A stretch of 44,800 nucleotides of DNA from Pseudomonadota bacterium (lineage in GTDB: Bacteria; Myxococcota_A; UBA796; GCA-2862545): positions 1-44,800 of the forward strand of contig JAGSGY010000042.1 of the NCBI GenBank assembly GCA_023954855.1, given 5' to 3'. Below, one piece after another: positions 1-44,800 of the stretch. The translations under genes were made by a program, and so were the position numbers. Positions within the stretch are counted from its first letter, which is position 1, and every line of letters begins with the position of its first letter. The notes beneath the pieces were generated by a model that had not been told where the DNA came from, searched no databases, and saw only the letters and a program-made list of their open reading frames with translations.

Positions 1-122
1 CGGGCATCGACTTGAACGCGCTTCTGCTCGAGGTCGTGTCGGAGAAGACCGGCTACCCGGCCGGGCATCGACTTGAACGCGCTTCTGCTCGAGGTCGTGT
101 CGGAGAAGACCGGCTACCCGGC
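1..122. repeat. 61-bp direct tandem duplication inside the ACP-coding region
   Basis: Bases 1-61 and 62-122 are identical. Both copies encode the start of an acyl carrier protein domain. Because 61 is not a multiple of three, the first copy is read in a different frame from the second: the frame of the downstream pfaA gene meets a TGA at 13-15, while the first copy reads the same peptide one frame over. The unit ends exactly at the window edge, which points to an assembly artefact at a contig end within near-identical ACP repeats. A real frameshifting duplication is the alternative. Confidence 0.95.
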
Positions 123-2901
123 GGACATGCTGACCCTCGAGATGGAGCTCGAGTCCGACCTTGGCATCGACTCGATCAAGCGGGTCGAGATCCTCTCCGG
201 CATGCGCGAGAAGGCGCCGAGCCTCCCCGAGGTGGACGCCGCGGAGATGGCTGAGCTGCAGACCCTCGGCCAGATCGTCGAGTACATGGGCGGAAACGCG
301 GCTTCGGCCGCAGCACCTGCTCCGGCGGCCTCGGGCGTCGATCTGAACGCCCTTCTCCTTGAAGTCGTGTCCGAGAAGACCGGCTACCCGGCGGACATGC
401 TGACCCTCGAGATGGAGCTCGAGTCCGATCTCGGCATCGACTCGATCAAGCGGGTCGAGATCCTCTCCGGCATGCGCGAGAAGGCGCCGAGCCTCCCCGA
501 GGTGGATGCCTCCGAGATGGCTGAGCTGCAGACGCTCGGCCAGATCGTCGAGTACATGGGCGGACAGTCCGGTGCCGCGGCCGCACCTGCTCCCGTGGTT
601 GTGGCAGCTCCTGCGATTCCGAGCAACCTCGGTCGCTTCGCGCTTGACCTCGTGCCTGCCGCTCCGGCTGGCTTCATGGTCGCTGGGCTCGACAAGGGCC
701 TGATCGCCGTGACCCGTGACGGACTCGGCGTGGCCGAAGCCCTCGCGGCCAAGCTCACCGCTGCCGGTCTCAACGCCGCGGCGGTCGATGGGGTTCCTGC
801 GGACGCGGCCTCGGCGGTGTTCCTCGGTGGACTCGCGAACGTAGACGTCGCGGGCGCCCGCGCAGTGAACAAGGCGGCCTTCGCGGCTTCCAAGGTCATC
901 GCTGCCAAGCTCGCCAGCGAGGGCGGCGCGTTCATCACGGTCCAGGACACCGACGGTGACTTCGGACTCTCCGGGGCAAGCGACCGCGCCTGGCTCGGTG
1001 GACTGCCCGGGCTCGTGAAGACGGCTGCCCAGGAGTGGAACGACGCTGGACTCAAGGCCATCGACCTCGAGCGGGGTGGTCGCGATGCTGAGGCACTCGC
1101 GGACGCGCTGTTCGCCGAGCTTCTCACCGGCGGGGCCGAGCTCGAAGTGGGACTCAAGGCCGACGGTAGCCGCTTCACGCTGAAGAGCGTGCGGACGGAC
1201 GTCGAAGGCGCGTCGCACAACGTCGTGGACGCGAACTCCGTCATCGTCGCTTCTGGTGGCGCCCGCGGCGTGACCGCGACCACCCTCATCGCGCTCGCCA
1301 AGGCCACCAAGGCCCGCTTCGCTCTGATTGGACGCACGGGACTCACCGCCGAAGGTGCCGAGACCCAGGGCATCACCGATGATGCCGCGCTCAAGAAGGC
1401 GATGATGCAGGCGGCCCTCGCCCGTGGCGAAAAGGTCACCCCTGCGACGCTCGGAAAGGCGGTCAGCCGTCTTCTTGCCAACCGCGAGATCGTGGCCACT
1501 GTGGCGGCGATTCAGGCGGCCGGCGGTGATGCCGAGTATGTCGCGTGCAGCGTCACCGATGCCGAGGGACTGAACAAGACCTTCGACAGCGTGCGCGCCA
1601 AGTGGGGCCCCATCACCGGCATCGTTCATGGCGCCGGCGTTCTCGCCGACCGCTACATCGCCGACAAGACCCAGGACCAGTTCGACTTCGTCTTCGACAC
1701 CAAGGTCGAGGGACTGCAGGCCCTGCTCGACGCGACGGCCAATGACCCGGTCTCGCTGCTGGTGAACTTCTCTTCGGTCGCAGCGCGCGCCGGAAACCAG
1801 GGCCAGTGCGACTACGCCATGGCCAACGAGGTGCTGAACAAGGTCGCAGCGGCCGAGGGTGCACGTCGCGACGGCTTGCTGGTCAAGTCGCTCGGCTGGG
1901 GACCCTGGGAAGGTGGCATGGTCACGCCGGCTCTGAAGGCCCGCTTCGAGGCGATCGGGGTGCCGCTCATCCCGCTGGCCGTCGGTGCGCAGATGCTCGT
2001 GGACGAGGTCACCTCGGGAGCCTCCGAGCGCGTCGAGCTCGTGCTCGGTGGAGAGCCCAAGTCCAAGGCGCTGCTGTCGTCGTCGGCCGCCGGTGGCGAG
2101 AGCTTCACCGCCCGCGTGCACAGCGCGACGCATCCCTGGCTCGCAGACCACTCGGTCGGCGGAGAGCCGGTGATTCCGGTCGTGCTTGCGATGGAGTGGA
2201 TGGCTCAAGCCGCGCTGGCGCTGCGTCCCGACTACGTGCTCGCACGGGTCGAGAACGTCGTGGTGACCAAGGGCATTCGCGTTCCGGACTTCACCGGAGC
2301 GGGAGGCGCCTACACCGTCAACGCCCGTCAGCTTCGCAACGGAAACGGTGCGACCGTTGCCGTCGAGGTCATCTCGGGTGGCATCAAGCACTACACCGCC
2401 ACCATCGTGCTCGCCGACTCGCATGCCTCTGTGGCAGGCGCCAAGGGCGTCACCGAGCCGAAGACCTCGTCGGTCAAGGGCTTCTACAAGCACGAAGCCG
2501 TGTTCCACGGTCCTGCATTCCAGGTTGTCGCTTCACCGAAGCTCGGTGAGGACGGCATGGTCGCGACCCTCTCTGGCACCCTCGAGAAGGGCTGGAAGGG
2601 CGGAGCGTGGACGTTGGACCCGGCGCTGTTCGATGGCGCGCTGCAGCTGGCGCTGTACTTCACGTCCGAGAAGCTCGGACAGAAGTCGCTGCCGACCGGT
2701 CTCCAGTCGCTGCAGGTCTACCGTGACCTGCCGGCGAGTGGCTCGGTGCGCTGCGTGCTGACCGGAACGGCGGATGCCCACCGCACGGTGACCGACATCG
2801 CGTTGTTTGCCGAGGACGGAGCGCCGATCGCAGAGCTGCGCGGTGTGACGACCTTTGGCTACGGCGACCGCAAGACTGCTGGAAACGGCGCACGGGCGTA
2901 A
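73..2901 (+). CDS. pfaA: PUFA synthase subunit PfaA-like, C-terminal part (ACP-ACP-KR-DH); 5' end missing
   Basis: This is the C-terminal part of an iterative polyunsaturated fatty acid synthase, which builds long polyunsaturated chains from malonyl units in the cytoplasm. Positions are counted from the TTG codon at 73, which is not a real start. Two ACP domains carry the phosphopantetheine serine in LGIDSIKR (Ser34 and Ser124), joined by Ala/Pro linkers. A ketoreductase follows, with the NADPH motif GGARGVT at 395-401 and catalytic Ser568, Tyr581 and Asn585. The C-terminus is a PKS-type dehydratase with an HxxxGxxxxP motif (His693) and a DxxxQ motif (Asp854-Gln858). The KS, malonyltransferase and earlier ACPs expected in this family lie upstream of the window or are lost. 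The frame is broken at 1-122 by the 61-bp duplication. The stop lies 5 bases before the next gene, so the two are probably co-translated. The myxobacterial name would be pfa2. Confidence 0.93.
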   Translation: MNALLLEVVSEKTGYPADMLTLEMELESDLGIDSIKRVEILSGMREKAPSLPEVDAAEMAELQTLGQIVEYMGGNAASAAAPAPAASGVDLNALLLEVVSEKTGYPADMLTLEMELESDLGIDSIKRVEILSGMREKAPSLPEVDASEMAELQTLGQIVEYMGGQSGAAAAPAPVVVAAPAIPSNLGRFALDLVPAAPAGFMVAGLDKGLIAVTRDGLGVAEALAAKLTAAGLNAAAVDGVPADAASAVFLGGLANVDVAGARAVNKAAFAASKVIAAKLASEGGAFITVQDTDGDFGLSGASDRAWLGGLPGLVKTAAQEWNDAGLKAIDLERGGRDAEALADALFAELLTGGAELEVGLKADGSRFTLKSVRTDVEGASHNVVDANSVIVASGGARGVTATTLIALAKATKARFALIGRTGLTAEGAETQGITDDAALKKAMMQAALARGEKVTPATLGKAVSRLLANREIVATVAAIQAAGGDAEYVACSVTDAEGLNKTFDSVRAKWGPITGIVHGAGVLADRYIADKTQDQFDFVFDTKVEGLQALLDATANDPVSLLVNFSSVAARAGNQGQCDYAMANEVLNKVAAAEGARRDGLLVKSLGWGPWEGGMVTPALKARFEAIGVPLIPLAVGAQMLVDEVTSGASERVELVLGGEPKSKALLSSSAAGGESFTARVHSATHPWLADHSVGGEPVIPVVLAMEWMAQAALALRPDYVLARVENVVVTKGIRVPDFTGAGGAYTVNARQLRNGNGATVAVEVISGGIKHYTATIVLADSHASVAGAKGVTEPKTSSVKGFYKHEAVFHGPAFQVVASPKLGEDGMVATLSGTLEKGWKGGAWTLDPALFDGALQLALYFTSEKLGQKSLPTGLQSLQVYRDLPASGSVRCVLTGTADAHRTVTDIALFAEDGAPIAELRGVTTFGYGDRKTAGNGARA
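121..564 (+). repeat. Near-identical tandem ACP-coding repeats (270-bp period)
   Basis: The segments 121-294 and 391-564 differ at only six of 174 bases, and most differences are synonymous. The period of 270 bp equals 90 codons and matches the spacing of the two phosphopantetheine serines. Such identity at silent sites points to recent duplication or gene conversion. It also explains why an assembly might break or stutter here. Confidence 0.92.
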
Positions 2902-2906
2902 TCGAC

Positions 2907-5900
2907 ATGTCGACTTTCGAGCCCATCGCGGTGGTTGGGCAGGCTTGTGTCCTGCCCAACGCGCTGAATCCTGAAGCCCTCTGGGAGCTGGTGCTCTCCG
3001 GCCAGTCGGCTGTGGGGCCTGTGCCTCGCGACCGCTGGGGGGTGGACCCGAGCGCGATTGCGTGCCGGCCCGAGGACGACAGCACTGACAAGACCTGGTC
3101 GGATGCCGGCGGCTACGTCCGTGGCTTCGATCAGATCTTCGATCCCTCCGGATTCAACGGCCTGAGCGCACAGGAAGTGCTCGGGCTCGACCCGCTGTTT
3201 CAGTGGACGTTGCACACCGTGCGCGAGGCCTTGCGCGATGCGGGAGCGGCCGGAAACGACCGCACCGGCCTGGTCATGGGCAATCTGTCCTTTCCGGCGG
3301 CAAAGCACACCGAGCTGGCGCAGTTCGAGTGGCTCTCGGCGCAGCCGCAGTTGCTTGCAGGGCAGGGGGCTCAGCTCGCCGGCATCGAGCGTCCCGACCC
3401 GCGCAACCACTTCCACTCCGGTCTTCCCGCCCATCTTGCGGCGCATGCACTGGGTCTCGGGTCGGCCTTTGCGCTCGACGCGGCCTGTGCGAGCTCGCTG
3501 TACGCGGTGAAGCTTGCCTGCGACAAGCTGCAGGACCGCGAGGCGGACACGATGGTGGCCGGGGCAGTGAACTGCGCCGATGACCTGTTCATCCACGTCG
3601 GGTTCTGCGCCTTGTCTGCGATGAGCAAGACCGGCCAGAGCCGACCATTCCACAGCGGTGCCGACGGCTTGGTTCCCGGAGAGGGCGCCGCCTTCCTCGT
3701 GCTCAAGCGTCTGTCCGACGCGGTTGCTGCCGGGGACACCATCCACGGCGTCATTCGCGGCGTGGGCCTGTCGAATGATGGACGCGCTCGCAACCTGCTG
3801 GCGCCTGCAGAGGCTGGCCAGCAGCGCGCAATGCAGCTTGCTTACGATGTAAGTGGCGTCTCCCCGAGTGAGGTCGGCCTCGTCGAGTGTCATGCGACGG
3901 GTACGCCGGTGGGCGACACCACCGAGCTGAACTCGACCGGCGCGGTGTACGCAGGTCTGAGCGATGTGCCGATTGGCTCGCTCAAGTCGAATCTCGGCCA
4001 CCTCATCACCGCAGCCGGTGCTGCCGGCATGATCAAGGTGATGGCGGCCATGAAGCACGGCGTGCGGCCTCCGACGCTGCACATCGACTCGCCGCTCCCC
4101 GCCGTCGCGGGCTCGCCGTTCCGACTGCTCGAGCGGCCTGAGCCATGGACGCAGCAGGGACCCAAGCGGGCAGGCGTCTCGGCCTTTGGCTTCGGCGGCA
4201 ACAACGCCCACGTGGTCCTCGAAGAGTACGTGCCCGAGACCGCGACCACGGCGTTTGCCGCTCCGTCCGGTCCATTGGCGGTGGTGGCTCTGGGGTCGCG
4301 GGTTGGCGCCGGTGCTTCGGCCAAGGACTTCGTCGACACCGTGGTCGCTGGAAAGGCGACACCGACGTCCGCGACCGAGGTTGGGCTCAACATCAAGGGT
4401 CTGCGCTTTCCGCCGAATGATCTGGCCGATGCGCTGCCCCAACAGATTCAGATCCTCGCGGCCGCTCGTGAGGCGTTGCCGCAGCTCGGCGCGGCGCTGC
4501 CGAATGCCCGCACCGGCGTCTACGTTGGCATGAGCTGCGATGCCGAGATTGCCCGCTATGGTGCGCGCTGGCGTGCTGAGGGCTGGGCGGACTCGTGGGC
4601 ACGTGCCGGAGTCGTACTCGACGGTGAGCAGCGCCAGTCCCTCCGCGATGCGTTCATCCACGGACTTCAGTCGTCGGGCGTGCTCGGAACGATGCCGAAC
4701 ATTCCGGCGAACCGTCTCAACTCGCAGTTCGATGCGGGTGGCCCGAGCTTCACGGTGTCTGCCGAAGAGCTCTCCGGTGTGCGCGCCCTCGAGATTGGCG
4801 CCCGCGCGCTGCGCGCCCATGAGATCGATGCCGCCATCATCGGCGCCGTCGACATGTCGGATGAGCCAGTGCACCGGGCGGCCCTTGCCGCGCTGGACGG
4901 GGACCGCCCCGCTGCCGATGCGGCCATCGTGCTGGTCCTCAAGCGTCAGGCCGATGCCGAGCGCGATGGCGACCACGTGCTAGCCCTGATCAGCGACGAG
5001 GCGTCCGCTGCGCCTTTGCTTCATCTCTCGGCGGGCCAGAGCCCGCTGTCTCCCATGTTGGGCCATGCCCACGCAGCGAGCGGCCTTGTGCACGTCGCTG
5101 CGGCGGTGCTCTCCACGCGGACCGGCCAGGCTAGCTCTGGCATCGATGTCGTCGTGGATGCCCTGTATGGCCAGCGAGGCATCGTGCGGGTTCGTCCTGC
5201 GTCGACCGCCGGCCAACCTCTTCCCGCTTTCCTCACTGAGGACCCCATGTCCGAGCCCAACCTGACCTGGCCTGCCCACGCAGCGCCGGTCGTGCTTCCC
5301 GAGGCCCATCTGATGGCGACTGGACCCCGTTCGCTTACCGCCGAGACCGCCAACCCCGTCGTGGGTGGGCTTCAGCAGATGCCCTCTGCGCCGACGCTTC
5401 CCGCTGTGATGGGAGCGGCCCCGGTCGTCGCCCACACCGCGCGTCCGGCGGCTCCGGTCTACACCGCACCTCCGACGGCTGCGGCACGTCCGGTCGTCGC
5501 AGCAGCGCTTCAGGCACCCGCCGTGGCACCGGTCGCTCCGATGGCTGCAGGCACCGACCCGATGGCGGCGGTCGGCGACTTCCATCGCCGCATGGGCGAG
5601 GCTCACCGCAACTTCCTGACCAAGCAGGCCGAGGTGCACAAACGCTTCCTCGAGATGCGTCAGAACGCGCTCTTCGGCCTGGCTCAGGCCGCGGGCTCGA
5701 TGCCCGCACAGGCCGCTCCCGTGGCAGCCCATGTGCCGGCACTACCACCGGTGGCTGCTCCTGTGGCCTCTGCGCTGCCGATTCCGCCACCGGTCGTTCC
5801 GGTGACGTCGATGCTTCCGAGTGAGGCGGCCCCGCCGGTTCCCGACCGCATGCCTGCGGCGCCAACGCTCGCGAAGCCCGTTGTCCGTCCCAGTCCGAAA

Positions 5901-8900
5901 GTGGCAGCAATCGCCAGGCCGGCCGTCAGGGTCGCTCCGACGCCGGCACCGAAGCCTTCGGCGAAGCCCGCGGCGAAGCCCTCGGCGAAGCCCACGGCGA
6001 AGCCCGCGATCGATCTGCGCGGCGTGGTGCCTTACGTCGAGACGCCCAAGGCCGAGAACCTGCCCGGGCCGAAGCTCGACAAGGACGGCCTGCGCGTGCA
6101 CTCCAGTGGCACGATCAGCGAGATCTTCGGACCCATGTTCGAGCAGCAGGACCAGTACGCTGTGCAGGTCCGCATGCCTGAGCCGCCGCTTCTGCTGGCC
6201 GACCGTCTGCTCGGCATCGATGCGGAGCCCGGCGTGCACGGCACCGGAACGCTGTGGACCCAGACCGATGTCCACGAGGACAGCTGGTGGCTTCACCAGG
6301 GTCACATGCCCGCGGGCATCATGATCGAGTCCGGACAGGCGGACCTGATGCTCATCTCGTGGATGGGTACGGACTTCAAGAACAAGGGCGAGCGCGCCTA
6401 CCGTCTGCTCGGCTGCGAGCTGACCTACCACGCGGCCCCCGACGACAACCCGGCCGAGTACTCCTACGTGCTCCCGAAGCCCGGCGAGACGCTGACCTAC
6501 GACATCCACGTCGACGGTCACGCCAACCAGGGCGACATCCGGATGTTCTTCTTCCACTACGACTGCCGCATCAACGGCCACCCGCGCCTCACGGTGCGCT
6601 CGGGTCAGGCGGGCTTCTTCTCGGAAGAAGAACTCGAGAACTCGGCAGGCGTGCTCTGGACCCCCGAAGAGGGCGAAGTCAAGCCCCTCAACGAGGTCCA
6701 GCTCGACAAGCCTTCTGTAGCCAACGTGCGCAGCAGCCTGTCTAAGGAAGAGCTCATCGCCTTCTCGGAGGGACGCGTCGCCGATTGCTTCGGCGAGGGC
6801 TTCCACCGCATGAACCCGCACACCGAGTCGCCTCGCATCGCCGATGGCCGCTTGCTGTTCCTCGATCGCGTCACCGACATCCAGACCGACGGTGGACCCT
6901 GGAAGCGCGGTTACCTGCGCGCCGAGCAGGACATCGAGCAGGACACCTGGTTCTTCGACGGCCACTTCAAGAACGACCCGTGCATGCCCGGCACGCTGAT
7001 GTTCGACGGCTGCCTGCAGGCCATGGCGGTCTACATGAGCGCACTTGGGTACACCATCGAGAAGGATGGCTGGCGCTTCGAGCCGATTCCCAATGAGCCC
7101 TACCAGATGCGCTGCCGGGGTCAGGTGCTGCCCCACAACAGGAACCTCGTCTACGAGATTTTCGTCGAGGAGGTCATCGAAGGCCCGGTGCCGATGGTCT
7201 ACGCCGACCTGCTCTGCACCATCGACGGTCGCAAGGCCTTCCACTGCCGCCGCATGGGCCTTCGTTGTACGCCGGGCTACCCGCTCGACCGCATGAAGCT
7301 CGAGGCTGGCCCGGGTGCCGACAAGCCGACGGCCGTCGTCGATGGCTTCACCTTCGACTACCGCAGCCTCATCGCCTGTGCGACCGGTCGTCCGTCCGAG
7401 GCCTTTGGCCCGATGTACCAGCCCTTCGACGGAACCCGCACCTGCGCCCGTCTGCCCGGCGAGCCCTACCACTTCATGCATCGCATCGCTGAGGTCGAAG
7501 GCCCCATCGGCGGCATGAAGAAGGGCACCCGCGTGGTGGCCGAGTACGAGGTTCCCGCCGACGTCTGGTACGTGGACGAGAACAGCAACCCGACGATGCC
7601 TTACGCTGTACTCATGGAAGCAGCGCTGCAGCCGTGTGGCTGGCTCGCCTCGTACATTGGCTGCGCGACCACGACCGACAAGGACATCCTGTTCCGCAAC
7701 CTCGACGGCACCGCGACCATGCATCGGGCGGTTCCTCCGGGGGGCGGCACGCTCCGCACCGAGTCGACGCTGACCAGCCTCTCCCAGCAGGGCGGCATGA
7801 TCATCACCGGCTTCGAGGTGAAGTGCTGGCTCGATGGAGACCCGCTCTACGACCTCACCACCGTCTTCGGTTTCTTCCCGCCCGAGGCCTTCGTCAACCA
7901 GGCAGGACTGCCGGTTCCGAAGGGTGAGAAGGGCTGCCTCGACGAGGCCAACGACTTCCTCGTTGACCTGGTTCCCCGTCCCGAGCGCTACTGCGAAGGC
8001 ACGGCTCGCTTGGCGAACCCGATGCTGCTGATGATCGACCGCGTCGACGGCTACTGGCCCGAGGGTGGCGAGCACGGCAAGGGCCGCTTCCGCGCCCAGA
8101 AGGACGTGCGCAGCAAGGAGTGGTTCTTCAAGAGCCACTTCTACAGCGACCCGGTTCAGCCCGGCTCCCTCGGCATCGAGGCGCTTCACCAGCTGCTTCA
8201 GTTCGCGATGCTCGAGCTCGGTCTCGACGAGGGCCTCGAGGCTCCGGAGTTCGAGTCCGTGCTCTACGGCGTCGAGCACGCCTGGAAGTACCGCGGCCAG
8301 GTCGTTCCCGACAACAAGGTCATCTCCTCGGTCATCGACATCGTCGAGACCGGCGAGGACGAGGACGGTCGCTTCGCGATTGCGGACGGTAGCCTCTGGG
8401 TCGACGGCAAGCGCATCTACCAGATCAAGAAGATGGGCATGCGTCTGCGTCCCACGCCGCGTCCCCGCTTGCCGCAAGGCGAGACCGGTGAGCGGTCCTC
8501 CAACTCGGAGGGCGACACAGCCGCAGTTGAGAGGCTCGATCCCGCCGTCGACGGCTGGCTAAACGACCACTGTCCGACCTGGACGGTGCCGGCGCTGCCG
8601 ATGATGTCGATGCTGGACCTGATGGCGGGTGCCGCCGCTCGTGAGACGGGTCGTACCGTCGTGGGTCTGAACGATGTTCAGGTCTGGCGCTGGCTCGATC
8701 TTCCCCATGCTCGCGATATCCGCGTCGACGTCACCGGCGATGGCGACAAGCGCCGCTGCGTACTGCACGCCGAGCGCGACGGAACGTGGGAGATGGTCGC
8801 AGAGGGCAAGGTCATGCTCGGCTCGGGCTACCCCTCAGGTCGTCCCGCGGCGCTCGCGCCCATGGCAGGCGAGACCATGGCCGATCCCTACGCGACTGGC

Positions 8901-10598
8901 ACGTTGTTTCACGGCCCCGACTTCCACCTGCTCGACTCCCTGATCATGAATGGCGAGGGCAGCAGCGCGGTGCTCACGGCGACGCCCAACGGCGTGCCGG
9001 TCGGCACGCTCAACCAGGGCCTACTCGACGCTGCGACCCACGCGATTCCGCATGACCAGCTGTGGCGCTGGTCTCCCGAGATCGACGAGGACATGGTGGC
9101 CTATCCGGCCCGGGTGACGGATTTTGCTCTTTACGGGCGCAAACCGACGTCTGGAAAGGTGCGCTGCGAGGTCCGCTGGGCGGGCTTTGCGGGCAGCAAG
9201 CGCTTCCCGAGCTTCACTGTGCAGCTGATTGGTGCCGAGGGTGTGTGGTGTGCATTCACCCTCATCGAGGCGCTGTTTCCCAAGGGCCCCATCGGTGTGG
9301 CCCGCCCCGCGGATCGCCGTGGCTTCCTGACCGGAAACTACGTGTCGGGCATGCGTTTGTCGCGCTGCGAGGACGGCGTGACCGAGCTGACCCGCGCTGA
9401 AGTCAAGGGCTCGGACTGGCTTCGCGGCACCGTTGATGCGGTCTGGAACCTCTCCACGCCGGGATCGCTGCGCGAGCTCGCAATGAAGGAGCATGTCGCC
9501 GCCCTCACGCAGGCGCATCCCTCCGAAGTCGTCGTTTCTGGCGACTCCGTGGTGTCGCGGACCCAGCCACTTACGGTGTATACGCCGGTGGTGACCGAGA
9601 CCGACGATGGCGTCATGGTCCAAGGGGTGGGGTACCACAGCGACCTCTCCGTCGTGCGTGAGCACTGGACGGCGTTCTACGGCCTCGGCCAGTGGCCCGT
9701 CGAGGATCTGTACTACGGCCTCTGCGAGCGCTTCGTCGGCAAGGTGGTTCTCGCCGACCCCCTGATGCGTGAGCAGCTGCACGGCAAGAGCGTGCTCTAC
9801 TTGGGCAACCATCAGGTCATGGTCGAGTCGCTGCTGTTCTCGATCTTGATGGGCGGCTTGTTCGGCGCCCCGGCGAACACCATTGCCAAGATGGAGCACC
9901 AGACCAGCTGGCTCGGCAAGCTCATCGAGCACTGCTGGACCTGGCCGGGCGCGAAGGACCCGAAGGTCATCACCTTCTTCGACCGCAGTAATCCCCGCGA
10001 CTTGATTCGCATCATTGGGCAGCTGACCGAAGAGATGAAGACCGGCGGCCGCAGCGTCAACGTCCACGTCGAAGGCACGCGCAGCCTCACCGCGCGCAAG
10101 GCGGTCGAGACGATGGCCGGCGCATTCGTCGACATGGCGATCAAGGCGAACGTGCCGATTGTTCCCGTACACTTCTCGGGTGCCATTCCGGTCGAGGAAC
10201 TCGAGGAACGTCTCGATTTCCCGGTCGGTCACGGTCGGCAGGACATCTACCTCGGCGTGCCGATCTGGCCCGAGCAGCTCTCCGCACTCGGCCTACGCGA
10301 GCGGCGTGCATTCGTGAAGGACGCCATCAACGCCACCGGCGACTGGTCCACCGAGCAGCCCAACCCCGGCGACCCGGAGTTCGAGGCGGCGGTGCGCGAG
10401 TGGATGGCCAAGACCGGAGCCTCGGAGGCCCACGCGGCGATGTGGTGCACGCTCGAGCGTCTCGATGCTCCCGGCGAAGCTATTCAGCGGCTGGTCGACG
10501 GCGGACAGACGGGCTCGCTCGAGCTTGGCGATGGTCCCGAAGACGCGTGGCTGCGCGTTCTCGCCGGCTGGGTCTACGGGCCGAACTGGCAGGGCTAG
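2907..10598 (+). CDS. pfaC: PUFA synthase subunit PfaC-like, KS-CLF-(psiDH-DH)x2-DH-acyltransferase
   Basis: This giant multidomain enzyme condenses and dehydrates the growing chain in PUFA synthesis. Residues 1-440 are a ketosynthase with catalytic Cys194 (AACASS), His329 and His365. Residues 445-760 are a chain-length factor in which the cysteine position is Glu621. An Ala/Pro-rich linker follows, containing an amphipathic helix near 885-930 and five KPxA repeats. Four FabA-type hotdog folds come next. The second and fourth keep active-site histidines (His1353 in GHFKNDPCMPG, His1744 in SHFYSDPVQPG); the first and third look like pseudo-domains. A PKS-type dehydratase-like domain (His1888, Asp2041) is degenerate, with Trp at the usual Gly. 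The C-terminus is a PlsC/AGPAT acyltransferase with NHQVMVE (Asn2301-His2302) and EGTR (2389-2392), where HX4E replaces the usual HX4D. No acyltransferase GHSxG motif was seen. PUFA synthases with a fused AGPAT are known from terrestrial myxobacteria (named pfa3). Delivery of the product to glycerolipid is inferred. Confidence 0.93.
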   Translation: MSTFEPIAVVGQACVLPNALNPEALWELVLSGQSAVGPVPRDRWGVDPSAIACRPEDDSTDKTWSDAGGYVRGFDQIFDPSGFNGLSAQEVLGLDPLFQWTLHTVREALRDAGAAGNDRTGLVMGNLSFPAAKHTELAQFEWLSAQPQLLAGQGAQLAGIERPDPRNHFHSGLPAHLAAHALGLGSAFALDAACASSLYAVKLACDKLQDREADTMVAGAVNCADDLFIHVGFCALSAMSKTGQSRPFHSGADGLVPGEGAAFLVLKRLSDAVAAGDTIHGVIRGVGLSNDGRARNLLAPAEAGQQRAMQLAYDVSGVSPSEVGLVECHATGTPVGDTTELNSTGAVYAGLSDVPIGSLKSNLGHLITAAGAAGMIKVMAAMKHGVRPPTLHIDSPLPAVAGSPFRLLERPEPWTQQGPKRAGVSAFGFGGNNAHVVLEEYVPETATTAFAAPSGPLAVVALGSRVGAGASAKDFVDTVVAGKATPTSATEVGLNIKGLRFPPNDLADALPQQIQILAAAREALPQLGAALPNARTGVYVGMSCDAEIARYGARWRAEGWADSWARAGVVLDGEQRQSLRDAFIHGLQSSGVLGTMPNIPANRLNSQFDAGGPSFTVSAEELSGVRALEIGARALRAHEIDAAIIGAVDMSDEPVHRAALAALDGDRPAADAAIVLVLKRQADAERDGDHVLALISDEASAAPLLHLSAGQSPLSPMLGHAHAASGLVHVAAAVLSTRTGQASSGIDVVVDALYGQRGIVRVRPASTAGQPLPAFLTEDPMSEPNLTWPAHAAPVVLPEAHLMATGPRSLTAETANPVVGGLQQMPSAPTLPAVMGAAPVVAHTARPAAPVYTAPPTAAARPVVAAALQAPAVAPVAPMAAGTDPMAAVGDFHRRMGEAHRNFLTKQAEVHKRFLEMRQNALFGLAQAAGSMPAQAAPVAAHVPALPPVAAPVASALPIPPPVVPVTSMLPSEAAPPVPDRMPAAPTLAKPVVRPSPKVAAIARPAVRVAPTPAPKPSAKPAAKPSAKPTAKPAIDLRGVVPYVETPKAENLPGPKLDKDGLRVHSSGTISEIFGPMFEQQDQYAVQVRMPEPPLLLADRLLGIDAEPGVHGTGTLWTQTDVHEDSWWLHQGHMPAGIMIESGQADLMLISWMGTDFKNKGERAYRLLGCELTYHAAPDDNPAEYSYVLPKPGETLTYDIHVDGHANQGDIRMFFFHYDCRINGHPRLTVRSGQAGFFSEEELENSAGVLWTPEEGEVKPLNEVQLDKPSVANVRSSLSKEELIAFSEGRVADCFGEGFHRMNPHTESPRIADGRLLFLDRVTDIQTDGGPWKRGYLRAEQDIEQDTWFFDGHFKNDPCMPGTLMFDGCLQAMAVYMSALGYTIEKDGWRFEPIPNEPYQMRCRGQVLPHNRNLVYEIFVEEVIEGPVPMVYADLLCTIDGRKAFHCRRMGLRCTPGYPLDRMKLEAGPGADKPTAVVDGFTFDYRSLIACATGRPSEAFGPMYQPFDGTRTCARLPGEPYHFMHRIAEVEGPIGGMKKGTRVVAEYEVPADVWYVDENSNPTMPYAVLMEAALQPCGWLASYIGCATTTDKDILFRNLDGTATMHRAVPPGGGTLRTESTLTSLSQQGGMIITGFEVKCWLDGDPLYDLTTVFGFFPPEAFVNQAGLPVPKGEKGCLDEANDFLVDLVPRPERYCEGTARLANPMLLMIDRVDGYWPEGGEHGKGRFRAQKDVRSKEWFFKSHFYSDPVQPGSLGIEALHQLLQFAMLELGLDEGLEAPEFESVLYGVEHAWKYRGQVVPDNKVISSVIDIVETGEDEDGRFAIADGSLWVDGKRIYQIKKMGMRLRPTPRPRLPQGETGERSSNSEGDTAAVERLDPAVDGWLNDHCPTWTVPALPMMSMLDLMAGAAARETGRTVVGLNDVQVWRWLDLPHARDIRVDVTGDGDKRRCVLHAERDGTWEMVAEGKVMLGSGYPSGRPAALAPMAGETMADPYATGTLFHGPDFHLLDSLIMNGEGSSAVLTATPNGVPVGTLNQGLLDAATHAIPHDQLWRWSPEIDEDMVAYPARVTDFALYGRKPTSGKVRCEVRWAGFAGSKRFPSFTVQLIGAEGVWCAFTLIEALFPKGPIGVARPADRRGFLTGNYVSGMRLSRCEDGVTELTRAEVKGSDWLRGTVDAVWNLSTPGSLRELAMKEHVAALTQAHPSEVVVSGDSVVSRTQPLTVYTPVVTETDDGVMVQGVGYHSDLSVVREHWTAFYGLGQWPVEDLYYGLCERFVGKVVLADPLMREQLHGKSVLYLGNHQVMVESLLFSILMGGLFGAPANTIAKMEHQTSWLGKLIEHCWTWPGAKDPKVITFFDRSNPRDLIRIIGQLTEEMKTGGRSVNVHVEGTRSLTARKAVETMAGAFVDMAIKANVPIVPVHFSGAIPVEELEERLDFPVGHGRQDIYLGVPIWPEQLSALGLRERRAFVKDAINATGDWSTEQPNPGDPEFEAAVREWMAKTGASEAHAAMWCTLERLDAPGEAIQRLVDGGQTGSLELGDGPEDAWLRVLAGWVYGPNWQG
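5951..6010 (+). repeat. Five 12-bp tandem units coding a Lys-Pro-Xaa-Ala linker
   Basis: Five imperfect copies of a 12-base unit (GAAGCC followed by a variable YNCGGC-like half) lie in frame within the pfaC linker. They encode a repeated K-P-(S/A/T)-A peptide between the chain-length factor and the first hotdog domain. The repeat is likely a flexible, positively charged spacer and may vary in copy number between strains. Confidence 0.85.
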
Positions 10599-10604
10599 AG
10601 CGGT

Positions 10605-11084
10605 ATGAGCGAGCCCCGAGACCGACTTCTCGCCTTGCTCACCGCGTCTGGCCGTCCCTTTGAGGTGGTCGAGCACGGACATGCATCGACCTCGGAGGAG
10701 GTTGCAGCGCAGCGGGGAACGCCTGTCGAGATGGGTGGCAAGTCGCTGGTCTTCAAGCTGCAGACAGGCTTTGCTCTGTTCGTACTCTCGGGCGCGCGTC
10801 GGACCGACAACCGGCTGCTTCGCAAGCATCTCGGTATTCAGCGGCTGCGCTTTGCGCGGCTCGAGGAACTGACGGCCCTCACGAGCCTTACGCCAGGCTG
10901 CGTTCCGCCGTTTGGCCGGCCGATCTTTGATCTTCCGCTGTATGTCGATGCCGCGACGGTTGCCCAAGACGAGATTGCGTTCAGCCTCGCCAGTCACACG
11001 TCTTCCGTGCGTATGAGGACGGCGGACTGGCTCGCGATCGCGGATCCGACCGACATCTACACATTTGCGGTAGATCGCGACTAG
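10605..11084 (+). CDS. YbaK/ProX-type aminoacyl-tRNA deacylase
   Basis: The 159-residue protein matches the length and pattern of the YbaK/EbsC and ProX editing family, which hydrolyse mischarged tRNAs (for example Cys-tRNAPro or Ala-tRNAPro) in the cytoplasm. Seen are the conserved GGKSLVFK stretch, with the family lysine, near residue 45, the FVLSGARR strand near 60, and the late glycine-proline loop (GCVPPFGRP). Start ATG 10605 lies 6 bases after the pfaC stop, so the gene is probably transcribed with the PUFA operon, although no functional link is evident. Substrate preference cannot be read from sequence. Confidence 0.82.
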   Translation: MSEPRDRLLALLTASGRPFEVVEHGHASTSEEVAAQRGTPVEMGGKSLVFKLQTGFALFVLSGARRTDNRLLRKHLGIQRLRFARLEELTALTSLTPGCVPPFGRPIFDLPLYVDAATVAQDEIAFSLASHTSSVRMRTADWLAIADPTDIYTFAVDRD

Positions 11085-11094
11085 TCTCCGCTCA

Positions 11095-11100
11095 TACACT
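11095..11100 (+). promoter_or_regulatory. Possible -10 element (TACACT)
   Basis: TACACT fits TAnnnT and lies 18 bases before the ATG of the membrane-protein gene at 11119, just downstream of the deacylase stop. No convincing -35 was found. It belongs to a set of similar hexamers at this distance from starts in the window. Confidence 0.3.
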
Positions 11101-11118
11101 CCCTGCGACGGAGTGGGC

Positions 11119-11571
11119 ATGAAGCCGCGTGCGATTTCGCTCAAGATGAAGGGTGTCTTCGCCGGGTCGGCGCTGATCATGTTTGCGCACAAGGTCGAGT
11201 GCTGGTGGATGCACGAATGGCTGGACTCGCCCTTTTTTCAGTGGATGTACGACAGTGGCGGAATCCTGGCGACGACGCCCGAAGATGCGTTCGGCGAGAC
11301 CGTTTTTCTCGCGTTCATCAGCTGGCTCTTCGCCGGACTGTTCATGGGCTACCTGGTGATGCGAGGCGGCTGGGGCCCGATTGTGGCGCTGGGCGTGTGG
11401 GGGCTCACCTTCATCCTCGAGTGGCACCACGTCATTCGCACAGTGGTGAGCGGGGAGTACTACGTCGGTGCGGGAACCTCGGTCGTCTACCTCGCGTTCA
11501 TGGCCTACTACTGGTGGGTCTTGCTGACGCACATCGACTGGGAACGCACCGACGGGCTAGCGGCTGGGTAG
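11119..11571 (+). CDS. Small integral membrane protein, HXXEE-like
   Basis: The 150-residue protein has about four hydrophobic segments: near 12-25, 62-80, 85-100 and 118-135. Histidine and glutamate residues sit at the membrane edges (FAHKVEC near 25, then ILEWHH, then a Tyr-Val-Gly-Ala-Gly-Thr stretch). This pattern resembles the HXXEE family of uncharacterised membrane proteins, but the first motif reads HKVEC, so the assignment is tentative. ATG 11119 is preferred over GTG 11113 because the charged N-terminus follows it directly. The last 15 bases overlap the 3' end of the convergent SDR gene. Function unknown. Confidence 0.72.
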   Translation: MKPRAISLKMKGVFAGSALIMFAHKVECWWMHEWLDSPFFQWMYDSGGILATTPEDAFGETVFLAFISWLFAGLFMGYLVMRGGWGPIVALGVWGLTFILEWHHVIRTVVSGEYYVGAGTSVVYLAFMAYYWWVLLTHIDWERTDGLAAG

Positions 11572-12378
11572 CCCGACGGCCTTTGCCGACCACTCCCACA
11601 TCCACTCCTGTTCCGCGACATCCATGGCATGCGGGGCGGGATCCATGACCCGCGACTTGCGAAGGTAGAGGCCGGTTTGGCCTTCCCATCGCTCGCCAAT
11701 GACCAGGTCGACGATGTCGGCGGCTGCGGCCTCGACCGGGCGCGCGAACAAGCGAAGCACGCTCCACCCAAGGGAGAGTGGCATCCTGGTGTTCGCCGAG
11801 CCGATCTGGGTCTTGGTGACGCCAGGATGGAGCGCAAGTACGGTGACGCGCTTGGACTCGAGACGGCGGGCGAGGGCGAGGGCGCACAGGACATTGCCGA
11901 GCTTGGATTGCCGGTAGGCGAGCAGCCCGCTGTAGTCTGCCTCTCGATTGGGGTCGGCCTTGTTCAGCTGTACGTAGCGATGCGCGCGCGACGCCACGAA
12001 GATGACCCGGCTGCTCGACTCCAAGTGCTCGGCGAGGAGGCGCGTGAGCAGGTACGGGGCGAGGTGGTTGATGCCGAGCTGCCGCTCGAAGCCATCCTCG
12101 GTCTCGGCGTAGGTGTCCACCACGATGCCGGCGACGTGGATCAGCGCGGCGATGGATGGAAACTCCGCGATCAGCTGTTGCGCCAGTGCGCGCACTTGAG
12201 TCAAGGAGGCAAAGTCACAGGCGATGGGGTGGACTCGGCCTTGGGCTTGTGCGGCGAGCTGCTCTCCGGCCTCGAGGTCTAGGCAGACGGCGACGACGTC
12301 GTGGTGACGGGCGCTCAGGTCGAGGGCGACGGCACGTCCGATACCGCTGTCGGTTCCGGTGACGATGATGACGGCCAT
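11557..12378 (-). CDS. Short-chain dehydrogenase/reductase (retinol-dehydrogenase-like)
   Basis: The 273-residue cytoplasmic oxidoreductase has a classical SDR fold. The nucleotide-binding motif TGTDSGIG lies at 7-14 and catalytic Ser130, Tyr155 and Lys159 (YRQSK) are present. The usual NAG motif reads VAG at 82-84. The C-terminal WMWEWSAKAVGL end resembles that of the SDR at 18950-19867, so the two may be distant paralogues of the retinol/WW-domain oxidoreductase subgroup. ATG 12378 is chosen because the first beta strand begins right after it; the frame is open further upstream but has no SDR sequence there. The substrate is unknown. Confidence 0.85.
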   Translation of the reverse strand: MAVIIVTGTDSGIGRAVALDLSARHHDVVAVCLDLEAGEQLAAQAQGRVHPIACDFASLTQVRALAQQLIAEFPSIAALIHVAGIVVDTYAETEDGFERQLGINHLAPYLLTRLLAEHLESSSRVIFVASRAHRYVQLNKADPNREADYSGLLAYRQSKLGNVLCALALARRLESKRVTVLALHPGVTKTQIGSANTRMPLSLGWSVLRLFARPVEAAAADIVDLVIGERWEGQTGLYLRKSRVMDPAPHAMDVAEQEWMWEWSAKAVGLPSR

Positions 12379-12434
12379 TCTGCTCCGAGCGCGTTCGCGA
12401 CACCACCACGATACAACGAGGGTAGGAGACGTGC

Positions 12435-13160
12435 GTGAGTCGGATTGCCCTGGGTTTTCTCGCTGCATCGGTGGTCGTGGCCTCACCCGGTTGGGCGGCG
12501 GACTCGGACCTCGGCGGAACCTGGGCGCTGCACTACGACATCGTGACGAAGAGCAAGATCCCGGTGGTCGGCTCGCTCAAGGCGACCAGTCGAACCTCTG
12601 TGCTGGTGCATCTGTCGCGCGATGACTCGGGGTGGCTTCAAGAGCACAAGGTCTGCGGCTCGGCGCTCAAGGGAGGCTTCGTGAAGTCACGGGTTCCCGA
12701 CACCTACACGCGCAGCATTCCCCGAAAGCGCTATCGGCCCCGGGTCTGGGAAGTGGAGGGGGAGCTTCACTATCGAGCCGATACGGGGGTGTTTACGGCG
12801 GGCTTCGATGCAAGCTGTGCGGCCGTGCCCGAAGATCTGCACGACCCATGTGCCATCGACTGGGACGGGGACGGGCTGCCGGGTGCGACGATTCAGGCCA
12901 AGGCGCCGCTGTTTCCGTGGGTCGACGTCTACGTGAGCCAGCGGAACCACATCGTGCTCGACGGTCAGCTCGCGTCTTCGGACCGACTCGAAGGCCTGGT
13001 CAGCGTCCAGGAGCTTGTGACCCACGTGCTCGGTGCCAGTCAGCCGGCGTTCGCACGGTCCCCAGAGAGCACCGTGGTTGCCGAGGAGACGCGGTTCGTG
13101 ATGATCCGTCTGGGGAGCGACGCACGTTGTGCAGACGTGCTGGCGGTCGCCCCCGAGTGA
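12435..13160 (+). CDS. Secreted protein of unknown function
   Basis: The 241-residue protein starts with a clear signal peptide (SRIALGFLAASVVVASPGWA, cleavage expected near residue 21). The mature part has scattered cysteines and an Asp-rich DWDGDGLPG segment like a calcium-binding loop, and it appears beta-rich. I do not recognise a family. The GTG start at 12435 is supported by AGGAG about seven bases upstream. The gene diverges from the SDR at 12378, with only 56 bp between them. The gene downstream also has a hydrophobic N-terminus, so the pair may share a location. Confidence 0.75.
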   Translation: MSRIALGFLAASVVVASPGWAADSDLGGTWALHYDIVTKSKIPVVGSLKATSRTSVLVHLSRDDSGWLQEHKVCGSALKGGFVKSRVPDTYTRSIPRKRYRPRVWEVEGELHYRADTGVFTAGFDASCAAVPEDLHDPCAIDWDGDGLPGATIQAKAPLFPWVDVYVSQRNHIVLDGQLASSDRLEGLVSVQELVTHVLGASQPAFARSPESTVVAEETRFVMIRLGSDARCADVLAVAPE

Positions 13161-13172
13161 ACACGCCACCGG

Positions 13173-13202
13173 GTGTCGCGGCGTGTCGCGGCGTGTCACG
13201 GC
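13173..13202. repeat. Three tandem decamers (GTGTCGCGGC)
   Basis: Three 10-base units, the last with one change, follow the stop of the secreted-protein gene. The sequence ACACGCC at 13161-13167 is complementary to GGCGTGT within the repeats (13180-13186 or 13190-13196), so alternative hairpins can form. It may attenuate or end transcription before the synthetase gene, but there is no T-run. Confidence 0.7.
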
Positions 13203-13255
13203 CCCTTGTCCGCTCGGACACCGTTCGTACGCTCTCCCTCATCCTGTGAGGAATC

Positions 13256-13891
13256 ATGCTCGCGATTGGCTCTGCGGTACTCGCCGCGCTGCTCTCCGGA
13301 CCGACCTTCCCCGACACGCTGAACCGAGACACGCTGCACCAGGTGGCGCCTGCCGCGGAGCTTGCCGGATACGGCCCAGGCTCTTCGCTACTGCAAGACG
13401 AGGCCTTCTCGCTGGTCGAGCCGGCGGCCTTCGCCGCTCTTCGCGAGGCACGGGCTGCGGACCTGCCGCTCGAGCACCGGGCGCTAGCGTCGTCGCGGGG
13501 GTTGACCGAGCACCTGCTCGCGTCTCACGGCGTCACCGCGAAGGTCGAAGGTCGCATCAAGTCGCTGTACAGCCTGCACGAGAAGATGAAGCGCAAGAAC
13601 TTGGCGATGAATGAGGTCCTGGACCGCGTCGCGCTCCGGGTCGTGGTCGAGAGCGTTGACGAGGCGTACGCCGTGCGCGACCTGCTCCATGAGACGCTCG
13701 AACCGGTCGCCGATGCTCAGGACGACTACATCGCGCAGCCCAAAGCGAGTGGCTACCGGGCGCTACACACCGCGGTGATCGACCGCTCGACGCGCCGTCC
13801 CGTCGAGGTGCAGATCCGCACCGCCGCCATGCACGAAGACGCCGAGAACGGCCACTCCGCCCACTGGCGCTACAAGCTCAACGCCGCTTAG
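13256..13891 (+). CDS. RelA/SpoT-domain (p)ppGpp-synthetase-like protein with signal-like N-terminus
   Basis: The 211-residue protein contains a RelA/SpoT nucleotidyltransferase domain (about 95-208) and no HD hydrolase, TGS or ACT domain. Residues expected for synthesis are present: GRIK at 99-102, Asp123 in LDRVALR, Tyr167 in GYRALHT, Glu184 in VEVQIRT, and the final AHWRYK. By homology it would transfer pyrophosphate from ATP to a guanine (or other) nucleotide. The first 15 residues are hydrophobic (LAIGSAVLAALLSG) and resemble a weak signal peptide or anchor, which is odd for an enzyme needing cytoplasmic ATP. ATG 13256 has GAGG seven bases upstream, and TACGCT at 13228-13233 could be its -10. 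The stop overlaps the convergent kinase gene. It could be a housekeeping small alarmone synthetase or an exported effector. Confidence 0.8.
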   Translation: MLAIGSAVLAALLSGPTFPDTLNRDTLHQVAPAAELAGYGPGSSLLQDEAFSLVEPAAFAALREARAADLPLEHRALASSRGLTEHLLASHGVTAKVEGRIKSLYSLHEKMKRKNLAMNEVLDRVALRVVVESVDEAYAVRDLLHETLEPVADAQDDYIAQPKASGYRALHTAVIDRSTRRPVEVQIRTAAMHEDAENGHSAHWRYKLNAA

Positions 13892-14538
13892 GGCGTCCAG
13901 TGCACTTCGCGTAGGAAGCTTCCGCGCAGGTACTCGCGCTCGATGGCCTCGGCCATGACCTCGACATCCTTGTACTCTTCCCAGTTCACGCGGATGACGG
14001 GAACGGTCTTGCTGATGTCGGCGATGAAGGTCTCGTACGCATCTCGGAGAGAGACCAAGTACTCCATGCTGATGCCGCTCTCGACACCGCGGTTGCGCTG
14101 CTTGATGCGCTCCATCGAGCTCTCGGGCGTGAGGTCGAGGTACACGATGACGTTCGGACGGCACATGAAGTTGGACATGTGCTTGAACAGCGAGAGATAG
14201 GTGCGGTAGTCGCGCTCATCCATGAGCTTCTGGTCGACCAGCGTCTTGGCGAAGACGGCGTCCTCGTAGATGGTGCGGTCCTGCACGCCGCCACCGCCGC
14301 GCCAGATGATCTCCTGGTGCTGCTGAAACCGGCGGTTGAGCAGGTAGATCTGCATCGCGAAGCTGTAGTTCGCGGTGTCGCGGTAGAAGTCGGCCAGGTA
14401 CTCGTTGTCGGCGACGGGCTCGAAGTAGACGGGCAGATCGAGGTGCTTGCCGAGTGCTGTGGCGAGCGTCGTCTTGCCGGCGCCAATCAGGCCGGCGATG
14501 CCGATGAACAGTTCCTGCAGCGGCCGATTTTCGGACAT
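13888..14538 (-). CDS. Deoxynucleoside kinase
   Basis: The 216-residue enzyme belongs to the dNK/dGK-dCK family, which phosphorylates deoxynucleosides with ATP for salvage of DNA precursors. The P-loop GLIGAGKT lies at 16-23, a DRTIYEDAVFAK segment matches the ERS/DRS catalytic region, and the Arg-rich RNRGVESGI lid with a following YL completes the family pattern. ATG 14538 has GGAGG six bases upstream and a TAGACT hexamer 18 bases upstream. The 3' end shares four bases (TTAG read from plus) with the convergent synthetase gene. Which base is preferred cannot be told. Confidence 0.9.
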   Translation of the reverse strand: MSENRPLQELFIGIAGLIGAGKTTLATALGKHLDLPVYFEPVADNEYLADFYRDTANYSFAMQIYLLNRRFQQHQEIIWRGGGGVQDRTIYEDAVFAKTLVDQKLMDERDYRTYLSLFKHMSNFMCRPNVIVYLDLTPESSMERIKQRNRGVESGISMEYLVSLRDAYETFIADISKTVPVIRVNWEEYKDVEVMAEAIEREYLRGSFLREVHWTP

Positions 14539-14556
14539 GGATTCCTCCGGACCGGC

Positions 14557-14562
14557 AGTCTA
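14557..14562 (-). promoter_or_regulatory. Possible -10 element (TAGACT) of the deoxynucleoside kinase gene
   Basis: On the minus strand the hexamer reads TAGACT in the context GCGCTAGACTGCCGG, 18 bases before ATG 14538. It matches other CTAG-containing hexamers just upstream of starts in this window. No good -35 is visible. Confidence 0.4.
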
Positions 14563-14585
14563 GCGCGGAGGAGCGGTCGCTGCGC

Positions 14586-15200
14586 CTACGGAGTCGCGCG
14601 GGTCTCGATGACGAGCTTGAGCGCGTTCTCGTTCTTGAGTGCGCCCAGTAGGGCCGTGAAGGGGTCCATGCCGTAGTCGGTGAGCAACAACTCGGTGCTG
14701 CCCTGCGCGGTGAACGAATCTGGCGTGGCGTCGATCTTCATCGGCACGGTGACGGTGTGGCTCACGCCGTGCATGGTCATCGCGCCAGTCACATCGACCC
14801 GGTCACCGTTCTGCGTGCAGCTCTGGGACTGAAAGCTGATCTCGGGAAACTGATCGGCCTGGAGCTGGTACTTGCCCATGAAGTTGGCCTTGATCTTCGG
14901 CTTGTCCTTCTCGGGGGTTTCGCCGTGCAGGTGCTCCCAGGTGCGTGCATCGCCGGGATCGACCGCCAGGTCTTCGACCTTGAGCGCGTAGGCCACATTG
15001 CAGGCCGAGAGGTCCTCGGGGTCCCACGTGATGGTGCCGGTGTACTTGGAGGCGCCCACGACGTGGTCATGGCCGCGAATGGCGGTTCCTCTGACGTACT
15101 TCACGACCACGTAGAGTCGACCATCGGCTGGCTTGACCGTGTAGGTGGTCGGTGCGGCTTGGGCAGCCGGAGCCAGGGCGAGAGCGAGAGCGAGCAGCAA
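14586..15200 (-). CDS. YceI-family periplasmic lipocalin-like protein
   Basis: The 204-residue protein has a signal peptide (first 16 or so residues, ending AQA) and the YceI signature: an early Tyr-Val-Lys region, a GHDHVV segment and the late MTMHGVSHTVTVP strand. YceI proteins form an eight-stranded barrel that binds polyisoprenoid-type lipids in the periplasm and often sit beside cytochromes. The start is a TTG at 15200, supported by GGAGG about five bases upstream; no ATG gives a better signal peptide. It lies 62 bases downstream of the dihaem cytochrome and is probably the last gene of that operon. Confidence 0.88.
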   Translation of the reverse strand: MLLALALALAPAAQAAPTTYTVKPADGRLYVVVKYVRGTAIRGHDHVVGASKYTGTITWDPEDLSACNVAYALKVEDLAVDPGDARTWEHLHGETPEKDKPKIKANFMGKYQLQADQFPEISFQSQSCTQNGDRVDVTGAMTMHGVSHTVTVPMKIDATPDSFTAQGSTELLLTDYGMDPFTALLGALKNENALKLVIETRATP

Positions 15201-15262
15201 GGGACCTCCAGGCGAGACAACCTACCGCCAGAACGCGCCGTTGGCGTGTCGCCTTCCGTCTC

Positions 15263-16039
15263 TCAGCGAGAGAGGATGTAGGCCGCGAGTGCCCGCCGGT
15301 CGGCGTCGGTGAGAGGCGCCGTCCCATCGTGCACGATCCGACCCATTTCTCCGCCGATCACGTCGTCGTCAGGGGTCCACCCGTCGGTCAGAAAGCTGGA
15401 CAGCTCAGTGAGCGACCAGCCGAGGGCCTCGGCGGTGATGGGAGGGGCGGGTTCGGGCGGGGCGTCGGTTCCGCCGAACTGCTTCGACCGCTTGGGAATG
15501 CCGATGCCGTTGCGTGGCGTGTGGCACTCCCCGCAGTGACCTACGGCATTGGCGAGGTAGGCGCCGCGGGCGTGCTCACCCTTCTCGACTTCGTAGCCGC
15601 GACCGCCGACACGCAGACCGAGCCGTCGCCAGAGCGACAACTCGAAGCGACTCTTGCTGATGTCGTGCGGGATGTTCGGTTCGGCCACCGGCTCGACGGA
15701 CTGGAGGTAGGCCCAGAGGTCGGCGAGGTCGTCATCCGAGATCTGCGTGAAGCTCGGGTAGGGGAATGCGGGCCAATACGCATGGCCGTCCGGGGACTTT
15801 CCGCGACGCATCGCGCGGGTGAAGTCCTCGGCGGACCAGCTCCCGAGGCCGTGCTCGGGATCAGGCGTCAAGTTCGAGCCGTAGAAGGTGCCGAACTCGG
15901 TCTCGATGGCGTAGCCACCAGCGAACGGCGCGCCATCCTCAGCGGTATGGCACGCAACACAGCCGGCGAGGCCCGCAATCTGGGCCCCGTGCTCGACATC
16001 CTGCGCGGATGCCGTCAGTGCCAGCGCGAGAAAGATCAG
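15263..16039 (-). CDS. Dihaem cytochrome c, apparent CTG start
   Basis: The 258-residue product has two CXXCH haem sites (CVACH at 27-31 and CGECH at 169-173), each in a class I cytochrome c-like domain, as in the small c-type subunits of alcohol or aldehyde dehydrogenases. An N-terminal LIFLALALTASA signal leads to the periplasm. No ATG, GTG or TTG occurs in this frame upstream of the signal peptide for at least 20 codons. The only sensible start is CTG at 16039, which overlaps the TGA of the preceding gene as CTGA, the same geometry as the common ATGA coupling. A TTG at 15871 would lose the first haem site and the signal peptide. It probably passes electrons to or from the cytochrome c'-like protein encoded just upstream. 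Confidence 0.85.
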   Translation of the reverse strand: MIFLALALTASAQDVEHGAQIAGLAGCVACHTAEDGAPFAGGYAIETEFGTFYGSNLTPDPEHGLGSWSAEDFTRAMRRGKSPDGHAYWPAFPYPSFTQISDDDLADLWAYLQSVEPVAEPNIPHDISKSRFELSLWRRLGLRVGGRGYEVEKGEHARGAYLANAVGHCGECHTPRNGIGIPKRSKQFGGTDAPPEPAPPITAEALGWSLTELSSFLTDGWTPDDDVIGGEMGRIVHDGTAPLTDADRRALAAYILSR

Positions 16040-16596
16040 TCTCGGTACACGTCGTGGCAGGAGCCGCAGGAGGCTCCCACGTTGCCGAGCGCCTCGAGGA
16101 TTGCGGCGTTGTCGCCACCCTCAGCGGTCTTGTGCAGCGCCTGAGCGGCCTCGTGGAACTTGGTGAGCTCGGCGGCGAAGCCCTCGGCGTCGGTCCAGAT
16201 CTCGGCCTTGGCCTCGAGGTCCTCGAGTCCGGTCTCGTGACCGGAGCCTTCGGGCCAGTACTTGCCCATGTTTCCGGCGACGAGCTCGAGAGCGCCGGTG
16301 TGCTGCAGGATCTCGTCCTGTGCGTCGACGCCGGCCTTGACGATGAGCTTGACGGACTTCATGTGGCCGCCGGCGAGCTTCATCTGCGTGTGTCGGTACG
16401 AAATCACGGCCTGAATCTCGGGCGCGACCTCGGGAGCCGGGGCGGCCTCGGGAGCGGCTTCAGGAGCGGCCTCCGGCGTGGGCGTGACTGCCGTGGCGGG
16501 GGTCGCGGGCTCGTTCTTCTTCTTCTTCGGCTTGGAGAGCGCGGGAGCAGAGGCGAACAGGGCGACGGCGGCGAGGCTAGCGACGAGCTTCTTCAT
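16036..16596 (-). CDS. Cytochrome c'/c556-like protein
   Basis: The 186-residue periplasmic protein has a signal peptide (MKKLVASLAAVALFASAPA), a Lys-rich stretch, an Ala/Pro/Glu linker with repeated EAAP units (about 43-58), and a helical domain ending in a single haem site CGSCH at 177-181, four residues from the C-terminus. A C-terminal haem site on a four-helix bundle is typical of the cytochrome c'/c556 class. It starts the minus-strand operon with the dihaem cytochrome and YceI, a grouping seen in many proteobacteria. A GGAG lies upstream of ATG 16596. The redox partner is unknown. Confidence 0.87.
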   Translation of the reverse strand: MKKLVASLAAVALFASAPALSKPKKKKNEPATPATAVTPTPEAAPEAAPEAAPAPEVAPEIQAVISYRHTQMKLAGGHMKSVKLIVKAGVDAQDEILQHTGALELVAGNMGKYWPEGSGHETGLEDLEAKAEIWTDAEGFAAELTKFHEAAQALHKTAEGGDNAAILEALGNVGASCGSCHDVYRD

Positions 16597-16772
16597 GGGA
16601 ATTCCTCCAGGAACGGGGGTCTATCGCGACGCGACGGGCGTGCGTGTTGCGAGGGTGTGAACACGCCGTCCACGCTCGGCATGCCGTGGATGCCCATCGC
16701 CTCCTCCCGATGACGGAGCACCCTATGGTGGCACCACGTAGGACAATGGCGGTCCGTGGGATAGCCGAGGCC

Positions 16773-18908
16773 ATGTCATCCTCTCTTCAGCCGCTGTTCA
16801 AGCCTCAGTCCGTTGCGGTGGTGGGTGCTTCCCGTCGACCGCGCTCGATCGGATACGAGCTCGTCGCCAACCTCCTGCGCGCGGGCTTTGAGGGGCCGGT
16901 CTATCCGGTCAATCCGTCGGCTCGGTCGGTGCACTCCATCCCGGCCTTCCCCACCTTGGATGCGATTCCCGGCGAGGTGGACCTGGCGGTGATCACGGTT
17001 CCGCGCGACCACGTGATGGGCGTGGTGGACGACGCGATTGCGAAGGGCGTCAAGGCGCTGGTGACCATCACTGCGGGATTCAAGGAAGTCGATGCCGAGG
17101 GGGCGGCACTTGAGGCTGAGATCCGTCGCAAGCTTCGGAAGGCGGGCGTTCGGATGGTGGGACCCAACTGTATGGGCGTCATCGACACCGACCCCAGCGT
17201 GCGGCTGAATGCGACCTTCGCGACCACGAACCCCCCAGCGGGCAACGTCGCGTTCGCCAGCCAGTCGGGCGCTCTCGGAGAGGCGATTCTCGAGACGGCG
17301 AGCCACATGGGTCTGGGCCTGTCGAGCTTCGTGTCGCTCGGGAACAAGGCGGACATCTCGAGCAATGACTTGCTGGCGTGGTGGGCCGAAGATCCGCGTA
17401 CATCCGTCGTAATGCTGTACCTCGAGTCCTTCGGCAATCCGCACCACTTCGCGCGCTTGGCCCGGTCCCTGACCCGCGGCGCGGGAAAGCCCATCTTGGC
17501 GGTGAAGTCGGGTCGAACCCGTCGCGGTGCTGAAGCGGCCTCTTCGCATACCGGATCGCTCGCAGGATCGGACGCCGCGACGAGCTCGCTATTGCGCCAG
17601 TGTGGGGTCATCCGGGCCAACACGGTCTCCGCCTTGTTCACGCTTGCGCAGGGCTTCGCGAACCAGCCGCTCCCCGCCGGTCGCCGGGTGGCCATTCTCA
17701 CCAACGCCGGTGGGCCGGGCATCATGACCACCGATGCGGCGGTGCACTTCGGACTCGAGCTGGCTGAGGTCTCTGAGAAGACGCGCCAGACATTGAAGGC
17801 TGCGTTGCCCGTCGAGGCCAGCGTGCGAAACCCGGTGGACATGATCGCGACCGCCGGACCCAAGGCCTACGCCACCTGCGCCGAGGCCTTGCTCAACGAC
17901 CCGAACGTGGATGGCTTGATCGTCATCTTCGTCTCGCCGATCACGCTGGATGCCCGGGAGGTTGCCGTCGGCATCGTCGAAGGTGTGCGGGCTGCCGGCG
18001 CGGACCACAAACCGGTGCTGTCCTGCTTCATGGGCAAGCACCACGGCAACGAAGGCATGGCTGTGCTGCGCGATGCGCGCATCCCGGCCTTCGCATTTCC
18101 CGAGGCCGCCGCCGAGACCCTCGCTGCGATGGCCAAGTTTGCGGAGTACCGACGCTCGCCAATCGGCTCGAACCCGACCCTCAACCCGCCCGTTCAGCGT
18201 GACCGGGCCGCTTCTGTCCTCGACATCGCGCGACGTCGCATGGGTCCTGAAGGCGGGTGGGTGCGCTTTGCCGAGTCGATGCACGTGCTCGAGGCATACG
18301 GCCTGCCGGTCGCGCCCTGGGCCGTCATCGAGGATGCCAAACAGGCCGTCGCCTTCGCCGAAGAGCACGGCTACCCGGTGGTGCTCAAGGTCGACTCCGA
18401 GGCGGTGTTGCACAAGACCGAGGTCGGCGGCGTTCGCGTTGATCTACGTCGGGCACAGGACGTCCGCGGTGCCTTTGCCGAGATCCGTCACAACGTGGCC
18501 GACATTCCCGGAGATCATCGCTTCGTCATCCAGGCGATGCTTCAGGGTGGGCGCGAGACGCTGCTCGGGGTCACCGCCGACCCATCCTTCGGTCACGTAT
18601 TGGCCTTTGGCCTCGGTGGCGTGTTCGTCGAGATCACCCGCGACGTGACCTTTCGAGTGCATCCGGTCACCGATGTCGACGCCCGCGAGATGATCGAGGG
18701 CATTCGGGCGTTCCCGATTCTTGCCGGTGCCCGCGGCAGCCGTCCCGTCGACCTGGCCGCCCTGGAGGAGGCGATTCTGCGCATCTCGCAGCTCGTGGCC
18801 GACTTCCCCGAGGTCGCTGAGCTCGACCTGAATCCGTTCTTCGCGCATCACAGCCGAAAGGGGCAGGGTGCCGCCGACGCGCGACTTCGACTGGCCGAGC
18901 GCGAGTAG
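16773..18908 (+). CDS. Acyl-CoA synthetase (NDP-forming), fused alpha-beta subunits
   Basis: The 711-residue protein is an ADP-forming acetyl/acyl-CoA synthetase, which interconverts acyl-CoA plus ADP and phosphate with free acid, CoA and ATP. The CoA-binding Rossmann domain opens with SVAVVGASRRP, two succinyl-CoA-ligase-like domains follow, and the phosphohistidine His259 lies in SSHTGSLAG. The last 230 residues are the ATP-grasp beta part. ATG 16773 is chosen because the family begins a few residues before LFKPQSVAVVGAS; ATG 16725 and 16746 are also in frame. It diverges from the cytochrome operon. Substrate range (acetate or longer acids) is not readable. A protein acetyltransferase domain, sometimes fused to this family, is absent. 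Confidence 0.9.
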   Translation: MSSSLQPLFKPQSVAVVGASRRPRSIGYELVANLLRAGFEGPVYPVNPSARSVHSIPAFPTLDAIPGEVDLAVITVPRDHVMGVVDDAIAKGVKALVTITAGFKEVDAEGAALEAEIRRKLRKAGVRMVGPNCMGVIDTDPSVRLNATFATTNPPAGNVAFASQSGALGEAILETASHMGLGLSSFVSLGNKADISSNDLLAWWAEDPRTSVVMLYLESFGNPHHFARLARSLTRGAGKPILAVKSGRTRRGAEAASSHTGSLAGSDAATSSLLRQCGVIRANTVSALFTLAQGFANQPLPAGRRVAILTNAGGPGIMTTDAAVHFGLELAEVSEKTRQTLKAALPVEASVRNPVDMIATAGPKAYATCAEALLNDPNVDGLIVIFVSPITLDAREVAVGIVEGVRAAGADHKPVLSCFMGKHHGNEGMAVLRDARIPAFAFPEAAAETLAAMAKFAEYRRSPIGSNPTLNPPVQRDRAASVLDIARRRMGPEGGWVRFAESMHVLEAYGLPVAPWAVIEDAKQAVAFAEEHGYPVVLKVDSEAVLHKTEVGGVRVDLRRAQDVRGAFAEIRHNVADIPGDHRFVIQAMLQGGRETLLGVTADPSFGHVLAFGLGGVFVEITRDVTFRVHPVTDVDAREMIEGIRAFPILAGARGSRPVDLAALEEAILRISQLVADFPEVAELDLNPFFAHHSRKGQGAADARLRLAERE

Positions 18909-18949
18909 GGCGGCTGGCGATGCCTTCGCCACACGGGTAGAAAAGCCCG

Positions 18950-19867
18950 ATGCGTCCACTCAAGATGATTGCCCGGCTGGGCCGCCGCCTCGTTGGCGGG
19001 GAAGAGGTTCACGCTGTGCTTCCGGTACTCCCGGAGGAGCACACGGCGGTGGTGACCGGCGCGAGCTCCGGCATCGGTCTCGAGACGGCCGTCGGGCTCG
19101 CCGTGGCCGGAGCCAGGGTCGTCCTCGTTGGCCGCAATCCCGCTCGCACCGAGCAAGCGGTCGCGCGGGTCAAAGAAGCCTGCGGACACGAGCGGGTCGA
19201 GGCCCTTCGCGCGGACTTTGCGAAGCTGGACGAGGTGAGGGGACTCGCCGATCAGCTGCTGGACCGGTGCGACCGGATCGATGTGTTGGTCCACAATGCG
19301 GGCCTCTGGCATCACGAACGCAAGGTCACCGCCCAGGGATTTGAAGAGACCATCGGGGTGAACCACCTCGCTCCGTTCCTGCTGACCCACAGGCTCTTCG
19401 ACCGCCTCGAGCAGTCGAGCGCGCGCGTGGTGTCGGTGTCGTCGCGCCTGCACGTCACCGCGACCGCCTTCGACTTCGAGGACCCTCACTGGGAGCGCCG
19501 GCGCTACCGAGGCCTGTCGGCCTATGCCGAGTCGAAGCTCGCAAACGTACTGTTTGCGAATGGGCTCGCACGACGGTTCGAGACGGCCACCTCGACCAGT
19601 GTGCACCCCGGTGATGTCGCCACCGATGTGACCCGCGACAGCCGACTGCTCACCCTCGGCATGTCGGTGGTCCGAAAGAGCCTGCTCACGCCGACGGAGG
19701 GGGCGCAGTGTTCCCTGCATGCAGCGGCAGCCGACGCGACACGTGGACAGACGGGCACCTACTACGTGGAGTGTGCGGCGGCGCCGCCCAACCCCATCGC
19801 ACTCGACACTGCCGTGCAGGACAGGCTCTGGTCCTGGTCCGCTTCCGAGCTCGGTCTCGACGCCTAG
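18950..19867 (+). CDS. Short-chain dehydrogenase/reductase (retinol-dehydrogenase-like)
   Basis: The 305-residue SDR has TGASSGIG at 36-43, NAG at 116-118 and catalytic Ser165, Tyr192 and Lys196 (YAESK). A 30-residue basic N-terminal extension (MRPLKMIARLGRRLVGG) could contact a membrane. Long loops around 170-190 are usual for the retinol dehydrogenase/protochlorophyllide-reductase-like subgroup. ATG 18950 is only six bases after a TAGAAA hexamer, so the mRNA may have a very short leader. The stop TAG abuts the stop of the convergent TPR gene with no base between them. Substrate unknown. Confidence 0.87.
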   Translation: MRPLKMIARLGRRLVGGEEVHAVLPVLPEEHTAVVTGASSGIGLETAVGLAVAGARVVLVGRNPARTEQAVARVKEACGHERVEALRADFAKLDEVRGLADQLLDRCDRIDVLVHNAGLWHHERKVTAQGFEETIGVNHLAPFLLTHRLFDRLEQSSARVVSVSSRLHVTATAFDFEDPHWERRRYRGLSAYAESKLANVLFANGLARRFETATSTSVHPGDVATDVTRDSRLLTLGMSVVRKSLLTPTEGAQCSLHAAAADATRGQTGTYYVECAAAPPNPIALDTAVQDRLWSWSASELGLDA

Positions 19868-20803
19868 CTACTTGCCGGCGAGCTGGCGCAGACGACGCAG
19901 GCGTGCGGGTTCTTTGGCCTTGAGGTGGGCGTCCAAGCGGAGCGCGTCGTAGGCCTTCACGAAGTGGCGCGTAGCCTGAGTCTCTTTGCCCAGCGCCAAG
20001 TAGTTCTCGGCGAGTTCTTCGTGCACGAAGCCAGTGGGCTCGCGGTTCTCCTTGTTCTCGATGAGAACGGTGAGCTGGATGGCCAGGGCCTCTTCGTAGC
20101 GGCCGAGTGACCTCATTCCCCGGGCGACGGTCCAGCGGGCCACTCGCTCGCCTTGGCCGGTCTTCTCGGCCTCGTTCCAGGCGAGGCAGTCGTTCCAGCT
20201 GGCGAGCGCCTCTTCGAAGCGGTCGTCTTCGTGGTAGCTCCAGCCGAGGTTGTTGGTCAGCGGCCCGATCCACCGCTGGGCGCCTGGGTCCTTCGATTCG
20301 CGCGCGAGAGCGAGGCCCGTCTCGGTCCAGCCGATGGCGTCGTCGATGTGGCTCGAGATGGCCGCCATGTGCGCGGCATCCACGGCCAGGGCGTCATCAC
20401 CGACCTCTCTTGCGAGCTCCCAAGCGTCGCGGAACAGTGGCATGGCCGAGTTTTGGTCACCGGCCGAGCGGAACACGCGACCGCGCTCGAGCAAGACCCG
20501 AACCTTGACCAGACCCTGTGGGTCTTCGATGCCATCGAGCATGGCGTGCGCCACGTCGTAGTTGCCGAGAAGGCCCTTCGCACGGGCCTGCTGGGTCACG
20601 TACTGATCGCGCGTCATCGGATCGGGTGCCGCGGCCGCGGCCTCCTCGAACTTGGCATGCGAGACGCCAGGATCTTCGTAGTTCCAGAGTTGGGAGATGG
20701 TCTCACGCACCGCCGCGGCGGCAGCCGCCTCAGCAGAGAGGGACTCGACGGGAGCCTTGGGACCACAAGCCATGAGAACGAGTGCGAGAAGGACGGTCTT
20801 CAT
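19868..20803 (-). CDS. TPR-repeat lipoprotein
   Basis: The 311-residue protein begins with a lipoprotein signal (LLALVLMAC, lipidated Cys13). The rest is helical with degenerate tetratricopeptide repeats, for example NLGWSYHEDDRFEEALASW, ARGMRSLGRYEEALAIQ and ELAENYLALGKETQATRHF. Such proteins act as scaffolds on the inner or outer membrane. It stands alone: its 3' end abuts the SDR and its 5' end diverges from the Asp-rich lipoprotein gene across 204 bp with no other gene. A TAGAAT hexamer lies about ten bases upstream of ATG on the minus strand. No partner can be named. Confidence 0.8.
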   Translation of the reverse strand: MKTVLLALVLMACGPKAPVESLSAEAAAAAAVRETISQLWNYEDPGVSHAKFEEAAAAAPDPMTRDQYVTQQARAKGLLGNYDVAHAMLDGIEDPQGLVKVRVLLERGRVFRSAGDQNSAMPLFRDAWELAREVGDDALAVDAAHMAAISSHIDDAIGWTETGLALARESKDPGAQRWIGPLTNNLGWSYHEDDRFEEALASWNDCLAWNEAEKTGQGERVARWTVARGMRSLGRYEEALAIQLTVLIENKENREPTGFVHEELAENYLALGKETQATRHFVKAYDALRLDAHLKAKEPARLRRLRQLAGK

Positions 20804-21007
20804 GTGCGCATTCTATCACCGGTCTGTCGCGTCTGCGGGTGACAGCCATGGCCGCTCATTGGTGGATGGAGCCGAGAGACACGAGGACGACTCGACCGGG
20901 GGTGCGCCGCCAGCTTGATTCGGACACCCACCCAGGACCGCGCAGTGGTGCGGTTGTCGGTGCGCACGCCCACCTCGTGGCATTCTGTGCGCACTGGAGA
21001 ATCGTGG

Positions 21008-21364
21008 ATGCGGTTTCTACTTCTGATCGCGGCCCTGTCCCTCGGCGCCTGTAAGGGGGATGACACGCCTGGTGTCGACTCGGCCGAGACCGACACCGAC
21101 ACCGACGCGGACACGGATACCGACGCGGACACCGATACCGACGCGGACACCGATGCCGATGCCGACACCGACACTGACACCGACACGGACACCGATCCTC
21201 CACGCGGCGTGACCTCGATGATCTCTCCGGCGTCTGCGGCCGTGCCCCTCGAGTCCACGGGGCACAAGATGACGCTCACTGTTGGCCCGGCTGTGAGCTC
21301 CCACAATCTGCAGTCCGAGAACTACAAGCTCTCGGTCGGCATTGGGCTCGCGGTCGCTCCTTAG
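21008..21364 (+). CDS. Small lipoprotein with (Asp-Thr/Ala)n tether
   Basis: The 118-residue protein has a lipobox (LSLGAC) followed by [11 protein letters not shown] and then about 36 residues of alternating Asp with Thr or Ala, ending in a short globular tail of 55 residues. The tether type is common in secreted and lipidated proteins of myxobacteria and relatives. ATG 21008 is preferred because the signal peptide starts there and GGAG lies nine bases upstream. The tail matches no family I know. A similar tether with an unrelated tail is found at 35428-36054. Confidence 0.72.
21088..21196 (+). repeat. GAC-ACC/GCG hexamer repeats coding the Asp-Thr/Ala tether
   Basis: Imperfect tandem hexamers (GACACC, GACACG, GATACC, GACGCG and variants) encode alternating Asp-Thr and Asp-Ala. 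Codons vary more than the peptide, which suggests selection for the acidic tether and not just polymerase slippage. Confidence 0.9.
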
Positions 21365-21368
21365 CGGG

Positions 21369-21407
21369 CGCTTTTCGAAGTTTTCTGGCTGTACTCTGCG
21401 AAAAGCG
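21369..21407 (+). terminator. Inverted repeat after the Asp-rich lipoprotein gene
   Basis: CGCTTTTCG at 21369-21377 is perfectly complementary to CGAAAAGCG at 21399-21407, with a 21-base loop. It follows the lipoprotein stop by five bases. A six-T tract occurs about 25 bases further on, so it is not a classic intrinsic terminator. It may end the upstream transcript or regulate sucA. Confidence 0.45.
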
Positions 21408-21539
21408 GTCCTTCCTTGGACGCGATTTCTCGGTTTTTTCGCGGGCATCCAGAGGGGTGTCATGCGTGGTCATACGCGCGGCAAGCGCCTGAACCCTGAT
21501 TCAGTTAGGTGACACCGCCTGTGTACCCGAGAGGCCCGC

Positions 21540-24425
<2,886 letters not shown>

Positions 24426-24433
24426 GGAAAGCT

Positions 24434-25615
24434 ATGCCCGTCGACGTGAACATCCCCCAGATTGGGGAGTCCATCACCACCGTCTTCATCGCGCGCTGGA
24501 TCGTTCAGCCCGGTGAGTTCGTCAAGGCTGGCGACCCCGTGCTCGAGGTGGACTCCGATAAGGCCTCGATGGAGATCCCGGCGCCTGCGTCCGGCGTGCT
24601 CGTCGAGACGCTTGCCGAAGACGGCGATGAAGTCGCCATTGGCGCCGTGGTGGCCCGTCTCGATGAGACGGCATCTGCCCCCGCCTCCGACGCACCCGCT
24701 GCAGCCGCTCCCGAAGCCGGTGCCGATGCGGGTGAAGTACGCGCGGGACCCGCCGCCCGCCAAGCTGCCCGCGAGGGCGGTGTCGATCTCGGCTCGGTCG
24801 CCGGAACGGGCAAGGGCGGTCGCGTCACCCGCGCCGATGTCGAGCGTACCGGCATGAAGCCGCCCATGGCCACGCCTGCAGTGGCCAAGGCGCCCGCAGG
24901 GCCTGTGGTTGCAGCCGGAGGGACCGAGCGCGTCCCGATGTCGCCGCTGCGTCGGACCATTGCCCGCCGCCTCGTCGAGGCGCAGCAGACCGCCGCCATG
25001 CTCACGACCTTCCAAGAGGTCGACATGAGTGCTGTCATGAGCCTGCGCAAGCGGCACCAAGAGGCCTTCGTGGCCCGCCACGGTCGCAAGGTCGGGTTCA
25101 TGAGCTTCTTTGTCAAGGCGACCATCGAAGCATTGAAGCGATTCCCGGCGGTCAATGCCGAGATCGATGGCAACGACATCGTCTATAAGAACTTCTACAA
25201 TATCGGCGTCGCCGTGTCGGGTGCCAAGGGCCTGGTCGTGCCGGTGGTTCGCAACGCCGACCAGCTCTCGTTCGCGGGTACCGAGGCCGCCATCGCGGAG
25301 CTCGCCGGCAAGGCGCGCGACAACAAGCTCTCGATCGCGGACTTCCAAGACGGCACGTTCACCATCAGCAACGGTGGTGTGTTCGGTTCGATGCTCTCGA
25401 CACCGATCCTGAACCCGCCCCAGGTCGGCATCCTCGGCATGCACAACATCGTGCAGCGCCCAGTGGCCATCGACGGAAAGGTCGAAATCCGTCCGATCAT
25501 GTACCTGGCACTGTCCTACGACCATCGCATCATCGATGGACGCGAGGCCGTCGGCTTCCTGAAGGCCATCAAGGAAGGCATCGAGGCCCCAGAGCGCATT
25601 CTGCTCGAGATCTGA
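24434..25615 (+). CDS. sucB: Dihydrolipoamide succinyltransferase (E2 of 2-oxoglutarate dehydrogenase)
   Basis: The 393-residue protein carries an N-terminal lipoyl domain with the lipoylated Lys43 (DSDKAS), an Ala/Pro linker, a peripheral subunit-binding domain ([18 protein letters not shown]...RVTRADV), and a catalytic CoA-dependent acyltransferase domain with [10 protein letters not shown] (His364, Asp368). It moves succinyl groups from lipoamide to CoA. ATG 24434 has GAGGAAAG upstream and follows sucA closely, so the two are one operon. A GC-rich hairpin begins at its stop codon. Confidence 0.95.
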
Positions 25616-25631
25616 GGCCGCGAAGGCCTCA
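25613..25631 (+). terminator. Stem-loop overlapping the sucB stop
   Basis: TGAGGCC at 25613-25619 pairs perfectly with GGCCTCA at 25625-25631 around a GCGAA loop. The stem includes the sucB stop codon. There is no T-run, so it could be a factor-dependent terminator or a 3'-end stabiliser. Confidence 0.55.
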
Positions 25632-25827
25632 CTGAATGAGCGCTCACTCTGTGGAACGCATTTGCAGGGTTTAACCTAGCTTTTCGGTCTCGCGCCCCGC
25701 ACGTTCTGCAAATTCTCCTTTTTCCGTGTCGCTGAAAGTGAGCTTTGCAGGGGTGTTGTGCGATCGACCTCTAGCGAAGGTTGACGGTGCGAGAGACAAT
25801 GGCCTCACGCTTTGTATGAGGTCCTCC
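25616..25827. other. Sparse, less GC-rich intergenic region with internal repeats
   Basis: No convincing gene is seen in this stretch. It contains a 14-of-16 palindrome (25634-25649), TTTGCAGGG at 25661-25669 and again at 25744-25752, and CTGCAAA at 25706-25712, which is the reverse complement of TTTGCAG and is followed by TTCTCCTTTTT. The inverted pair plus T-run could end a short RNA, but the loop of about 38 bases is long. GGTTTAACC at 25668-25676 is a further small palindrome. Confidence 0.5.
25634..25649. promoter_or_regulatory. Candidate operator palindrome around TGAGCGCTCA
   Basis: TGAGCGCTCA (25637-25646) is a perfect palindrome, extended to GAATGAGCGCTCACTC with one mismatched pair. 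Its length and look fit TetR- or GntR-type operators, but no regulator gene lies beside it. Confidence 0.35.
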
Positions 25828-25956
25828 ATGCCGACCGTTCCTCCTTCTCCGACTCGCCTGTTCACGGCGCCGCCACGTCCGCGTCGCCGGCCGACTCCGG
25901 TCGCGCAGGACGCAGTGCCGGCCAAGCCCGTCGCGCAGGACAAGAAGAAGAACTAG
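25828..25956 (+). CDS. Possible small Pro/Arg/Lys-rich protein
   Basis: A 42-residue frame starts at ATG 25828 with GAGG seven bases upstream. It encodes a basic, proline-rich peptide with two VAQD units (PTPVAQDAVPAKPVAQD) and the tail KKKN. An in-frame ATG at 25816 would add four residues. There is no signal peptide or known domain. The small internal repeat and ribosome site give weak support; chance cannot be excluded. Confidence 0.35.
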   Translation: MPTVPPSPTRLFTAPPRPRRRPTPVAQDAVPAKPVAQDKKKN

Positions 25957-26017
25957 CGGTCGAGACGTTCGGCCCGTCGTGTTCGGCGGTGCGCCCGCGA
26001 GGCCGAACCCTAGCGCC

Positions 26018-27382
26018 TTAGACGTGCGCTGGGGTCTCGGTGTAGGTCTCGTCGTCAGCGAAGGGCTCGAGCTCGTCCTCGATGGCCCGGCGGACGCCGC
26101 GAACGGTGTAGCCGTCAGGCACGATGACCATCGGAACGTCGGCCTTCGCGCAGGCATCGTCGACCGGCTGTTCGAGCGCCGCCGCTGCGTGGGCTCCGAG
26201 GAACAGGACGAGGTCGATGGCGCCGGTCTCGATGCGGCGGACGATAGAGCCTTCGCGACGCGCATCGGCGGGGTCCCAGGTCACCTTCGAGAAGTCGAAG
26301 GCGTCCTTGAGTGCGGCCGCGGCGGTCGCGGAGGGCTCGCCGCCGAGTAGCAGCACATGCTGCCCTTCGGCGTATCCGTTCCATTCCCAGTCGATCGGCA
26401 CGAAGTCCATCGTGTCCCCGCCGGCCACGGGGCTGTCGACCTGAAGGCGGTCGAGCACCCGGCGAAGCAGGGTCTGGTAGGGCGTTCCCTCGAGCACGGT
26501 GGGGTCGGCGAGGAAGAGCTCGGCGAGGGCCGGATCGCTCTGGCTCATGCCGGCGGCGAGGGCTGCCCCGAGCTGGTCGAGGAAGCCGGGGTCGTTCGAG
26601 TCCATCGCGTAGCGCAGGCGCTCGAGGGGATCGACGCTCGACGCGCGGGCCGGTGTGAGCATGCCCTGCAGCGCTTCGATGTGGTAGAGCGTGTCTTGGC
26701 GCCAGGAGCCGCCATCGGGCGTGGCACCGCGGGCCAGGCCATTGACCCAGCCAGGGCGATTTTCACGCGACCAGTGCGAGAGTCGGCTGATCAGACCCAC
26801 AATCTGCGGCTCGCGAAGCGGGCGGCCGAAGTCGTCGTTGGTCTCTTGCATGTCGCGCATCCAGGCCACGACGGCACCGACCAAGTGACGCTGGGCCTTT
26901 GTGGGGACGTCGAGCCAGCGGTTGCAGTGGGTGGCGGTGTAGCGAAGGCGTTCGTAGGTCTCGAGGAAGGCCTCGAGGTTGCGCGGGGGCTCGGGATTGC
27001 CGAGCTCTGCCACAAATTCGGCGAGGCGCGTGCGGTCCTCGGTCGGGGGCGCGGCGGGGGCCTGCCGGACCACGCGTCGACGAGCCACGCGCACCACAGG
27101 CTCCACCGGAGCGGGGGCACTGGCGGCGGGGGTCGGAGCGGCCTCTTGGGTCGCTTCACCCTGGGTGAGGCTGTGGCCGGCCATGACCTGTTCGGCCACG
27201 AGGGTGCCGATGCGGCTCACGAGGGCATCGCGGCGTTCCCAGAGCAGTCGCAGCTCGCTCTCGCCGGTAGGGCGGCTGCTGCGCTGATCGGCGAGTCGGC
27301 GGTGAGCTGCTTGAATGAGGTCGGTGACCTCCTGCAACTCAACCTTCAGGCCATCCAACATACGCATGGGACTATGGGACAC
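26018..27382 (-). CDS. DUF2325-like protein with N-terminal coiled coil
   Basis: The 454-residue protein starts with a helical, coiled-coil-like segment (about 8-65), then a basic Ala/Pro linker and a helical middle (120-330). The C-terminal 95 residues (HVLLLGGEPSA..., later IDLVLFLGAHAAAAL and VPMVIVPDG) look like the Rossmann-type DUF2325 fold: a GGE/GGR turn, a strand naming a lost contact site, and a final strand. The GTG start at 27382 is chosen because GAGGAGA lies five bases upstream; ATG 27367 is in frame too. It lies 115 bp downstream of the SUKH-like gene on the same strand. Function unknown. Confidence 0.7.
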   Translation of the reverse strand: MSHSPMRMLDGLKVELQEVTDLIQAAHRRLADQRSSRPTGESELRLLWERRDALVSRIGTLVAEQVMAGHSLTQGEATQEAAPTPAASAPAPVEPVVRVARRRVVRQAPAAPPTEDRTRLAEFVAELGNPEPPRNLEAFLETYERLRYTATHCNRWLDVPTKAQRHLVGAVVAWMRDMQETNDDFGRPLREPQIVGLISRLSHWSRENRPGWVNGLARGATPDGGSWRQDTLYHIEALQGMLTPARASSVDPLERLRYAMDSNDPGFLDQLGAALAAGMSQSDPALAELFLADPTVLEGTPYQTLLRRVLDRLQVDSPVAGGDTMDFVPIDWEWNGYAEGQHVLLLGGEPSATAAAALKDAFDFSKVTWDPADARREGSIVRRIETGAIDLVLFLGAHAAAALEQPVDDACAKADVPMVIVPDGYTVRGVRRAIEDELEPFADDETYTETPAHV

Positions 27383-27497
27383 GATGTCTCCTCAGAGACG
27401 AACAGTGTACTCGGTTGTTTGGGGTCCGTCAGCAGTCATCGGCCTGTCACCGCGGGTCGATGTGTTGCACGCCCGGATCGGCAGCGCTGTCACGACG

Positions 27498-28133
27498 CTA
27501 GGGCCTGCCGGGTGGCCAGGCGAGTGATGCCTCACTGTCGGGCGACAGACGTCGGAGTTGCTTGGCGAGCGCGCCATACGTTTCGAGCACGTCTTTGGTC
27601 GGCCATTTGCGGAGGTTGCTGACCGCGAACGTGCCCCCGAGGTGTGGCGGGTGCTTGGGGACCAGGCGGTGCGTCAGAGCCAGCGGGCCGAAGGACTCTG
27701 CCCAGCGGCTCGCCACCGACTGTCCGATGTCGATCTTTCCGGCCTGCACACGAAGTGCGAAGGCCCCGAGCGACAACGTCAGCGGCTCCAGCTCGCCGGT
27801 GATGGCGTTGAGCTTGGCGATGCCGTCTTCTCGGATGCCAATCGGCTGTCCCAGCGCGTCGAGCGCGATGACAAAGAACGGCGGTAGGTCGTAAAAGCGC
27901 TTCCACGACCCAATGGCATTGACCTCGCGAACCGAGGGCACGTCGGCGTTCGGCTGCGAGGGAAGAAACAGCAGCGCGCCGTCGTACATCGTGAAGCCGT
28001 TGCGCTTGCCGAGTAGCTCGGCCCACTCGATCGCCGCGCTCTCGTTCACCGATGTGGGCACGCTGAGGGCTGCCGTGCCCGCCACAATGGCCTCACTAGC
28101 GTCTGGAAACAGAATCTCGGCGGCCTTTGACAT
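27498..28133 (-). CDS. SUKH (SMI1/KNR4)-like protein
   Basis: The 211-residue protein resembles the SUKH superfamily. There is an early hydrophobic-Gly region (GFTMYDGALLFLP), a central FFVIALDALGQPIGI strand pair, then a GELEPLTLSLGAFAL segment like the 'IA-SF-EFL' end of SMI1/KNR4 domains. SUKH proteins are often immunity proteins against polymorphic toxins, but many have other or unknown roles. No toxin gene is beside it. ATG 28133 has AGGA upstream. It could form an operon with the DUF2325-like gene downstream. Confidence 0.6.
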   Translation of the reverse strand: MSKAAEILFPDASEAIVAGTAALSVPTSVNESAAIEWAELLGKRNGFTMYDGALLFLPSQPNADVPSVREVNAIGSWKRFYDLPPFFVIALDALGQPIGIREDGIAKLNAITGELEPLTLSLGAFALRVQAGKIDIGQSVASRWAESFGPLALTHRLVPKHPPHLGGTFAVSNLRKWPTKDVLETYGALAKQLRRLSPDSEASLAWPPGRP

Positions 28134-28267
28134 GTCAGAATCCTGTCGCGGAGCGGGTTCCCGTGCGCTAGTCTGGGCACCGCACGCCCGAAGTCTGCCT
28201 TATGGAGGCAGTCTGGCGCCGCTTCTCTTCGCAATTTCATCTCTTTTTTCTGTTTCTAGGAGAGTCC

Positions 28268-29899
28268 ATGCGCTCCGCACTACTCCTCAGTGCCGTCGCT
28301 CTGGCTGGCTGCACCGGCGAGGCCGGCATCACGATCTACAACGTGGCGCCCTCGGTCTCGATCACCGACCCAGTCGATAGCGCCATGTTCGAGGAGGGCG
28401 AGACCCTCACCTTCCGTGGCGTCATTGCCGATGACGGGCCGCTGGACGATCTGACCTTCCGCTGGGCCTCGAGCCTCGACGGCGAGCTGGCCTCGCTCGA
28501 CATCCCCGATGCCGAAGGCAACATCGAGCTCACCACAGCGAATCTCTCGCCGGGCGTACACGTCGTCGAGCTGCAGGCGGTCGACGGCGACGGTCTTGAT
28601 GGCTCCGACAACGTCACCATCACCATCGACGAGGTGCCCGAGCTTCCAAGCATTCGCGTCGAGCACCCCGCCGTGGGTGAGCAGGGCGTGATGGGCCAGC
28701 CCTTTGTGCTGCTCGTGAACGTCTCTGATGCGCAGGATCCGCCAGACCAGCTGGTCGTTGAGGCGAGCTCCAGCCCCACCCCTGGCTTCGTTTGCTACAT
28801 GGTGCCCGGCGGCACCGGCGATGCGCAGTGCACCGCGAGCTGGGCCGATGCCGGCAGCTACTTGCTGACCTTCACGGTGACCGACACCGACCAGAACACG
28901 TCGACGGCGAACGCCACGCTCCAGATTGTCGACCCGCTCGACTTCGACGGCGACAACGACGGCTACACGCCGAACGGTGGTGACTGCAACGACTCGAACG
29001 CCACGATGTACCCGGGCGCTCCCGAGATCTGCGACAACCTCGACAACGACTGCAACCCGAACACCCTCATCGACGTCGGCACCGACTGCTTCGACGACGA
29101 TGGCGACGGACAGTGTGAGGCGCCGCCGTGTGCGAACACCTCCTCGGGTCTTGCCGACTGCAACGACGCTGACGCCACGATCTACAACAACCCGAATGTG
29201 CAAGAGCAGATCAACGGCACCGACGATGATTGCGACACGCGCATCGACGAAGACACTTCGGTGTACGACGACGATGGCGACGGCTTCTGCGAGAGCGGAA
29301 ACTGCATCAACGCGAGCGGTACGCAGCCCGACTGCAACGACAACGCAGCACCGGTCAACCCCGACGCCAACGAAGACTGCAGCACGTCCTACGACGACAA
29401 CTGCGACGGCTTGACCAACACCCAGAACGCCGTCGGCTGCCAGCACTTCTACCTCGACCAGGACGGCGACACCTACGGCGTGCGCGGCGGCACCGAGTGC
29501 TACTGCGACACCGGCGTGCAGCCGTACACCGGCACGAACAGCAACGACTGCTACGACAACAACGCCAACGCGCGTCCGGGTCAGGGCAGCTGGTTCAGTG
29601 TGAACCGCGGCGACGGCAGCTTCGACTACAACTGCGATAATGCCCAAGAGAAGCGCTACAACGGCAGCTACAGCCCGTGCTTCGCCGAGTTCGCGCCGTT
29701 TACCTGCGAGACCAACAGTGCGGGCTGGACGTCAAGCAATCCGCAATGCGGGTCGAGTGCCAGCTGGGTCGACAGCTGCGACAACAGCTACGACGCGTTC
29801 TGCATGGGCGTTTGTATCCTCACCGAGACCTATGCCTCGTGTACCAACTGCTACACCTGTGGCGAGAACTATGAGACGCAGCAGCAGACCTGTCGCTGA
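28268..29899 (+). CDS. Surface lipoprotein with Ig/PKD-like and MopE-type Asp/Cys repeats
   Basis: The 543-residue protein has a lipobox (AVALAGC, Cys15), two beta-sandwich Ig/PKD-like domains (about 25-120 and 130-220; e.g. GEGETLTFRGVI-like strands and GSYLLTFTVTDTDQN), then repeats of the 'DxDxDG...DCND...PGAxExCDNxDNDC' type (about 225-420) known from MopE and many myxobacterial proteins, thought to bind metal. The last 90 residues are Cys-rich with CxxC pairs (CTNCYTC). ATG 28268 has AGGAGAG upstream. TAGTCT at 28169-28174 may be the promoter -10. A UUCG-loop terminator follows. It is likely exposed on the cell surface. Confidence 0.85.
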   Translation: MRSALLLSAVALAGCTGEAGITIYNVAPSVSITDPVDSAMFEEGETLTFRGVIADDGPLDDLTFRWASSLDGELASLDIPDAEGNIELTTANLSPGVHVVELQAVDGDGLDGSDNVTITIDEVPELPSIRVEHPAVGEQGVMGQPFVLLVNVSDAQDPPDQLVVEASSSPTPGFVCYMVPGGTGDAQCTASWADAGSYLLTFTVTDTDQNTSTANATLQIVDPLDFDGDNDGYTPNGGDCNDSNATMYPGAPEICDNLDNDCNPNTLIDVGTDCFDDDGDGQCEAPPCANTSSGLADCNDADATIYNNPNVQEQINGTDDDCDTRIDEDTSVYDDDGDGFCESGNCINASGTQPDCNDNAAPVNPDANEDCSTSYDDNCDGLTNTQNAVGCQHFYLDQDGDTYGVRGGTECYCDTGVQPYTGTNSNDCYDNNANARPGQGSWFSVNRGDGSFDYNCDNAQEKRYNGSYSPCFAEFAPFTCETNSAGWTSSNPQCGSSASWVDSCDNSYDAFCMGVCILTETYASCTNCYTCGENYETQQQTCR

Positions 29900-29918
29900 G
29901 GCGCCTTGAGGCAGAGCG

Positions 29919-29942
29919 ACGGCGGTCCTTCGGGGCCGCCGT
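29919..29942 (+). terminator. Intrinsic terminator with UUCG tetraloop
   Basis: A ten-pair stem (ACGGCGGTCC with GGGCCGCCGT, one G-U pair) closes a C(UUCG)G tetraloop and is followed by TCTTCGTTTC. It lies 20 bases after the MopE-like gene and in front of the convergent dinB 3' end, so it may serve both. Confidence 0.85.
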
Positions 29943-29950
29943 TCTTCGTT

Positions 29951-31027
29951 TCAGTCCTCGAACGGCAGAAAGAGCTGGTGGGGATGCGAGGAGCGCCCAC
30001 CGCCGAAGCCGCCGAGGCTGACGCCGATCAGCCGGACTGCACGGATGCCGGCTTCGGTCTCATCGAGGAGGGCGACCGCCACGGCTGCAACCTCTCTGCC
30101 GTCGGACGTGGGTCTCGGAAGCGTTCGCGACCGGGTGATGGTCGTGAAGTCGGCGTACCGCACCTTGATGACCACGGTCTTGCCCTTCTCGCCTTTTGCG
30201 GCGAGACCGTCGCAGATCTTCTCGGCCTGTTCGCGCATGCGCCGGCGTAGCAGCTCGATGTCGTCCACATCTTCCGAGAAGGTGCGCTCAGATCCCCGAC
30301 TCTTGCGGCCCGTCCGTGCTCTCACCGGCCGAGGGTCATGTCCGTTGGCCATGCGATGCAAGTAGAGGCCGCGCTGACCGATCCGCGCGCTCACCTGGTG
30401 CTCCTCGAGGGCCGCGAGGTCGGCCACGGTGCGAATGCCGGCGCTGTGCAGGCGCTTGGCGGTCGCGGGCCCCACGCCCCACAGGCGCTCGATGGGCAGC
30501 GGGTGGATGAACTCGAGCACGCGGTGCGGCGGAACCACGGTCAGCCCGTCGGGCTTGCGGTAGTCGCTGGCGATCTTGGCCACGAACTTCATGGGCGCGA
30601 CGCCGGCCGATGCGGTGAGATGCAGTTCCTCGAAGATGCGCTTTCGAACGATCTTCGCGACCTCGGTGCCGGTGCTTAGGCCGACCTTGTTCTCGGTCAC
30701 ATCGAGGAAGGCCTCGTCCAGCGACAGCCCCTCCACCATCTCGGTGGTGTCGTGGAAGATGGCGAACACCTGGCGCGACACCCTGCGGTACTTGGCGAAG
30801 TCACCGCGCAAGAACACGGTCTCGGGGCAGAGCCGCTTGGCCTTCGAGGCGGACATTGCGCTCTTGATGCCAAAGCGACGGGCTTCGTAGGACGCCGCGG
30901 CCACGACACCGCGCCCATCCGGAGTTCCACCCACGACGACCGGCCGGCCTCGAAGGGCAGGGTCGTCGCGCTGCTCGACCGAGGCGTAGAACGCGTCCAT
31001 GTCGACGTGGATGATCTTTCGAGTCAT
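29951..31027 (-). CDS. dinB: DNA polymerase IV (Y-family)
   Basis: The 358-residue error-prone polymerase bypasses DNA lesions. Metal ligands are present: Asp9 in HVDMDAFYASVE and Asp104-Glu105 in SLDEAFLDV. A helix-hairpin-helix thumb (RLWGVGPATAKRL) and little-finger domain follow, and the C-terminal QLFLPFED is a beta-clamp-binding motif (QLxLF type). ATG 31027 is chosen because MTRKIIHVDMDAF is the family start. A TAGATT hexamer lies 13 bases upstream, so the leader would be very short. It diverges from the kinase gene across only 38 bp. Confidence 0.95.
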   Translation of the reverse strand: MTRKIIHVDMDAFYASVEQRDDPALRGRPVVVGGTPDGRGVVAAASYEARRFGIKSAMSASKAKRLCPETVFLRGDFAKYRRVSRQVFAIFHDTTEMVEGLSLDEAFLDVTENKVGLSTGTEVAKIVRKRIFEELHLTASAGVAPMKFVAKIASDYRKPDGLTVVPPHRVLEFIHPLPIERLWGVGPATAKRLHSAGIRTVADLAALEEHQVSARIGQRGLYLHRMANGHDPRPVRARTGRKSRGSERTFSEDVDDIELLRRRMREQAEKICDGLAAKGEKGKTVVIKVRYADFTTITRSRTLPRPTSDGREVAAVAVALLDETEAGIRAVRLIGVSLGGFGGGRSSHPHQLFLPFED

Positions 31028-31065
31028 TGGGGCCATTCGCAATCTAGCGCGGTAGGCTGCGGGCC
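31028..31065. promoter_or_regulatory. Compact divergent promoter region of dinB and the kinase
   Basis: On the minus strand TAGATT (31046-31041) precedes dinB; on the plus strand TAGGCT (31053-31058) precedes the kinase GTG by seven bases. A start site seven bases after TAGGCT would place the first mRNA base at or one base before the GTG, so the kinase mRNA would be leaderless. The two -10-like hexamers are six bases apart and cannot both be occupied at once. Confidence 0.5.
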
Positions 31066-32304
31066 GTGGCACTCGAAACCGGACATGTGGTCGACCGCTA
31101 TGAGGTCCTGCGAACCCTCGGACAGGGGGGCATGGCGGCGGTCTACCTGGTCCGGCACACGACCCTTGGTTCCGAGCACGCGCTCAAGGTGCTCACCCTC
31201 GACCGACCGGGCCTACGCGAGCGCTTGCTGCAAGAAGGCCGCATGCAGGCGGCACTGCGTCACGACTGCGCGGTCACGGTCACCGATGTCATCGACGTCG
31301 ACGGGGCTCCCGGACTGATTCTCGAGTACGTGGACGGGCCTACGCTCGACGATTGGCTGATCCAGGACCCACCGCGCGAGCTGCGGCTCGACCTGTTTCG
31401 CCAGATTGTGGGTGCGGTTCAGGCCGCACACGACATGGGCTTGGTGCACCGCGACCTGAAGCCGGGCAACGTCCTGGTCGAGTCGCGGCCCGAGGGCCCA
31501 CGAGCCAAGGTGACCGACTTCGGTATTGCCAAGGCGCTCTCCGAGGACGAAGGGGCCGGCCAGACCCGCTCGGGAACGGCGATGGGCACGCCCGCCTACA
31601 TGGCGCCAGAGCAGATGCGCGACGCCTCGACCGTGGACCACCGCGCGGATGTGTGGGCACTCGGCGCCATCCTCTACGAGCTGATGACCGGCCAGGTTGC
31701 GCTCGGGCAGGGGACCCTGGTCGAGACCTGGGAGCGCGCCAAGACCGCGGACTTTGAGGACCCTTCAGTCGTGGTGCCGGACCTCCCATCGCAGGTGGCG
31801 GCGGCCATTCGCTCCTCGCTCGAGCCGGACCGCGACAAGCGGGTGGCGAGCTGCACGGCCCTGTTGACGCTTCTCGATGGTGGTCAGGCGGAGACCCCGG
31901 ACTTTGCGTTCCCGGTTCCGCCGCCGAAGCCGGGACTCAAGCGGCAGCACCTGATCGGGATTGCGGCTGTGGCCGCGGTCGCGCTGTTCTGCGGCCTCGG
32001 AACAGTTTCGCTGGGAGTGCTGTCGAGTCTCGGCGGCTCGGAACCTGAAGCCTGCGAGACGGGATGGTTTGGGACGGTCGGCTACGCCCGCGCGAGCGCA
32101 CTGTTTCGCTGGTCCGAGGGCGATGAGTGGCGCCTTCCGCGACGCATCGATGTGTATGGGTCGGTTCCGCGAACGGCCGACGATGGGCACGTCGTCTGCT
32201 ACTTGCCGGCCGGGAGCAAGGTCACGGTGTCTGACGACCCGATTCGGGCGCACGGACGTACCTGGGTCGAGGTCGGCGCGCGTGGCTTCGAGCTCCCCGA
32301 CTAG
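31066..32304 (+). CDS. Hanks-type Ser/Thr protein kinase with extracellular SH3-like tail
   Basis: The 412-residue kinase has a complete catalytic core: GQGGMAAVY (19-27), ATP-binding Lys41, HRDLKPGN with Asp130, DFG at 151-153, and an APE in the activation segment. A transmembrane segment spans about 296-318. The last 90 residues, likely periplasmic, contain GVLSSLGG then a small beta domain ending VGARGFELPD, like bacterial SH3/GW sensors of cell wall. It is transcribed from a probable leaderless promoter at GTG 31066. The stop overlaps the sulfotransferase gene. The targets are unknown. Confidence 0.92.
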   Translation: MALETGHVVDRYEVLRTLGQGGMAAVYLVRHTTLGSEHALKVLTLDRPGLRERLLQEGRMQAALRHDCAVTVTDVIDVDGAPGLILEYVDGPTLDDWLIQDPPRELRLDLFRQIVGAVQAAHDMGLVHRDLKPGNVLVESRPEGPRAKVTDFGIAKALSEDEGAGQTRSGTAMGTPAYMAPEQMRDASTVDHRADVWALGAILYELMTGQVALGQGTLVETWERAKTADFEDPSVVVPDLPSQVAAAIRSSLEPDRDKRVASCTALLTLLDGGQAETPDFAFPVPPPKPGLKRQHLIGIAAVAAVALFCGLGTVSLGVLSSLGGSEPEACETGWFGTVGYARASALFRWSEGDEWRLPRRIDVYGSVPRTADDGHVVCYLPAGSKVTVSDDPIRAHGRTWVEVGARGFELPD

Positions 32305-33092
32305 AGACCGCGCTGGTACCGGCGCATCCAGTCGAGGTTGAGCGAATCGGCCTGCTTCTCGATGGACGCTGCGTGTACGCCGATCGCCTCAGCGCCCTGC
32401 ACCCGAATGTGCCTCAGGGCCTCGCGAACAGCGGTGGCGCGGGCCTGATGCAGGCGTTCGTAAGTAAGGTGAAGCACGTCTTCACCAGCGAGGACGTCGT
32501 CCCACCAGGCTTCGTCGCGCTCGATGGTGCGAAGGCGACGGCCGATGGCGTTTCGCGAGTAGCGGGGCGGCAGGGACCAGCTGCTTCCCTGGTGTGAGGC
32601 CCATCGACCTGTCTGGAGCGCGCGTTCCCAAGAAACCGCTTGAGCGAGTCGGTCGGCTCGAACGATCCGAATCCAGCGGATGGGGCCGAGGGCGCTCTCC
32701 ATGGAGCGGGTCCCGAACCAGCGTCGGTGGTGGTGGGCATGAATCTTCATGCCGAACCAGCCGGTCGCGGAGGTACGGCGTCGCATCACCCGCTCGAGGT
32801 GGGCCGTGACCCGTGCTTCGCCCCATCCGAGCCGTCCGGCGAGGGCCAGAGCGGGGCCCGACAGTGCCCGATGGCGAAGGCTCGAAGCCATGCCGCCGAG
32901 GCGAACTTCCCAGTCCCGAATCTGCATGGGATTGAGGTACTCCTTGGGTGCGCCGACCATGCCCGTGTCCCACAGCGAGCGGCAGAGCAGGGTGGAGCCG
33001 GTCCGCGGCGTCGACGCGATCACATAGATGGCGCGGGGCGCGGTGGTGCGGGGCAGGTCCCAGGATGGACCATTTCGCGGATCGAGGAGCAT
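32301..33092 (-). CDS. Stf0-type sulfotransferase
   Basis: The 263-residue enzyme has the PAPS-binding loop STPRTGSTLLC at about 27-37, followed by KEYLNP and a GMKIHAHHHRRWF segment; these match the Stf0 family (trehalose-2-sulfotransferase and relatives). It moves sulfate from PAPS to a hydroxyl. ATG 33092 is chosen for lack of a better one. The 3' end shares CTAG with the stop of the convergent kinase gene. The 5' end diverges from the FadL gene. The acceptor is unknown; trehalose, glycans and lipids are possible. Confidence 0.83.
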   Translation of the reverse strand: MLLDPRNGPSWDLPRTTAPRAIYVIASTPRTGSTLLCRSLWDTGMVGAPKEYLNPMQIRDWEVRLGGMASSLRHRALSGPALALAGRLGWGEARVTAHLERVMRRRTSATGWFGMKIHAHHHRRWFGTRSMESALGPIRWIRIVRADRLAQAVSWERALQTGRWASHQGSSWSLPPRYSRNAIGRRLRTIERDEAWWDDVLAGEDVLHLTYERLHQARATAVREALRHIRVQGAEAIGVHAASIEKQADSLNLDWMRRYQRGL

Positions 33093-33165
33093 GCCGATGC
33101 ATAGCCTGCTGTTCGTGGGGCTTCGATGTTGACACTCGGATCACCCAAGGATCCGCCTCAGCTGC

Positions 33166-33171
33166 TAGTGT
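33166..33171 (+). promoter_or_regulatory. Possible -10 element (TAGTGT) of the FadL gene
   Basis: TAGTGT in GCTGCTAGTGTGCC lies 31 bases before ATG 33203. A TTGACA at 33129-33134 is too far upstream (31 bases) to pair with it as a -35. Confidence 0.35.
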
Positions 33172-33202
33172 GCCGGCCAGTCACGCGTCCAGGAGACCCC
33201 GG

Positions 33203-34645
33203 ATGAAGCACCTCGTCGTCCTCGCCCTTCTTCTTCCCACCACCGCCTCGGCCGGTGGGTACTTCTTCTCTGACTCTGGCATCGTCTCGCTGTCACGTGG
33301 TGGCGCCTGGGTCGCGGGTGCAGACAACCAGTTTGCCCAGCGCTACAACCCAGCGGGCCTCATCAAGGTCGAGCGGCCGACGGTGAACCTCGGCTGGGCG
33401 GGCGTGAACCAGTCCGTGAAGTTCGACGCGCGCGACGAGGACAACGACCCGACCGAGAGCTGTGAAGACGCCGACGGGGACCTGGTCGAGTGCGAGCAGG
33501 TCGTCAATGAAGCGTCGCCGTTCAGCGTGCCGCAGATTGGCTTCGCCATGCCGTTCTCGATTGGTGACCAGGACTTTGGCCTGGCCTTCGGTATGCACTC
33601 GCCCTTCGCGCCCAGCTACGCCTACGCCGAAGAGGGAGCCCAGCGCTACGGCGTCAAAGACTCCTCCATCTACCAGTTCTCCTTCGGGCCGAGCTTGGCC
33701 TGGCGACCGCACCCGATCGTGACCATCGGAGCCGGCTTCAACATGCAGATGTTCTGGGTCGAGCAGACCCTCGACATCACCACCTTTGGTCGCGCCGACC
33801 CGTCCAACGACGTGGGCATCACCCTGAAGGCCGGCGACTACGTGACGCCCGGTTTCGACGTCGGCGTGCTCATCGAGCCGGTCGAGCAGGTCTCCATCGG
33901 TCTGTCGATGATGCCGGGCAGCAAGTACGACGCCTCCGGATCGGTGGGCATCTCATTCGAGGGCAATGCGCTCGAGCTCGGTTCTTTTCAGGACGGCGAC
34001 TGCGAGCTTCCCGGCGACTTTGCGGAAGGCGATGAAGGCTGCCAGAGCGAGGATGGAATTACCCTGGCGATTCAGCTGCCCATGGTGCTTCGCGCTGGTG
34101 TGGCGGTCCGTCCGGTCCCCGAGCTCGAGGTCGAGGTCGCCTTTGTGTACCAGCAGTGGAGCACGATGACGGACCTGGTCGTAGACGATGTGGACGTCAG
34201 CATCATCAACCCGCTCACCTCCGAGGTGGAGCAGGTCGATTCCCAGTTTGTGATTCCCCAGTCCCTGCACGACACCTGGTCGATTCGCTTGGGTGGCCAG
34301 TACCGCATCAACGATTTGCTCGAAGTGCGCGCCGGTGGCTTCTACGAGCCCAGCGCGGTGGACCCCGAGCACGTGACCGTGAGCCTGGTCGATGGCGACA
34401 AGATTCAGCTCGGCGGTGGCGGCAGCTTCTACATCAACGATGAGGCCCTGCGCATCGACATCGCGGGCGCCGGCATCCTGATGAGCGACATCGACATCAC
34501 CGACTCCGAGGTCCACCTCACCAACGCCAACGTGCTCAACGACGACACCGTGGTGGTCGGCAACGGCACCTACAAGACCGGCGGCTGGATGGTCGGCCTG
34601 CAGGCGAGCTACGCCTTCGGCCAGCGCAAGCGCGAGGAAATGTAG
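33203..34645 (+). CDS. FadL/OmpP1/TodX-type outer membrane transporter
   Basis: The 480-residue beta-barrel has a signal peptide (MKHLVVLALLLPTTASA) and the N-terminal hatch signature of the family (SRGGAWVAGADNQFAQRYNPAGL). The rest shows amphipathic strands and aspartate-rich loops, ending VGLQASYAFGQRKREEM. FadL proteins let long-chain fatty acids and other hydrophobic compounds diffuse across the outer membrane. ATG 33203 has AGGAG seven bases upstream. The C-terminus does not end in an aromatic residue, which is usual for a barrel: the last aromatic is Phe in YAFGQ. Confidence 0.88.
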   Translation: MKHLVVLALLLPTTASAGGYFFSDSGIVSLSRGGAWVAGADNQFAQRYNPAGLIKVERPTVNLGWAGVNQSVKFDARDEDNDPTESCEDADGDLVECEQVVNEASPFSVPQIGFAMPFSIGDQDFGLAFGMHSPFAPSYAYAEEGAQRYGVKDSSIYQFSFGPSLAWRPHPIVTIGAGFNMQMFWVEQTLDITTFGRADPSNDVGITLKAGDYVTPGFDVGVLIEPVEQVSIGLSMMPGSKYDASGSVGISFEGNALELGSFQDGDCELPGDFAEGDEGCQSEDGITLAIQLPMVLRAGVAVRPVPELEVEVAFVYQQWSTMTDLVVDDVDVSIINPLTSEVEQVDSQFVIPQSLHDTWSIRLGGQYRINDLLEVRAGGFYEPSAVDPEHVTVSLVDGDKIQLGGGGSFYINDEALRIDIAGAGILMSDIDITDSEVHLTNANVLNDDTVVVGNGTYKTGGWMVGLQASYAFGQRKREEM

Positions 34646-34695
34646 GCGTCACTGCCCGTAAGTGAGGCCAGGCCCGAATTGGGCGAGAGTGGGGC

Positions 34696-34806
34696 ATGCT
34701 CACTCTTCCCCAGTGGCGTCAGGTAGCTGGCGTGCTCGTCATTCTCGTGCTGATCGCGGTGCGCTTGAACCGGGACCTGCCGCAGCTCTCGCTGTTCGCG
34801 CACTAG
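34696..34806 (+). CDS. Possible 36-residue single-span membrane microprotein
   Basis: A frame from ATG 34696 to TAG 34806 encodes 36 residues with one hydrophobic segment (QVAGVLVILVLIAV) flanked by Arg residues, ending LFAH. GAGAGTGG lies upstream as a loose ribosome site. It lies between the FadL gene and the convergent TetR gene, with one base between its stop and that of TetR. The hydrophobic pattern and snug fit support it; short length limits certainty. Confidence 0.45.
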   Translation: MLTLPQWRQVAGVLVILVLIAVRLNRDLPQLSLFAH

Positions 34807-34807
34807 T

Positions 34808-35401
34808 TCAATGCTGCAGAGGCCGCAGCAGTCCGCCGCTGATCAGGGACAGCAGCTCTTTCGAGAGCGCGTGCACGTCGATCGGCTCGTTGTAGAGCCG
34901 CGCTTGGAAGACCGGCTCCTTGAGGAGCCCGAGTAGGCACCGCGCAAGCAGTCGCGTGTCGCCAGCCCGAACGACCCCGAGGGTCTGGCCCGTCTTGAGT
35001 GCGGTCTCGATACGCTGGGTAGCGCCGCTGTAGAAGCTGCGCAGGGCTTCGTCGCCCTCGTCATCGATACCCGCCGCCTCAGAGAAGAGCACGCGCAGTA
35101 CATCCTCGGCCATGATGGCGCTGACGAGTCGCTCGAGGTTGGCGCGCACCTGCTCGGCGATGTCGCGCTGCACGTCGATGGGCTCGATGACGCCGACGAC
35201 CTCGGTCATCATCTCGCTGAGGACCGCCGCGAACACTTCGCGCTTGCTGTCGAAGTAGTTGTAGAAGGTGCCGCGCGAGCAGCCGACCCGCTTGACGATG
35301 TCGCCAATGCCGGAGGCGTGGTAGCCGCGTGACGCAAACACCGCCCGCGAGGCCGTGAGGAGCTCGGCGCGGCGCTCGTCGGGTTGTAGCACTCGTCGCA
35401 T
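34808..35401 (-). CDS. TetR-family transcriptional regulator
   Basis: The 197-residue protein has an N-terminal helix-turn-helix of the TetR class (ASRAVFASRGYHASGIGDIVKRVGCSRGTFYNYFDSKREVF, residues about 18-58) and an all-helical ligand domain. TetR proteins repress by binding short palindromes and release on small-molecule binding. Its own upstream has no clear palindrome. The palindrome at 38918-38935 is a possible target but lies 3.5 kb away. The neighbouring FadL gene hints at a lipophilic inducer, which is inference. Confidence 0.9.
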   Translation of the reverse strand: MRRVLQPDERRAELLTASRAVFASRGYHASGIGDIVKRVGCSRGTFYNYFDSKREVFAAVLSEMMTEVVGVIEPIDVQRDIAEQVRANLERLVSAIMAEDVLRVLFSEAAGIDDEGDEALRSFYSGATQRIETALKTGQTLGVVRAGDTRLLARCLLGLLKEPVFQARLYNEPIDVHALSKELLSLISGGLLRPLQH

Positions 35402-35427
35402 GGGGGCCCGTTAGCTCGTGTGGGCTG

Positions 35428-36054
<627 letters not shown>

Positions 36055-36211
36055 TTAGGGTCCTTGTGAACGTACAGGATGAGCTACCCCATGGTGGATG
36101 TCAACGCTGCGAACCCGTGCAGGTCCGGACCTGCGGGCGATCGCTGCCGTGGTGCCCGTGAGCGACTGCGGCACGTCGATCCACGCTATGCTGGGCGGCA
36201 GAGGAGATGCT

Positions 36212-36511
36212 GTGATTGACTGGCCTGCCATCTTTGCGAGAGACGTCGCCCCGTCGTTGGCGAACTTCCAAGCACCGATTCCCACCCCCGTCCTGGGCGG
36301 AGCCGGTGGCGCAGTACTCATTGGGTTGGCAATGCTCGGGATGCTGCGCTTTCCGACCAACCTGGCTGGACTGGTGCCCATCGCGATGGTGATCTTTGGC
36401 GGCGTGATGGTGCTGCAGGGCAGCGATGCGGCCGCTACCGGTGACACCCTTGTTCGCGAGGGCCGCCTGGTGGCCAAGGACACCCGCGTGACGTCCGAGA
36501 AGAACTCATAG
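36212..36511 (+). CDS. Membrane protein, N-terminal part ended by an in-frame amber codon
   Basis: From GTG 36212 (GAGGAG about five bases upstream, TATGCT at 36187-36192) the frame encodes 99 residues: a short N-terminus, two hydrophobic segments (about 30-48 and 52-70) and a charged tail ending TSEKNS before TAG 36509-36511. The same frame then stays open with clear coding bias for another 78 codons. A two-span anchor followed by a non-cytoplasmic domain is a sensible whole protein. The amber codon may be a mutation, a base error or a readthrough site. No family recognised. Confidence 0.65.
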   Translation: MIDWPAIFARDVAPSLANFQAPIPTPVLGGAGGAVLIGLAMLGMLRFPTNLAGLVPIAMVIFGGVMVLQGSDAAATGDTLVREGRLVAKDTRVTSEKNS

Positions 36512-36748
36512 GGCTACAGCCGCGAGGAGACGCTCTACGTCCTGCAGGTCGATGTCGCCCGTACGGGCGTACTCACGGCAGATGGCGTGACGCTCAGCGA
36601 GGCGAACGCGGGCTCGTGGGAGGCTCTCGTCTCTGAGGAGCAGTACGGCGGCCTCACCGAGGGACAGCAGTTGCTCACGATCAGTCTGCCGACGGGACCT
36701 GAAGGCGTCTTCGCCACCGTGCAGGAAGACGGTGCGGTGGTGAAGTAG
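36512..36748 (+). pseudogene. In-frame continuation after the amber codon (78 residues)
   Basis: Directly after TAG 36509-36511 the same frame reads GYSREETLYVLQVDVAR and on to AVVK, stopping at TAG 36746-36748. Third codon positions are almost all G or C and the residues form regular beta-type strands, as in real coding sequence. No start codon with a ribosome site is at the beginning; GTG 36580 is the first internal candidate. It is best read as the C-terminal domain of the gene at 36212-36511. Confidence 0.6.
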
Positions 36749-36775
36749 CGGGCACGACGAGTGTTCTGTCTGCGG

Positions 36776-36781
36776 TAGAGT
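36776..36781 (+). promoter_or_regulatory. Possible -10 element (TAGAGT) of the FKBP gene
   Basis: TAGAGT in GCGGTAGAGTCGGCC lies 17 bases before ATG 36799, with GGAGG between them. It is like the other CTAG/GTAG hexamers near starts in this window. Confidence 0.4.
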
Positions 36782-36798
36782 CGGCCTTCGGAGGTCTC

Positions 36799-37269
36799 AT
36801 GTTCCGCGCGCTGGTTCTGTTCTCACTGCTCGCCTGCGGGACTCCACAGCCGACCGAGCCGACGCCGATTCCCGAGACGGAGTTCGCTGAAGCATTGTCC
36901 GTCGATCTCTCGGCGATGACGCGCTCTGAGACGGGTCTCTACATCCAGGTGCTCGAGGCGGGCAGCGGTGACCCATCCGTCTCGGGCGACGCCCTGGGCA
37001 TCGAGTACACGGTGTGGCGCCCGGATGGAACGCAGCTCGACGCCAATCGACCGGGGGCTCCGCTCAAGATGGTCCTCGGAGAGTCCAAGCTGATCGCGGG
37101 ATGGATCGAGGGCGTGACGGGCATGCGCCTGGGCGAGAAACGCAAGCTGGTTCTGCCGTACGACCTGGCCTACGGCGAGGAGGGGCGGCCGCCGCGGGTG
37201 CCACCGTTCTCAACCCTCATCTTTGAGGTCAAGCTGGCGACACACACGGCCGGAGAGGTGTCCGAGTAG
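36799..37269 (+). CDS. FKBP-type peptidyl-prolyl isomerase lipoprotein
   Basis: The 156-residue protein has a lipobox (FSLLAC, Cys13), a Thr/Pro/Glu linker, and an FKBP domain (about 45-150): GLYIQVLEAGSG, GIEYTVWRPDGTQLDAN, MVLGESKLIAGWIEGVTGMRLGEKRKLVLPYDLAYGEEG, then PPFSTLIFEVKL. These are the family's strands and active-site loop with Ile-Ala-Gly-Trp and Tyr. It probably helps fold periplasmic or outer membrane proteins. ATG 36799 follows GGAGG. The domain is complete. Confidence 0.92.
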   Translation: MFRALVLFSLLACGTPQPTEPTPIPETEFAEALSVDLSAMTRSETGLYIQVLEAGSGDPSVSGDALGIEYTVWRPDGTQLDANRPGAPLKMVLGESKLIAGWIEGVTGMRLGEKRKLVLPYDLAYGEEGRPPRVPPFSTLIFEVKLATHTAGEVSE

Positions 37270-37305
37270 GCCGCCACTCGGTGGAATTGCCCGCCGAGTG
37301 GGCGA

Positions 37306-38895
37306 CTACACAGCGTAGGCGAGGTTCGTGGCGATGCCGGCTTCGCGGTGCTTCGGGCGCCAGAACGGGTTGCGGAAGCGACGCTTCTTGGCCAAGCGGG
37401 CCCGCAGGCTGTCGCGGGTCAGGCCCTGGGTCTGCAGCGCCTCTTCGAACTCGCGCTGAGCCTTCTGGCGTGCCTTGAACAGCATCATCTGCACGCGGCT
37501 GTGGGCGTTGACTTCCTGGTCGCCGGTCGTCTCGATGGGCACGAAGATGGCGTCGGGCCACTGTGCGGTCACCAGGCTCTGCACGCCGTCGGAGACACCG
37601 GAGCTGGGCATGCAGCCGAAGGGCTTCACCGACACGGTCATGTGGTTGACCTTGTCCTCGACGAAGTGAATCAGCTTGCCGACTTCCATGTGGCCCTCGC
37701 CGCCGCGCACGTCATTGTCGTAGTGCTTGGACGCGAGCTCCGCGATGTGGTCCATGTTCGGCAAGTGGTAGCGGTGCAGACCGAGGATGTTGGCGTAGAG
37801 CTGGAAGATGCCCTTGATCGCGTAGTAGCCGCCCTGCAGCTGGAGAAGCTTCTTACGGCCATCCTTGCCGTCGAGGCCCTTGCGCGCCTTGTCATCGTGG
37901 CGAAGCACCATGCGCTTCTTGGTGTCGTGGCCGGCTTCCCAGACCATGAACAGCAACCAGTTCGTGATGCCCTGGATGTCGACTTCGGCACCCTCGCGCT
38001 CGAGGAAGGCCTGCATGTGGTAGTTGCCGTCGCCTTCGGTGGTCATGGCCCAGAACTCGCCGATCAAGCTCACCACCGGCTTCGGCTCGGTGCGGTCGAC
38101 CTCGACCTTGGCCAAGCGTCGACGACAGGCCCACATCGCGCGGACGGCGCTGCCCTTGCGGGCGAAGGACTCGGCGAGGATCTGCTTGCAGTCTTCGAGG
38201 GCCGCGTTGGTGCTACCTGCGACAACCTCGTAGGGACGCATGCGGTAGCCCTGCAGGTTGAGCACGTCGCCGGCGATCAGCGAGCGCACGACATGCCAGG
38301 CGAACTGCGGGTCGATCTTGAGCCCGAGCTCCTTGCCGGTGGCCTGCTGGATGCCGCCCGCCATCTGGAAGGTGAGCACGCGGAATCCGTCGAAGCCCGC
38401 ATCGCGCAGGGCCTTGCGGTACTCGGTCACGTACATGCCGAAGCGGCAAGGACCGCAGCCACCCGCGGTGAGGAAGATGAAGGAGTCGATGATCTCCTGG
38501 GTGGGCACGCCCTCTTCGTCGCGCAGCTTCACCAGGTGCTTCACGAGGTTGCCGACCGTGAAGTAGGTCGGCGAGCACTGGCCTCGGTTGCCGAACTCCT
38601 TGCCAAACTGCAGCGACTCCTGGTTCGGCACGTCCATCGTCTGGACTTTGTAGCCGATGCCGCGAAGGGCGTGAGTGACCAAGTAGTCGTGCGCGAGCGA
38701 GAGTCCCGAGACCAGAATGGTCGTGTGGGCACGCTGGTCCGCGTAGAACTCCTGCTGCACGTTCTCGACGTATTGCTTGCGGCCGAGGCCCATCTTCTGG
38801 GCTTCATCGGCGCTAAACGACGCGAGCTCGGACTCGAGCTCGGCTTGCTCCTCGGGCGAGAGGTCGTCGAGGAGGTCGGTGTGCAATTCGTCCAT
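37306..38895 (-). CDS. COG3581-like protein of the 2-hydroxyacyl-CoA dehydratase/activase group
   Basis: The 529-residue protein resembles COG3581, relatives of the D component of 2-hydroxyacyl-CoA dehydratases, thought to hold a [4Fe-4S] cluster. Conserved cysteines include Cys107 (GQCSPTYF), Cys147 and Cys150 (GGCGPCRFG) and Cys428 (FGCMPSSG). An acidic N-terminus (first 35 residues) and a basic C-terminus (KKRRFRNPFWRPK) are extras. In many genomes the COG3580 activase is adjacent or fused; here it is not in the window. A TGACTGAC palindrome lies 23 bases upstream of ATG 38895. The reaction is unknown. Confidence 0.78.
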   Translation of the reverse strand: MDELHTDLLDDLSPEEQAELESELASFSADEAQKMGLGRKQYVENVQQEFYADQRAHTTILVSGLSLAHDYLVTHALRGIGYKVQTMDVPNQESLQFGKEFGNRGQCSPTYFTVGNLVKHLVKLRDEEGVPTQEIIDSFIFLTAGGCGPCRFGMYVTEYRKALRDAGFDGFRVLTFQMAGGIQQATGKELGLKIDPQFAWHVVRSLIAGDVLNLQGYRMRPYEVVAGSTNAALEDCKQILAESFARKGSAVRAMWACRRRLAKVEVDRTEPKPVVSLIGEFWAMTTEGDGNYHMQAFLEREGAEVDIQGITNWLLFMVWEAGHDTKKRMVLRHDDKARKGLDGKDGRKKLLQLQGGYYAIKGIFQLYANILGLHRYHLPNMDHIAELASKHYDNDVRGGEGHMEVGKLIHFVEDKVNHMTVSVKPFGCMPSSGVSDGVQSLVTAQWPDAIFVPIETTGDQEVNAHSRVQMMLFKARQKAQREFEEALQTQGLTRDSLRARLAKKRRFRNPFWRPKHREAGIATNLAYAV

Positions 38896-38917
38896 ACAAA
38901 GGCTCCAGATGGCTGAC

Positions 38918-38935
38918 TGACTGACGTGTCAGTCA
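38918..38935. promoter_or_regulatory. Perfect 8-bp-arm operator palindrome (TGACTGACGTGTCAGTCA)
   Basis: Two 8-base arms (TGACTGAC / GTCAGTCA) flank GT. The site starts 23 bases upstream of the COG3581-like gene. On the minus strand a TAGAGT hexamer (38940-38935) overlaps its upstream edge, so a bound protein would cover the start site and repress. The shape fits a TetR-type operator. Confidence 0.65.
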
Positions 38936-38970
38936 CTCTAGCGCAGCCGATGCCCACGTGCAGCGTGAAC

Positions 38971-40281
38971 TCACTGAGGCGAGAAGACGAAGGGCAGCGA
39001 GACGATGTCGCCAGCCGTGTCAGCACTACCGAACTTCCAGGTGCGAACCTTGCCAACGAGGCACTCGGCGAAGGCTGAGTCTCCGGTTCCGTTGTTGCCG
39101 ACCTCGACGGCGGTGGGCCGACCTTTGCGAAGGACCACATCGATCTCGACGCGCCCGCTCAGGCCTGGGTTGGCCTTGCTATGGCGCTGAAAGCAGTAGG
39201 TCATCGCGCCTTGGTTCTTGGCGATGGTCGCGCTGATCGCCTCGGCGCCTTCGAGCTCGGCGCCCTGGGGAGGCTGAATGGTCACGGTGCCGGTGAAGGT
39301 GCTGTCGACCTGTTCGAGGGTGCTCGAGCCCGATGACGCTCGTCGTTGCTCGATGTCGGCGTCTTCGCGGTCCGCCGTGCCTTCGCGCGTTCCTCCAGGC
39401 TCCGGCATGCGGACGTCCTTGCCATCGAGGTTGTCGAGGTAGCCGTCGAGCTCATCCATCGCCGTGTCTGGGCCGCCGGCGAATGCGATGCCGTCCCCGC
39501 GGCTGTAGATGTGGCGAATCATCGCGGAGCGGACCTTCAACTCCTCGATGACCGCCTGCTCGGCCTGTGGACTCGGTGGCGTCTCCGGGGTCGCGGCAAC
39601 CTGCTCGACGGGGGCGGGTTCCGGATCCTCCACCGGCTTCGGGGGTTCCTGTTCCTTCTGAGGCTCCACCACCAGCTCCGCGATCTCGGTCGGCGCAAAG
39701 ACCGGACGCCGAAAGCGCTCGGGCAAGTCATCGAGGGTGGACTCGGCGACCGTCGCCTGACCGACGAACACCGCGAGAATGCCGGCCATGGCGGCGGAGG
39801 TGCCGAGGGTACCGAGGTAGAGCGGATCGTCCTCCTCGATCAGGCGAGGTCGAAAGTCGCCTTGGACACCCACGACCTGGCGCTTGGGAGGGGCCGGCGC
39901 GAACTGAAAGAGCACGGTGACTTCGCCAATCGTCAACTTCCCAGCGTCGGCGTCGGTGAGCGGAACCAGCCAATGCTCACCGCGCTTCGTGACGGATGGG
40001 TCCTGTCGCAGGCTCGCGAGACTTGCGCGGCCTTCACCCGAAGCAAGGCGTCCGCCCATCGATGCGCTGATGCGCAGGACGCGGTGGCCTCCGACTTCTG
40101 TGAACAGGGCGTGCGAACCCTCGCAGCCGGACTCGGCGTACGAGAGGGTAGCGCCGATATCGCTGCCGATAGTCACGGTTCGCCCCTTGGCGATCAGGCG
40201 CTGCTCGACCAGCTTCCCCTCTCGCAGCACCCCGAGGCGAAGGACGGTGGCTCTGGGCTCGGGAAGGTCGACGGTGGCCAT
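38971..40281 (-). CDS. AgmX/TonB-C-like envelope protein with FHA-like N-terminus
   Basis: The 436-residue protein begins with an FHA-like beta region (about 10-125), a transmembrane segment (near 155-178: LGTSAAMAGILAVFVGQA), a Pro/Glu-rich span likely crossing the periplasm (200-255), and a C-terminal domain of about 100 residues (AISATIAKNQGAMTYCFQRH...GRVEIDVVLRKGRPTAVEV...KVRTWKF), which is the AgmX/PglI C-terminal type found in gliding and adventurous-motility proteins of myxobacteria. A Cys pair (YCFQ, ECLV) is conserved. ATG 40281 has GGAG six bases upstream. Role in motility or envelope energy transfer is inferred. Confidence 0.82.
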   Translation of the reverse strand: MATVDLPEPRATVLRLGVLREGKLVEQRLIAKGRTVTIGSDIGATLSYAESGCEGSHALFTEVGGHRVLRISASMGGRLASGEGRASLASLRQDPSVTKRGEHWLVPLTDADAGKLTIGEVTVLFQFAPAPPKRQVVGVQGDFRPRLIEEDDPLYLGTLGTSAAMAGILAVFVGQATVAESTLDDLPERFRRPVFAPTEIAELVVEPQKEQEPPKPVEDPEPAPVEQVAATPETPPSPQAEQAVIEELKVRSAMIRHIYSRGDGIAFAGGPDTAMDELDGYLDNLDGKDVRMPEPGGTREGTADREDADIEQRRASSGSSTLEQVDSTFTGTVTIQPPQGAELEGAEAISATIAKNQGAMTYCFQRHSKANPGLSGRVEIDVVLRKGRPTAVEVGNNGTGDSAFAECLVGKVRTWKFGSADTAGDIVSLPFVFSPQ

Positions 40282-40455
40282 GGCTGCTCCGGGGTTGCAT
40301 GCTCGGACCCCAGTCGTGGGCGCCGGTTCGCCGCCTTTTGAAACTGCCGCGAAATTCAGTGACACAGCGACGTCAGAACGCGAGGAACGACCCTTGGCTG
40401 GGGCATGCAAAACACCACGTCCGTTGGGGATGCGAACCCGCTCCCCGGCGTCTGC

Positions 40456-40461
40456 TAGGCT
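40456..40461 (+). promoter_or_regulatory. TAGGCT -10 element of a probable leaderless mRNA
   Basis: TAGGCT ends six bases before GTG 40468, so transcription would start at or within a base of the GTG. The same hexamer and spacing (seven bases) precede the kinase GTG at 31066. There is no Shine-Dalgarno sequence between it and the start. Confidence 0.5.
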
Positions 40462-40467
40462 TGTGCT

Positions 40468-42240
40468 GTGTCAGACCCCACACGCGACCAACTCGAGGCC
40501 GACCTGCTGAGGGCTGCGCGGCGAATTGGCCTTGCCCGAGACGACTACGCTCTTCGGCAGGAGATTCCGCGCACCGCCCTTGGACTGGTACCCGCCGATC
40601 TCTCGCTCTTGTTCCAAAAGCGCGGGCGAATGGAGACCCTCGGCCGATTTGGTCCGTCGGATCAGGGCGATCGCCTCTGGCTGGAGAGCTGCGCCGAGCA
40701 GGTGATCGCTTCGGGGCGGCCCCAGATGTTCGACCACCCGGACGTGCCGACCCGTGAAGGGCGAGGACGCCTGATTGCTGCGCCGGTGCGCATGGTGGGC
40801 GGGAAGGGCGCGATCGTCGTTGCCCGAACGACTTCACACAGTTCGCTGCACCACTCGCAAGTGATTCGGCTTGCGCTGTTCAGTCATCTCGCTGGACTCG
40901 CCCTGACCGCGGTGAAGGGCAGCGCGCGCGCCGAGGTGTTGGCTGGGCAACTCGAGCATGTGAGTGACCTGGTTTCTGGCGGGCTAGTTCTGCTCGACCC
41001 GGCACTGCGCATCATGGCGGTGAACAGCTTTGCCGCCCAGCTTCTCGGCGTCGATGCCGAGGCGGTGGTCGAGCGCAGTCTCGTCGACCTCGATGAGGGT
41101 CCGGCGATCAAGGCCTTCTTGCAGTCGCCAAAGCCGATTGTGGACCGCGGTCCGGTGAAGCTCGCGACGGGCCCGGTGAAGATTGGGGTCCGGAGCTGGG
41201 ATGGCGGCACCGCCCTGGTCCTCGAGGCGGCCGACCTGCCGCCGGCCACGCGGGGACACCACGTGCGCTTCGCCTTTGAGGATCTGGTGGCGGAGGACCC
41301 GCGCACTCGCGAGGTCATCGACAAGGCCCGGCGGGCTGCCACTTCGGACGCGACGATTCTGATCACGGGCGAGACGGGTACAGGCAAGGAGCTGCTGGCC
41401 CAAGCCGTGCACGCCGGCTCGCGACGTGCTCGACACCCGTTTGTGGCCATCAATGTCGCTGCGATTCCCTCCGAGCTGCTCGAGGCGGAGCTGTTTGGCT
41501 ATGAGGCTGGCGCGTTTACGGGAGCGCGCGAGTCGGGTCGGCAGGGGCGCTTCGAGCTCGCTGGCCGCGGCACGCTGTTGCTCGACGAGATCGGCGAGAT
41601 GTCACCGCAGCTTCAGTCCAAGCTGCTGCGCGTGCTTCAAGAGATGCGGGTCGAGCGATTGGGTGGGACCACTCCTCTCGCGGTGCATGCACGCATCGTG
41701 GCGACGACGAACAGGGACCTGGAGAAAGAGGTCGCAGCAGGGCGGTTTCGCGCCGATCTGTTCTACCGGCTCAACGTCGTGCACCTGAACCTGCCACCGC
41801 TCCGACGCCGGCCCATGGATGTACCCAAGCTCATCGATCGCTACGCAAGGCGGGCCTGCGATGCGCTTGGGCGGCCCCCGGTTCGCATCTCACCAACTGT
41901 CCTCGCTCAGCTGCGCCACTATCCGTGGCCCGGCAACATCCGTGAGCTCGCGAACCTGATGACCGGCACCGTCAGCCTGCTGCCGCCGGGCGTCGAGGAG
42001 ATCATCGAGCTGCCGATCTTCGAGAGCAACCCCGAGTACACGCCGGTGGCGGCACCGATGCGGTCGACCGCCGATGGGCCGGGCGCGGAGGCGGTGATTC
42101 CGCTCGAGATTGTCGAGCGTCGCGCCATCGAGCGAGCCCTGATCGTCTTCGCGGGCAACCGCTCTCAGGCCGCAAAGGCACTGGGTCTAGGCCGCACCAC
42201 GCTGTACTCGAAGATCAAGCAGTACGGCATCGAAACGTGA
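40468..42240 (+). CDS. Sigma-54-dependent transcriptional activator (GAF/PAS-AAA+-Fis)
   Basis: The 590-residue activator has a GAF-like domain (about 25-150), a PAS-like domain (about 165-260), an AAA+ domain with Walker A GETGTGKE (301-308), the sigma-54-contact GAFTGA motif (348-353), Walker B LLLDEIGEM and an Arg finger region, and a C-terminal Fis-type helix-turn-helix (NRSQAAKALGLGRTTLYSKIKQ). It has no receiver domain, so it is probably controlled by ligand or partner binding. It opens sigma-54 promoters using ATP. The GTG start lacks a ribosome site and may be leaderless. The membrane protein downstream is six bases away. Confidence 0.95.
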   Translation: MSDPTRDQLEADLLRAARRIGLARDDYALRQEIPRTALGLVPADLSLLFQKRGRMETLGRFGPSDQGDRLWLESCAEQVIASGRPQMFDHPDVPTREGRGRLIAAPVRMVGGKGAIVVARTTSHSSLHHSQVIRLALFSHLAGLALTAVKGSARAEVLAGQLEHVSDLVSGGLVLLDPALRIMAVNSFAAQLLGVDAEAVVERSLVDLDEGPAIKAFLQSPKPIVDRGPVKLATGPVKIGVRSWDGGTALVLEAADLPPATRGHHVRFAFEDLVAEDPRTREVIDKARRAATSDATILITGETGTGKELLAQAVHAGSRRARHPFVAINVAAIPSELLEAELFGYEAGAFTGARESGRQGRFELAGRGTLLLDEIGEMSPQLQSKLLRVLQEMRVERLGGTTPLAVHARIVATTNRDLEKEVAAGRFRADLFYRLNVVHLNLPPLRRRPMDVPKLIDRYARRACDALGRPPVRISPTVLAQLRHYPWPGNIRELANLMTGTVSLLPPGVEEIIELPIFESNPEYTPVAAPMRSTADGPGAEAVIPLEIVERRAIERALIVFAGNRSQAAKALGLGRTTLYSKIKQYGIET

Positions 42241-42246
42241 TCGTCG

Positions 42247-42813
42247 ATGGACCTGACGACCCCACCGACGGACGCCGAGGCACTCTTCAACGACGTCCCC
42301 GATGGGATCCAGGTGGACCGGGCGCTCGATGAGCTGACCCTCGCATGGACCGAGAATCGCCAGCCGCACTGGCTACGGCGTCACACCCTCAATCTGCTTG
42401 GGTTCGGCACGATGGCGGCGGTGATCGGGGTCATGCCGATGGTGGCTGGAGAGACCTCGGTGCTTGCTTGCCTGGCGTCGGCAGGCCTGTTTTTTGGGGG
42501 GGCCTACGTGCTCGGCAGCGCCGATGATCTCGTCGGTCACTCGAGGGAGCTAATCCTCGATGGGCTCGGTTTCTCGCTGACCCGAGGGGACCGACAAGAG
42601 CGTGTTCTGTGGAGTGATGTCGACGGGATCTCGGTGGTGAACGGGCAAATCGTGTTGGGTACGCGAAGCTCGCTCGAGCTGTTTGTCGCCGACCCGGCCA
42701 AGCGCGGCTGGCTGGCGTCGGTGTTGGCCACGCATCGGCCGAGCAGTGCGGCAGAGGGTGAGGTCGATCCGCGACTGCAAGCCCTTCGTGGCGTGTCGAA
42801 GCGGGAAGGCTAG
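42247..42813 (+). CDS. Membrane protein of unknown function, operon partner of the activator
   Basis: The 188-residue protein has an N-terminal cytoplasmic part with an acidic helix, two hydrophobic segments (about 47-70 and 76-92) and a C-terminal domain of about 95 residues (ELILDGLGFSLTRGDRQERVLWSDVDGISVVNGQIVLGT), a beta-rich PH-like pattern as in bacterial PH-domain membrane proteins. ATG 42247 is six bases after the activator stop, so they are co-transcribed. It may be a membrane sensor for the activator, which is inference. Confidence 0.75.
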   Translation: MDLTTPPTDAEALFNDVPDGIQVDRALDELTLAWTENRQPHWLRRHTLNLLGFGTMAAVIGVMPMVAGETSVLACLASAGLFFGGAYVLGSADDLVGHSRELILDGLGFSLTRGDRQERVLWSDVDGISVVNGQIVLGTRSSLELFVADPAKRGWLASVLATHRPSSAAEGEVDPRLQALRGVSKREG

Positions 42814-42844
42814 GGCCGCATCGCCCGCGTCTTGGCGCCGGTGG

Positions 42845-44719
42845 TCACCGTGGGCGGACGCTGATGCCCATGCGGTCCGTGAACGCGCTGTCGAAGGTGC
42901 CGTGCAGGTTCATGCGGCGGTACACCTCCATCCAGTTGTCCCACTTCGGGAAGGTCGAACGCGCCCAGGGCTCGCCCTCTGCGCTCGCCGGGGCCTCGAG
43001 ACCCCAGTGGGGACGAACGCCGCGGATGTGAGTGGCGAGCGTGTCGTAGACCTCGGAGTAGAGCAGGTGCCGACCGGCCCGGTAGTCGCGGTATAGCGCG
43101 GTCTGCTCGTTGTCCTGAGGCAGGTCTTCGATACGCGGGTTCTTGAGCATCGGCATCTCGATCATGCAGCTGTCACGACCCTCGGCCATCGACAGCCACG
43201 CCGGGCTCGATTTCACGAAGCGCAACGCAAAGGGGGAGGTGTGCATCGGGCGGGTGCGCCACATCGAGCGCACCTCGCCCCGGTCGCTCTTGCGAGGGGT
43301 TCCGCCCGTGCGCCGGCCCGCGGCAGTCGCGAGAATGATCTCGGCGGCGCGAATGCCCTCGTCGATCGGGACCGACAGCTCGCATCCGGTCGCGTCGAGC
43401 GTGAGGCCGAGCTTGAGCACCTCGTTCCAGTTGTCGACGTAGTCGTCGACGTGCTGGCGAGCCATCGAGGACTTGAGCAAGTCCGGGATGCCCCGCGGAT
43501 TCTGGAGCATGGAGTTCAGGCCCTGGTAGGCGATCCAGCGACCGAAGCCCTTCTTGGCGATGCGCATCGCGAGGGGGCGCTGTGCGTCGCCGCCAGTGGT
43601 GCCTTCGGGGACGATGCCGCGAACGGTGAGGACAGCGAGGATGCCACGCTGCGGAATGGAGCGATGGCTGGTGTAGCGCCGCATGTTGTGGCGATAGATC
43701 TTGCCGCGCAGGGGCTGCATCTCGACGGGGTAGGGGATGACCAACACCTCGAGGTGGCGCCAGCTGTCTCGGCCTCCGAGGTGCCGGCGAATCGCCTTCT
43801 TGGCCTCGGTCCACGGCATCAGCAGGCGTCGCTCGCGCAGGTGGTAGGTGGGCTGGACCTTGAACCGTGCGCTGTAGACCACCCCAAGCGCCCCGAGCGC
43901 CACGCCGGCGGCCGCGAGATCGGGACCGCTGAGCTGCTTGAACACGGGCTCACGGTTCGCGTCGAGGGTGCACAGCTCGACCTCTTCCACGAAGCTCGCA
44001 AGGTCCCCGAGGTTGCGCCCCGAGCCGTGAGTGCCTGTCGACACGGCCCCGCCGAGCGTCTGGAAGTCGCCGCCACCCATGTTCACCATCGCCTGGTTGC
44101 GGTCGTGCAGGTCCTCGGTGATCTGCCAGACGGCGCGGCCGGTCTCGCAGGTGTAGGTGTTGGCGCCGACGGTCGGCAGCGCTCGGTTGAGAAAGCTGGT
44201 GCCCAGGATGATATCGCCAGCTTGGGGCGGTACGGCCGGACGGTTGACGTCCGAGACCGAGCGCCACGAGCCCGCCGTGCTCACGCGCATGTTCTTGCGT
44301 CCGGCCTCGCGCAGCATGACCGCCAGTGCCTCGCGGGTGTTGGGAAACCACACGCCGCGCTCGAGGTTCTGGGGCATGGCCTCTGCGGGTGGGCGTGCTG
44401 CGCCGCGGGCACGGTCGCGCACCTTTCGCGCGTGAAAGAGGCCGGCGAAGGTGTCGGCGTTCGGGGCCAGGGGCTGGGTCGCACCGACATCGCGAAGGGC
44501 CTCGATGAGTCCAGCGCCGTGAAGTACCGTCGAGCGCTCGGAGTCGATGAGCTCGAACTCGCCGCGGGCCTCGAGGGCTTCTTGGTAGATGTCCGGATGG
44601 TCGGTCGCGAGCTCAGTGAGCTTCGCCATCGCGTCTTCGATGGCGTCGTGATTCGACGGGTCGTTGTCGAACAGCCGCTGCAGGCGATTGAGCTGGCCAT
44701 CAATGCGGAGGCGGATCAT
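42845..44719 (-). CDS. FAD-linked oxidase of the aldonolactone oxidase type
   Basis: The 624-residue flavoprotein has a VAO-type FAD-binding domain (about 120-300) with VWFPNTREALAVM, STAGSWRS and MGGGDFQTLGGAVSTGTHGSG, and a cap domain ending in the aldonolactone-oxidase-like RPHWG and the final YRRMNLHGTFDSAF. Oxidases of this type act on sugar lactones or alcohols with oxygen or another acceptor. The usual covalent-FAD histidine (GSGHS) is Ser-Trp-Arg here, so FAD is likely non-covalent. An N-terminal helical extension of about 110 residues is unusual. No signal peptide. ATG 44719 has AGGAG upstream. Substrate unknown. Confidence 0.82.
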   Translation of the reverse strand: MIRLRIDGQLNRLQRLFDNDPSNHDAIEDAMAKLTELATDHPDIYQEALEARGEFELIDSERSTVLHGAGLIEALRDVGATQPLAPNADTFAGLFHARKVRDRARGAARPPAEAMPQNLERGVWFPNTREALAVMLREAGRKNMRVSTAGSWRSVSDVNRPAVPPQAGDIILGTSFLNRALPTVGANTYTCETGRAVWQITEDLHDRNQAMVNMGGGDFQTLGGAVSTGTHGSGRNLGDLASFVEEVELCTLDANREPVFKQLSGPDLAAAGVALGALGVVYSARFKVQPTYHLRERRLLMPWTEAKKAIRRHLGGRDSWRHLEVLVIPYPVEMQPLRGKIYRHNMRRYTSHRSIPQRGILAVLTVRGIVPEGTTGGDAQRPLAMRIAKKGFGRWIAYQGLNSMLQNPRGIPDLLKSSMARQHVDDYVDNWNEVLKLGLTLDATGCELSVPIDEGIRAAEIILATAAGRRTGGTPRKSDRGEVRSMWRTRPMHTSPFALRFVKSSPAWLSMAEGRDSCMIEMPMLKNPRIEDLPQDNEQTALYRDYRAGRHLLYSEVYDTLATHIRGVRPHWGLEAPASAEGEPWARSTFPKWDNWMEVYRRMNLHGTFDSAFTDRMGISVRPR

Positions 44720-44800
44720 CAGGGCTCCTGAAGAAAGGGAAACGCGTCGGTTGCGGGGTGGCCGGGTCGATCCACGCCGTCGCGGCGCTCGGGGGCGTGC

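Follow-up and report, generated by a model that had tools for sequence, protein, structure and literature searches.

An in-frame amber codon in a small membrane-protein gene: probably a recent nonsense mutation or a base error

The window analysed here, a stretch of 44,800 nucleotides, constitutes one contig of a 6.1 Mb draft genome (178 contigs, 97% complete). It contains a reading frame on the forward strand that poses a simple question: is the amber codon in its middle a genuine end of translation, a codon that some ribosomes read as sense, or an accident of mutation or assembly? The frame is opened by GTG at 36212-36214 and runs for 99 codons to a TAG at 36509-36511, which occupies codon 100. 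Beyond this TAG the same frame continues for 78 further sense codons and is closed by a second TAG at 36746-36748. The initial annotation regarded the two parts as one divided membrane protein and offered three explanations, namely a recent nonsense mutation, a base error or regulated readthrough. The features of the locus are listed in Table 1.

Table 1. Features of the interrupted membrane-protein gene and its downstream neighbour (positions in the window)
Feature	Position	Strand	Description
RBS-like AGAGGAG upstream of the GTG at 36212	36200..36206	+	read from sequence
Pre-TAG part	36212..36508	+	99 codons, opened by GTG; predicted to form an N-terminal helix, two membrane helices and the soluble domain's first beta strand
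In-frame TAG, codon 100	36509..36511	+	arginine codon at the aligned position in both homologues, then invariant glycine
Post-TAG part	36512..36748	+	78 codons closed by TAG; the other strands of the predicted beta-barrel domain; conserved in each of the two homologues
Next gene downstream, FKBP-type peptidyl-prolyl isomerase	36799..37269	+	lipoprotein-like N terminus

In a three-way alignment the GTG at 36212 is matched by the ATG of a homologue from the same genus. The isomerase gene begins 50 bases past the second TAG, no terminator-like site was found when the interval between 36748 and 36799 was inspected, and the two genes are possibly co-transcribed. On the other side, a perfect 16-base palindrome, GCAGGTCCGGACCTGC, lies at 36119-36134 amid the divergent gene starts at 36054 (-) and 36212 (+). 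It is a possible operator; an exact second copy is absent from the window. The product of the divergent gene (35428-36054, -) is a likely lipoprotein whose N terminus is followed by a long Asp/Thr/Ala repeat, and the underlying DNA repeat is near-regular.

Both parts of the frame look like coding sequence. Codon-usage log-odds in the gene frame were +0.31 bits per codon up to the TAG and +0.45 beyond it, and the other two forward frames gave values of -0.55 to -0.88. A frameshift or an overlapping gene was rejected on the negative codon bias of these other frames, and the frame contains no break other than the TAG at 36509-36511. The mere length of the open run past the stop was not counted as evidence. 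The window has a G+C content of 66%, and at least 78 open codons follow the stop in 12 of its 33 genes, the membrane-protein gene included. Because runs of this kind are so common in GC-rich sequence, 78 open codons alone are weak evidence, and composition by itself would not prove that the frame is continuous.

The continuity of the gene was established by its relatives. Only two full-length homologues were found. One, from the same genus, turned up among related genomes (G001:C95:12452-12979; SBGP01000065.1, Deltaproteobacteria MAG M1803); it encodes 176 residues in one frame and is 32% identical across nearly the whole length. The other, likewise uninterrupted, came from the phylum-wide sample (G220, a member of another family of the phylum) and is 28% identical. 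Altogether the gene is present in 3 of 377 sampled phylum genomes. Weak matches in further genomes (E above 1e-4) were not used; their coverage was partial and most lay within unrelated long frames. Viral and plasmid relatives of the protein were not found, and the genome itself holds no second copy of the gene. A profile built from only the two homologues was searched against the 918 six-frame pieces of the window with at least 20 residues. It matched the two sides of the TAG separately, with E 6.4e-17 for the piece in front and E 3.7e-8 for the piece behind; the next best piece reached E 0.09 and nothing else scored below that. In pairwise comparison the post-TAG stretch matched a homologue with E 1e-7. 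Since the homologues match both sides of the TAG, the association of the two parts goes beyond chance, and sequence comparison identifies them as one gene of about 178 codons. The view that coding bias and frame run unbroken across the stop was thus borne out, with exact coordinates, by the log-odds and by homology on both sides.

Both homologues run uninterrupted across the position of the stop, and in the three-way alignment both carry arginine there, followed by a glycine that is invariant in all three proteins. The TAG at codon 100 is therefore confined to the window copy, and none of the genomes searched shares it. In the part past the stop, the identity of the window copy to the two homologues is 30% and 26%, and the homologues share 28% with each other there, so there is no excess divergence in this part. 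It has to be borne in mind that these comparisons rest on homologues of only 28-32% identity. The converse picture, in which homologues end at the stop and the downstream part is unconserved, would have spoken against a divided gene, and the opposite was found.

These homologues also bear on the idea of two separate genes, the second starting past the TAG. An in-frame GTG at 36587 could serve as its start. However, no convincing ribosome-binding site precedes this GTG, a start there would omit the conserved strand 103-122, and the homologues are single frames, so that two genes are very improbable. Translational restart after the stop was also considered and rejected, as the candidates were weak only.

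What kind of protein is interrupted? Hydropathy plots of the window protein and its same-genus homologue showed two peaks, in 19-residue windows that begin near residues 27 and 50. AlphaFold, run on the three sequences, gave a model with a pLDDT that averages 66 overall and lies at about 72-83 over most of the domain; it contained helices at 4-19, 25-44 and 55-72 and strands at 79-97, 103-122, 125-129, 134-140, 153-158 and 165-170. The helices 25-44 and 55-72, although predicted with low confidence, agree with the two hydropathy peaks, and for these two proteins the description as a two-span membrane protein holds. Taken together, the predictions suggest a helical hairpin followed by a C-terminal small beta-barrel domain that may resemble DUF2500 in fold. 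The best structural match of the predicted soluble domain was 3rd4 (PROPEN_03304), which aligned through 3rd4_B over 82 residues (Z 9.0, rmsd 2.6). The DUF2500 (PF10694) structure 3q6c aligned through 3q6c_I over 71 residues (Z 7.8, rmsd 2.6). Each of these two structures is a small beta domain. The window protein differs from them in that identity is 8-17%, a Pfam match is absent and two predicted membrane helices precede the domain. DUF2500 was not listed, even at E 10, when the read-through protein and its same-genus homologue were scanned with Pfam, and searches of Pfam, NCBIfam and PDB sequences gave no family for the membrane protein. Moreover, in this mid-confidence model unrelated OB-fold proteins reached Z 6.5-8, against 7.8-9.0 for 3q6c and 3rd4. 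Because they score so closely behind, we claim no more than a general resemblance to small beta-barrels, and the protein is best described as a probable small beta domain anchored in the membrane, perhaps of DUF2500 type.

In the AlphaFold model the two longest strands are the first two of the barrel and codon 100 is placed in the turn that joins them, so a truncated product would keep one strand of the domain. It might be thought that such a product, 99 residues long, is itself functional and selected, the stop being genuine. Both membrane helices precede the stop, and the membrane region is the best conserved part (41% identity with the same-genus homologue, compared with 30% after the stop). 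Nevertheless, not one homologue ends at this stop, a single strand of the barrel domain would be left and the downstream part is undecayed. We regard a functional short form as improbable.

The remaining possibilities depend on how TAG is decoded in this organism. The genome encodes RF1, with a score of 509 bits where the cut-off is 423. Among the stop codons TAG is used most often: it closes 19 of the 33 genes in the window and 31 of 62 in a further 96 kb from other loci of this genome, the two sets in which stop usage was counted. It leads even though the window has 66% G+C, where TGA would be expected foremost. Among 48 tRNA matches (ARAGORN; genome 97% complete) there was none with a CUA anticodon. 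The best match to PylS reached 22.9 bits where the cut-off is 178, so none passed, and similar sub-threshold matches occur in most control genomes. The suppressor machinery, a CUA tRNA together with a matching synthetase, is absent from the assembly. The 56 ABC transporter domains examined in the genome are free of in-frame stops. That TAG has been reassigned to an amino acid throughout the genome, for which the one in-frame TAG of the membrane-protein gene is the sole indication, can hardly be entertained in the face of RF1, the use of TAG as main stop, the lack of a CUA tRNA and the stop-free ABC domains. Amber recoding was rejected on the same grounds, together with the result for PylS.

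Two observations made in the course of this survey may be recorded. In the window region 2907-11084 (+), a 2563-codon gene is closed by TAG at 10596-10598, and two codons further on, at 10605, the next gene opens in the same frame. Elsewhere in the genome, contig C130 carries at 4712-5201 (L048 413-902) a tight array of five tRNAs (Asn, Met, Pro, Lys, His), several of them with far lower scores than the rest of the genome's tRNAs. The array possibly belongs to a mobile element or phage, or consists of decaying copies.

Regulated or otherwise functional readthrough would require a near-cognate tRNA to decode the TAG in some ribosomes, yielding the short hairpin alongside the full-length protein. 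The downstream codons are conserved and undecayed, the TAG sits in the turn of a predicted beta hairpin, a place where one extra residue would probably be tolerated, and purifying selection can retain in-frame stops, according to one study (PMC7918605). That study keeps readthrough in consideration, but there is no specific support for it in the window gene. Programmed readthrough would be recognised by a stop conserved in relatives and by a stimulating RNA structure, and neither was found. The codon-100 TAG occurs in no other genome searched, RNA structure in the 151 nt around and after it was no better than in shuffled sequences (z -0.12), and no Rfam match was found nearby. With RF1 present, no CUA tRNA or PylS, and TAG serving as the commonest terminator, readthrough is unlikely, and its regulated form as proposed in the initial annotation found no support. 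A related notion is that the TAG is kept as a switch of dose or form, inefficient near-cognate reading supplying a little full-length protein beside the short membrane hairpin; this too we consider improbable.

As nothing enabling readthrough was found, an ordinary broken copy or a base error is most likely. The stop in this single gene is very probably either a nonsense mutation, recent and probably at strain level, in an accessory gene, or a consensus error in the draft assembly. The amber codon would then be premature, and translation would most likely end there through RF1. The resulting 99 residues would comprise both membrane helices and a single barrel strand, and the domain should not fold. 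The stop might have arisen by a mutation recent enough to leave the rest of the frame undecayed, or it might reflect an error or a minority base in the draft consensus. The single-gene structure, the intact relatives with a sense codon, the RF1 gene, the lack of an amber-suppressing tRNA in the assembly and the undecayed downstream part are shown; termination at 36509-36511, loss of function and recency are inferred. An undecayed downstream part would, however, also be expected under low-level functional readthrough. Since so few genomes of the phylum carry the gene (3 of 377), losing it should be tolerated and cost little. Taken jointly, the two simpler explanations first put forward, recent nonsense mutation and base error, fit all tests.

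For annotation this means that both fragments should be treated as one gene and marked as interrupted rather than listed as a 99-residue protein. The comparison also defines a small, sporadic and unnamed membrane-protein family in three genomes. If a full-length product were shown, the gene would bear on the tolerance of bacteria for in-frame stops; otherwise its value lies mostly in annotation.

With pyrrolysine (UAG) decoding the locus shares an in-frame UAG inside a conserved frame, but it differs in that PylS above the cut-off and a CUA tRNA are both absent. A closer parallel may be sought in bacterial genes with single in-frame nonsense codons. According to Belinky et al. 2021 (PMC7918605), in-frame stops within bacterial genes are for the most part short-lived and last only on the time scale of population polymorphism. 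Although the interrupted copy described here, unlike those genes, is known from one genome, it has in common with them one stop, an otherwise intact conserved frame and normal codon usage on both sides.
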